NCBI RefSeq assembly: GCF_002161675.1
Contig: NZ_NFIH01000022.1
Span: forward strand, 1-42,299
DNA: 42,299 nt
From: Pseudoflavonifractor sp. An44
GTDB lineage: Bacteria; Bacillota; Clostridia; Oscillospirales; Oscillospiraceae
Direction of reading: 5' to 3'
Shown here in pieces: positions 1-42,299 of this stretch (within the stretch, counting starts at the first letter, position 1; the number at the start of each line of letters is the position of its first letter). The translations under genes and the position numbers were made by a program. Below the pieces are notes generated by a model. It worked only from the letters and a program-made list of their open reading frames with translations, was not told the DNA's origin and searched no databases.

Positions 1-1
1 G

Positions 2-1144
2 TCCTCCGGTTGGTGGGGCTATGACGTGGCCAAGCCCGCCTTCCTGGCTGAGCAGGGCCACCAGCTGGTGAACACCCACGGCGACTGGTATTGGATCGTG
101 GGCGGCAACAAGTGCACCGTGGACAAGGCCAGCAAGTTTGACATCAACAACTTCATGGGCGGCACCATCGAGGACCCCGTGGGCGCCATGTTCTGCATCT
201 GGAGCGACGTGCCCCAGGCTCAGACCGATGCCAGCGTGGCAGAAGAAGTGGCCGACGTCATCGCCGCCTTCGGTTCCACTCTGCCCGAGACGGCCGAGCG
301 CAATGTGCACCCCATCATTGCCGGCAGCAAGGTCCTGCTGCAGAAGACCTATGACTACGCTCTGACCCTGTCCACCGAGGGCGTCACTGACACCGCCAAG
401 GCCGCCTTTGAGACCGCTCTGGCCAACGCCAAGATCGTGCTGGACAAGGAGAACGCCACTCAGGACGAGATCGACGCCGCTTGGGACGCCCTGCTGGAGG
501 GCATCTGGGGCCTGGGCCTCACCCAGGGTGACAAGACCATGCTGGAGCAGCTGATTGCCAAGGCTGAGAGCATGATCCCCGACCAGGACAAGTACGTCCA
601 GGACAACTGGCAGACCCTGGTGGACGCTCTGGCTGCTGCCAAGGAAGTGGACGCTGACGGTGATGCCATGGACGAGGACATCCAGCCCGTGGCAGATGCC
701 CTGTTCAACGCCATCCTGGCCCAGCGCTTCAAGGCGGACAAGTCCATCCTGGAGGATCTCATCGGTAAGGCCGAGGGCATCAACCTGGACGGCTACACCG
801 CCGAGTCCGTGGCCACCTTCCGCACCGCTCTGGCCAACGCTCAGGCTGTCATGGCCAACGAGTCTCTCTCTGAGGGCGACCAGGCTACCGTGGACGCCGC
901 TGTGGCTGCTTTGAGCGACGCCATGAACGGCCTCACCGCCGGTGGCGCTCCTGAGACCACCGACAAGCCCGAGGCTACCGATAAGCCTCAGACCACTGAC
1001 AAGCCTCAGACCACCGAGAAGCCCGAGAACAACGTGCCCCAGACTGGCGACTCCGCTCAGGTGATGGTGTACGTGGTGGCTCTGGCTGCCGCTGTGTGCC
1101 TGCTGTCCGGCGCCACTGTCGTGGCCCGCAAGAACCGCGGCTAA
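2..1144 (+). CDS. Cell-wall-anchored GH20 beta-N-acetylhexosaminidase, 3' part
   Basis: The reading frame is open to the left edge, so the gene starts outside the window; the GTG at 26 is internal. The first ~90 residues match the C-terminal part of GH20 hexosaminidase barrels of Gram-positive surface proteins (WWGYD, then VNTHGDWYWIVGG, then GAMFCIWSD). Next come FIVAR-type helical repeats of about 60-70 residues (roughly residues 100-310), a Thr/Pro/Lys repeat stalk (TTDKPEATDKPQ), a VPQTGD sorting signal, a hydrophobic segment and a short basic tail (RKNRG). Known family role: removal of terminal GlcNAc/GalNAc from host or wall glycans outside the cell. The sorting motif is VPQTG rather than LPxTG. 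Catalytic residues are upstream and not visible, so activity is inferred. A strong terminator follows. Confidence 0.85.
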   Translation, partial: SSGWWGYDVAKPAFLAEQGHQLVNTHGDWYWIVGGNKCTVDKASKFDINNFMGGTIEDPVGAMFCIWSDVPQAQTDASVAEEVADVIAAFGSTLPETAERNVHPIIAGSKVLLQKTYDYALTLSTEGVTDTAKAAFETALANAKIVLDKENATQDEIDAAWDALLEGIWGLGLTQGDKTMLEQLIAKAESMIPDQDKYVQDNWQTLVDALAAAKEVDADGDAMDEDIQPVADALFNAILAQRFKADKSILEDLIGKAEGINLDGYTAESVATFRTALANAQAVMANESLSEGDQATVDAAVAALSDAMNGLTAGGAPETTDKPEATDKPQTTDKPQTTEKPENNVPQTGDSAQVMVYVVALAAAVCLLSGATVVARKNRG

Positions 1145-1159
1145 TTTCCCAGTTTCAGA

Positions 1160-1195
1160 AAAAAGAACGGTCAGCGTCAGCTGACCGTTCTTTTT
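1160..1195 (+). terminator. Rho-independent terminator after the GH20 gene
   Basis: A perfect 16-bp inverted repeat (AAAAAGAACGGTCAGC, loop GTCA) ends in a T run. It is symmetric and could also stop leftward transcription from the convergent phosphatase gene. Confidence 0.9.
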
Positions 1196-1227
1196 ATGCC
1201 TTTGATAGAAATGAATGACGGGTGTCC

Positions 1228-2013
1228 TCAGAACTCCAGTGAGACCGCCTCAGCGATGCGGGCGCCGATGGGGCCGTTGTGGGCGAACATGTCGCTGGGC
1301 TGGGTGGGGATGAGGGGGTTGCCCTGGTAGTCCCGTACCTGACCTCCGGCCTCTTCCACCAGCAGGATTCCGGCGGCGAAGTCCCAGGGCTTCAGGCCCC
1401 GTTCCAGGTAGGCGTCCATCCGGCCGCAGGCCACATAGGCCAGGTCCAGGGAGGCGGTGCCCATGCGGCGGATGTCAGCGCCCACCTCGAACAGGCGGCG
1501 GAACAGGGCGAAGTTACCCTCTGCCAGATGCTTTTGGTAGGGGCTGGTGCCGATGGCAATGAGGCTGTCCGCCAGCTCCTGCTGGTCGCTGACGTGGATG
1601 GGCTCGCCGTTGCGGAAGGCGCCCTGTCCCCGGATGGCGTGGAACATCTCTCCGTTGAAGGGGTTGTATACGATGCCCAGCATGACCTGGCCACCTTCCA
1701 CCAGGGCCAGAGAGATGGCGCTCATGCCCAGGTCATGGATGAGGTTGCAGGTGCCGTCCACCGGGTCTAAAATCCACATGGGGGCGTTGGGGTCCAGATG
1801 GGCGTTGGACTGCTCCTCGCTCATGAACTGGATGTGGGGCCAGCGCTTGGGCAGTTCTTCCCCGAAAAAGCCCTGGACGGCCATGTCCACCTGGGTCACG
1901 TAGTCCGCCCGGCCCTTCTTGCGGATGTGGGTAGAGCCCTCCCGGTCGTAGAGCAGCTTGCCCGCCTGGCGGACCAGCTCCATGAGGGCTTGGATATCAA
2001 TGTCTGTGTGCAT
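1228..2013 (-). CDS. Inositol monophosphatase family protein
   Basis: A 261-residue protein of the Mg-dependent IMPase/FBPase/CysQ superfamily. The metal-binding motifs are visible: EE in MSEEQSN, DPVDGTCN (D-P-x-D-G-T) and WDFAAGILLVEEAGG near the C-terminus. The start is set at the ATG at 2013 (MHTDIDIQ), which has GGAGA 8 bases upstream; the frame is open further upstream, but that part looks non-coding. The family dephosphorylates myo-inositol phosphates, 3'-phosphoadenosine phosphate or sugar phosphates, and the true substrate cannot be read from sequence. It is monocistronic, with its own promoter at 2054-2083. Confidence 0.88.
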   Translation of the reverse strand: MHTDIDIQALMELVRQAGKLLYDREGSTHIRKKGRADYVTQVDMAVQGFFGEELPKRWPHIQFMSEEQSNAHLDPNAPMWILDPVDGTCNLIHDLGMSAISLALVEGGQVMLGIVYNPFNGEMFHAIRGQGAFRNGEPIHVSDQQELADSLIAIGTSPYQKHLAEGNFALFRRLFEVGADIRRMGTASLDLAYVACGRMDAYLERGLKPWDFAAGILLVEEAGGQVRDYQGNPLIPTQPSDMFAHNGPIGARIAEAVSLEF

Positions 2014-2053
2014 GGGAATGTCTCCTCTCGCAGTGGGGTGATTCTGTGAGGAC

Positions 2054-2083
2054 AGTATAACCCCGGAGGAGGGAGGATGTAAA
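2054..2083 (-). promoter_or_regulatory. Promoter of the IMPase gene
   Basis: On the minus strand TTTACA (2078-2083) and TATACT (2054-2059) are 18 bases apart and lie about 40 bases upstream of the start codon. Confidence 0.65.
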
Positions 2084-2123
2084 GGGGCGGGAGGGAGATG
2101 AAGAGAAAAGGATATTGCCAAGG

Positions 2124-2504
2124 TCATCCGTTCCACCCATACCGAAGCACGTAATAGATCACATAGACCCAGTTCAGCAGCCCGTGGAAGATGGCCCACC
2201 CGATGGAGTGCCAGTTCACATAGGAGATCACCATGGCCAGGGCAGCGCCAAAGGACAGCCCCTTGGTGGCGTTTTGCACGGTGGTATTCTTCACGATGGT
2301 GGTGGTCTGCTTGGCTCCGTAGATCAGCTCTTCGATGGTGACGTCCAAAATCTCAGCGATTTTGTGGAGGGTCTCAATGTCCGGCTGGGTCTTGCCGTTC
2401 TCCCAATTGGACACCGCCTGACGGGTCACGTTGAGCTGCTGGGCCAGCTCGTCCTGGGTCATCTGTTTTGCTGTGCGAAATTTTTTGATGTTCTTGCCAA
2501 CCAT
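2124..2504 (-). CDS. XRE-family HTH regulator with C-terminal membrane segment
   Basis: A 126-residue protein beginning MVGKNIKKFR, preceded by AAAGGAAGG. Residues ~5-60 form a Cro/CI helix-turn-helix (MTQDELAQQLNVTRQAVSNWENGK). Residues ~80-122 are hydrophobic and aromatic, with one or two probable membrane segments, ending in YVLRYGWNG. This layout fits small membrane-tethered XRE regulators common in Clostridia; targets are unknown. It has its own promoter, with a palindrome overlapping the -10 that suggests autoregulation. The neighbouring DUF5131 gene is separated by a terminator, so the two are independent. Confidence 0.85.
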   Translation of the reverse strand: MVGKNIKKFRTAKQMTQDELAQQLNVTRQAVSNWENGKTQPDIETLHKIAEILDVTIEELIYGAKQTTTIVKNTTVQNATKGLSFGAALAMVISYVNWHSIGWAIFHGLLNWVYVIYYVLRYGWNG

Positions 2505-2531
2505 ACGGGCACCTTCCTTTTCTGGGGAGTT

Positions 2532-2568
2532 CCCTATTATGATAGGGGAGAAGACCCCCAAATGGCAA
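2532..2568 (-). promoter_or_regulatory. Promoter and palindrome upstream of the XRE gene
   Basis: Minus-strand TTGCCA (2563-2568), 18-base spacer, TATCAT (2539-2544). A CCCTAT-4-ATAGGG inverted repeat (2532-2547) overlaps the -10, as expected for an autorepressor operator (inference). Confidence 0.5.
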
Positions 2569-2610
2569 GCAATGATTTGTTGCGTGGGGAGGAAACAAAA
2601 GATTTCCACG

Positions 2611-2650
2611 AAAAAAGCGTCCCATGTGGAAGCTTGTTTCCATGGGACGC
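2611..2650 (-). terminator. Terminator of the DUF5131 gene
   Basis: Starting 3 bases beyond the stop codon, GCGTCCCATG pairs with CATGGGACGC, with further inner GGAA/TTCC pairing, and is followed on the minus strand by six T. Confidence 0.85.
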
Positions 2651-2652
2651 TG

Positions 2653-3483
2653 CTAGGGCTGGCATCGGCCGCACCAGCGGCACCCGTTGCAGGTCTCACG
2701 CCGGGCACAGGTGGCGCACCGCTTTTGCAGGGGAACCTCCTGAGCTGGGGCGGGATATTGCAGCCCGGAGCGCAGGGCCTGCACATGCTGATAGGCTTTG
2801 CAGATGTGATACGCCTTCCCGTCTTTGACAAAACGGTCCCCGGTGCCAAAGAAGGTAAAGGGCACCTGATATTGTCGGCACTGGTCATAGAGCTGTTTTA
2901 CCCATTCATAGTGCAAGGGCCTGGCTCCTTCGTAGTTTTCCCCGTCTGCAATCACATGCTCCAGTTGCCCAGTGGCTAGGTAGGGGGCCAAATCCACCGG
3001 ACCTAGAAAGGGGGCTACCATGACGCCCTTGTGTTTGGCGGGAATGTCCAGGAGGATGGGGAGCCGCTCGTCGGCCCGCCGTTGGTTTTCTGCCGTGACA
3101 TTCAGGGACACGTGGTCCCAGCCGTCCAGCCAGTCCCAGGGTAGGCACTCCCGGATGCGGTGGGCCCGCTTGGTCAGAAGGAAGAAGTGGATGTCAGAGC
3201 GCTGGCGGATCATGTCCCACACCTCGTCCCGCCACGGGTCCGCCTCTTCCAGAAAGAAGTCGCTGGTCATGCATACCCGGAGGGATTCCCCGCTCTTGAT
3301 TTTATAGTTGCCCTGTCGGTCCTTTTTCAAGGGCAGATTGAAATTGGTTTTGACCTTGTAAATGTCGCCGCCAAAGCGGTCCCGCTGGCTGTCCTGGTAA
3401 AACATGTAGCAGTGGTCGCAGCCCTCGCTGAACTTGCGGCAGCCGTGCCAGGGGTTCCAGATATCCCGGCTCATGGTGGGCAT
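2653..3483 (-). CDS. DUF5131 family (phage Gp37/Gp68-like) protein, radical-SAM-like
   Basis: A 276-residue protein. It opens with WNPWHGC and GCDHCYMFYQ, the conserved N-terminus of DUF5131 proteins (related to the radical SAM fold), followed by MTSDFF, LLTKR and PFLGPVDL blocks. The C-terminus is a cluster of six Cys in a C-x2-C-x5-C-x2-C-x2-C-x2-C pattern, likely binding metal. Starts are possible at 3483 (MPTMSRD) or 3474 (MSRD); tandem GGAGGAAGGAGG serves either. The family has no firmly established function and is often carried by phages and mobile elements. It shares blocks with the radical SAM protein at 5950-6639, so this region has two related proteins. It has a consensus-like promoter and its own terminator. 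Confidence 0.85.
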   Translation of the reverse strand: MPTMSRDIWNPWHGCRKFSEGCDHCYMFYQDSQRDRFGGDIYKVKTNFNLPLKKDRQGNYKIKSGESLRVCMTSDFFLEEADPWRDEVWDMIRQRSDIHFFLLTKRAHRIRECLPWDWLDGWDHVSLNVTAENQRRADERLPILLDIPAKHKGVMVAPFLGPVDLAPYLATGQLEHVIADGENYEGARPLHYEWVKQLYDQCRQYQVPFTFFGTGDRFVKDGKAYHICKAYQHVQALRSGLQYPAPAQEVPLQKRCATCARRETCNGCRWCGRCQP

Positions 3484-3514
3484 TCCTCCTTCCTCCAGGG
3501 GTATGGGTAGATAC

Positions 3515-3543
3515 AGTATAAGTTTTGGATGGGAGAGCGTCAA
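3515..3543 (-). promoter_or_regulatory. Promoter of the DUF5131 gene
   Basis: Minus-strand TTGACG (3538-3543), 17 bases, TATACT (3515-3520); 31 bases from the start codon. Confidence 0.75.
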
Positions 3544-3604
3544 GGAGGAGTCACGAACATCTTACCATTAAGCGGGAACTCGGGAAAATTGACGGAACCA
3601 TCCG

Positions 3605-3650
3605 ACCGGATGTGAATGTGAAGCCAGGCAGGAAGAAGTAACAGAGGGCC
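3605..3650 (+). repeat. Partial duplicate of the ribbon-helix-helix gene's 3' end
   Basis: The segment encodes DVNVKPGRKK-stop and continues into AGGGCCGCAAG. It resembles the tail of the downstream gene (DVNVKPNGKT-stop, then AAGGCCCGCAG at ~3948-3993). No start codon or ribbon-helix-helix domain precedes it, so it is probably a remnant of an earlier gene copy. Confidence 0.5.
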
Positions 3651-3680
3651 GCAAGATATCACCTCGCTTCCATCATACCA

Positions 3681-3708
3681 AGTATGCATTGCAAATGCAA
3701 TGCATACT
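3681..3708. promoter_or_regulatory. Perfect 12-bp palindrome, candidate operator
   Basis: AGTATGCATTGC and its exact reverse complement flank AAAT. It lies 58 bases upstream of the ribbon-helix-helix start codon. A related GCAATACAAAAGCATTGC sequence follows at 3736-3754, giving more half-sites. The arrangement fits cooperative binding by a small dimeric regulator; autoregulation is inference. Confidence 0.6.
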
Positions 3709-3765
3709 TTCCGGAAATCGTGGGATAGACTAATTGCAATACAAAAGCATTGCGAGGAAACATCT

Positions 3766-3981
3766 ATGGCCAGATTTGAGATACCGTCCACGCCGCCCAC
3801 CGTCAACAAGACCATTCGTTTTCCCAGTGATGTCGTAGAAGAGGTGGAACAGGCAATTCAGGGTAAAAATTGCACATTTTCAGCTTTTGTGATTGCCGCA
3901 GTCCGCTCGGCCCTGGAGGATATCCGCGAAGGGGATGCGTCGTGTCAGGATGTAAATGTGAAGCCTAACGGGAAAACATAA
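3766..3981 (+). CDS. Small ribbon-helix-helix (Arc/CopG-type) protein
   Basis: A 71-residue protein, MARFEIPSTPPTVNKTIRFP..., chosen from the ATG at 3766 with GAGGAAA upstream; the longer frame from 3700 would run through the palindromic operator. A beta strand (NKTIRFP) followed by two helices (SDVVEEVEQAIQ; TFSAFVIAAVRSALEDI) matches the YlcI/YnfO or CopG-like fold, a dimeric DNA binder. The tail is polar. No toxin gene follows in the same operon, so it is more likely a stand-alone regulator than an antitoxin. It ends in a hairpin terminator. Confidence 0.75.
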   Translation: MARFEIPSTPPTVNKTIRFPSDVVEEVEQAIQGKNCTFSAFVIAAVRSALEDIREGDASCQDVNVKPNGKT

Positions 3982-4030
3982 AGAAGGCCCGCAGTTTGAT
4001 GGGATTGGAATCAAACTTGCGGTCCTTCTT
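3981..4030 (+). terminator. Hairpin terminator after the ribbon-helix-helix gene
   Basis: A long imperfect stem (AAGAAGG-CCCGCAGTTTGAT with ATCAAACTTGCGG-CCTTCTT, 8-9 base loop); a T-rich stretch starts 10 bases further on. Confidence 0.7.
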
Positions 4031-4033
4031 CTG

Positions 4034-4062
4034 TTGACTTTTTCGCATTTTAGTACTATATT
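4034..4062 (+). promoter_or_regulatory. Promoter in the 414-base gap before the 73-residue gene
   Basis: TTGACT (4034-4039), exactly 17 bases, TATATT (4057-4062). No open reading frame begins until 4396, so the transcript has a long leader or is an RNA gene. Confidence 0.6.
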
Positions 4063-4068
4063 GAACTT

Positions 4069-4308
4069 GGACATTCTTATCAGTTTTCAAACAGCTGCGT
4101 CTTTATGTAACGAGCACATAAAACAGGCTTGGGGTTAACTTTGGATGTCTTACAATGAAACGAGTAAACCGTGAAACTCATCAATTCTTTCAGATGCTCG
4201 TTATGAATTGAGAAAGTAGTTGTGTGTGACTTTTAGTAGTTCCCCTATGTTTCACAGCTTTACACGACAAAAATCGAGCCAAAGAACATGGTTCCTTGGC
4301 TTTGTTTT
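4069..4308 (+). ncRNA. Candidate structured small RNA or leader
   Basis: It runs from the expected start of the 4034-4062 promoter to a terminator hairpin (GCCAAAGAAC, loop, GTTCCTTGGC, then TTTGTTTT; 4278-4308). Inside, TAACGAGCA (4108-4116) pairs with TGCTCGTTA (4195-4203), and CTCATCAATTC (4177-4187) can pair with GAATTGAG (4205-4212). There is no convincing coding frame. It could be a free small RNA, or an attenuator leader for the downstream gene together with the second hairpin. I do not recognise it as a known riboswitch. Confidence 0.4.
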
Positions 4309-4344
4309 GGTGCGTGTAAAGCAATATAAATAGGTATTTGCTTC

Positions 4345-4374
4345 CACGCCCAGGACAGAGGGGCGTGTTTTTTT
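4345..4374 (+). terminator. Second terminator-like hairpin just before the 73-residue gene
   Basis: CACGCCC, 8-9 base loop, GGGCGTG, then seven T, ending 9 bases before the AAAGGAGG ribosome binding site of the next gene. That position is typical of an attenuator rather than a plain gene end. Confidence 0.7.
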
Positions 4375-4395
4375 GGCTCAGAAAGGAGGTTTATT

Positions 4396-4617
4396 ATGAA
4401 AAAAGTGTCTGGAAAGACCCATACGCAAGAACAGCTGAATGCCTGGGCCAATCAAAATAACCCCAATAATAAGGCTTATCAAGCAAACTTGAATCATCAC
4501 AGCAATCAGCTTAATCCCAACCACAAGACGCACCAGCAAAGACACAACGCACAAAGGAAATATCAGGAGTCGGGATATGTGGAATGGGCGCCGGATTATC
4601 CTGAGTGGGATGATTGA
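4396..4617 (+). CDS. Small Asn/His/Gln-rich protein of unknown function (73 aa)
   Basis: MKKVSGKTHTQEQLNAW is followed by a hydrophilic stretch with repeats of NNPNNKAYQANLN and NQLNPNHKTHQQ, and an acidic, aromatic end (YVEWAPDYPEWDD). There is no signal peptide or membrane segment. The ATG has an ideal AAAGGAGG 7 bases upstream, and the codons are AT-richer than the core genome. I do not recognise a characterised family, though short NNPNN-containing proteins of this kind seem familiar from gut Clostridia. The Asn-Pro-Asn repeats suggest a disordered or nucleic-acid-binding chain (inference). Two terminator-like hairpins in the leader suggest conditional expression. Confidence 0.75.
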   Translation: MKKVSGKTHTQEQLNAWANQNNPNNKAYQANLNHHSNQLNPNHKTHQQRHNAQRKYQESGYVEWAPDYPEWDD

Positions 4618-4722
4618 AATAACTATCCTTCCAGTGGATGTGAAGGGGATGCGAGCAAAGATTCTTGACATGGACGGCAGCGCTGCCATAGGATAAAGAA
4701 AAACAGAAAGAAGCGATCGGTT

Positions 4723-4923
4723 ATGGACGAACAAGCAGAAACTCTAAAGCTGAAGAAGATGCTGGAGGATCTGTACGGGATGAAAATCAAAGATCCCAAA
4801 CCTAAGACAGAGGAGGAACGGGCGGCATTCTGGAGGCATTTTGAGGAGGTGAAGGCTGAGATACTCAATGAAATCGAAGCCAAGAAGAAAGCCCAGGGGG
4901 CAGTAGAAGTTAGTGAAAAGTGA
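4723..4923 (+). CDS. Small charged hypothetical protein (66 aa)
   Basis: MDEQAETLKLKKMLEDLYGMKIKDPKPKTEEERAAFWRHF..., mostly charged and predicted helical, possibly a short coiled coil; no known domain recognised. The ribosome binding site is poor (GAAAGAAG). It follows the 73-residue gene by 105 bases, so the two may share a transcript, and a strong terminator lies 20 bases after its stop. Its end overlaps a GTGAAAAGTGAATAGTGAAG-like repeat of the sort often seen between Firmicutes genes, so the last residues may be recently acquired. Confidence 0.55.
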   Translation: MDEQAETLKLKKMLEDLYGMKIKDPKPKTEEERAAFWRHFEEVKAEILNEIEAKKKAQGAVEVSEK

Positions 4924-4943
4924 ATAGTGAAGAGGTAATAAGT

Positions 4944-4977
4944 AAAAATCCCGAACGCATTTGCGTTCGGGATTTTT
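4944..4977. terminator. Symmetric terminator
   Basis: A perfect 16-bp stem (AAAAATCCCGAACGCA, 2-base loop) with A and T runs on both sides; works in either direction between convergent genes. Confidence 0.9.
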
Positions 4978-5001
4978 GGCAAATGACCCGAATTGTGATA
5001 C

Positions 5002-5037
5002 AAAGTGAACCCCCTTTTGCGTTAGGGGGTTCACTTT
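5002..5037 (-). terminator. Hairpin downstream of the radical SAM pair
   Basis: AAAGTGAACCCCC and GGGGGTTCACTTT form a 13-bp perfect stem; a third GGGGGTTCACC copy at 5045-5055 overlaps the stop codon of the preceding minus-strand gene. No T run follows, so it may protect the mRNA end ahead of the next terminator. Confidence 0.5.
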
Positions 5038-5050
5038 GCGCCAAGGGGGT

Positions 5051-5962
5051 TCACCGATTCCTGAGGCCGGTGTTCTCCGAGCCGCGCACTTCCTCGTGAT
5101 AAAAGTAATCCACGATGACCGGATGCCCCGGCTCTGCCCGGCCGTAGGGGAGTTCGTTGTCCACAAAGGGACAATCATATTCTCTCGCAAGGCGCTCTGC
5201 CCGCTCCTCCAACTCCCGGAAATAGCCCCTGTCTCCTCTGGTATAGATGGCGTTGTACAGCGGCATGAGGTCAGGGTATTTCTCCTGGATATAGGCTAAG
5301 ATGTCTTTTTTGAAGCCGCCCCGCAGATTCAGATTTTCCAGCCACACCAGGTCGCACTGGTCCTTGACCCGGTGGAAGATGGCCTCGAAATCCGTGATGC
5401 CGGGAAAAACCGGGGCGATGAAGCAGACGGTTCGGATTCCCGCGTCATAGACCTGCTTCATGGCGTCCAACCGCCGCTGGATGCTGACGGCACTGTCCAT
5501 ATCGTTTTTGAAATCCTCATCCAGGGTGTTGATCGACCAGGAAACAGTGACTTTTCCCATCTCTTTCAGCAAGTCGATGTCCCGCACCACCAAGTCGGAT
5601 TTGGTACAGATCAGAATCTCCGCGCCGCTGCCTTTCAGCTGCTCCAACAGCCTGCGGGTATTGCCGAACTGCTCCTCCTGAGGCAGGTATCCGTCTGTCA
5701 CCGAGCCGATGACCACACGCTGCCCGGCATACTTCCGGGGATTTTTAATGGCAGGCCAGTGTTTCACATCCAGAAAGGTGCCCCACGGTTCGGTATGCCC
5801 GGTAAATCGCTTCATAAACGAGGCGTAGCAGTACTTACAGCCGTGGGTGCAGCCTACATAGGGGTTCACCGAATAGCCGCCCACTGGAAGGGTGGATTTG
5901 GTCATGATATTTTTCGTTTCCACATCCCGGATCAGGACACCGCTTTCCACTATTTCCGCCAT
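5051..5962 (-). CDS. Radical SAM protein, mobile pair protein B (SPL-like)
   Basis: A 303-residue protein. The iron-sulfur motif CTHGCKYC (C-x3-C-x2-C) sits near residue 36, followed by the SPL-like blocks GSVTDGYLPQEE, EILICTKSD and TVSWSINTLDEDF. The start is the ATG at 5962 with GGAGGAACAG upstream; it overlaps the end of the partner gene by 13 bases, so the two are translationally coupled. The pair matches what NCBI names radical SAM mobile pair proteins A and B, two-gene cargo of mobile elements in gut Firmicutes (from memory of the family). Substrate and reaction are unknown; resemblance to spore photoproduct lyase does not establish DNA repair. Confidence 0.8.
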   Translation of the reverse strand: MAEIVESGVLIRDVETKNIMTKSTLPVGGYSVNPYVGCTHGCKYCYASFMKRFTGHTEPWGTFLDVKHWPAIKNPRKYAGQRVVIGSVTDGYLPQEEQFGNTRRLLEQLKGSGAEILICTKSDLVVRDIDLLKEMGKVTVSWSINTLDEDFKNDMDSAVSIQRRLDAMKQVYDAGIRTVCFIAPVFPGITDFEAIFHRVKDQCDLVWLENLNLRGGFKKDILAYIQEKYPDLMPLYNAIYTRGDRGYFRELEERAERLAREYDCPFVDNELPYGRAEPGHPVIVDYFYHEEVRGSENTGLRNR

Positions 5963-6639
5963 GCTTTCTGTTCCTCCAATACCCGGCAGAAGGCCGGGGG
6001 CAGCTCCTGCACCATCTGTTCTTCCCCCATGATGGGGAGCAGGTCTTCCTTCATGAACACAGGAATACCAAGGGCGTGGGCCTGATCGGTCAAATTCCAC
6101 ACCCACTCCGGTTTGGAGACGGCTTTGCCCTTCCTGCGTCCAGTCTCAGTACCAATGACGATCCACTCGATGCCAGTGAGGTCTACTGTACCGATGTCAT
6201 CAAACATGGGTTCAAAGGTCACATGGTAATGTCCGCCGCGGATATACTCCCGTAAAGTCTGGATGCGGACTTTTTCCCTGCCGGAGGTCACAGTCACGCC
6301 GAACCAGGCGTTGTCTAATGGAGTGGAAAAGACGATGTCCTCCGGTCTCTTGGTCAGGAACAGATATTGATGCTGTGGGGTTTCGGCCATTTTGGAAAAT
6401 ACCTGATCCCGCCATGCTGACTGCCAGTGGGCAAAATCGCTCATGCCGGTGAGCAGGAAATTTTGAGGGCGCTTCTTCTCCATCAGCCGTAGCTTATTGG
6501 GGAAAAACTCCGGATTTTCAAAGTCATCGATCGTATGGAACCGGCGGACATTGTTTCTGGCGTAGCAGTAGCTACAACCGATGGTACAGCCGATCACCAG
6601 ATTCATGTTCTGAATACAGTCTTTGATGCAGACAGCCAC
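5950..6639 (-). CDS. Radical SAM protein, mobile pair protein A (DUF5131-related)
   Basis: A 229-residue protein with CTIGCSYCYARN (C-x3-C-x2-C) near residue 18, then GMSDFAHW, YLFLTKRPED, WFGVTVTSGRE, HVTFEPMFDDIG and WIVIGTETGRR. These blocks are shared with DUF5131 proteins such as the one at 2653-3483, so the two are homologues. It is the first gene of the coupled rSAM pair, and the downstream partner starts inside its last codons. A flavin reductase gene ends 29 bases upstream on the same strand and may supply reduced flavin or belong to the same transcript (inference). Confidence 0.8.
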   Translation of the reverse strand: MAVCIKDCIQNMNLVIGCTIGCSYCYARNNVRRFHTIDDFENPEFFPNKLRLMEKKRPQNFLLTGMSDFAHWQSAWRDQVFSKMAETPQHQYLFLTKRPEDIVFSTPLDNAWFGVTVTSGREKVRIQTLREYIRGGHYHVTFEPMFDDIGTVDLTGIEWIVIGTETGRRKGKAVSKPEWVWNLTDQAHALGIPVFMKEDLLPIMGEEQMVQELPPAFCRVLEEQKAWRK

Positions 6640-6667
6640 CGCTGACGCCTCCTTCCTGTTTTAAGAT

Positions 6668-7171
6668 TCAGCCTTCTGCCGTAGGCGCGACCTTTCCAAA
6701 GCCGTTCCAGGCATACAGACCCTTTTTGTCCTCATCCCCCAGGAACTTGTCTACCTGGCAGATATGCAGGATGTGGTCTCCCACCTCCACGGACTGCTGC
6801 AAGGTGGCTATCATTGCCAGCCGGGTGTCAGCCGGAATCTGAATGTCGCTGCCGTCTACCGTTTTCATTTCAATGTGGTTCTCATCTACCTTGTTGGTGG
6901 TGGCGCCGGTGGAGCCACCGCAGGCCATCACCGCACTCGCCAGGCTTTCGCCGGGAATTGTGATGATGACTTTTCCGGTCTCGCGCACACGCTTGCCGGT
7001 GTGGGACTGCTTTCCGGCGGCGAATCCCACCATCGGCGGGTTGAAAGAGAGATAGGAGACAAAGCAGATGGGGGCCAGGTTGGTGGTGCCATCTTCATTC
7101 AAAGAACAGATCAAAGTCAGCGGATTGGGGGAAGAATAGACAGTGGCCTCCATAATGTTCAGTTCTCTCAT
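6668..7171 (-). CDS. Flavin reductase-like (flavoredoxin) FMN-binding protein
   Basis: A 167-residue split-barrel flavin-binding protein: SSPNPLTLICSLNEDGTTNLAPICFVSYLSFNPPMVGF is the typical N-terminal FMN-binding segment, followed by HTGKRVRETG and GLYAWNGFGK at the end. Known role of the family: NAD(P)H:flavin reduction or FMN-dependent electron transfer. It is transcribed divergently from an HxlR regulator across a 150-bp operator region and lies upstream of the radical SAM pair on the same strand, so all three may be one operon under the HxlR protein. Confidence 0.85.
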   Translation of the reverse strand: MRELNIMEATVYSSPNPLTLICSLNEDGTTNLAPICFVSYLSFNPPMVGFAAGKQSHTGKRVRETGKVIITIPGESLASAVMACGGSTGATTNKVDENHIEMKTVDGSDIQIPADTRLAMIATLQQSVEVGDHILHICQVDKFLGDEDKKGLYAWNGFGKVAPTAEG

Positions 7172-7223
7172 CGTGTTTCATCCTTTCAGAGTGATTTGGA
7201 GATTGACATATCCAGCTTCTGTT

Positions 7224-7280
7224 GGTACAATTATTATACTTGATTGTCATAATAAATCAAGTACGCAAATTGTTTGTACC
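7224..7280. promoter_or_regulatory. Nested palindromes in the flavin reductase/HxlR divergent promoter
   Basis: The outer pair is GGTACAA (7224-7230) and TTGTACC (7274-7280). The inner perfect 9-bp pair is TACTTGATT (7237-7245) and AATCAAGTA (7255-7263). For the minus strand, TTGATT (7255-7260), a 16-base spacer and TATAAT (7233-7238) form a promoter fully covered by the inner palindrome, so bound HxlR protein would block it. Confidence 0.65.
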
Positions 7281-7321
7281 TGGTATCAAAAACAATACCT
7301 GTCTAAAGTGGGGAATCAACA

Positions 7322-7675
7322 ATGACTTACGAGGAATTCAAAGAAAAGGTAAGCGACATCATTCTTACCGAGGGTGGAAACTGCCCTGTCATGCCGGTGG
7401 TGCAGATGCTCCAGGGCAAATGGAAACTCCAAATTCTCTATGAGCTGTGTATCAAATCCCCTATGCGTTTTGGGGAGCTAAAAAAGATGCTACAACCCAT
7501 CACCAATACGGCGCTGACCAATGCCCTCAAAGAATTGGAAAAGGATGAACTGGTGCAGCGCATTCAATATAATGAGATGCCGCTGCGGGTGGAGTATTCC
7601 CTCACAGAGAAAGGGCAGGACTTATTGCCAGTGTTTTATGCTATTTCACAGTGGGGGATGAAATACATTCCATAA
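7322..7675 (+). CDS. HxlR-family winged-helix regulator
   Basis: A 117-residue protein with the HxlR signature: CPVMPVVQMLQGKWKLQILYEL, RFGELKKMLQPITNTALTNALKELEKDELV, then VEYSLTEKGQDLLPV. The single Cys near residue 21 is at the position used for redox sensing in some relatives (e.g. HypR). It is divergent from the flavin reductase and probably regulates it and itself through the palindromes between them. Its start codon lacks a strong ribosome binding site. A terminator follows directly. Confidence 0.88.
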   Translation: MTYEEFKEKVSDIILTEGGNCPVMPVVQMLQGKWKLQILYELCIKSPMRFGELKKMLQPITNTALTNALKELEKDELVQRIQYNEMPLRVEYSLTEKGQDLLPVFYAISQWGMKYIP

Positions 7676-7680
7676 TAGTA

Positions 7681-7711
7681 AAGGGGACGGAAACCTTCCG
7701 CCCCCTTTTTT
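7681..7711 (+). terminator. Terminator of the HxlR gene
   Basis: AAGGGGACGGAA and TTCCGCCCCCTT form a stem followed by T residues, just after the stop codon. Confidence 0.85.
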
Positions 7712-7725
7712 AACAAAATTGATTC

Positions 7726-8589
7726 TTATTCAAGTATCTCATGCCCCGTCTGGAACTTAAAGGTCATCCGCCCGTCCCGGTGGACGGTCACAGTGTCGAT
7801 GACCGTGAGCCAGAGCCGGTCATCAAACTCCGTGAGGGACTCTCCGTACTCCGCCAGTTCGAACATAAAGCCGCCGATGTCCTCGGCCTTGGCTTCCCGC
7901 TTTGCCGTCACCGCCTGGAGCTGTTCCAGCTTGGCCTTGGCGGTTTCGTACCGTTCTGCCAGGCCGTTGTACCGTTCCAGGTAAGTGGCCTGGTCCTCCC
8001 GGTATTCCCGTGTGGACTCCGCCAGGTCGAGGAAGCTCTTGGTCAGCCCGGCGAGGGCGGCGCCGGCGGCGGCAACAGCGGCACCCGCCGTGACCGCCAG
8101 GCCTTTGAGGACGGAGCCGACCTTCTCCAGTTTGCCGGAAGCCTTATCGGTCTTGTCGGCTGCGTCATCGATCTCATCACCGAACTTGTCCGTCTGCTGG
8201 GCGGCATCCCGCATCTCATCGCCCATGGAGTCGATGGCCCTCTGGTTCTGCTCAAGCTCCCGCTCCATATTGTTCAGAGCGGCCTGGGCATTGTTGAGCT
8301 GGATCTGCCATTGCTGGGTGCGCCGGTCGTTTTCCCCGAAGGAGGTGGAAGCGTTCTCCAGGGCCTTGCGCAGGGTCTCGATTTTCTTCTTCTGGGCATC
8401 GATTTCCTTACCCAGCACCTGGTTCCGTGCGGTGAGGGCTTCCACGGAATCATCGTTTTTGTCAAACTGGGACTGAACGACCTTCATTTCAGAGCCGAGG
8501 ACTTTGAAGGACTGGTTGATGTCCGCCAGCGCCTTCTTGAATTCCTTTTCGCCCTCCAGCCCGATTTTCAGGCCAAAGTTATCCGCCAT
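7726..8589 (-). pseudogene. Chimera: phage tape-measure N-terminus fused to serine recombinase C-terminus
   Basis: An open 287-residue frame made of two unrelated parts. Residues 1-~199 are the N-terminus of a siphophage tail tape-measure protein: MADNFGLKIGLEGEKEFKKAL, a long coiled-coil stretch rich in Gln/Asp/Lys, then a hydrophobic Ala-rich segment and SFLDLAESTREYRED. Residues ~200-287 are the end of a large serine recombinase (YLERYNGLAERYETAKAKL; LTEFDDRLWLTVIDTVTVHRDGRMTFKF). The join at about 7988-7992 is in frame, so a deletion between these two genes of a prophage or integrative element is the simplest origin. Start ATG 8589 has AAGGAGG. Neither original function can remain. Confidence 0.8.
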
Positions 8590-8616
8590 CCGTGGTCACC
8601 TCCTTCAAAATGGCAT

Positions 8617-8672
8617 AAAAAAAGCCCGGATTTCTCCAGGCAAAAGAAAAGAGCCGATGACTCGACTCTTTC
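8617..8672 (-). terminator. Two tandem terminators after relE
   Basis: On the minus strand AAAGAG...CTCTTT (8647-8671) is followed by TTCTTTT, and GCCTGGA-loop-TCCGGGC (8624-8641) is followed by seven T (8617-8623). They close the toxin-antitoxin unit. Confidence 0.75.
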
Positions 8673-8683
8673 CAAAACTCGAT

Positions 8684-9013
8684 TCAGTTTCCTTGCATTT
8701 TTCGGAGCTGGGGGTCAATATCCCGCCCGCCGTACATGATTCGGAGCACCGTGACGGTTTTTACCTGGTGGTCTGGGATGTAGAACACCAGGTAATTGTC
8801 CACCGGCATGACCCGGAGGTTGCGGCTGTGCCATGGTTCCCGGTCGTAGACCCGGAACCGCTCCGGCATCTCGTCCAGCTTGAGGATGTTTTCTTCCAAG
8901 CGGTCCAGCTGGCCGTTGGCGTTTTGCTCCGACTGAAGCTCCACTGCGATGTAGCGGTAGATTTCCCGCAGATCGTGTTTTGCTTCCGGGGTCAGCGTCA
9001 CCTCATAGCTCAT
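8684..9013 (-). CDS. RelE/ParE-family toxin
   Basis: A 109-residue toxin of the RelE/ParE superfamily: SYEVTLTPEAKHDLREIYRYIAVEL at the N-terminus, FRVYDREPWHSRNLRVMPVDNYLVFYIPD, and VLRIMYGGRDID near the C-terminus, a typical end of this family. The start codon overlaps the antitoxin stop by 4 bases (ATGA), the classic coupled arrangement. The family inhibits translation by mRNA cleavage (RelE) or DNA gyrase (ParE); sequence alone does not decide, though the GGRDID tail is common to both. The unit lies between two phage tail genes with its own promoter and terminators. Confidence 0.9.
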   Translation of the reverse strand: MSYEVTLTPEAKHDLREIYRYIAVELQSEQNANGQLDRLEENILKLDEMPERFRVYDREPWHSRNLRVMPVDNYLVFYIPDHQVKTVTVLRIMYGGRDIDPQLRKMQGN

Positions 9014-9312
9014 ACGCCCAGTTCTCCCCGCAACTCGTCAAACGCCTGCTTTGCCGGGATGGTTTGCCCAGCCTTCATCTGGGCGTAGCCCTTCTCCAGT
9101 CCCGTGTCCAGCTGCTCGGCGGTCATGCGGCTGATGTCCAGCGGGTGCTCCGGGAGCTTTACCTCGAAGGGCAAGCCCCGCTGGAGGATAACCTGCTTGT
9201 AGAACATGGTGATGGCATTGGATGCCGGGATGCCCAGGGCGCTGAGGATGGCTTCCGCCTGTTCCTTGACCTCCGGCTCAATGCGCGCATACAGATTTGC
9301 CGACTTTGCCAT
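9010..9312 (-). CDS. RelB/DinJ-family antitoxin
   Basis: A 100-residue protein starting MAKSANLYARIEPEVKEQAEAILSALGI, the ribbon-helix-helix N-terminus of RelB/DinJ antitoxins, with SNAITMFYKQVILQRGLPFEV and a disordered C-terminal toxin-binding region (DTGLEKGYAQMKAGQTIPAKQAFDEL). The ATG at 9312 is preferred over the TTG at 9318 because AAAGGAG is spaced 8 bases from it. It is first gene of the relBE operon, presumably represses its own promoter (9356-9384), and overlaps the toxin start. Confidence 0.9.
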   Translation of the reverse strand: MAKSANLYARIEPEVKEQAEAILSALGIPASNAITMFYKQVILQRGLPFEVKLPEHPLDISRMTAEQLDTGLEKGYAQMKAGQTIPAKQAFDELRGELGV

Positions 9313-9355
9313 ATCCAAGACTCCTTTCGGGATTTGTGTATTCTTTTTCGTCTCT

Positions 9356-9384
9356 ATTATACTCTATTGTGCGGACAAAAGCAA
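9356..9384 (-). promoter_or_regulatory. relBE promoter
   Basis: Minus-strand TTGCTT (9379-9384), 17 bases, TATAAT (9356-9361), 44 bases from the antitoxin start. It lies just after the end of the tail chaperone reading frames, so relBE is an autonomous insertion in the phage late genes. Confidence 0.8.
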
Positions 9385-9392
9385 TACATTAT

Positions 9393-9596
9393 TCAAATCC
9401 CGTAGGGAATCACATCGTCAATGGTCAGCTCCCGCTTGGGCTTCGCCAGACCGAGGAACTGCTTGTGGCACTCCCACAGATCCAGCAGCAAGCCAAAGGG
9501 CAGGAGCATGGTTTCCTCCGGGGTAAACCCCAGCTGGGCGGTACCGTAATAGAAAAGCCGGGTAAACAGCTCGGCGTCTGTTACCCGACTTCCACG
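9393..9596 (-). pseudogene. T part of a siphophage G/T tail assembly chaperone
   Basis: In the frame one step away from the upstream chaperone gene, codons from 9584 read VTDAELFTRLFYYGTAQLGF..., with LLPFGLLLDLWECHKQFLG and an end of IDDVIPYGI-stop (9393-9395). This is the short downstream partner made in siphophages by -1 ribosomal frameshifting from gene G. It has no start codon of its own. Here it is out of reach by a -1 shift, because the slippery A run at 9597-9601 has only five A (see the upstream gene). Confidence 0.65.
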
Positions 9597-9963
9597 TTTT
9601 TGAGTCCGTCTCGCTTTCGATATTCCGCTTGGTGCCCTTGTACATGGCTTCCATGATGGCTTCCTTGTACCCCGCCAGCTCGAAGGGAGAGGTTAACAGC
9701 TCCACGGCATCCTGGGTCAGCGGTTCCTTTTTGTCCTCCGGGTGCTGGAGATTGTGGATCAGCACGCTCTGATTGGCCAGCAGGGCGATGAGCCAGATGA
9801 TCTCATCAAGCGCCATTTCAAAGTTCTCGGACTTCATCAGCCTGTCGCCCAGGTTCTCCAGACCGCCGTAGCGTCCGGCGATCTCCTTGGTGGCGCGGGT
9901 GGTGAGCACCAGATCATACTCCTTGCCGCCGATGGTGATGGCGGCGCTTCGCTCTTTGCTCAT
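9418..9963 (-). pseudogene. Phage tail assembly chaperone (gene G-like), frame broken at its slippery site
   Basis: Residues 1-~122 (MSKERSAAITIGGKEYDLVLTTRATKEIAGRYGGLENLGDRL... EAMYKGTKRNIESETDSK) form a complete G-type tail chaperone. After TCAAAAACGTGG at ~9593-9604 the frame runs on as low-quality Arg/Pro/Ala-rich sequence to 9418. Adding one A would restore both an A-AAA-AAC slippery heptamer and the ending KNVEVG-stop, with the T frame at -1. So one base has been lost in the run, by decay or by sequencing error. The neighbours are other phage fragments, which supports decay. Confidence 0.7.
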
Positions 9964-9976
9964 GGGTCAGTCCTCC

Positions 9977-10198
9977 TTATGCGGTTTCCAACGTGCTGTA
10001 GTCCGGCTCATACACCTCTTCGTACCAGCCGGAGATGGTTGCGGGCAGCACGCCGGTATCGTCCTCGGAGACCTCCGCCTTCCAGGGGTGCTTACCCTGA
10101 CCGTCCACCTTGTTGCGGCGGGTCACGGTGCCTTCAATGGAAGGGGTGGAAAATTCAATGCTCTCGCCCTTGGTGGTGAGGTTGGTGGCGGGAATCAC
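9977..10198 (-). pseudogene. C-terminal fragment of a phage tail (tube-type) protein
   Basis: A 73-residue frame, IPATNLTTKGESIEFSTPSIEGTVTRRNK... with WKAEVSEDDTGVLPATISGWYEEVYEPDYSTLETA at its end. It lies directly upstream of the tail chaperone, where the major tail protein of siphophages normally sits. The ATG-like start is not supported by a ribosome binding site, and the 5' portion of the gene is missing at the join to the portal fragment. Assignment to the tail-tube protein is from position and general look only. Confidence 0.5.
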
Positions 10199-10259
10199 TG
10201 CCGGATGTCCGGTTCTGGGGCTTGTCGCGGGATTTGAACAAGCCGGAAAAGATGCCCAT
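10199..10259 (-). pseudogene. N-terminal stub of a phage portal protein
   Basis: From the ATG at 10259, preceded by AAGGA, the frame reads MGIFSGLFKSRDKPQNRTSGS, the usual beginning of HK97-type portal proteins. It then leaves the family and enters the tail-protein fragment in a different frame. The portal body, protease, capsid and head-tail genes are absent, so a deletion of several kilobases joined the start of portal to the end of a tail gene at about 10199. Confidence 0.65.
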
Positions 10260-10287
10260 ACACATCACCATCCTTAAAAATGGGCAT

Positions 10288-10318
10288 AAGAAAAGCACCT
10301 ACCTTTCGATAGATGCTT
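10288..10318 (-). terminator. Terminator of the second HxlR gene
   Basis: Minus-strand AGCATCTATC-loop-GGTAGGTGCT followed by TTTCTT, 26 bases after the stop codon. Confidence 0.65.
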
Positions 10319-10343
10319 AGAATACTTTTAAATTGAGAAAAGA

Positions 10344-10676
10344 TTACACCCTGTTTTCCTCTCCCCATGTGCAGAGCTGGTCTAAAATTTTCATAAGTGA
10401 CTTGCCCCGCTCACTGAGAGAGTACTCTACTTTTGGCGGAATTTGCGGATATTCTTTTCGCTCTACGAGATGAGCTGATTCTAACTCTTTCAGGTTTGTG
10501 CTTAAAGTCTTATCGGATACATTTCCCAGATAGCGTTTCAGTTCATTGAACCGCACGATTTCAAACTCCATCAAACAATAGAGAATCACCATTTTGTGCT
10601 TGCCGGAAATCAGCGACATGGTGTAGCTGAAGCCAGTATCCTCAAAATTCGCATTCTCGATGTAGTTACGAATCAT
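10344..10676 (-). CDS. HxlR-family winged-helix regulator (second copy)
   Basis: A 110-residue HxlR/MarR-like protein: SYTMSLISGKHKMVILYCL, RFNELKRYLGNVSDKTLSTNLKELESAHLV, VEYSLSERGKSLMKILDQL. The ATG at 10676 has AAGGAAG 7 bases upstream. It lacks the Cys-Pro found early in the first HxlR protein, so it is probably not a thiol sensor at that site. It is divergent from a flavin reductase gene, mirroring the 6668-7675 pair, but the proteins are not close copies. Its AT-rich codons differ from the GC-rich core, which suggests transfer. The pair sits between the terminase and portal remnants of the prophage. Confidence 0.87.
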   Translation of the reverse strand: MIRNYIENANFEDTGFSYTMSLISGKHKMVILYCLMEFEIVRFNELKRYLGNVSDKTLSTNLKELESAHLVERKEYPQIPPKVEYSLSERGKSLMKILDQLCTWGEENRV

Positions 10677-10721
10677 TGTCACACTTCCTTTTAGGATAGT
10701 ACCTTTCTCAAATGCCAGTAC

Positions 10722-10749
10722 TTGAATTTTGTTTGCTACTGGCTATAAT
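10722..10749 (+). promoter_or_regulatory. Promoter of the second flavin reductase
   Basis: TTGAAT (10722-10727), 16 bases, TATAAT (10744-10749), 52 bases before the start codon. AGTAC half-sites at 10698-10702 and 10717-10721 lie between the divergent genes and could be the HxlR operator. Confidence 0.65.
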
Positions 10750-10801
10750 TATAAGGGAAAGCACCGTAGGTGTCAATCTGTAAAAAAGCGAGGCAAGCAG
10801 C

Positions 10802-11368
10802 ATGAGAAAAGAATTGAAAATTACTGAAGGCATTTTCCCCATGCCTGTTCTGATGGTAGCCACCTATAACGAGAATGGAACTGTAAATGTGATGAATGCC
10901 GCCTGGGGAACAATGCAGGAGCGCGATACTGTCGCGCTAAACCTGACTGAGAGTCACAAAACCGTAAAGAATATCAAAACGCGTGGCGGATTTACCGTCA
11001 GCATTGCCGATGCCGCCCACGTTGTGGAGGCTGACTACTTTGGCGTTGTTTCCGGTAACCGTGTTTCGGATAAATTGGGTCAGGCGGGTCTCACCGCAAC
11101 AAAAGCGGAGACGGTAGATGCCCCTGTAATCAATGAGTTCCCTCTTTGTCTGGAATGCAAATTCATTGAGTATCAGAGCAACGAGTATGGATGCGGCGTG
11201 ATTGGCAAGGTAGTAAAAGTCACAGCCGATGAAAGCGTCCTTCGGGATGGTAAGCTGGATATTTCACTGGTGAACGCTATCGCATTTGACCCCTATACAC
11301 ACGGCTATTATAAAGTAACTGACCGTGTAGGAGAAGCATTTAAAGATGGCTTGAAGTTAAAAAAATAA
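10802..11368 (+). CDS. Flavin reductase family protein (second copy)
   Basis: A 188-residue FMN-binding split-barrel protein: PMPVLMVATYNENGTVNVMNAAWGTMQERDTVALNL, HKTVKNIKTRGGFTVSIAD, VISGN-like VVSGNRVSDKLGQAGL, and ECKFIEYQSNEYGCGVIGKV. It is the larger flavin reductase type often annotated as a flavoredoxin or putative NADPH-dependent FMN reductase. A possible partner regulator is the divergent HxlR protein. AT-rich codons and position inside prophage remnants point to cargo. Its physiological substrate is unknown. No clear terminator follows; the terminase remnant converges on it after 7 bases. Confidence 0.87.
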   Translation: MRKELKITEGIFPMPVLMVATYNENGTVNVMNAAWGTMQERDTVALNLTESHKTVKNIKTRGGFTVSIADAAHVVEADYFGVVSGNRVSDKLGQAGLTATKAETVDAPVINEFPLCLECKFIEYQSNEYGCGVIGKVVKVTADESVLRDGKLDISLVNAIAFDPYTHGYYKVTDRVGEAFKDGLKLKK

Positions 11369-11375
11369 AACCATA

Positions 11376-11636
11376 TCAAATGAACAGCAGCCCTCTGCTG
11401 TCATAGACCGACTCGCTGGTGTCGTTGCCGCATCGGATGGCCCGATCAAGGGCCATAACGGTGGCAACGGCGCCATCGATTTTTTCTGTGGATTTTTCCT
11501 TGTCCGGCTTGATGTTCCCCGCCGGGTCGGTGCGGATGTAGATGTTGTCCATCATCCAGCGGAGGACGGGATGACCGCCATGGGCGATGCGTTCCTCCAG
11601 CACCAGCTTCATCAGCTCCTTGGTGGGCGGGGACAT
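11376..11636 (-). pseudogene. C-terminal fragment of a phage terminase large subunit
   Basis: Eighty-six residues, SPPTKELMKLVLEERIAHGGHPVLRWMMDNI..., with DKEKSTEKIDGAVATVMALDRAIR and SVYDSRGLLFI, which is the extreme C-terminus of TerL of HK97-like siphophages. The ATPase and most of the nuclease domain are missing. The apparent start coincides with an internal Met and has no ribosome binding site. It marks the prophage end next to the tmRNA. Confidence 0.8.
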
Positions 11637-11669
11637 AAGTTACACGGGATGAAAAAAAGATACACGGGA
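11637..11669. repeat. Short direct repeat at the prophage/tmRNA boundary
   Basis: AAGTTACACGGGA (11637-11649) and AAGATACACGGGA (11657-11669) differ at one base, at the broken end of the terminase gene and 71 bases from the tmRNA 3' end. It may be a recombination scar. Confidence 0.4.
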
Positions 11670-11700
11670 AGAAAGACGGGAAACCGTTGCAGGAGTAAGG

Positions 11701-11739
11701 AAAAACCCCAACACGTTGCGCCGCAACATGTTGGGGTTT
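11701..11739 (-). terminator. ssrA: tmRNA terminator
   Basis: AAAACCCCAACA-GTTGCG pairs with CGCAAC-TGTTGGGGTTTT; T run on the minus strand immediately after the CCA end. Confidence 0.9.
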
Positions 11740-12085
11740 TGGTGGAGGCGAGGGGGATCGAACCCCTGTCCGAAAACCATTCCACAGGACTTTCTCCGGG
11801 TGCAGACGGTTATTTACATTCCCTTCCCACGCCGTGAATCGTCACACTGCGCAGGTTGGTAGAGTCATGATGCGTGGCACGGTCAACTCTTTCCGTACGC
11901 ACGGGCACCACTAAGATGACGCCCCGGCCGGCTCGTGGTCCTTCCGGCAGGGACGGCCGCATTAAGCAGCGGCGAGAACGACGTTATCGTTGTTCTTTAA
12001 TTTATAAGTTGCCCATTTTAAGGCGGCTGGGCGCCGCCACCCGCTTATCCTGCTTCCTAGTCCCCGTCGAAACCAGTACGCCCCC
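11740..12085 (-). ncRNA. ssrA: Transfer-messenger RNA (tmRNA)
   Basis: A full tmRNA of about 346 bases. The 5' end GGGGGCGTACTGGTTTCGAC and the 3' end GGTTCGATCCCCCTCGCCTCCACCA (split here: T-arm GGTTCGATCC, acceptor CGCCTCC, encoded CCA) form the tRNA-like domain with a 7-bp acceptor stem. The tag reading frame ends NDNVVLAAA-stop. The codons before it are AAG AAC AAC, so the usual GCA resume codon next to AAC-GAT-AAC is missing; the nearest in-frame GCA would add TYKLKN to the tag. It rescues stalled ribosomes with SmpB, encoded 1.3 kb upstream. tmRNA 3' ends are common integration sites, and phage remnants lie directly beyond this one. Confidence 0.95.
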
Positions 12086-12094
12086 ATTTCAAGT

Positions 12095-12605
12095 GAAGAA
12101 TGAATAATGAAAAATGAAGAATGGGTTGTTGAAAGAACTGGTGTGCTATATTATGATAGCGTCAGGGAGGGAGAAGATGAAAGAAAATTTGTTGAAGACG
12201 AAATCTTTGGCGTTCTCAGTACGTATCGTGGGGCTGTACCGATATTTAACCGAACAAAAGAAAGAGTATATCCTTTCCAAGCAAATTCTGCGTTCCGGGA
12301 CCAGTATCGGGGCCAACATCTACGAGGCAAATTACGGTCAGAGTAAAGTAGATTTTGCGGCAAAGCTGCAAATTGCACTCAAGGAGGCCGCAGAGACAGA
12401 ATATTGGCTGCTTTTGCTCACCCAGACCAATTATCTGGAGGAGTCCATGGGAAAGTCCCTCAATGAGGATTGCCTGGAACTGAAACGATTACTCATTTCC
12501 AGTGTACGAACTGCACGAGATCAGAAATAAAGAATGAAACGAAAAGATGCAGGCCCTGGGAGAATAACACGCCCAAGGGCCTGCATTCTTCATTATTCAT
12601 TCTTC
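12095..12605. mobile_element. Inverted-repeat unit carrying an IVP/S23 four-helix-bundle gene
   Basis: The 16-bp ends GAAGAATGAATAATGA (12095-12110) and TCATTATTCATTCTTC (12590-12605) are perfect inverted repeats with further imperfect pairing around them. The unit holds one gene plus a GC-rich hairpin (ATGCAGGCCCT / AGGGCCTGCAT, 12546-12586). It fills the gap between the tmRNA 5' end (10 bases away) and the ppiB stop (10 bases away). Intervening sequences in 23S rRNA have the same plan, with complementary ends around a four-helix gene. No transposase is present. A similar solo arm occurs at 38284-38325. Confidence 0.6.
12177..12530 (+). CDS. Four helix bundle protein (23S rRNA-intervening-sequence/IVP family)
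   Basis: A 117-residue protein starting MKENLLKTKSLAFSVRIVGLYRYL at the ATG at 12177, preceded by GGGAGGGAG. Family landmarks: LSKQILRSGTSIGANIYEA, FAAKLQIALKEAAETEYWLLLL and ELKRLLISSVRTAR. It matches the S23/IVP four-helix-bundle family (pentameric, basic, related to the Avd protein of diversity-generating retroelements). No reverse transcriptase or template repeat is present nearby, so no retroelement function is claimed. The gene lies antisense to the presumed tmRNA promoter region. Confidence 0.88.
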   Translation: MKENLLKTKSLAFSVRIVGLYRYLTEQKKEYILSKQILRSGTSIGANIYEANYGQSKVDFAAKLQIALKEAAETEYWLLLLTQTNYLEESMGKSLNEDCLELKRLLISSVRTARDQK

Positions 12606-12614
12606 GTTATTCAT

Positions 12615-13136
12615 TTAAAGGGTCTCGGGCTCGGGATACTCTACGCCGAAGGTCTCCACAGTGACCGCCTTCATGCGCTGGTCCTCCAGGGGCTTGTCGT
12701 TGTAGTCCCGCTTGGTGGACACGATGCCGTCGGCCACTTCCATGCCCTCGATAACCTTACCGAAGGCGGCGTAAGCGCCGTCCAGGTGGGGAGCCTTCTC
12801 CACCATGATGAAGAACTGGCTTCCGGCGGAGTCAGGCCGCATGGAGCGGGCCATGGACAGCACGCCACGGTCGTGGGCCAGATCGTTCTTGAAACGGTTC
12901 TGGGCAAACTCACCCTTGATGGAGTAGCCGGGGCCACCGATGCCGATGCCCTGGGGGTCGCCGCCCTGAATCATGAAGCCGGGAATGACACGGTGGAAAA
13001 TGAGGCCGTTGTAGAAGCCCTTCTTCACCAGAGAGATGAAGTTGTTGACGGTGTTGGGAGCCACCTCGGGGTACAGCTCGGCCTTCATGATGCCGCCGTT
13101 CTCCATTTCAAAGGTGACAATGGGATTTTGAGCCAT
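12615..13136 (-). CDS. ppiB: Cyclophilin-type peptidyl-prolyl cis-trans isomerase
   Basis: A 173-residue single-domain cyclophilin: ENGGIMKAELYPEVAPNTVNNFISLVKKGFYNGLIFHRVIPGFMIQGGDP, GGPGYSIKGEF, LSMARSMRPDSAGSQFFIMVEKAPHLDGAYAAFGKVIEGMEV. The active-site Arg in FHRVI, the FMIQGGD motif and the QFF motif are all there. It catalyses proline isomerisation in protein folding; with no signal peptide it acts in the cytoplasm. Start ATG 13136 has AAAGGGG upstream. It lies between ssrA and smpB. Confidence 0.95.
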   Translation of the reverse strand: MAQNPIVTFEMENGGIMKAELYPEVAPNTVNNFISLVKKGFYNGLIFHRVIPGFMIQGGDPQGIGIGGPGYSIKGEFAQNRFKNDLAHDRGVLSMARSMRPDSAGSQFFIMVEKAPHLDGAYAAFGKVIEGMEVADGIVSTKRDYNDKPLEDQRMKAVTVETFGVEYPEPETL

Positions 13137-13262
13137 GGGAATTTCCCCTTTCCGTATATTAATTTAATATGTCATTGGGTTGATACCCTAGGACCTGGCC
13201 TTATAGGCAGAGAATATCGAATGGACGAGAGATTTTTCTGTCAGACAAGGCGCTTTTACGAA

Positions 13263-13281
13263 GTCATACTTTGTGTATGAC
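13263..13281. other. Palindrome in the ppiB/smpB gap
   Basis: GTCATAC and GTATGAC flank TTTGT. The 217-base gap upstream of ppiB also contains ATATTAATTTAATAT (13156-13170), an AT palindrome near the expected ppiB promoter. No gene is seen. Confidence 0.35.
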
Positions 13282-13353
13282 AAGGGAAAGCAACGCAGTC
13301 TGGCGGGAAAAGGTTCGTTCAGGCGATGTTTGATCGCTTATAATGACAGGTCC

Positions 13354-13815
13354 TCAATAACGTCCGCGGGAAACACGGTCCATCTCCCGCTTGGCGTCCC
13401 GTTTGGCGGCCGCCTCTCGCTTGTCATACAGTTTTTTGCCTCGGGCCACTGCCAGCTCCACCTTCACCCGGGGACCGGAGAGGTAGACCGACAGGGGAAT
13501 GAGGGAGTACCCGTCCTGCTGGACCTTGGCGTGGAGCTTTAGAATCTCCCGCTTGTGCAGCAGCAGCTTCCGGGTGCGCCGGGGGTCCTTATTAAAGATA
13601 TTGCCCTGTTCATAGGGGGAGACATGCATCCCGTGGAGGAACATCTCTCCGTCTTTGACGATGCAGAAGGAGTCCTTCAGGTTCACATTTCCCTTGCGGA
13701 TGGACTTGACCTCCGTGCCGCACAGCTCAATGCCGGCTTCGTATTTGTCTTCAATGAAGTAGTCGTGAAAGGCCTTTCGGTTCGAGGCCAGCTGTTTCAC
13801 CGATTGCTTTCCCAC
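13354..13815 (-). CDS. smpB: SsrA-binding protein SmpB
   Basis: A 153-residue protein with the SmpB signature: [70 protein letters not shown], and the basic C-terminal tail [21 protein letters not shown], which enters the ribosomal mRNA channel. The GTG at 13815 is chosen because GGAGG is 8 bases upstream; the GTG at 13824 overlaps that site. It binds the tRNA-like domain of the tmRNA encoded 1.3 kb downstream on the same strand. Confidence 0.95.
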
Positions 13816-13938
13816 CCGGGACACCTCCTCTCTGGGCAGGGTAACAGTATACCACGGATTTGCCCACCCTGCAAGGGGGAGAAGGGAGGAGAAAGCGTAA
13901 AAAAAGCCCGTTCTGTGCCGGGAATCCTTCCCCTTCCA

Positions 13939-13968
13939 TTGACAAAATTATGGGGGAATGGTTAAGAT
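13939..13968 (+). promoter_or_regulatory. scrR promoter
   Basis: TTGACA (13939-13944), 18 bases, TAAGAT (13963-13968), 63 bases before the start codon. Confidence 0.7.
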
Positions 13969-14031
13969 AGAGGTAACAAGAGAGGAAGACGGCGGGAAGG
14001 GGCCGTCGCAGACCTGGAAAGGGGAATGGGT

Positions 14032-15015
14032 ATGAACATTACCGAATTTGCAGCGTTGGCAGGAGTTTCCAAAACAGCGGTCAGCCGATACTTTAACAAC
14101 GGATACCTCAGCGCCGAGAAGCGAGCCGCCATTGAGGAGGCGGTGCGCCGTACCGGATATTCCCCCAGCGAGGCGGCCCGGGGGCTGCGCACCCGCCGCA
14201 CCCGGCAGATCGGGGTGGTGCTGCCCCGGCTCAGCGGCGAGAGTACTGCCCGGGTGGTGGACGGCATCAGCCTGGTGCTGGGCGACAAGGGCTACCGGAT
14301 GCTGTTGGCCAACACCGCCAACCGCCCGGAGCGTGAGGTGGAATATCTGGACGCCCTGCGCCAGAGCGGAGTAGACGGGGTGATCTTCCTGGCCAGCATT
14401 TTCACCCCCGAGCACCGGGCTGTGCTGAAAAGCATGCACATGCCGGTGGTGATTGTGGCCCAGCAGTACGACGGGTACAGCTGCGTCTACCACGACGACC
14501 TGGGCGCCGCCCGGGATTTGACCAGTTTACTCATCCAGCGGGGCAGCCACCCGGCGTACATCGGGGTCACGGCCCAGGACCGGGCCGCCGGCCTGTCCCG
14601 GCGGGAGGGCTATGTCCAGGCCATGCGACAGGCCGGGCTGCCCGTGCGCACCGAGGACATGTGTGTGTCCGGCTTTCGGATGCAGGAGGGCTATGCCCAG
14701 GCCAAGGCGTTGATTCAGGCCCGCCGCCCCGACGGCATCTTCTGCGCCACCGACGCCATCGCCATTGGCGCCATGCAGGCCTGCCGGGAGCTGGGGCTCC
14801 GGGTGGGCAAAGACGTGCTCATCGCCGGAGTGGGTGACACCACCCTGGGACAGGTCACCGCCACCCCGCTCACCAGCGCCCACCTGCACTACGAGACCAG
14901 CGGCCAGGAGGCCGCCCAGCTGCTGCTGCGGCTGCTGCGCAGCCAGGGAGCCGGGGTGCGCAACGTGTGTCTGGGCTACGAGATCATGGAGCGAGCTTCC
15001 ACCGGCATTTTGTGA
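14032..15015 (+). CDS. scrR: LacI-family regulator of the sucrose genes
   Basis: A 327-residue LacI/GalR repressor. Residues 1-~50 form the DNA-binding headpiece (MNITEFAALAGVSKTAVSRYFNNGYLSAEKRAAIEEAVRRTGY), then the hinge and a periplasmic-binding-protein-like sugar domain (RQIGVVLPRL; GVDGVIFLASI; PDGIFCATDAIAIGAMQA; HYETSGQEAAQLLL). The ATG at 14032 has the better spacing to AAAGGGG than the one at 14026. It precedes sucrose PTS and hydrolase genes, and a palindromic operator lies before scrA, so repression relieved by sucrose or fructose phosphate is likely. It has its own promoter. Confidence 0.88.
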   Translation: MNITEFAALAGVSKTAVSRYFNNGYLSAEKRAAIEEAVRRTGYSPSEAARGLRTRRTRQIGVVLPRLSGESTARVVDGISLVLGDKGYRMLLANTANRPEREVEYLDALRQSGVDGVIFLASIFTPEHRAVLKSMHMPVVIVAQQYDGYSCVYHDDLGAARDLTSLLIQRGSHPAYIGVTAQDRAAGLSRREGYVQAMRQAGLPVRTEDMCVSGFRMQEGYAQAKALIQARRPDGIFCATDAIAIGAMQACRELGLRVGKDVLIAGVGDTTLGQVTATPLTSAHLHYETSGQEAAQLLLRLLRSQGAGVRNVCLGYEIMERASTGIL

Positions 15016-15089
15016 AACCTTGTGGAACTGACAAGATATTGAAGTTGCGTTCTCCCGGTAGGACAATGGATTTCCCCCTAAATTCGTGA

Positions 15090-15136
15090 TATGATAGATT
15101 CAACAAGGATGAAACCGATTTCGTTCTGGTTTCATC
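15090..15136 (+). promoter_or_regulatory. scrA -10 region and LacI-type operator
   Basis: TATGAT (15090-15095) may be the -10. Just downstream GATGAAACC (15108-15116) and GGTTTCATC (15128-15136) are perfect inverted repeats, and TGAAACCGATTTCG (15110-15123) resembles a LacI/GalR operator. Binding there would block initiation at scrA. Confidence 0.65.
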
Positions 15137-15165
15137 GAAAATCGTGAACAAGGGAGAGGAGATTT

Positions 15166-16632
15166 ATGGACTACAGGCAGACAGCAGTGGAAATTCTCAA
15201 TGCCGTTGGCGGATCGGAAAATGTCGTCAGCGCAGCCCACTGTGCCACCCGGCTTCGTCTGGTGATTGCAGACGACAAGAAGGTGGACAAGAAGACCCTG
15301 GAGAACGCCAACGGTGTGAAGGGCGTGTTCCAGGCACAGGGCCAGCTCCAGATCATTCTGGGCACTGGTACGGTAAATAAGGTGTACGCAGAGTTCATTG
15401 CGCTGTCCGGCACCGCTGCGGTGAGCAAGGACGAGGCGAAGGCTCAGGGAGCCAAGAAGGGCAATTGGTTCCAGCGTGCCATTAAGACCTTGGGCGACAT
15501 CTTTGTGCCCATCATCCCCGCCATTGTGGCTTCCGGCTTCCTGATGGGCATCATGGAGTCGCTGAAGTTCATGACCAACAACGGATTCTTGGCTCTGGAC
15601 ACCAGCAGCTCTCTGTTTGTGTTTGCCGATCTGTTTTCCAACGTGGCTTACACCTTCCTGCCCATTCTCATCGCCTTCTCCGCGGCCAAGGTCTTTGGTG
15701 GGAACCCCTTCCTGGGCGCGGTGATTGGCATGATTATGCTCCACCCCAGCCTGCAAAACGCCTGGACCGTGGCCACCGAAGGGGTGCACACCTACCAGGA
15801 AGTGTTCTTCGGCCTGTACGAGGTGCCCCTGGTGGGCTATCAGGGCCATGTGATTCCCGTCATCATCGCTGTGTGGCTGATGTGTACCATTGAAAAGAAG
15901 CTACACAAAGTCGTACCCCCCATGTTTGACCTCTTTGTCACCCCGCTGGTGTCCGTGTTTGTCACCGGCTACCTGACTCTGGCCGCCATTGGCCCTGTGT
16001 TCACCACCGTGGAGAACTTCGTCATCAACGGCGTGCAGTGGCTCATCGCCATCCCCCTGGGCATCGGCTCCTTTGTCATGGGCGGCCTGTATGCCACCAC
16101 CGTGGTCTCCGGCATCCACCACATGTACACCATCATTGATCTGGGGCAGTTGGGTCAGTATGGCCTGACCTTCTGGCTGCCCCTGGCCTCGGCGGCCAAC
16201 GTGGCCCAGGGCGGCGCTGCTCTGGCCGTGGCCCTGAAGACCCGCAACAAGAAACTCAAGTCCATGGCCCTGCCCGCTTCTCTGTCGGCGTTCATGGGCA
16301 TTACCGAGCCTGCCATCTTCGGCGTGAATCTACGCTTCTTACGGCCCTTCATTGCCGGGTCCATCGGCGGCGCTTGCGGCGCTCTGTACGCCTCTATCGT
16401 GGGGCTGGGCGCCACCGGCACCGGCGTCACCGGTATCTTCGGCGTGCTGCTCCACCTGCACCGCCCGGTTCAGTACCTTATCACCATCGGCATTGCCACT
16501 GGCGTGGCCTTCGTCCTATCCTGGATGTTCGGCATCAAGGAAGAGGAACCTGACGCCCAGCCGGAACAGGCTGTGGAGCAGGCTCCTGCCTCCGCCCAGC
16601 TGGCGGCGGGCCAGGGAGAAGACGCAGTCTGA
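15166..16632 (+). CDS. scrA: Sucrose-specific PTS transporter, IIBC components
   Basis: A 488-residue fusion. The N-terminal EIIB domain (residues ~1-85) has the phosphorylated Cys26 in SAAHCATRLRLV. The EIIC domain (from ~105 on) has about ten membrane segments (FVPIIPAIVASGFLMGIME; HPSLQNAW; GITEPAIFGVNLRF, the glucose/sucrose EIIC signature). No EIIA domain is attached, so phosphate must come from an EIIA encoded elsewhere. It imports sucrose as sucrose-6-phosphate, the substrate of the hydrolase encoded next. A hairpin between the two genes may lower downstream expression. Confidence 0.92.
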   Translation: MDYRQTAVEILNAVGGSENVVSAAHCATRLRLVIADDKKVDKKTLENANGVKGVFQAQGQLQIILGTGTVNKVYAEFIALSGTAAVSKDEAKAQGAKKGNWFQRAIKTLGDIFVPIIPAIVASGFLMGIMESLKFMTNNGFLALDTSSSLFVFADLFSNVAYTFLPILIAFSAAKVFGGNPFLGAVIGMIMLHPSLQNAWTVATEGVHTYQEVFFGLYEVPLVGYQGHVIPVIIAVWLMCTIEKKLHKVVPPMFDLFVTPLVSVFVTGYLTLAAIGPVFTTVENFVINGVQWLIAIPLGIGSFVMGGLYATTVVSGIHHMYTIIDLGQLGQYGLTFWLPLASAANVAQGGAALAVALKTRNKKLKSMALPASLSAFMGITEPAIFGVNLRFLRPFIAGSIGGACGALYASIVGLGATGTGVTGIFGVLLHLHRPVQYLITIGIATGVAFVLSWMFGIKEEEPDAQPEQAVEQAPASAQLAAGQGEDAV

Positions 16633-16643
16633 GCCCTCCCTCT

Positions 16644-16686
16644 TCCAGGCGCCTCTGGGAAGATTCCCTGGGGCGCCTGGATTTTT
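16644..16686 (+). terminator. Intercistronic hairpin between scrA and scrB
   Basis: TCCAGGCGCC (16644-16653) and GGCGCCTGGA (16672-16681) are perfect complements followed by TTTTT. It is terminator-like inside the operon and probably gives partial readthrough. Confidence 0.65.
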
Positions 16687-16731
16687 GAAAACCGACAACG
16701 ATAAGCGCTGAATGAGGAGGACCACAATACC

Positions 16732-18132
16732 ATGAGTAATGCATTGCAGCGGGATTTGGAGCGGCTGGTGGCCCGGGTGGAACGGGAAGACGGACCCCAG
16801 GCGGCTGCAGACCCCTTCCGCCAGACCTTTCACCTGATGCCCCCGGTGGGGTGGCTCAACGACCCCAACGGCCTGTGCCGGTGCGGGGACTGGTACCACG
16901 TGTTTTATCAGTACGGGCCCTTTGATGTCACCGGAGGGGTGAAGCACTGGGGCCACTATCGCAGCCGGGACCTGCTCCACTGGGAGGCCCTGCCCGTTAT
17001 GCTCTACCCGGACCAGCCCTGGGACATCCACGGGGTGTACTCCGGCTCTGCCCTGGTGGAGGACGGAACGCTGTATCTCTACTACACCGGCAACGTGAAA
17101 CACGCCGGAAATTACGACTACATCAAGGCCGGGCGTGGCCACAACACCGCCCTGGCTGTGTCCAAGGACGGGGTGACGGTGGAGTCCAACACCCTGTTGA
17201 TGGAGAATAAGGACTACCCCGACGGCCTGACCTGCCACGTCCGGGACCCCAAGGTGTGGGCCCAGGACGGGAAATACTACATGGTCCAGGGGGCACGCAC
17301 CCTGGACGACCACGGCCAGCTGTTGGTGTTTGAGTCCACGGACAAGTTCAACTGGACCTTCCTCCAGGCCCTGAAGACCCCCCACCACTTCGGCTACATG
17401 TGGGAGTGCCCCGACCTGTTCTGTGTGGACGGGCAGTGGTTCCTGGTCTGCTCCCCCCAGGGGGTGCCCCATGAGGAGACCCGGTTCCAGAACGTGTACT
17501 CCTGCGGCTATTTCCCCCTCCAAGGGGACTTCCGGGGGGAGTATTCCCTGGGCGAGTTTGTGGAGATGGACCTGGGCTTTGACTTCTATGCCCCCCAGAC
17601 CTTCCAGGACGGGGACCGCCGCCTGATGTTCGGCTGGATGGGCATGCCCGACGCCGACTACACCAACCCCACCACCGAGCGCGGCTGGCAGCACTGCCTC
17701 ACCGTGCCCTGTGAGCTGCGGCGGCAGGGGGACCGGCTGGTGCGCCTGCCCGCCGTGGAGATCACGGCTCTGCGGGGAGCGGCCATCCCTGCCCATCAGG
17801 CCCAGGTCTTTGACCTGGAGGCTATGACAGAGCCCCGCGGGCGGATGGCGTTCCGGGACGCCGCCGTGCTGGAGTGGCAGCCGGGTCTGGTGACCCTCTC
17901 CTTCCTGGAGGGGGGAGCGGGACGCACCGTGCGCCGTGTGGCGGTGGACCAGCTCAACGCCCTGCGCATCTTGGGGGACAGTTCCAGCTTGGAGATCTTC
18001 CTCAACGATGGCCAGCAGGTGCTCTCCACCCGCTACTATCCCCAGCCGGAGGCCCAGGGCATTGCCATCACAGGCGCTCAGGCCCGGGTGTGGGAGATGG
18101 GCGCCATGCAGGTGACCCAAGCCGAAGGTTAA
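16732..18132 (+). CDS. scrB: Sucrose-6-phosphate hydrolase, glycoside hydrolase family 32
   Basis: A 466-residue GH32 enzyme. The catalytic triad is visible: nucleophile Asp44 in WLNDPNG (41-47), the stabilising Asp in RDP (171-173) and acid/base Glu225 in MWECPDLF. The five-bladed propeller (to ~330) is followed by a beta-sandwich module. There is no signal peptide, so it acts on sucrose-6-phosphate in the cytoplasm, releasing glucose-6-phosphate and fructose. The start follows GAGGAGGACC. It is the last gene of the sucrose set, closed by a strong terminator. Confidence 0.93.
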   Translation: MSNALQRDLERLVARVEREDGPQAAADPFRQTFHLMPPVGWLNDPNGLCRCGDWYHVFYQYGPFDVTGGVKHWGHYRSRDLLHWEALPVMLYPDQPWDIHGVYSGSALVEDGTLYLYYTGNVKHAGNYDYIKAGRGHNTALAVSKDGVTVESNTLLMENKDYPDGLTCHVRDPKVWAQDGKYYMVQGARTLDDHGQLLVFESTDKFNWTFLQALKTPHHFGYMWECPDLFCVDGQWFLVCSPQGVPHEETRFQNVYSCGYFPLQGDFRGEYSLGEFVEMDLGFDFYAPQTFQDGDRRLMFGWMGMPDADYTNPTTERGWQHCLTVPCELRRQGDRLVRLPAVEITALRGAAIPAHQAQVFDLEAMTEPRGRMAFRDAAVLEWQPGLVTLSFLEGGAGRTVRRVAVDQLNALRILGDSSSLEIFLNDGQQVLSTRYYPQPEAQGIAITGAQARVWEMGAMQVTQAEG

Positions 18133-18146
18133 ACCAATGACCGGAC

Positions 18147-18184
18147 AAGCGGATGCACTCTTTCCTGGGTGCATCCGCTTTTTT
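18147..18184 (+). terminator. Terminator of the sucrose operon
   Basis: AAGCGGATGCAC and GTGCATCCGCTT form a 12-bp perfect stem followed by T residues. Confidence 0.92.
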
Positions 18185-18231
18185 AGCAAAAGGAGAGGGG
18201 AAAGAGGGGGGATTCTGTGGCAAATCACCAC

Positions 18232-18260
18232 TTGTTTTTCGGTTAAGAATGACATATAAT
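18232..18260 (+). promoter_or_regulatory. murI promoter
   Basis: TTGTTT (18232-18237), 17 bases, consensus TATAAT (18255-18260), 36 bases from the start codon. Confidence 0.8.
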
Positions 18261-18296
18261 ACTATGGTTTCATATGAAGGAAAGGAGGGGCGTCGG

Positions 18297-19112
18297 ATGG
18301 ATACACGTCCCATTGGAGTGTTTGACTCCGGCCTGGGCGGCCTCACCGCCCTGCGGGAGCTGGCCCGACGGATGCCCCAGGAGGATCTGGTGTACTTCGG
18401 GGACACCGGACGGGTGCCCTATGGCAGCCGCTCCAAAGAGACCATCATCAAGTACGCCCAGCAGGACGTGGCCTTTTTGAGCACCTTTGACCCCAAGGCC
18501 ATTGTCATTGCCTGCGGCACCGTGTCCACCACCGCTCTGGACACTCTGCGAGCGCAGTACGCCGTGCCCCTGTACGGGGTGGTGGAGCCCGCCGCCCGGG
18601 CCGCGGCCCAACGCACGAAAAACGGCAAGGTGGGGCTCATCGGCACCCAGGCCACCATCCGCTCCGGGGCCTACGAGCGGGCGCTGGATGCCCTGCGCCC
18701 CGGCACCCAGGTGACCGCCCGGGCCTGCCCCCTCTTTGTGCCCCTGGTGGAGAACGGCCGCTTCCACCCCGGCGACATTGTGGTGGAGACGGTGGTGAAG
18801 GAGTACCTGGAAGAGGTGAAGGCCCAGGAGGTGGACACTCTCATGCTGGGCTGCACCCACTATCCCTTGCTGCGAGAGGTCATCGGGGCCTACATGGGCC
18901 CTGAGGTGGAGCTGGTGGACGTGGGCGCGGAGTGCGCCCGCTGGGTCATGGGACAGCTCTCCGGACGGGACCAGCTGGCCCCTCAGGACCGGAAGGGCAG
19001 CCACCGCTACTTCGTCAGCGACAGTACCGGGGACTTTGCCGCCCTGGCCTCCATGTTCCTGGGTGAGGACGTCACCGGGGACGTGGAGCAGATTGACATC
19101 ACCGTGTACTAA
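18297..19112 (+). CDS. murI: Glutamate racemase
   Basis: A 271-residue enzyme making D-glutamate for peptidoglycan. N-terminal GVFDSGLGGLTALREL with Asp10, YFGDTGRVPYGSRS, the first catalytic Cys73 in IACGTVST, and the second Cys in MLGCTHYPLL. The first motif is ACGT instead of the more usual ACNT, a variation also found in other Clostridia as far as I recall. The ATG at 18297 follows AAAGGAGGGG; the frame upstream overlaps the promoter. DUF1934 and argS genes follow, 16 and 34 bases apart, as an apparent operon. Confidence 0.93.
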   Translation: MDTRPIGVFDSGLGGLTALRELARRMPQEDLVYFGDTGRVPYGSRSKETIIKYAQQDVAFLSTFDPKAIVIACGTVSTTALDTLRAQYAVPLYGVVEPAARAAAQRTKNGKVGLIGTQATIRSGAYERALDALRPGTQVTARACPLFVPLVENGRFHPGDIVVETVVKEYLEEVKAQEVDTLMLGCTHYPLLREVIGAYMGPEVELVDVGAECARWVMGQLSGRDQLAPQDRKGSHRYFVSDSTGDFAALASMFLGEDVTGDVEQIDITVY

Positions 19113-19128
19113 TGGGAGGACGGGAGCC

Positions 19129-19569
19129 ATGACAGACAATGTGATTATTTCCATCAAAGGCACCCAGGTCAGCGCCGAGGGCGGACCCGATGAGATGGAG
19201 CTGGTGACGGCGGGCGTGCTCAACCAGGAGGGAGAGGGGCGCTACACCATCTCCTACGAGGAGAGCGAGCTCACCGGACTGGAGGGCACCACCACGGTGG
19301 TGCGTGTGGACGGCCCTCGGGTGACCCTGCTGCGAGAGGGGAGCATCAACTCCCAGATGGTATTTGAAGAGGGACAGCGCCACCTGTCCATGTACGAGAC
19401 CCCCTACGGCTCTTTGTCCGTGGGCATCCTCACCCGGCGGATGCGCTCCACCTTGGGGGAGGCCGGGGGAGATTTGGAGATCGACTACGCCATTGAGATC
19501 GACCATCTGCTGGCGGGTCAGAACATCTTCCGCATGAATGTGAAAAAGGACCCGTCTATTGCTCAGTGA
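19129..19569 (+). CDS. DUF1934 domain-containing protein (YwiB-like)
   Basis: A 146-residue lipocalin-like small barrel protein: NVIISIKGTQ, YTISYEESELTGLEGTTTVVRVDGPRVTLLREGSINSQMVFEEGQRHLSMYETPYGSLSVGILTR, DYAIEIDHLLAGQNIF. In Firmicutes this gene (ywiB in Bacillus) is regularly found just before argS, as here. Function is unknown. Start ATG 19129 follows GGGAGGACGGGAG. The spacing to murI and argS suggests a single transcript. Confidence 0.85.
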   Translation: MTDNVIISIKGTQVSAEGGPDEMELVTAGVLNQEGEGRYTISYEESELTGLEGTTTVVRVDGPRVTLLREGSINSQMVFEEGQRHLSMYETPYGSLSVGILTRRMRSTLGEAGGDLEIDYAIEIDHLLAGQNIFRMNVKKDPSIAQ

Positions 19570-19603
19570 CAGGCGGAGTTAGACTACAAAGGAGAGAAAA
19601 ACG

Positions 19604-21352
19604 ATGGCAAATTTGATTCAGACCGCCCGGGACCAGGTGGCGGAATTGACCCAGAAGGCCTATGAGAAGGCCGCCGACCAGGGCCTGCTGCCCCAGGGTG
19701 AGACCATCCGAGGCACCGTAGAGGTGCCCAAGGACAGCCGCAACGGGGACTTTGCCTCCTCCTTTGCCATGGCGGGGGCCAAGGCATTGAAGATGGCCCC
19801 CCGTGCCATTGCCCAGATCATTCTGGACAACCTGGAGCTGGAGGGCACCCTGTTCCAGCGGGCTGAGATTGCCGGCCCCGGCTTTTTGAACTTCTTCTAC
19901 TCCCCCAACTGGTACCAGCAGGTGCTGGGTGCGGTGGAGGCGGACCCCGCCGGATATGGCTCCAGCGACGTGGGCCACGGCCAGAAGGTGATGGTGGAGT
20001 TTGTCTCCGCCAACCCCACCGGCCCCATGCACATGGGCAACGCCCGTGGCGGCGTGCTGGGTGACACCCTGGCCAATGTGCTCTCCCGGGTGGGCTACAA
20101 CACCTGGAAGGAGTTCTACGTCAACGACGCCGGCAACCAGGTGCACAAGTTCGCCCAGTCCATCCACGCCCGGTACATGCAGATCATCCTGGGTGAGGAC
20201 GGCTACGAGTTCCCCGAGAAGGGCTACCAGGGCGAGGACATCAAGGAGCTGGCTCAGGCCTTCTACGCTGTCCACGGCGACAGCTACAAGGACGCTCCCG
20301 AGGAGAAGTGGCTGGAGGACATGAGCGCCTTCGGCCTGGAGCGCAACATCCCCAAGATGAAGGCCGACCTTAACAAGTACGGCATCGAGTACGACCAGTG
20401 GTTCCTGGAGTCCGAGCTGCACAACTCTGGCTATGTGGCCCAGACCGTGGACCTGCTGGCTCAGAAGGGCTGGACCTACGAGAAGGACGGCGCTCTGTGG
20501 CTGGACACCACCGGACTTTTGAAGGAGAAGTACCTGCGGGAGGGCAGAAGTCAGGAGCAGGTGGATAAGCTGGATTTGAAGGACGACGTGCTGCGCCGGG
20601 CCAACGGCTTCTACACCTACTTTGCCGCCGACATCGCCTACCACCGCAACAAGTTCGAAGAGCGTCACTTTGACAAGGTCATCAACGTCTGGGGCGCTGA
20701 CCACCACGGCCACGTGGCCCGTCTCCAGGCCGCTCTGGACGGCCTGGGCCTGGACGGCTCCAACCGCCTGGTCATCGTGCTCATGCAGCTGGTGAACCTG
20801 CTCCAGGACGGCAAGCCCGTGCGGATGTCCAAGCGCACCGGCAAGGCCATCGCCCTCCACGACCTGCTGGACGAGATCAGCGTGGACGCCGCCCGCTACT
20901 ACTTCAACAACCGGGCCTCCACCAGCCCCCTGGACTTCGACCTGGACCTGGCCGTGCGTCAGGACTCCGACAACCCCGTCTACTACGTCCAGTACGCCCA
21001 CGCCCGTATCTGCTCCCTCATCGCCAACCTGGCCGCTGAGGGCGTGCAGGTGCCCGCCTGTTCCGACGTGGACGCCGCTCTGCTCTCCACCGAGGAGGAG
21101 CGGGGCCTCATCAAGACTCTGGCTCAGTACCCCAACGAGATCGCCCAGGCGGCCCAGCACTACGACCCCAGCCGCATCAACCGCTATCTCACCGGTCTGG
21201 CCGGGGACTTCCACCGCTTCTACAACGCCTGCCGCATCAAGGGGGAGGAGCCCCAGGTGCAGGCAGCCCGGCTCAAGCTGGCCCACACCGTGCGTCTGGT
21301 GCTGGCCAACGGCCTGGGACTGCTGGGCGTGACCGCTCCGGAAAAAATGTAA
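19604..21352 (+). CDS. argS: Arginyl-tRNA synthetase
   Basis: A 582-residue class I enzyme. The HIGH-type signature appears as GPMHMGNARGG (near residue 141), and the KMSKS counterpart as MSKRTGKAI. The N-terminal Add1 domain (residues 1-~100) and C-terminal anticodon-binding helical domain (DPSRINRYLTGLAGDFHRFYNACRI) are present, with the usual C-terminal Met (GVTAPEKM). It charges tRNA-Arg in the cytoplasm. No T-box leader is seen. A perfect terminator follows. Confidence 0.96.
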   Translation: MANLIQTARDQVAELTQKAYEKAADQGLLPQGETIRGTVEVPKDSRNGDFASSFAMAGAKALKMAPRAIAQIILDNLELEGTLFQRAEIAGPGFLNFFYSPNWYQQVLGAVEADPAGYGSSDVGHGQKVMVEFVSANPTGPMHMGNARGGVLGDTLANVLSRVGYNTWKEFYVNDAGNQVHKFAQSIHARYMQIILGEDGYEFPEKGYQGEDIKELAQAFYAVHGDSYKDAPEEKWLEDMSAFGLERNIPKMKADLNKYGIEYDQWFLESELHNSGYVAQTVDLLAQKGWTYEKDGALWLDTTGLLKEKYLREGRSQEQVDKLDLKDDVLRRANGFYTYFAADIAYHRNKFEERHFDKVINVWGADHHGHVARLQAALDGLGLDGSNRLVIVLMQLVNLLQDGKPVRMSKRTGKAIALHDLLDEISVDAARYYFNNRASTSPLDFDLDLAVRQDSDNPVYYVQYAHARICSLIANLAAEGVQVPACSDVDAALLSTEEERGLIKTLAQYPNEIAQAAQHYDPSRINRYLTGLAGDFHRFYNACRIKGEEPQVQAARLKLAHTVRLVLANGLGLLGVTAPEKM

Positions 21353-21366
21353 GTCCCGTTCCGCTT

Positions 21367-21401
21367 CCGCCCTCCGGCTTGCAACAGGAGGGCGGATTTT
21401 T
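21367..21401 (+). terminator. argS terminator
   Basis: CCGCCCTCC and GGAGGGCGG, 11-base loop, followed by ATTTTT. Confidence 0.9.
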
Positions 21402-21433
21402 GCGGAGGATTTGAAAAAGTGCACAAAAAAGCC

Positions 21434-21462
21434 TTTGGATTTTTATAGATTATGAATATAAT
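21434..21462 (+). promoter_or_regulatory. Candidate promoter of the glycosyltransferase gene
   Basis: TTTGGA (21434-21439), 17 bases, TATAAT (21457-21462), leaving a 150-base leader before the start codon. Confidence 0.55.
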
Positions 21463-21617
21463 ATGGAGAAGTTCTAAAGAATCTATTAAGAAATGGAACA
21501 ACCCCTTGCAAGTTGCGTCCAAAGGGAATAGAGTAGTACAACCGATCGGTGTGGAGACCGATGGGTTGGAGATAGAAGAATGAAAAAGAACGAAGAAAAG
21601 GATATGAGGTGTGAACT

Positions 21618-22907
21618 ATGTTGATGATGCTACAGAAATTCTGCGGCGTACTCACCTTGATCTTGGCGGTCTTGTATGCATATCAGGCGTTTTACGTCGT
21701 GGTGGGACTGCTGCGCCGGAAGTATCCGGTGTCCGGGCAGGCCAAGACGCTTCACCGATATGCAGTGCTCATCTCCGCCCGTAACGAAGAAGAGGTCATA
21801 GGTGAGCTCATTGAAAGCTTGCAACAGCAGGACTATCCCAAGGAACTGCTGGACATTTATGTGATTGCCGATAACTGCACCGATGCCACGGCCCAGGTGG
21901 CCCGCCAGGCTGGTGCCCACGTCTACGAGCGCTTCGACCGGGTGCGGGTGGGCAAGGGCTACGCCATGGACTGGTTCTTCCACCGCCTGGAAGAGGAGGG
22001 GAAGGGCGACGTCTACGACGGCTACTTTGTCTTTGATGCGGACAACATTGTGGACCCTGCCTTTGTGCGGGAGATGAACAATGTGTTCGACTCCGGCGAC
22101 TATGCCGCCATAACCTGCTACCGCAACTCCAAGAACTACGCCTCCAACTGGATTTCCGCCGGCTACTCCCTGTGGTTCCTCCGCGAGGCCCGCTTCTTGA
22201 ACTTCTCCCGGATGCAGATGGGCACGGGCTGCGCCATCTCCGGTACCGGCTTCCTGGTCTCTGCCCAGGTGGTGCGGGACAACGGCGGCTGGCCCTACCA
22301 CCTGCTCACCGAGGACATTCAGTTCTCCATTGACTGCGCCGTCCAGGGCCGCCGCATTGGCTACTGCGACAAGGCTGTGGTGTATGACGAGCAGCCCACC
22401 ACCTTCCAGCAGTCCTGGACCCAGCGGATGCGCTGGTCCAAGGGCTTCTATCAGGTGGCTGCCCGCTACATAGGAGGCCTGTTCCGGGGCTGCTTTACCC
22501 AGAAGAAGGGCCGCTTCGCTTGCTACGACATGATGATGACCGTGGCTCCCGGTATGCTGCTGACCATGGGCGTGCTGGGCATCAACATCTTCATCTTTCT
22601 GTCCGCCCTCACCGAGCCCCGCATTGTGGCCACCGAGCTGGTGCAGGACTCCCTGCTCTTTGTCATGGATAACCTGTTCAACTTCTACCTGGTCATGCTC
22701 CTCTACGGCGCTGTGACCCTGGCGGTGGAGTGGAAGGCCATCCATGCCCGGGCTGTGGATAAGGTGATTTATCTCTTTACCTTCCCTCTGTTCATGCTCA
22801 CCTATATCCCCATCTCTCTGGCCGCTCTGGTGCGCCGAGTGGAGTGGAAGCCCATTCGCCACAACTCTTCGGCCAGCTTGAAGGCCAAGAATGGCTCTTT
22901 GACTTAA
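21618..22907 (+). CDS. Membrane glycosyltransferase family 2 protein
   Basis: A 429-residue processive-type GT2. An N-terminal membrane segment (residues ~8-32) precedes the GT-A domain: VLISARNEEEVIGELIESL, VIADNCTDAT, FDADN (DxD-type metal site), EDIQFS (general base Asp) and QRMRW (the Q-x-x-R-W acceptor motif). Three or more C-terminal membrane segments follow. The layout is like cellulose/hyaluronan/poly-GlcNAc synthases; the product cannot be told from sequence. It stands alone with its own promoter and terminator. Confidence 0.88.
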   Translation: MLMMLQKFCGVLTLILAVLYAYQAFYVVVGLLRRKYPVSGQAKTLHRYAVLISARNEEEVIGELIESLQQQDYPKELLDIYVIADNCTDATAQVARQAGAHVYERFDRVRVGKGYAMDWFFHRLEEEGKGDVYDGYFVFDADNIVDPAFVREMNNVFDSGDYAAITCYRNSKNYASNWISAGYSLWFLREARFLNFSRMQMGTGCAISGTGFLVSAQVVRDNGGWPYHLLTEDIQFSIDCAVQGRRIGYCDKAVVYDEQPTTFQQSWTQRMRWSKGFYQVAARYIGGLFRGCFTQKKGRFACYDMMMTVAPGMLLTMGVLGINIFIFLSALTEPRIVATELVQDSLLFVMDNLFNFYLVMLLYGAVTLAVEWKAIHARAVDKVIYLFTFPLFMLTYIPISLAALVRRVEWKPIRHNSSASLKAKNGSLT

Positions 22908-22918
22908 CGTTAGAAATG

Positions 22919-22948
22919 ACCCCTGGGGCGTAAGCCCTGGGGGTTTTC
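22919..22948 (+). terminator. Terminator of the glycosyltransferase gene
   Basis: ACCCCTGGGGC-GTAA-GCCCTGGGGGT stem with two wobble pairs, followed by TTT. Confidence 0.75.
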
Positions 22949-22983
22949 TCCTTTGAGCATAGAGAACTTGACTTTACTATTAT

Positions 22984-23373
22984 GGCAAGGCATAGGCTTG
23001 CCAGCCTGGGGACGCGCTCCGCTGGGCCCAATTTCTCAGCGATGAGAAATTGGGGAAAGAATCGCCAAAGGCGGGGCCTTCCCCCGCCTTGTGGAATCCA
23101 CCCCGCGGTACTGGGAGCCCCTGCGCCTTTCTCTTTTCAGCCCTTGGCCCGGTGGGGTCACATAGATGGCGTGGAACTTCTATGGATAGTACCCACTTCT
23201 CTGACAAACGCTACTTCTATCGCCAGGGCCTCACTCTGATGGGCCGCTGTTCCCAGCTACCGGAAGCCTGGCCCCCAGCGGAGCGCGTCTCCCCTCGCCA
23301 GGGGAGAAAGGCTGCGCCTGAGAACTGGAAGAAGCACCAGCTTCTTCACCAAAAGGCGTGGGCCAAAGCCCAC
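22984..23373. repeat. Run of perfect hairpins between the glycosyltransferase and rimP
   Basis: The 611-base gap (22908-23518) has no gene but at least six perfect hairpins, most with 4-base loops: GGCAAG (22984/22997), CCCAATTTCTCA (23027-23038 with 23043-23054, loop GCGA), AAGGCGGGG (23068 with 23082-23090), CTCCCCT (23289/23300), GAAGAAGC (23328/23340) and GTGGGC (23358/23368). They lie head to tail with short spacers. No transposase is near. The same style of hairpin cassette occurs between crt and hbd. Confidence 0.7.
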
Positions 23374-23404
23374 AGAGATTTTTCCATCTGTGCGCCTTGG
23401 GGGC

Positions 23405-23433
23405 TTGCAATCCAGGCAGGGGTATGGTATACT
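23405..23433 (+). promoter_or_regulatory. Promoter of the rimP-nusA-infB operon
   Basis: TTGCAA (23405-23410), 17 bases, TATACT (23428-23433). The same -35, spacing and -10 occur before crt (32670-32698). Confidence 0.75.
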
Positions 23434-23459
23434 GCTATCGTAAGTAGGGTAGTTTAGGT

Positions 23460-23491
23460 AAGAGTGAGGCATCCGCCTCACTCTTTCTTTT
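23460..23491 (+). terminator. Terminator-like hairpin in the rimP leader
   Basis: AAGAGTGAGGC-ATCC-GCCTCACTCTT, an 11-bp perfect stem with a T-rich tail, about 20 bases after the expected transcription start and 28 before the rimP start. It could be an attenuator or a barrier to upstream transcripts. Confidence 0.65.
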
Positions 23492-23518
23492 CGGACAGAG
23501 GAAAGGAGCTGAGTGAAC

Positions 23519-23965
23519 ATGGCAAAAGTGACCGACGTGGTGGCCCAGCTGGCACAGCCCATCGTGGAGCAGGCCGGATGCACCCTGTGGGACGTGGAGT
23601 ACGTCAAGGAGGCCGGAGAGTGGTTTTTGCGAGTCTACATCGACAAAGAGGGCGGTGTGGACATCAACGACTGCGAGGCGGTGTCCCGACCCCTGTCCGA
23701 TCTGCTGGACGAGGCCGACCCCATCCAGGGCAGCTACACCTTTGAGGTGTCCTCTGCCGGGCTGGACCGCCCCCTGAAAAAGCCCGAGCACTTTGCCGCC
23801 TGCGCCGGACAGCAGGTGGATGTGCGCTTCTACCGCCCCGTGGACGGGCGCAAGGAGTACACCGGCGCCCTGGTGGGCTGCGATGGGGACGGCAACGTCA
23901 CCGTGGATGACAAGACGTTTGAGAAAAAGGACGTGGCGCAGGTGCGTCTCCACGTCACATTTTAA
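23519..23965 (+). CDS. rimP: Ribosome maturation factor RimP
   Basis: A 148-residue protein: VAQLAQPIVEQAGCTLWDVEYVKEAGEWFLRVYIDKEGGVDINDCEAVSRPLSDLLDE and the hallmark YTFEVSSAGLDRPLKKPEHF. It has an N-terminal alpha/beta domain and a C-terminal Sm-like barrel. It acts in assembly of the 30S subunit. The ATG at 23519 follows AAAGGAG; the GTG at 23513 is too close. First gene of the nusA/infB operon. Confidence 0.95.
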   Translation: MAKVTDVVAQLAQPIVEQAGCTLWDVEYVKEAGEWFLRVYIDKEGGVDINDCEAVSRPLSDLLDEADPIQGSYTFEVSSAGLDRPLKKPEHFAACAGQQVDVRFYRPVDGRKEYTGALVGCDGDGNVTVDDKTFEKKDVAQVRLHVTF

Positions 23966-23979
23966 AGGAGTTCATTGAT

Positions 23980-25170
23980 ATGGCCAAGAAAAAGACTGCT
24001 GCAAAGAGCATGGAGCTGGACGCCAAGGAATTCTTTGCCGCCATCTCCGACATTGAGAAGGAAAAGGGCATTCCCAAAAGTTACATGATCGACAAGATCA
24101 CCCAGGCTCTGGTGGCCGCCTACAAGCGGGACCACGCCGGGATCACCGACAACGTGATCGTGGACGCCAACGAAGAGAAGTGCTCGGTGCGCATGTTTGT
24201 CAAAAAAGAAGTGGTGGAGGAAGTGACCAACCCCAACACTGAGGTTGCCATCGCCGACGCCCGCCGGGCTCTGCCCCGGGTGGCTCTGGGCGACGTGCTG
24301 CGCATTGAGATCAAGCCCAAGAACTTCGGCCGTATCGCCGCTCAGACCGCCCGCCAGGTCATCGTCCAGGGTATGCGGGAGGCGGAGCGCTCCATGATCT
24401 TCGATGCCTTCTCCGCCAAGGAGCACGAGATCATCTCCGGTGTGGTCACCCGTGTGGATGCCCGCAACGGCTCTGTGTCCGTGCGTCTGACCTCCGGGTC
24501 CGAGTTCACCGACTCCTTCCTCTCCGCCGATGAGCAGGTGCCCGGCGAGGTGGTCAAGGAGGGCGACCGCATCCGGGTGTATGTGGTGGAGGTGCGCCAG
24601 GCCAACCGTGGTCCTCAGGTGGTCATCTCCCGCACCCACCCCGGCCTGGTCAAGCGCCTGTTTGAGCTGGAAGTGCCGGAAATCTACGACGGCACCGTGC
24701 AGGTCATGTCCATCTCCCGTGAGGCAGGCAGCCGCACCAAGCTGGCCGTGTGGAGCGAGGACGAGAATGTGGACGCCATCGGCGCCTGCGTGGGCCCCAA
24801 GGGGCAGCGGGTCAACGCCGTGGTGGAAGAGCTGCGGGGCGAGAAGGTGGACATCATCAAGTACTCCGAGGACCCCGCCGAGTATGTGGCCGCCGCTCTG
24901 GCTCCCGCCGAGGTGCTCAGCGTGGTGGAGCTGGAGCCCGGCAAGCGCTGCCGTGTGGTGGTGCCTGACGACCAGCTGTCCCTGGCCATCGGCAAGGAGG
25001 GCCAGAATGCCCGCCTGGCCGCCCGCCTCACCGGCCTGAAGATCGACATCCGGCCCGCCAGCGACCCCGAGCCCGCCGAGGAGCTCATGGAGGAGACCGC
25101 GGAGGAGCCCGTGGAGGTCGTAGAGGATCAGCCGGAGCAGGCCGAGGAGCTGATGGGCGAGGAGGAGTAA
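23980..25170 (+). CDS. nusA: Transcription termination/antitermination protein NusA
   Basis: A 396-residue protein with the N-terminal RNA polymerase-binding domain (residues ~1-130), an S1 domain (EIISGVVTRVDARNGSVSVRL), and two KH domains (IGACVGPKGQRVNAVVEELRGEKVDII; LAIGKEGQNARLAARLTGLKIDI). The C-terminus is an acidic Glu-rich tail in place of the AR repeats of proteobacterial NusA, as usual in Firmicutes. It modulates pausing, termination and antitermination. It starts 15 bases after rimP. Confidence 0.96.
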   Translation: MAKKKTAAKSMELDAKEFFAAISDIEKEKGIPKSYMIDKITQALVAAYKRDHAGITDNVIVDANEEKCSVRMFVKKEVVEEVTNPNTEVAIADARRALPRVALGDVLRIEIKPKNFGRIAAQTARQVIVQGMREAERSMIFDAFSAKEHEIISGVVTRVDARNGSVSVRLTSGSEFTDSFLSADEQVPGEVVKEGDRIRVYVVEVRQANRGPQVVISRTHPGLVKRLFELEVPEIYDGTVQVMSISREAGSRTKLAVWSEDENVDAIGACVGPKGQRVNAVVEELRGEKVDIIKYSEDPAEYVAAALAPAEVLSVVELEPGKRCRVVVPDDQLSLAIGKEGQNARLAARLTGLKIDIRPASDPEPAEELMEETAEEPVEVVEDQPEQAEELMGEEE

Positions 25171-25213
25171 GCCTCCCGCCCCACCGAACATGAATCATTG
25201 GGGGTGAAGGAGA

Positions 25214-25486
25214 ATGCCGAAAAAAATACCCATGCGCCAGTGCCTGGGCTGCCGGGAGATGAAGCCCAAGGGCGAGCTCATTCGCGTGGTGCGCTCCCCG
25301 GAGGGGGAGATCTCCCTGGATTTTAAGGGAAAGAAGCCGGGACGAGGGGCCTATGTGTGCCCCAACCAGCAGTGTCTGGCCCGGGCCAAGAAGGCCAGGA
25401 GCCTGGAGCGGGCCTTTTCCGCCCCCATTGCCCCAGAGGTATATGAGGCCCTGGAGGAGCAGATGAAGGCGGGTGAGACGCCGTGA
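25214..25486 (+). CDS. ylxR: YlxR family RNA-binding protein (DUF448, RnpM)
   Basis: A 90-residue protein with the YlxR signature MPMRQCLGCREMKPKGELIRVV-like start, LDFKGKKPGRGAYVCPNQQCLARA and basic helices. Bacillus YlxR has been reported to bind and modulate RNase P and is now called RnpM. It lies between nusA and the L7Ae-like gene, the conserved order. Its stop overlaps the next start. Confidence 0.93.
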   Translation: MPKKIPMRQCLGCREMKPKGELIRVVRSPEGEISLDFKGKKPGRGAYVCPNQQCLARAKKARSLERAFSAPIAPEVYEALEEQMKAGETP

Positions 25487-25890
25487 GCCAAAAGGCATTG
25501 AGACTGCTGGGATTGGCCCTGCGGGGCAGCAACCTGGCGGTGGGCGAGCTCCCCGTGGGGGAGGCCTGCCAGACCCACCGGGCCCGCCTGGTGCTCCACG
25601 CCGCTGATGCCGCAGAGAATACGGTACGTCGGGCTTCCCGAGAGGCCCAACGGGCGGGGGTAGAGCTGGTGGCTTTGCCCTGCACCAAGGAGGAGCTGGG
25701 GGCGGCCCTGGGCCGCAACAGCTGCGCCGTGGCGGCGCTCACCGATAAGGGGCTTGCCGCAGCGGTGGCGGCGGACCTGGCCCAGACCAACGGCGACCTG
25801 GAGCCCTTGGCCCAGGCCCTGGCAGAGTCCAGCCGTGGAAAACAAACCAAAACTGTGGGGCGTCGTCGCACCCCACGCAACGCGAACTGA
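25483..25890 (+). CDS. L7Ae/YlxQ-like ribosomal protein
   Basis: A 135-residue protein with a GTG start overlapping the ylxR stop by 4 bases. [36 protein letters not shown] and [24 protein letters not shown] match the L7Ae/L30e/YlxQ kink-turn RNA-binding fold. The C-terminus is basic ([18 protein letters not shown]). Position between ylxR and infB is conserved in Firmicutes. Confidence 0.88.
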
Positions 25891-25904
25891 TGGAGGTGGC
25901 CGAT

Positions 25905-28217
<2,313 letters not shown>

Positions 28218-28234
28218 TTACGCTCTATTTTTGT

Positions 28235-28266
28235 GTGGGGGCGGGCGGCAACTCGCCTGCCCCCAC
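28235..28266. other. Hairpin between infB and argC
   Basis: GTGGGGGCGGGCG and CGCCTGCCCCCAC form a 13-bp stem with one mismatch. No T run follows on the plus strand, so it is more likely an mRNA-stabilising or partial stop structure than a full terminator. Confidence 0.5.
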
Positions 28267-28295
28267 ATTCCATATTTCAAACTGGAAGTGGTAAT

Positions 28296-29216
28296 ATGAA
28301 GCCCAAAGTATACATTGACGGCAAACAGGGCACCACCGGCCTGCAAATCTATGACCGGCTGGCCCAGCGCAGCGACATTGAGCTGCTGCTCATCCAGGAG
28401 GACAAGCGCAAGGACGTGGAGGAGCGGAAAAAGCTTTTAAACGCCGCCGACCTGGTGTTTTTGTGCCTGCCGGACCAGGCGGCAAAGGAGGCGGTGGCCC
28501 TGGTGGACAACCCCGACACCCGCATCATTGACGCCTCCACCGCCCACCGCACCAACCCCGACTGGGACTATGGCTTTGCGGAGCTGTCCGAGAACCATCG
28601 AAACAACATCGTCCGGTCCAAGCGGGTGGCAAACCCCGGCTGCCACGCCAGCGGCTTCATCGCCTCGGTGTACCCCCTGGTGCAGCGGGGGGTGATTCCC
28701 GCCCACTTTCCCCTGACCTGTTACTCCCTCACCGGATACTCCGGCGGCGGCAAGAGCATGATCGCCGAGTATGAGCAGGAGGGACGGGAGGCATGCTATG
28801 ATAGCTGCCGCATCTACGGCCTGACCTTGCAGCACAAGCACCTGCCCGAGATGCAGAAGATCTGCGGCCTGGACCGGGCCCCGGTGTTCGCCCCTGTGGT
28901 GGGAGACTACCCCCAGGGCATGGCCACCACCGTGCTGCTGCCCTGGGTGGACGCCAAACTGGCCCATGAGGCCCTGTGCGAGCACTACGCCGGGCAGGCC
29001 CTGGTGAGCGTGGCCCCCCTGGGCGGGGACGCGCCCATGATCTACTCCAATGCCCTCTCCGGCAAGGACACCATGCGTCTGGTGGTGTATGGCCACCAGG
29101 GGCAGACCGCCGTCACCGCCGTCTTTGACAACCTGGGCAAGGGTGCGTCCGGGGCCGCGGTGCAGAATATGAACCTGATGCTGGGCTTTGACGAGACCTG
29201 TGGTCTGAGCCTGTAA
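28296..29216 (+). CDS. argC: N-acetyl-gamma-glutamyl-phosphate reductase, type 2
   Basis: A 306-residue enzyme of arginine biosynthesis (NADPH reduction of N-acetylglutamyl phosphate). KVYIDGKQGTTGLQIYDRL is the nucleotide-binding start, then LVFLCLPDQAAKEAV, DASTAHR, and the catalytic Cys in VANPGCHASGFI. The shortness and motif pattern fit the AGPR type 2 group rather than the ~345-residue type 1. No other arg genes are in the window. It is inserted between infB and rbfA, 79 bases after infB and 18 before rbfA, which breaks an otherwise conserved ribosome operon. Confidence 0.93.
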   Translation: MKPKVYIDGKQGTTGLQIYDRLAQRSDIELLLIQEDKRKDVEERKKLLNAADLVFLCLPDQAAKEAVALVDNPDTRIIDASTAHRTNPDWDYGFAELSENHRNNIVRSKRVANPGCHASGFIASVYPLVQRGVIPAHFPLTCYSLTGYSGGGKSMIAEYEQEGREACYDSCRIYGLTLQHKHLPEMQKICGLDRAPVFAPVVGDYPQGMATTVLLPWVDAKLAHEALCEHYAGQALVSVAPLGGDAPMIYSNALSGKDTMRLVVYGHQGQTAVTAVFDNLGKGASGAAVQNMNLMLGFDETCGLSL

Positions 29217-29234
29217 CCAAAGGAGGAAAACACT

Positions 29235-29624
29235 ATGGCAAGCAATCGCCTGGGACGTATCAACGAGGAGATTCAGCGGGAGCTGTCCGCTCTCATCCCC
29301 ACGGTGAAGGACCCCCGGGTCACTGGCCTCATCTCTGTGACCCGTGTGGAGACCACCCCTGACCTGCACTTTGCCAAGGTCTACGTGTCCGTGCTGGACA
29401 AGACCGAGGTGGCCGGAGTGATGAAGGGGCTCAAGTCCGCCGGGGGCTACCTGCGCCGGGAACTGAGCCGGGCGCTGAACCTGCGCCACACCCCTGAGCT
29501 CATCTTCGAGCGGGACGACTCCATCGACCACGGCGCCCACATTCTGGAGATGCTCCGGGACCCCAACGTGGTCAAGCCCGCCAACCCCGCCAACGCCCAC
29601 ATCGTGCTGGACGAGGAGGATTGA
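29235..29624 (+). CDS. rbfA: 30S ribosome-binding factor RbfA
   Basis: A 129-residue KH-type protein: RLGRINEEIQRELSALIPTVKDPRVTGLISVTRVETTPDLHFAKVYVSVL, LRRELSRALNLRHTPELIFERDDSIDHGAHI. It helps late 16S rRNA 5'-end maturation. AAAGGAGGAAA precedes the start. Next gene begins 2 bases after the stop. Confidence 0.95.
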   Translation: MASNRLGRINEEIQRELSALIPTVKDPRVTGLISVTRVETTPDLHFAKVYVSVLDKTEVAGVMKGLKSAGGYLRRELSRALNLRHTPELIFERDDSIDHGAHILEMLRDPNVVKPANPANAHIVLDEED

Positions 29625-29626
29625 GC

Positions 29627-30577
29627 ATGACCCACCAGGAAGCGGCTCAGTTTCTCACCGAGCACGACAACTATCTCATTTTGACCCATAAGCGCCCCGA
29701 TGGGGACACCATCGGCTGCGGCGTGGGCCTGTGCCACCTGCTGCGCAAGATGGGCAAAACCGCTTGGCTGCTCCCCTCTCTGGACGCCACCGCCCTGTTC
29801 CGGGAGTACCTGGAGGGGGTGGAGGCCCCCGAGGGGTACACCCCGGACACCGTGGTGAGCGTGGACGTGGCCACCCTGGGGCTGCTGCCCCAAAATGCCC
29901 AGCCCTATGTGGAGCGCATTGACCTGGCCATCGACCACCACCCCTCCCAGGAGTTCTTTGCAAAGGAGACCTGCCTGGAGGCGGACAAGGCCGCCTGCGG
30001 TGAGATCCTGTGGGAGATCGCCCAGGACCTGGGGGTGATGGACGAGACCATCGCCACCCCCCTCTATGTGGCCGTGTCCACCGACACCGGGTGCTTTGTC
30101 TATGCCAACACCACCCCCCACACCCACCGGGTGGCGGCGGGGCTCATGGAGCAGGGCATTGACTTCAAGCGCCTGAACAAAAAGCACTTCCGCACCAAGT
30201 CCGTGGCCCGGATGCGCCTGGAGAGCCTGCTGCTCCAGGGGCTGTACCTGTGCCACGACAATACCGTGGCGGTGGCCACCCTGTCCTTGGACGTGATGGC
30301 CAAGGCCGGAGCCACCAACGACGACACCGAGGACATCGCCGCCTTTGTGGGTCAGTTGGAGGGACTGCGCCACTCCGCCACCATCCGGGAGCTGAAGCCC
30401 GGGGAGTGCAAGATCTCCATGCGCACCAACGCCGACTACCTGGACGCCTGCGCCGTGTGCGCCCATCTGGGGGGCGGCGGACACAAGGCCGCCGCTGGCT
30501 GCACCGTCATGGGCAGCGTGGAGGAGGCCAAGGCCGCCATTTTGCAGGCCATTGACCAGGAATTAAACCGTAAGTAA
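29627..30577 (+). CDS. nrnA: DHH-family oligoribonuclease/PAP phosphatase
   Basis: A 316-residue DHH/DHHA1 phosphoesterase. [34 protein letters not shown] (the DHH motif) and, in the C-terminal DHHA1 domain, [13 protein letters not shown]. NrnA-type enzymes degrade nano-RNAs and convert 3'-phosphoadenosine phosphate to AMP with Mn. The ATG at 29627 follows GGAGG and is preferred to the TTG at 29621. Its position between rbfA and truB is standard in Firmicutes. Confidence 0.9.
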
Positions 30578-30594
30578 CCGGGGAGGAACACAGG

Positions 30595-31467
30595 ATGCCC
30601 AACGGAATCATCATCATTGACAAGCCCCAGGACTGGACATCCATGGATGTGTGCGCCAAGCTGCGGGGCGTGCTGGGGGAGCGGCGGATTGGACACGCCG
30701 GGACCCTGGACCCCATGGCCACCGGAGTCCTCCCCGTGTTTGTGGGCCGGGCCACCCGGGCGGTGGAATTTGCCGAGCGGGGGGACAAGGAGTACGTGGC
30801 GGGGCTGAAGCTGGGCCGGGTCACCGACACCCAGGACACCAGCGGCAACACTCTGGAGGAGCACCCGGTGGAGGTAACGGCCGAGCAGGTGAAGGCTGTG
30901 CTGCCCCAGTTCACCGGGGACATTCTCCAGGTACCCCCCATGTATTCCGCCATTAAGATCAACGGCAAGAAGCTCTATGAGCTGGCCCGGAAGGGGAGAG
31001 AAGTGGAGCGGCCCGCCCGGCCCGTGACCATCCATGCCCTCACCCTGGAGGGGCAGACCGCCCCCGACGAGTTCACCATCCGGGTGAAATGCTCCAAGGG
31101 CACTTACGTGCGCACCCTGTGCCACGACATTGGAGCGGCTCTGGGCTGCGGCGGGTGCATGAGCTCTTTGCGCCGCACCATGGCCTGCGGCTTTACCCTC
31201 CAGGAGGCTCACCCCCTGGCCGAGGTGCTGGCCTGTGAGGACCCGGCGGGGCTGCTGCGGCCCATCGACTCCCTCTTTGCAGACCACCCCGCCCTCACCT
31301 TGGGCAAGCGGGGGGCAGACCGGGTGCGCCACGGCGCTCAGGTGTGCCAGCCGGAGGCTCAAGACGGCACTTACCGTATCTACGGGCCGGAGGAGGAATT
31401 CCTGGCCCTGGGACGGGTGGAGCAGGGGAAGCTCCTCATCGTCAAACGCTTTTTTCAACCCACTTGA
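30595..31467 (+). CDS. truB: tRNA pseudouridine(55) synthase TruB
   Basis: A 290-residue enzyme. [42 protein letters not shown] (catalytic Asp in GTLDP), [21 protein letters not shown], and [22 protein letters not shown] are all present. It makes pseudouridine 55 in the tRNA T loop. GGGGAGG precedes the start; ribF follows 17 bases later. Confidence 0.96.
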
Positions 31468-31484
31468 ACGGAGAGAGAACCATC

Positions 31485-32396
31485 ATGGCAGAGAAACAAC
31501 GAGTCATAGCCCTGGGCTTTTTTGACGGGGTACATCGGGGCCACGGGGCGCTGCTGCGCACGGCCCGGGAGCTGGCGGACGAGCGGGGAGCGATTGCCGC
31601 CGCCGTCACCTTCGACCACCACCCCCGGGACCTCATCCGGGGTGAGCCCACCCCCCTCATCAACACCCACCAGGAGCGGGCCGTCATTATGAAGCGGTAC
31701 TACGGCACCGACGAGGTGCTGGTGCTCCCCTTTGACCGGGCCATGATGGAGATGCCCTGGCGGGAATTTGCCACCCACATCCTGTCTGAGCAGATGGGGG
31801 CCGTCCATGTGGTGGCGGGCCACGACTACCACTTCGGCTACAAGGGAGAGGGCAATGTGGACCGGTTGAGGGAGTTTTGCGGGGAGATGGGCATTGGCTG
31901 TACTATCATCCCCCCGGTACAGATGGACGGCATCACCGTCTCCTCCACCTACATCCGTGGGCTCATTGCCCAGGGGAATATGGACCGGGCCTGTGAATTT
32001 CTGGGCCACCCCCACCTCATCAGCGGCACCGTGGTCCACGGCAAGCAGCTGGGCCGCACCTTGGGCATTCCCACCGCCAATCTGGTGCTGCCCTCCAATG
32101 TGCTGGTGCCCGCCTTCGGGGTGTACGCCACCCGGGTGCATGTGGCAGGCCAGACCCACCTGGCGGTGACCAACGTGGGGGTGCGCCCCACGGTGGACGA
32201 CTCCAACCAGGTCACCGTGGAGCCCTGGATTCTGGACTTTGAGGGCGACCTGTACGGCCAGACCATGGAGGTGGAGCTGCACACCCACCTGCGGGGCGAG
32301 CGGAAGTTCGACTCCCTGGAGCAGCTCCAACAGGAGATTTTCCGCAATGCAGACCAGACCCGGGCGTTCTTCGCCGGGGAAGAGGCAGAGGGATGA
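31485..32396 (+). CDS. ribF: Bifunctional riboflavin kinase/FAD synthetase
   Basis: A 303-residue protein. The FAD synthetase part has the nucleotidyltransferase motif LGFFDGVHRGHGALL and HVVAGHDYHFGYKGEG; the C-terminal flavokinase domain has GTVVHGKQLGRTLGIPTANL and VEPWILDFEGDLYGQ. It makes FMN and FAD, the cofactors of the Bcd/Etf proteins encoded downstream and of the flavin reductases. Its stop overlaps (ATGA) the start of a DUF554 remnant. Confidence 0.94.
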   Translation: MAEKQRVIALGFFDGVHRGHGALLRTARELADERGAIAAAVTFDHHPRDLIRGEPTPLINTHQERAVIMKRYYGTDEVLVLPFDRAMMEMPWREFATHILSEQMGAVHVVAGHDYHFGYKGEGNVDRLREFCGEMGIGCTIIPPVQMDGITVSSTYIRGLIAQGNMDRACEFLGHPHLISGTVVHGKQLGRTLGIPTANLVLPSNVLVPAFGVYATRVHVAGQTHLAVTNVGVRPTVDDSNQVTVEPWILDFEGDLYGQTMEVELHTHLRGERKFDSLEQLQQEIFRNADQTRAFFAGEEAEG

Positions 32397-32576
32397 TCGC
32401 CACGGTGGTGGTTGTGGAGATGTCGGCGGTGGGGGGGCGCCCTCATTGTGGGCATCGCCATCAACATGCTGGGGCTGGGCAGAGAGAAGATCAAGGTGGG
32501 GAATATGCTCCCCGCCATGTTCCTGCCCCTGGTGTATTTCCCTATTTCTCACGTGATCGGCAGCCTGGTGTCCTAG
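32393..32576 (+). pseudogene. C-terminal remnant of a DUF554 membrane protein, frameshifted
   Basis: From ATG 32393 the frame reads MIATVVVVEMSAVGG, then in the next frame ALIVGIAINMLGLGREKIKVGNMLPAMF and an end at the TAG at 32574. Together this is the last ~60 residues of a DUF554 (YdfK-like) membrane protein. The frame changes in a run of seven G at 32431-32437; six G would join the parts. The rest of the gene (about 160 residues) is missing, replaced by the end of ribF. Confidence 0.7.
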
Positions 32577-32590
32577 GCTGTCGATTTTTT
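32558..32590 (+). terminator. Terminator of the nusA-ribF operon
   Basis: CGGCAGCCT and AGGCTGTCG with an 8-base loop, followed by ATTTTTT. It overlaps the stop of the DUF554 remnant. Confidence 0.75.
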
Positions 32591-32669
32591 GCTCTGGAAA
32601 TGGGCACTATGCACAAAAACATAGGAAAAAATACCGTTTGGAATGTACAGGTAATTATAAGAAAATTCC

Positions 32670-32698
32670 TTGCAAATGGGCCTGGAAAGCAGTATACT
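32670..32698 (+). promoter_or_regulatory. Promoter of the butyryl-CoA operon
   Basis: TTGCAA (32670-32675), 17 bases, TATACT (32693-32698). The leader to crt is about 177 bases and contains two Rex-like sites. Confidence 0.75.
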
Positions 32699-32739
32699 GG
32701 ATGGCAGGAAGCGACATTCCGGATTTTTTTGCGGCAAAT

Positions 32740-32757
32740 TTGTTAAAAAAATAACGA
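32740..32757. promoter_or_regulatory. Rex-like operator 1
   Basis: TTGTTAA-AAAA-ATAACGA against the known Rex consensus TTGTTAA-N4-TTAACAA: first half perfect, second half 5 of 7. It is placed about 35 bases after the expected start of transcription, where a bound repressor would block elongation. Confidence 0.65.
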
Positions 32758-32785
32758 CAAGTCTGCCGCTCGCCTTTTGTAAAGT

Positions 32786-32803
32786 CGTGTTAAAAATATA
32801 ACG
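32786..32803. promoter_or_regulatory. Rex-like operator 2
   Basis: GTGTTAA-AAAT-ATAACGT matches 6 of 7 and 4 of 7 positions of the Rex half-sites. Same orientation as site 1, 46 bases downstream. Confidence 0.5.
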
Positions 32804-32881
32804 TTCCACCGCAGTTTGATGGAAATTCGATGAAGAAAAGGTAGTCTGGATGTAAAATTTGATTGCAAGGAGGCAATCCAC

Positions 32882-33658
32882 ATGTCATTTGTGAAGTTTG
32901 AAAAGCAGGGCAATGTGGCCGTTCTGACCATCGACCGTCCCGAGGCCCTCAACGCCCTGAACTCTCAGGTCCTGTGCGACCTGGACGCCGCTATCTCCCA
33001 GGTGGAGGCCGACGACGAGGTCCGTGTTGTGGTGCTCACTGGCGCTGGCCGTTCCTTCGTGGCTGGTGCTGATATCGGCGAGATGGTGAACTTCTCCGCC
33101 ATCGACGGCAAGAAGTTTGGTGTCCACGGCGGCTCCATCTTCCTGCGTCTGGAGAACCTGTCCAAGCCCGTCATCGCTGCCATCAACGGCTTCGCTCTGG
33201 GCGGCGGCTGCGAGCTGGCCATGGCCTGTGACATCCGCATTGCCTCTGAGAAGGCCAAGTTCGGCCAGCCCGAGGTGGGCCTGGGCATCACCCCCGGCTT
33301 CGGCGGCACCCAGCGTCTGCCCCGCATCGTGGGCATCTCCAAGGCTATGGAGCTGATCCTCACCGCCAAGGTCATCGGCGCTGCCGAGGCCAAGGAGATC
33401 GGCCTGGTCTCCCAGGTGTATGCTCCCGAGGAGCTGATGGACAAGGCTCTGGAGCTGGCCAACGCCATCTGCGCCAACGCCCCCATCGCCGTGTCCGAGT
33501 CCAAGCGCTGCATCCGTATGGGCATGCAGACCGACATCGCCACCGGCTCCGCTTTTGAGGCTGAGGCCTTCGGCGTGACCTGCGGCACCCAGGACAAGAA
33601 CGAGGGCATGGGCGCCTTCCTGGCCAAGCGTGCCGAGAAGAACTTCCAGAACAAGTAA
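32882..33658 (+). CDS. crt: Enoyl-CoA hydratase (crotonase)
   Basis: A 258-residue crotonase: VAVLTIDRPEALNALNSQVL-type start, AGRSFVAGADIGEM (oxyanion hole), GFALGGGCELAMACDIRIASEKAKFGQPEVGLGITPGFGGTQRLPR with the two catalytic Glu regions. It interconverts 3-hydroxybutyryl-CoA and crotonyl-CoA in butyrate formation. AAGGAGG precedes the ATG. It is first in the operon with hbd, bcd, etfB and etfA, but is separated from hbd by 508 bases of hairpins that contain two more copies of its own 3' end. Confidence 0.95.
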   Translation: MSFVKFEKQGNVAVLTIDRPEALNALNSQVLCDLDAAISQVEADDEVRVVVLTGAGRSFVAGADIGEMVNFSAIDGKKFGVHGGSIFLRLENLSKPVIAAINGFALGGGCELAMACDIRIASEKAKFGQPEVGLGITPGFGGTQRLPRIVGISKAMELILTAKVIGAAEAKEIGLVSQVYAPEELMDKALELANAICANAPIAVSESKRCIRMGMQTDIATGSAFEAEAFGVTCGTQDKNEGMGAFLAKRAEKNFQNK

Positions 33659-34112
33659 GGGCTCTCAAGAAAGTACCAAGTTCTTCCCCCATGCACTCGT
33701 GGGGCCCCGCAAGGCGGGGCGGCGCTAGCGCCGACAAGTGTTTTGGCCTGGGCCAAAACCTTGAAATCGACGGAATTGATTTCCGGCGATTTGAGTGAAA
33801 TCATGGGGTCCCCGCACGGTGTATCACACCGGGTGGGGCGGGCATGGGCGCCTTCCTGGCCAAGCGTGCCGAGAAGAACTTCCAGAACAAGTAAGCACCT
33901 CTTGGAAGGTAAGCCCTCGGCAGAGTTTCGCCGTCCGCAGACGGCGAAAGAAAATGAAATCCGTATTTTCTGAGGACATGTGCATCAGAAAATACACTTC
34001 TCAGCCCGCAAACGTGCGAGCAAGGCGAGTGCGATGCAGCGGGCTGCAATCTCCTCGAGAAAACGCTTGCGTTTTCGAGACATAGCTGAGAAGCACTTCC
34101 AGAACAAGTAAG
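33604..34112 (+). repeat. Three copies of the crt 3' end alternating with two hairpin cassettes
   Basis: Copy 1 is the gene end (33604-33659). Copy 2 (33840-33895) is identical over 56 bases. Copy 3 (34085-34112) matches the last 28 bases with two mismatches. Between them are two unrelated cassettes of 180 and 189 bases. Cassette 1 has perfect hairpins at 33704-33720, 33721-33732, 33741-33758 and 33817-33831. Cassette 2 has 10-bp perfect stems at 33926-33949 and 33963-33995, and others at 34002-34046 and 34059-34076. Each copy encodes the end of Crt (FLAKRAEKNFQNK-stop or its last residues) but no start, so nothing is translated from copies 2 and 3. Confidence 0.85.
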
Positions 34113-34166
34113 CTATTTCCCTTATCATATATTAAAACTGGTTATTCCAGTGAGGAGGAACTTATC

Positions 34167-35018
34167 ATGAAGAAAGTTGTAGTCATCGGTGGCGGCACCA
34201 TGGGTCTGGACATTGCCCAAGTCTTCGCTCGCAAGGGCTTTGACGTGGTGGTCCGTGACATTAAGGACGAGATCATCCAGGCTTCCGAGGCCCGTCTGAA
34301 CAAGGGTCTGGACAAGCTGGTGGCCAAGGGCAAGATGGACGAGGCTGGCAAGCAGGCCATCCTGGACAAGATGTCCTTCACCACCGACCTGAACGCTGCT
34401 GCTGATGCTGACCTGGTGGTTGAGGCCGCCATTGAGAACCTGGAGATCAAGAAGTCCATCTTCGCTGAGCTGGACGCCATCTGCAAGCCCGAGACCATCC
34501 TGGCTTCCAACACCTCTTCCATCTCCATCACCGCCATCGCTGCCGCTACCAAGCGTCCCGACCGCTTCATCGGCATGCACTTCTTCAACCCCGCCACCGT
34601 CATGAAGCTGGTGGAGGTGATCCGCGGCGCCAACACCTCCGACGAGACCTACAAGGCCATCTATGACCTGTCCGTGGAGATCGGCAAGGAGCCCGTGGAG
34701 GTCAACGAGGCCCCCGGTTTCGTGGTCAACAAGATCCTGATCCCCATGATCAACGAGGCCTGCGACCTGCTGTACACCGGCGTTGCCACTGCTGAGGGCA
34801 TCGACACCGCCATGAAGCTGGGCGCCAACCACCCCATGGGCCCCCTGGCTCTGGGCGACCTGGTTGGTCTGGACGTGTGCCTGGCCATCATGGACACTCT
34901 GTACAATGAGACCCACGATCCCAAGTACCGCGCCTCCCTGCTGATGCGCAAGATGGTGCGCGCTGGCCACCTGGGCCGCAAGACCGGCAAGGGCTTCTTT
35001 GACTACACCAAGAAATAA
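34167..35018 (+). CDS. hbd: 3-hydroxybutyryl-CoA dehydrogenase
   Basis: A 283-residue enzyme. [30 protein letters not shown] is the NAD-binding Rossmann start (GGGTMG); [39 protein letters not shown] carries the catalytic His; [15 protein letters not shown] and [13 protein letters not shown] are the C-terminal family motifs. It reduces acetoacetyl-CoA to 3-hydroxybutyryl-CoA. GAGGAGGAAC precedes the start. Confidence 0.95.
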
Positions 35019-35084
35019 TTTGCTCCCATCCGGGGGGCGGCAATGCCACCCCCCGGTCTCATACTGATAAGGAGGAAACATTCC

Positions 35085-36248
35085 ATGGATTTCAAACTGT
35101 CCAAAGAACAAGAAATGATGCGCAAGCTGTTCCGTGAGTTTGCGGAGAACGAGGTCAAGCCTCTGGCTGCCATGGTGGACGAGGAGGAGATGTTCCCCGA
35201 GAACACCGTCAAGAAGATGGCTGAGCTGGGCATGATGGGCATCTACTTTCCCAAGAAGTACGGCGGCGCTGGCGCCGACGTGGTGAGCTACGCCATGGCC
35301 GTGGAGGAGCTGTCCAAGGTCTGCGGCACCACCGGCGTTATCGTGTCCGCTCACACCAGCCTGTGCTGCGCTCCCATCTACGAGAACGGCACCGAGGAGC
35401 AGAAGATGAAGTATCTGCCCAAGCTGTGCTCCGGTGAGTGGCTGGGCGCCTTCGGTCTGACCGAGCCCGGCGCTGGTACCGACGCTCAGGGTCAGCAGAC
35501 CACCGCCGTGCTGGATGAGTCCGGTGAGAACTGGATCATCAACGGCTCCAAGATCTTCATCACCAACGCTGGCTTCGCCAACGTGTTCGTCATCTTCGCC
35601 GTCACCGGCACCGTGCTGGACAAGCGCGGCCGCAAGAGCAAGGAGATCTCCGCTTTCATCGTGGAGCGCACCGATCCCGGCTTCAAGGTTGGTAAGCACG
35701 AGAAGAAGATGGGTATCCGCGGCTCCTCCACCTGCGAGCTGATTTTCGAGGATTGCGTCATTCCCAAGGACCGTCTGCTGGGCAAGCAGGGCAAGGGCTT
35801 CGCCATCGCCATGAAGACCCTGGACGGCGGCCGTATCGGCATCGCTGCTCAGGCTCTGGGTCTGGGCGAGGGCGCCGTGGAAGAGGCCATCAATTACACC
35901 AAGGAGCGCGTGCAGTTCGGTCGCCGCATTTCCCAGTTCCAGAACACCCAGTTCCAGCTGGCTGAGATGCACACCAAGATGCAGGCCGCTCAGTTCCTGG
36001 TCTACTCCGCCGCTGCCAAGAAGCAGGCTGGCGAGAAGTACACCATGGACGCCGCCATGGCCAAGCTCTTCGCTGCTGAGGCTGCCAGCGACGTGACCCG
36101 TCGTGCCGTTCAGCTGTTCGGTGGCTACGGCTACACCCGTGATTACCCCGTGGAGCGCATGATGCGTGACGCCAAGATCACCGAGATCTACGAGGGTACT
36201 TCCGAGGTTCAGCGTATGGTTATCGCTGCCAACCTGGGCATTAAGTAA
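35085..36248 (+). CDS. bcd: Butyryl-CoA dehydrogenase (short-chain acyl-CoA dehydrogenase)
   Basis: A 387-residue flavoprotein. MDFKLSKEQEMMRKLFREFAENEV, AFGLTEPGAGTDAQGQ (FAD/substrate contacts), FGRRISQFQNTQFQLAEM, QLFGGYGYTRDYPVERMMRDAKITEIYEGTSEVQR with the catalytic Glu in YEGTS. With EtfAB, encoded next, it reduces crotonyl-CoA to butyryl-CoA; in Clostridia this is coupled by flavin-based electron bifurcation to ferredoxin reduction. Start ATG 35085 follows AAGGAGGAAAC; the frame from 35043 is non-coding. Confidence 0.95.
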   Translation: MDFKLSKEQEMMRKLFREFAENEVKPLAAMVDEEEMFPENTVKKMAELGMMGIYFPKKYGGAGADVVSYAMAVEELSKVCGTTGVIVSAHTSLCCAPIYENGTEEQKMKYLPKLCSGEWLGAFGLTEPGAGTDAQGQQTTAVLDESGENWIINGSKIFITNAGFANVFVIFAVTGTVLDKRGRKSKEISAFIVERTDPGFKVGKHEKKMGIRGSSTCELIFEDCVIPKDRLLGKQGKGFAIAMKTLDGGRIGIAAQALGLGEGAVEEAINYTKERVQFGRRISQFQNTQFQLAEMHTKMQAAQFLVYSAAAKKQAGEKYTMDAAMAKLFAAEAASDVTRRAVQLFGGYGYTRDYPVERMMRDAKITEIYEGTSEVQRMVIAANLGIK

Positions 36249-36268
36249 TTGAGGAGGAAGAGCGCATT

Positions 36269-37072
36269 ATGAAAATCATTGTCTGTGTCAAGCAGGTGCC
36301 CGACACCTCCGGCAAGGTTGCTGTGAAGGCTGACGGCACCATGGACCGTGCCGCTATGGCCACCATCTCCAACCCCGATGATATGAATGCTCTGGAGGCC
36401 GCCCTCCAGATCAAGGATAAGAACCCCGACACCAAGGTGGTTGTCATCTCCATGGGTCCCCCTCCCACGGAGTCCATGCTGCGTGAGTGCCTGGCTATGG
36501 GCGCTGACGAGGCCGTGCTGGTGTCTGCCCGTGAGTTCGGCGGCGCTGATACCTTTGCCACCTCCACCACTCTGACCGCTGCCATCCGCAAGATCGGCGT
36601 GGAGAAGGACGACATCGTGTTCTGTGGCCGTCAGGCCATCGACGGTGACACCGCTCAGGTCGGTCCCCAGATCGCTGAGAAGCTGGGCCTGCCCCAGGTC
36701 ACCTATGTCACCGGCATCGACTACACCGACGGCCAGCTCACCGTTCGCCGCGAGCTGGAGGATGGCTACATGACCATCAAGGTGCAGACCCCCTGCCTGC
36801 TGACCTGCATCAAGGAGCTGAACACTCCCCGTTACATGCGTGTGGCTGGCATCATGGATTGCTATTCCAAGCCCTACACCGTGCTGGACTTCAACGCTCT
36901 GGTGGACGATCCCATGGTGGAGCTGGAGACTGTCGGCCTGAAGGGCTCTCCCACTCAGGTGTACAAGTCCTTCTCTCCCCCCGTCAAGGGCGCTGGCACC
37001 ATGCTGGAAGGCGCCGACAAGGCCACCTGCGAGCAGCTGGTGTCCATTCTGGGCGAGAAGCACATCATTTAA
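36269..37072 (+). CDS. etfB: Electron transfer flavoprotein beta subunit
   Basis: A 267-residue subunit: MKIIVCVKQVPDT, ISNPDDMNALEAALQIKD, GADEAVLVSAREFGGADTFATS, and CGRQAIDGDTAQVGPQIAEKLGLPQVTYV, the nucleotide-binding signature. In bifurcating Etf the beta subunit binds the FAD that splits NADH electrons. It is placed directly after bcd and 18 bases before etfA, as in other butyrate producers. Confidence 0.95.
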   Translation: MKIIVCVKQVPDTSGKVAVKADGTMDRAAMATISNPDDMNALEAALQIKDKNPDTKVVVISMGPPPTESMLRECLAMGADEAVLVSAREFGGADTFATSTTLTAAIRKIGVEKDDIVFCGRQAIDGDTAQVGPQIAEKLGLPQVTYVTGIDYTDGQLTVRRELEDGYMTIKVQTPCLLTCIKELNTPRYMRVAGIMDCYSKPYTVLDFNALVDDPMVELETVGLKGSPTQVYKSFSPPVKGAGTMLEGADKATCEQLVSILGEKHII

Positions 37073-37090
37073 GGGAAGGAGCACTGAATT

Positions 37091-38197
37091 ATGGCTTTCA
37101 ATAGTAAAGACACCGCCGCCTTCAAGGGCGTGTGGGTATTCTGCGAGCAGCGCGACGGCGTCATCCTGAGCACCGGCTACCAGCTGCTCAGCGAGGGCCG
37201 CAAGCTGGCCAACGATCTGGGCGTGGAGCTGTGCGGCGTGCTGCTGGGCCACGAGGTCAACGAGACCTACGCCAAGGCTCTGGGCGGCTACGGCGCTGAC
37301 CGTGTGTACATCTGCGATCACCCCCTGCTGAAGGACTACACCACCGATGCCTACACCAAGGTCATCTGCGACCTGGTGGAGGACAAGAAGCCCGAGATCT
37401 TCCTCATCGGCGCTACCAACATCGGCCGTGACCTGGGCCCCCGTGTGGCTGCCCGTCTGAAGACCGGTCTGACCGCTGACTGCACCCACCTGGATGTGGA
37501 TGTGGAGAAGTACAAGGCCTTCCTGAAGACCACCTCCACCATCGACGTGGACAACACCAAGTTCGAGGCCAACACCAACCTGAAGATGACCCGTCCCGCC
37601 TTTGGCGGCCACCTGATGGCCACCATCGTGTGCCCCGACTATCGTCCTCAGATGTCCACCGTGCGTCCCGGCGTTATGCAGACCCAGGCCTACAACGAGG
37701 AGACCGCTGCTAAGACCGTCCTGGAGAAGGTGGACGTGCAGCTGACCAAGGAAGACATCCACGTGGACCTGGTGGAGATCGTCAAGTCCGCCAAGAAGGC
37801 CGTTGACCTGATTGGCGCCGACGTGGTTGTCTCCGTGGGCCGTGGTATCAGCGCCGACCCCAAGCGTGGTCTGGAGATCGCTGAGGAGCTGGCCAACGTC
37901 CTGGGCGGCGTGGTTGGCGCTTCCCGTGCCGTGGTGGACGACGGCTACATCGGTGTGGACCACCAGGTTGGTCAGACCGGTAAGACCGTTCACCCCAAGA
38001 TCTATGTGGCCCTGGGCATTTCCGGCGCCATTCAGCACGTGTCCGGCATGCAGGACGCTGAGTGCATCATCGCCGTGAACAAGAATGCCAACGCCCCCAT
38101 CTTTGACGTGGCTACCTACGGCATCACCGGCGACCTGTTCAAGGTTGGCCCCATGCTGACCGAGGCCATTGCCAAGTACAAGGCGGAGAAGGCCTAA
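37091..38197 (+). CDS. etfA: Electron transfer flavoprotein alpha subunit
   Basis: A 368-residue subunit. The N-terminal domain includes GVWVFCEQRDGVI and FLIGATNIGRDLGPRVAARLKTGLTADCTHL. The C-terminal FAD domain has VSVGRGI, ASRAVVDDGYI, VGQTGKTVHPKIYVALGISGAIQH and AVNKNANAPIFDVATYGI. It carries electrons between Bcd and the bifurcating FAD. It is last of the operon; a terminator begins 13 bases after the stop. Confidence 0.95.
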   Translation: MAFNSKDTAAFKGVWVFCEQRDGVILSTGYQLLSEGRKLANDLGVELCGVLLGHEVNETYAKALGGYGADRVYICDHPLLKDYTTDAYTKVICDLVEDKKPEIFLIGATNIGRDLGPRVAARLKTGLTADCTHLDVDVEKYKAFLKTTSTIDVDNTKFEANTNLKMTRPAFGGHLMATIVCPDYRPQMSTVRPGVMQTQAYNEETAAKTVLEKVDVQLTKEDIHVDLVEIVKSAKKAVDLIGADVVVSVGRGISADPKRGLEIAEELANVLGGVVGASRAVVDDGYIGVDHQVGQTGKTVHPKIYVALGISGAIQHVSGMQDAECIIAVNKNANAPIFDVATYGITGDLFKVGPMLTEAIAKYKAEKA

Positions 38198-38210
38198 GTT
38201 GCGTGTTTTT

Positions 38211-38245
38211 AAGACTGGCTTCCCTTCGGGGAGGCCAGTCTTTTT
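38211..38245 (+). terminator. Terminator of the butyrate operon
   Basis: AAGACTGGC-TTCCC and GGGGA-GGCCAGTCTT around TTC, followed by TTTC. A second perfect palindrome (TTTTTCTATTTAGGCC / GGCCTAAATAGAAAAA, 38241-38279) follows and can act in both directions. Confidence 0.88.
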
Positions 38246-38283
38246 CTATTTAGGCCATTTTTGGGCCTAAATAGAAAAAGACA

Positions 38284-38325
38284 ATGAAGAATGATAAATG
38301 AAAAATGATGAATGCAGGCCCTTTT
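38284..38325. repeat. Solo arm of the IVP-type inverted repeat
   Basis: Thirty bases starting TGAAGAATGA (38285-38314) match the left arm at 12094-12123 in 27 positions. They are followed by CAGGCCCTT, which also follows the right arm of that unit in inverted orientation. No IVP gene is present here. Confidence 0.55.
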
Positions 38326-38354
38326 ATGCAGTGCATCCCCAGACATACGCAGAT

Positions 38355-38446
38355 GGGGCAAGCATGGGTAGGGGAGGGGCTTGCCCCTCCCAAATCTCCC
38401 AGGGCAAGGCCAGGGTAGCCACGGGCCGGGCAAGCCACGGCCCCTA
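38355..38446. repeat. REP-like palindromes
   Basis: GGGGCAAGC (38355) can pair with GCTTGCCCC (38379), or GGGAGGGGC (38372) with GCCCCTCCC (38383); the two are mutually exclusive. A GTAG...CTAC palindrome with inner GGCCG/CGGCC follows (38415-38446). The 498-base gap 38198-38695 holds these, the terminators, a DnaA-box-like site and a promoter, and no gene. Confidence 0.5.
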
Positions 38447-38602
38447 CGCAGCAAAACCGTTGGAAATACTAGGCATAGAGCAGGGGAAATGCTCACTTTA
38501 GCAGAATAGAAAACTACCAGTTCCGGCCCTGCGTAATTTTGGAAAAAACCTGGAATCCCTTGCACCACAACGGGTTGAGGTTGTTGAAAACTTTGTGGAA
38601 GC

Positions 38603-38611
38603 TGTGGATAA
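38603..38611 (-). other. Isolated perfect DnaA-box sequence
   Basis: TGTGGATAA is the complement of the consensus TTATCCACA, with a partial match TTTGTGGAA 11 bases before it. No cluster and no dnaA/dnaN gene is present, so an origin is not claimed. Confidence 0.35.
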
Positions 38612-38626
38612 CTCTCTGTATAGCAG

Positions 38627-38655
38627 TTGTAAGTGGAGGGCAACTATGGTATCAT
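38627..38655 (+). promoter_or_regulatory. Promoter of the TPR gene
   Basis: TTGTAA (38627-38632), 17 bases, TATCAT (38650-38655), 40 bases before the start codon. Confidence 0.65.
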
Positions 38656-38695
38656 AAGGAAAATATAGGCGAATACAGGGGGAGGGGATGAGAGC

Positions 38696-40666
38696 ATGAC
38701 GGACTTCTTTAAAAACATAAGAGGTGTGGGCCCAACGGTAGACCACTTGATTGAAGGGGTAGAGCAAAAACGCATCGAATTCAGCAGCTATAAGGGTTTG
38801 GAGGATAATGCCAAAGTGACGGAGGGCATCAAACGCCTGAAACGGTGCTTTGATTTGGCAGATCAGCTGTACGATCAGACCTTGGTGCAGCGGGAGGTAC
38901 TCCTTGATGCCTGTGAGCGGCTGAAACAATGGGTGGAAGAAGTCTACAAAAACACCGAGATGACCGACCGTTGTGAGCTGAACCCCTATTATCAGCTGGC
39001 CCGAGGAAATGTGCGGTTTCGTCAAGCCCTGATTTTGAATCGGTGGAAGCCCTTGCCCTATCAAATGTGTCAGGAGGCGCAAACCTGTTTTAAGAGGGCC
39101 AAAGATACGAAGGAACTCGTATGCCGTTGGCTGGCTCAGCACATGGCGGCCAAGTGTGAGCGGGAGATGGAAAAATTCCGCTATCACCACAGCAGCAGCC
39201 CGTCCTTCCAGAGAGGGGAAGGGGCGTTGAAAGCATTTGAGCGCATCGTAAAGGAGATTCCTTCCGACAACGGGGAGCTGAGGAAAATCACTCTGGATGC
39301 GGTCATCAACATGGGGCGCTGCAAGCGCAATCAGATGGAGCATCAGGAGGCCATTCCGTATTTTGCGGCGGTGTGCGCAGCGTTGGCGCCCATGTGTGGT
39401 GATGGTGAGGGGAAAGCTATCATTGCGCAACAAAAGTTGCTGGAGACGTATGGGAAAATTGATGAAAAAATCAAAGGGAAGTTCCACGTGGAAGAGAACA
39501 GCCAGCAGCCGCAGCAGCAGTGTAAGGATAAAAAAGACCCTCAATATTTGCAGGCCCTGGTGAATCTAGTGGCCTGCCTCACCGATGGACCCAGAGCTTA
39601 TGCCGAGGCTCAGGAATTGGCATTGCATGTGTTAAAAAATATTCAAAAGGAAAATACAGACATGCAAAACAATCTGGGCAGGCTGTACCGCAAGAGAGGG
39701 GATTACCTCAAGGCCAAGGAAGCGCATGGAGTTGTGATGGACAACCAGAGAAGGGCCAGAAAAGAGGGGAAAAGTTACTTTGTGGACGAGACAGCTTCTC
39801 TCAACCGCTACGCCGAGCTGGAGCAGGCCAAATGCTCCATCAAACTGAAATACTTTGAACAAGCTTTGGAGCAATTGGAACGGCTGCTGAGATTCTATAA
39901 TAAAGACCCGGAGGTGCTGCTGTGGAAGGGGCTGTGCTATCGGAACCAGGGACAGCTGACCCAAGCGGTGGAGGTACTGAAAGACCTGTGCGAGGCAGAG
40001 AAGGTCATTCGTCCCGGCACCGTAGGCCTCAAAGCCCGCTATGCGATGGGGACTTGTTATCTGCCGAGCGCCCCGGCCCAGGCCAAGGTTTGGTTTGAGC
40101 AAATCGTCCAGGCGGAGCCCAGCGATGTACCTGCACGGAGTGACTTTGGGTGGTGTCAGCAAATGCTGGGGGAATATCAGAAGGCCATTGAAAGCTATCA
40201 AAAGGTCCAGGAGTACAATGAGAATGGCCCCTATCAGCGAAAAGATTACTCGTGGATGTCTACGAATAACAACTTAGGACAATGCTACCTATATCCAAAG
40301 GTTAAGAATGAGAATGAAGAGGAAAGAAAGGATGAGAATGAAGAGAAAAGAAAGAATGAGAAGGAGGAGCTAGGGGTATTTGAAAAAGTTCTGAAACATG
40401 AGTCCACCAATGTGAGAGCCTTGTGTGGGGCTGCCTGCTATTTGCGCCGACTAGAGAAGAACGAAGAAGACATCGACGTAGGTTTTTTGAAACCGATAAT
40501 TGGCGAGGAGAAGATCAAGTCCGAAGATCTCAGGGAGATGGCGGTGGCCTTAGCCAAAAAAGCCAGGGAAGTTGCGCCTGGCAACCCCCATGTGGAGTCC
40601 GAGTATGTGCTGTGCCTGCTCAGCAATGCGAAGCATTACAAAGATGAAAAGGTTGAAACATTGTAG
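38696..40666 (+). CDS. Large TPR-repeat protein of unknown function (656 aa)
   Basis: A soluble, helical protein starting MTDFFKNIRGVGPTVDHLIEG after GGGGGAGGGG. TPR-like helix pairs are seen at ~215-245 (INMGRCKRNQMEHQEAIPYFAAV), ~320-350 (NLGRLYRKRGDYLKAKEAHGVV), ~380-440 (IKLKYFEQALEQLERLLRFYNKDPEVLLWKGLCYRNQGQLTQAVEVL) and ~480-510 (SDFGWCQQMLGEYQKAIESYQKV). A charged Glu/Lys/Arg/Asn repeat (~538-558) interrupts the C-terminal part. There is no signal peptide, enzyme domain or membrane segment. Base composition and codons are far less GC-rich than the butyrate genes just upstream, pointing to transfer. It has its own promoter. An IS110 element lies directly downstream. TPR proteins act as binding scaffolds; the partner here is unknown. 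Confidence 0.8.
   Translation: MTDFFKNIRGVGPTVDHLIEGVEQKRIEFSSYKGLEDNAKVTEGIKRLKRCFDLADQLYDQTLVQREVLLDACERLKQWVEEVYKNTEMTDRCELNPYYQLARGNVRFRQALILNRWKPLPYQMCQEAQTCFKRAKDTKELVCRWLAQHMAAKCEREMEKFRYHHSSSPSFQRGEGALKAFERIVKEIPSDNGELRKITLDAVINMGRCKRNQMEHQEAIPYFAAVCAALAPMCGDGEGKAIIAQQKLLETYGKIDEKIKGKFHVEENSQQPQQQCKDKKDPQYLQALVNLVACLTDGPRAYAEAQELALHVLKNIQKENTDMQNNLGRLYRKRGDYLKAKEAHGVVMDNQRRARKEGKSYFVDETASLNRYAELEQAKCSIKLKYFEQALEQLERLLRFYNKDPEVLLWKGLCYRNQGQLTQAVEVLKDLCEAEKVIRPGTVGLKARYAMGTCYLPSAPAQAKVWFEQIVQAEPSDVPARSDFGWCQQMLGEYQKAIESYQKVQEYNENGPYQRKDYSWMSTNNNLGQCYLYPKVKNENEEERKDENEEKRKNEKEELGVFEKVLKHESTNVRALCGAACYLRRLEKNEEDIDVGFLKPIIGEEKIKSEDLREMAVALAKKAREVAPGNPHVESEYVLCLLSNAKHYKDEKVETL
40310..40369 (+). 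repeat. 24-base tandem repeat inside the TPR gene
   Basis: Two and a half in-frame copies of a 24-base unit beginning GAGAATGAAGAG (40310-40333, 40334-40357, partial 40358-40369), encoding ENEEERKD / ENEEKRKN / EKEE. Unit number could vary between strains. Confidence 0.75.
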
Positions 40667-40744
40667 TCTAAGTACCATTCCGAAAAAGGGCGCACAAACC
40701 CAAGCCCCCTAAAAGCGGGCAAAAATCGAATTTATGTTTAAAAT

Positions 40745-41989
40745 CTAAACAGTAGGTGGAGCGGCCACCAGATAACCTTGTCTCTGGAGGATAAAAATAG
40801 CCTCGGCTACAGAAACCTCACGGTGTACGGGAGGCCGGTCGCTCTTGCGATAGAGCTCAGAGTTGTACGGCTCGTTCTTCTTGAGCATATTGTAAATGGC
40901 GGTGAGCAGCATCCTAGCAATGGCGATAATCGCCTTCTTGTGTCCGCGGCGTTTCTTGAGAGCCAGGTAACGATTCCGGACTTCTGGGAACTGCTTGGCA
41001 CGAATGGCGCAGAGAGCGCATTGAACAAGCAACGGCTTGATGTAAGCTCCGGCCCGGCTGATTCTGGTGGTTTTCTTCTTTCCGGCACTCTCATTGTTCT
41101 GCGGCGTAAGCCCAGCCCATGAGCACAGGTGCTTCGAGGTGGGGAACACGGACATATCCACTCCGATTTCAGAAATAATGCCAATTGCGGCAAAGGATTG
41201 GATACCCGGCGCCGTCACAACAAGATTGAGTTGGGGAAGGTACTTCTCAGCGGTAGACAGAATCAGAGATTCCAGATTGAGCTTGCAAAGTTGGAGACTA
41301 CTCATGTGGGAGCGGATGATGCGGAGCTTTTCAGCCTGTTCTTCACACATCTCTCCATCCACAGCAGAGAGCACCCGTTCGTCGGTCGCTTTCATGCCTT
41401 TGGTTCGGAAGGCAGAAATATCTGTAATTTTCTCCATTGGATGTTCCAGAATCCAGGCAGTAATTGCGGAGGCTGCTTTACCAAACACATCCGAGAACAC
41501 ATCGTCCAGTTTGAAATTGGAGACTGTCAAACAGTTTTGCGCCCGGTTTTTCTCACCGGTAGTAAAGTTAGTGAGTTTCCAACGATAGCGGAACAGATCT
41601 CTAAGCTGACGGATATCTGCCGGAGGGATAAAACTCCCTGAGACAAGATCGTGCTTGAAGATGTCGGCAATCCACTTGGCGTCTCGTTTGTCGGTCTTCT
41701 TGCCCCGGATGGCCTTCACATACTTAGGGTGGGCGAGTACGATGTTGCAGGTGGGTTCCAGAATGTTGTAAACAGGAATCCAATACTTCCCGGTAGATTC
41801 CATGCACACATCCTTGCAGTTGTTCTCAGAAAGCCAATCCGCACACCGTCGTAAATCCCCAGTGAAAGTGGAAAAACGTTTGCTCTTGTAGGTTGTCACA
41901 CCCTGCTCACTGGTAGAAGCAATACAGGCAACGACAAAAGATTTGTGGATATCCATTCCACAGCAGATACGGTAGACGATTTTAAGCAT
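40745..41989 (-). CDS. IS110-family transposase (bridge-RNA-type recombinase)
   Basis: A 414-residue DEDD recombinase. The N-terminal RuvC-like domain has GMDIHKSF (Asp), CMESTGKYW (Glu) and [13 protein letters not shown] (Asp, Asp). The C-terminal Tnp20 domain has [57 protein letters not shown] with the serine-containing active segment, and [19 protein letters not shown]. It is full length and looks intact. Known biology: such recombinases use a non-coding RNA from the element's own end to pair donor and target DNA. The start ATG follows GAGGGGATGTGTT. Confidence 0.93.
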
Positions 41990-42230
41990 AACACATCCCC
42001 TCGAAACAGTATTTGAGGGGAACAGGCAGGGACTGGCCGCTCACTGAAAGATTGAAGTAGTCCGTCTCTCCAAAGATAAGGTTACAGGGTACAATGCCCT
42101 ACTCATCGGTGCTTGAAAGAGCGTCCGGCACACATAAATATTCAGTCCAACACAATGTTGGGCCTACTCACCTTCACGTGCTCTGTAGTGTGCCTGCTTC
42201 CTCAAGCCTATTCTAACAAATTACGACTGG
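41990..42230 (-). ncRNA. Candidate IS110 bridge RNA (5' leader of the transposase)
   Basis: About 240 non-coding bases upstream of the transposase, the position of the bridge RNA in the IS110 group. A CCCCTC/GAGGGG hairpin lies next to the start codon (41997-42019). Two similar stem-loops each end in the same octamer on the plus strand, CCTACTCA (42098-42105 and 42173-42180); one stem is AGGGTACAATGCCCT-like, the other CCAACACAATGTTGG, and both contain ACAATG. Two related loops fit the target- and donor-binding loops of a bridge RNA. Boundaries and guide bases are inference. Confidence 0.5.
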
Positions 42231-42299
42231 CTGCGTTAGAGGTACCGGGTTTCATATTCCTTTGGTGCCTTGGAGCGCAGCGGAAAGGAATGGTCATAA

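Follow-up and report, generated by a model that had tools for sequence, protein, structure and literature searches.

The DNA analysed here, hereafter the window, is a stretch of 42,299 nucleotides from Pseudoflavonifractor sp. An44 (contig NZ_NFIH01000022.1, positions 1 to 42,299 of the forward strand). At the junction between the operon genes crt and hbd, the 3' end of crt occurs three times, and two hairpin cassettes lie between the copies. The features of this junction, numbered from the first letter of the window, are as follows.

32882-33658, + strand: crt, intact, with copy 1 as its 3' end (ORF of 258 aa; name from the initial sequence reading)
33604-33659, + strand: crt 3' end, copy 1; TAA stop at 33656-33658, followed by G
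33600-33612, + strand: L, the crt segment spanning the left edge of the repeat; its reverse complement lies at 33688-33700 (12/13)
33660-33839, + strand: cassette 1 (C1 family), 180 bp, consisting of linker, RC(L) and core
33688-33700, + strand: RC(L), the reverse complement of crt 33600-33612 with 1 mismatch
33701-33839, + strand: C1 core, with covarying hairpins; its terminal GGTGGGGC abuts copy 2
33840-33895, + strand: crt end, copy 2; 56/56 identical to copy 1
33896-34084, + strand: cassette 2 (C2 family), 189 bp; also in the relatives G006, G018 and G020
33911-34080, + strand: dispersed-repeat portion of cassette 2, found at no fewer than 40 genomic places including itself
34085-34112, + strand: crt end, copy 3; 26/28 identical to copy 2
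34167-35018, + strand: hbd, the next operon gene (name from the initial sequence reading)

The triplicated crt end had been reported in a preliminary description made from the letters alone, and both its coordinates and the agreement among the copies (56/56 for copies 1 and 2, 26/28 for copy 3) proved correct. All three copies end one base after the stop codon. Copy 3 was identical to the crt end of the relative G018 (28/28), unlike copies 1 and 2, which indicated that alleles have been mixed at the window crt site. The repeat flanking cassette 1 had a score of 56, whereas the 99th percentile among 456 swapped flank pairs from related loci was 11.45. The R2 covariance model matched the window C1 core at 33702-33835 with 118 bits. 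The two cassettes had been described as sharing no obvious sequence, and our searches bore this out by retrieving a different repeat family for each. The 236-bp window insert contained no internal ORF of at least 80 aa, the overlapping ORFs running beyond the insert, and a promoter and terminator scan placed no site within the window cassettes. When 1,601 window bases and 8 loci were compared with known RNA families, the matches listed (5 at E up to 5 and 13 at E up to 3) were all below gathering scores. Elsewhere in the window, an ORF of 414 aa was present at 40745-41989 on the - strand, which we take to resemble an IS110-family transposase.

The junction was compared at 29 crt loci, which represent 28 genomes (one with two loci) and include six distant matches. 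At least one duplicated crt end was found at 8 of the 29, with its right edge 0-4 bases past the stop. The crt-hbd junction was empty in the same-genus genomes G001, G010 and G012. Cassette 2 with a single repeat of 27-29 bp, and without cassette 1, was present in G006, G018 and G020. A different cassette, C3, was found with a 49-53 bp repeat in G009, G044 and G040, and in G002 C3 was accompanied by a fourth cassette sequence, with a 19 bp repeat, so that four different cassette sequences were found at the crt gene end. These empty, singly filled and differently filled relatives indicated that both window cassettes are insertions. Cassette 2 is probably the older insertion in the window, because it is common to relatives, and cassette 1 is probably the younger, because copies 1 and 2 are identical at 56 of 56 bases. 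We also observed a recurring sequence of the GACGGTCAGGT type, and variants of it, 3' of the crt stop in G014, G053, G049 and G047 (L063, L068, L078 and L083); a duplicated gene end was sought at these four loci and none was found. At L066 (G019), a hairpin-rich insert of at least 500 bp was present 3' of the crt stop, and no duplicated end was found at the stop.

The C2 family was found to be an abundant composite hairpin repeat with 48 matches in the window genome, 8 of which were second pieces of the same copies. In a rough flank test, whose bounds were inexact for minus-strand and truncated loci, a flanking match with a score of at least 16 was found at 4 of 30 C2 loci; one was the window copy and two were palindromes. 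The same palindrome was observed on both sides at 2 of the 30 C2 loci (among L002-L052). End duplication as a general property of the C2 family was not supported, as most of the 30 loci were without a flanking duplication. The C3 hairpin family was likewise abundant, with matches in 38 of the 42 genus genomes, and it was present between duplicated gene ends at only a few of the 30 loci checked (L110-L139), for example L110 and L114. The remaining crt cassettes, cassette 2 included, would be further hairpin sequences that on at least one occasion entered together with a duplicated gene end.

A similarity search with cassette 1 revealed relatives in 30 of the 42 genus genomes. The C1 core is a small, structured, non-coding sequence of about 110-150 bp. 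Using R2, we found it in 40 of 394 sampled genomes of the order, belonging to 23 of 168 genera, in a survey in which at most 8 candidates per genome were scored under strict filters. Matches to a DNA pattern fell in Flavonifractor, Pseudoflavonifractor, Oscillibacter, Intestinimonas and Dysosmobacter; the first pattern gave no match, and a looser one gave at least 120 stretches, of which 80 were used. An alignment of 26 cores contained four covarying helices with 90.4% of cells paired and double changes in 20 of 28 pairs (73 double versus 10 single changes), the helices having been picked partly from the same alignment that was used for scoring. None of the slid versions of these helices approached the true register. 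G-U pairs were few in the core, whereas conserved RNAs are usually richer in G-U intermediates. Because of this scarcity, and because 10 single changes stand against 73 double changes, we lean towards C1 hairpins that act as DNA or undergo templated arm correction.

Many of the fetched C1 loci sit between two copies of one gene's 3' end. A flanking direct repeat with a score of at least 16 was found at 105 of 152 core matches, compared with 1 of 456 swapped flank pairs. In a second set, which was gathered with the DNA pattern in named genomes and then with R2 and which overlapped partially with the first, 76 of 94 cores were repeat-flanked. The rows dropped were L193 (equal to the window) and four L202 rows (equal to L242) from 85 matches, one 57-base partial from 73 matches, and the partial L309 and L301 from 96. 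Collapsing identical sequences reduced 246 core-plus-flank sequences to 230, with orthologous sites across species counted apart. Pooled in this way, 166 of the 230 distinct cores were repeat-flanked and 64 were without a repeat of score 16; because the cores used to build R2 had flanking repeats, the repeat proportions are biased upward, while the existence of the repeats is unaffected. The same architecture was found in CCNA10 (AP018533.1, titled complete genome) and in other species, and an assembly artefact was rejected in kind. CCNA10 had three core rows, with a repeat score of at least 25 in two and of 21 in the third, and the isolate table that includes it comprised 19 loci chosen by name, with 22 core rows, 17 of which had a repeat score of at least 25.

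To describe orientation, a locus was called sense when a frame open for at least 100 codons ended close to the upstream copy's right edge. This was the case for 116 of the 156 strongest repeats and for 103 of 770 random positions. The corresponding antisense arrangement was found at 24 of the 156, 17 of which were also sense, and a coarser measure gave the antisense frame as the longer one in 19 of the 156. Among the 116 sense loci, which were themselves selected with a repeat score of at least 25, the repeat measured 28-136 bp (median 63.5) and the stop codon was located at its right edge (median 0). Judging from their ends, the C1-bearing genes are presumably lepA, infB, uvrB, ilvN, tuf, fhs and others. 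The preliminary description had pictured a hairpin cassette that is inserted, perhaps repeatedly, with regeneration of the gene end, and had suggested a search for the same arrangement after other genes. The variously filled crt sites support that picture, and a duplicated 3' end with hairpins recurs at many other gene ends.

These distributions bear on two other explanations. The first is a replication error, in which template switching at hairpins or tandem duplication generated the repeats and the cassettes are degraded spacer. Template switching is typically marked by hairpins and inverted copies, and tandem C1 units were present at some sites, showing that a filled site can be reused or amplified; however, the core is conserved and dispersed in 23 of 168 genera, at many unrelated genes and with the same ends and orientation, and the empty sites show clean insertion, so we consider a replication error highly improbable. 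The conserved, dispersed core and the empty sites likewise contradict a plain tandem duplication with a gradually diverged spacer, which the preliminary description had named as the outcome that would overturn its reading. With regard to the mechanisms it had listed, slippage alone fails to explain the dispersed core, while target duplication fits in part.

The second is a MITE-like non-autonomous transposon moved by a transposase whose staggered cut is unusually long and variable, in which the repeat is a plain target duplication, only stop-preserving insertions survive, and RC(L), the inverted segment in front of the core, is produced by snap-back repair at the hairpin end. We regard this explanation as rather unlikely, although several observations are in line with it: the flanking repeats are as expected of a target duplication, mismatch-free copies occur in the window (56/56) and elsewhere, and the few one-sided pair changes (10 versus 73 double) suggest DNA hairpins. 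Variable duplications, of 3-26 bp, are also described for the YPAL/RU-2 element in the accessible part of its report (PMC2229807). A MITE-like transposon would nevertheless leave the sense bias unexplained, as an antisense insertion would preserve the gene equally well.

Between the stop codon and the core, we found RC(L), whose sequence is complementary to the part of the gene at the repeat's left edge. Of the 116 sense loci, 99 were usable for this comparison, having at least 12 nt from stop to core and enough upstream sequence. RC(L) with a score of at least 9 was present at 72 of the 99, compared with 4 of 396 control windows from the same loci, and was absent at that score from 27. At 65 of the 72 RC(L) loci, the paired segment began outside the repeat, 2-8 nt upstream of its left edge, and it mostly extended 5-16 nt into the repeat. 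The pairing thus spans the repeat edge, which places the junction inside the RC(L)/L pairing. In a smaller first test, the mean score was 12.3, as opposed to 5.7-5.8 in windows 50-150 bp upstream, and 12 of 35 loci exceeded the 99th percentile of swapped edge-insert pairs, a null contaminated by loci of the same gene. RC(L) fits the two copies about equally: of the discordant bases, 15 agree with the gene end before the core (copy A), 12 with the one after it (copy B) and 4 with neither. In the predicted fold of the window RNA, RC(L) pairs with the 3' part of the element itself and not with L. We infer that, by pairing with L, RC(L) guides the core to a cut inside L, where it is joined. The MITE-like explanation meets a second difficulty here, as RC(L) covers bases upstream of the repeat edge that a simple snap-back from a nick would not copy.

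Comparison of the two gene ends provided information on their origin. Mismatches between copy A and copy B were distributed over the codon positions as 63/40/328, and 321 codons differed synonymously versus 69 that did not; no loci were excluded by hand from this codon count, whereas a separate codon comparison left out eleven loci by hand (repeats of the same place and tandem arrays). The ORF of copy B ended within 9 nt of the end of copy A in 105 of 116 loci. The mainly synonymous differences and the preserved ORF end of copy B indicated that copy B is not a leftover that decayed after insertion. An enrichment of AT in copy A, suspected by eye, was not supported overall (142 versus 127). The uvrB gene is the only locus that could be polarised. 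Set against the uninterrupted G044 allele, copy B of G002 had 2 differences in 78 bases and copy A had 13 in 78, and the flanks of the two genomes showed 6/120 and 7/100 differences; in this comparison of sequences, the downstream copy B was shown to be the older allele. In the uvrB of G020, the end upstream of the core reads QIIQLKGKEK and the downstream one (D)QIIRLKEKD; the downstream end is as in the empty G001 allele, and the upstream end is nearer to G040 and G003. The uvrB copies of G000 look mosaic by eye. Copies 1 and 2 of the window are identical and provide no evidence on allele exchange. The synonymous differences, together with the uvrB polarisation in that one gene, suggest that a separate version of the gene end comes with the insert or is exchanged by it, and we conclude that the gene end before the core often appears to arrive with the cassette or to be exchanged with it. 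Neither the synonymous differences between copies nor the ancestral copy B of uvrB is explained by a MITE-like transposon unless gene conversion follows.

Divergence was also compared between pairs of loci at the same gene. In yhbY-like pairs the core diverged by 0.8-1.6% and the gene by 3.5-6.6%, and between the uvrB loci of G041 and G002 the core diverged by 2.3% and the gene by 10.8%. In other same-gene pairs, the divergence of the core equalled or exceeded that of the gene, in some reaching the between-gene level (38.6% mean), which indicated independent insertions or great age. Universal recent transfer was not supported, as a core clearly less diverged than its gene was confined to some yhbY-, uvrB- and lepA-like pairs. 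Cores at least as diverged as the gene were found at many genes, so that vertical descent or independent insertion may underlie much of the distribution; vertical descent, transfer and re-insertion may all contribute.

On balance, we somewhat favour the view that cassette 1 belongs to a family of mobile elements, small and non-coding, that are located at gene 3' ends in the sense orientation. The inserted unit would comprise a gene end through the stop codon, then RC(L), then a core of about 110-150 bp made of hairpins, and its entry point would lie within the coding sequence, about 30-130 bp upstream of the stop. The original end of the host gene would be displaced downstream as the leftover copy, and the gene would then finish on the copy preceding the core. 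Pairing of RC(L) with L would steer the joining of the core to a cut within L, the reaction would depend on a trans-acting enzyme encoded elsewhere, and the unit could move among related strains in the manner of a homing allele, replacing the gene end. We read the element as a putative mobile cassette of a new, non-coding kind whose insertion is based on complementarity to the target. A more specific 'home and rescue' version, in which a structured transcript with RC(L) as its 5' segment guides a trans-acting nuclease or recombinase into a housekeeping gene, and in which the cassette supplies the replacement 3' end that lets this gene survive and spreads selfishly among related gut bacteria, seems to us unlikely. 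A strong objection to the favoured view is that copy A keeps L intact, so that an RC(L)-guided nuclease would still cut the filled allele.

Alternatively, an mRNA tail made up of gene end, RC(L) and core could have been inserted by target-primed reverse transcription with a reverse transcriptase acting in trans. The sense orientation, the variable repeat length and the combination of gene end and structured segment in one unit would all be accounted for, and SINEs have variable target duplications. However, a reverse transcriptase domain was found in 25 of 42 genus genomes and in neither of the element-carrying G006 and G040 (both drafts, whose elements may be inherited), and G-U pairs are few in the core, so we consider this route quite improbable. 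The IscB RRXRR domain was found in 3 of 42 genus genomes, with 1 over the cut-off, and Y1 transposase in 16 of 42 but in none of G018, G006 and G040 (drafts in which the elements may be inherited). G006 and G040 had no match to reverse transcriptase, IscB or Y1, yet G006 has repeat-flanked cores, and in G040 a core was judged by eye to lie between two copies of the uvrB end. The presence of IscB and Y1 did not track the element, that of reverse transcriptase did not clearly do so in these draft genomes, and all three were unsupported as sole drivers. The HEARO RNA fold gave no match in 1,601 window bases and 8 loci. At G000:C44:22756-22995 (L188), we observed a weak RRXRR match to a 1369-codon open frame; this frame is of Cas9 size, and we presume that G000 encodes a CRISPR effector.

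If the proposed element is real, it would represent a widespread class of mobile DNA in gut Clostridia that is invisible to gene annotation. Such protein-free mobile DNA would keep the host gene whole yet rewrite gene 3' ends, and it would direct attention to the mobilising enzyme, to target choice by base pairing, and to the influence on the 3' UTRs of core operons such as that for butyrate.

No element of this build was found in our searches of the open PMC literature, and judged against that literature we rate the element as categorically new. Genomic islands and ICEs in gene 3' ends restore the gene end and push the old one downstream, but each of these spans kilobases, codes for a site-specific integrase and is limited to a single target. 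The C1 element similarly restores the gene end (116/156 by the sense criterion), whereas its core is short, has no ORF inside and is found at many target genes. IS200/IS605 and REP/RAYT elements have hairpins and a hairpin-side guide that pairs with the cleavage site, and their small forms are protein-free; unlike C1, they have a short fixed target motif and no gene-end copy. In IscB/HEARO and homing elements, the guide is located at the 5' side of a structured RNA and spread is homing-like. The C1 junction resembles that of IscB/HEARO in lying a few nt inside the paired segment, in contrast to which the filled C1 allele retains its target. Homing elements carry their own repair; C1 differs from them, and from the gene-end-restoring islands, in being protein-free with many targets. 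Some members of the IS1202 family have long direct repeats, and the family is 1.5 kb long with a transposase, whereas C1 has no ORF and repeats of 28-136 bp. The family is reported to insert target-specifically and in one orientation, which is similar to C1 (PMC10132070). In Yersinia, YPAL/RU-2 is a palindromic element of about 168 bp with internal inverted repeats and both filled and empty sites; its duplications reach only 3-26 bp, compared with 28-136 bp for C1, and the accessible part of the report makes no mention of restored gene ends or a target-matched inverted copy (PMC2229807). YPAL/RU-2 is the nearest described element found, and it shares with C1 its small size, non-coding and palindromic nature, variable direct repeats and occurrence of empty and filled sites (PMC2229807).
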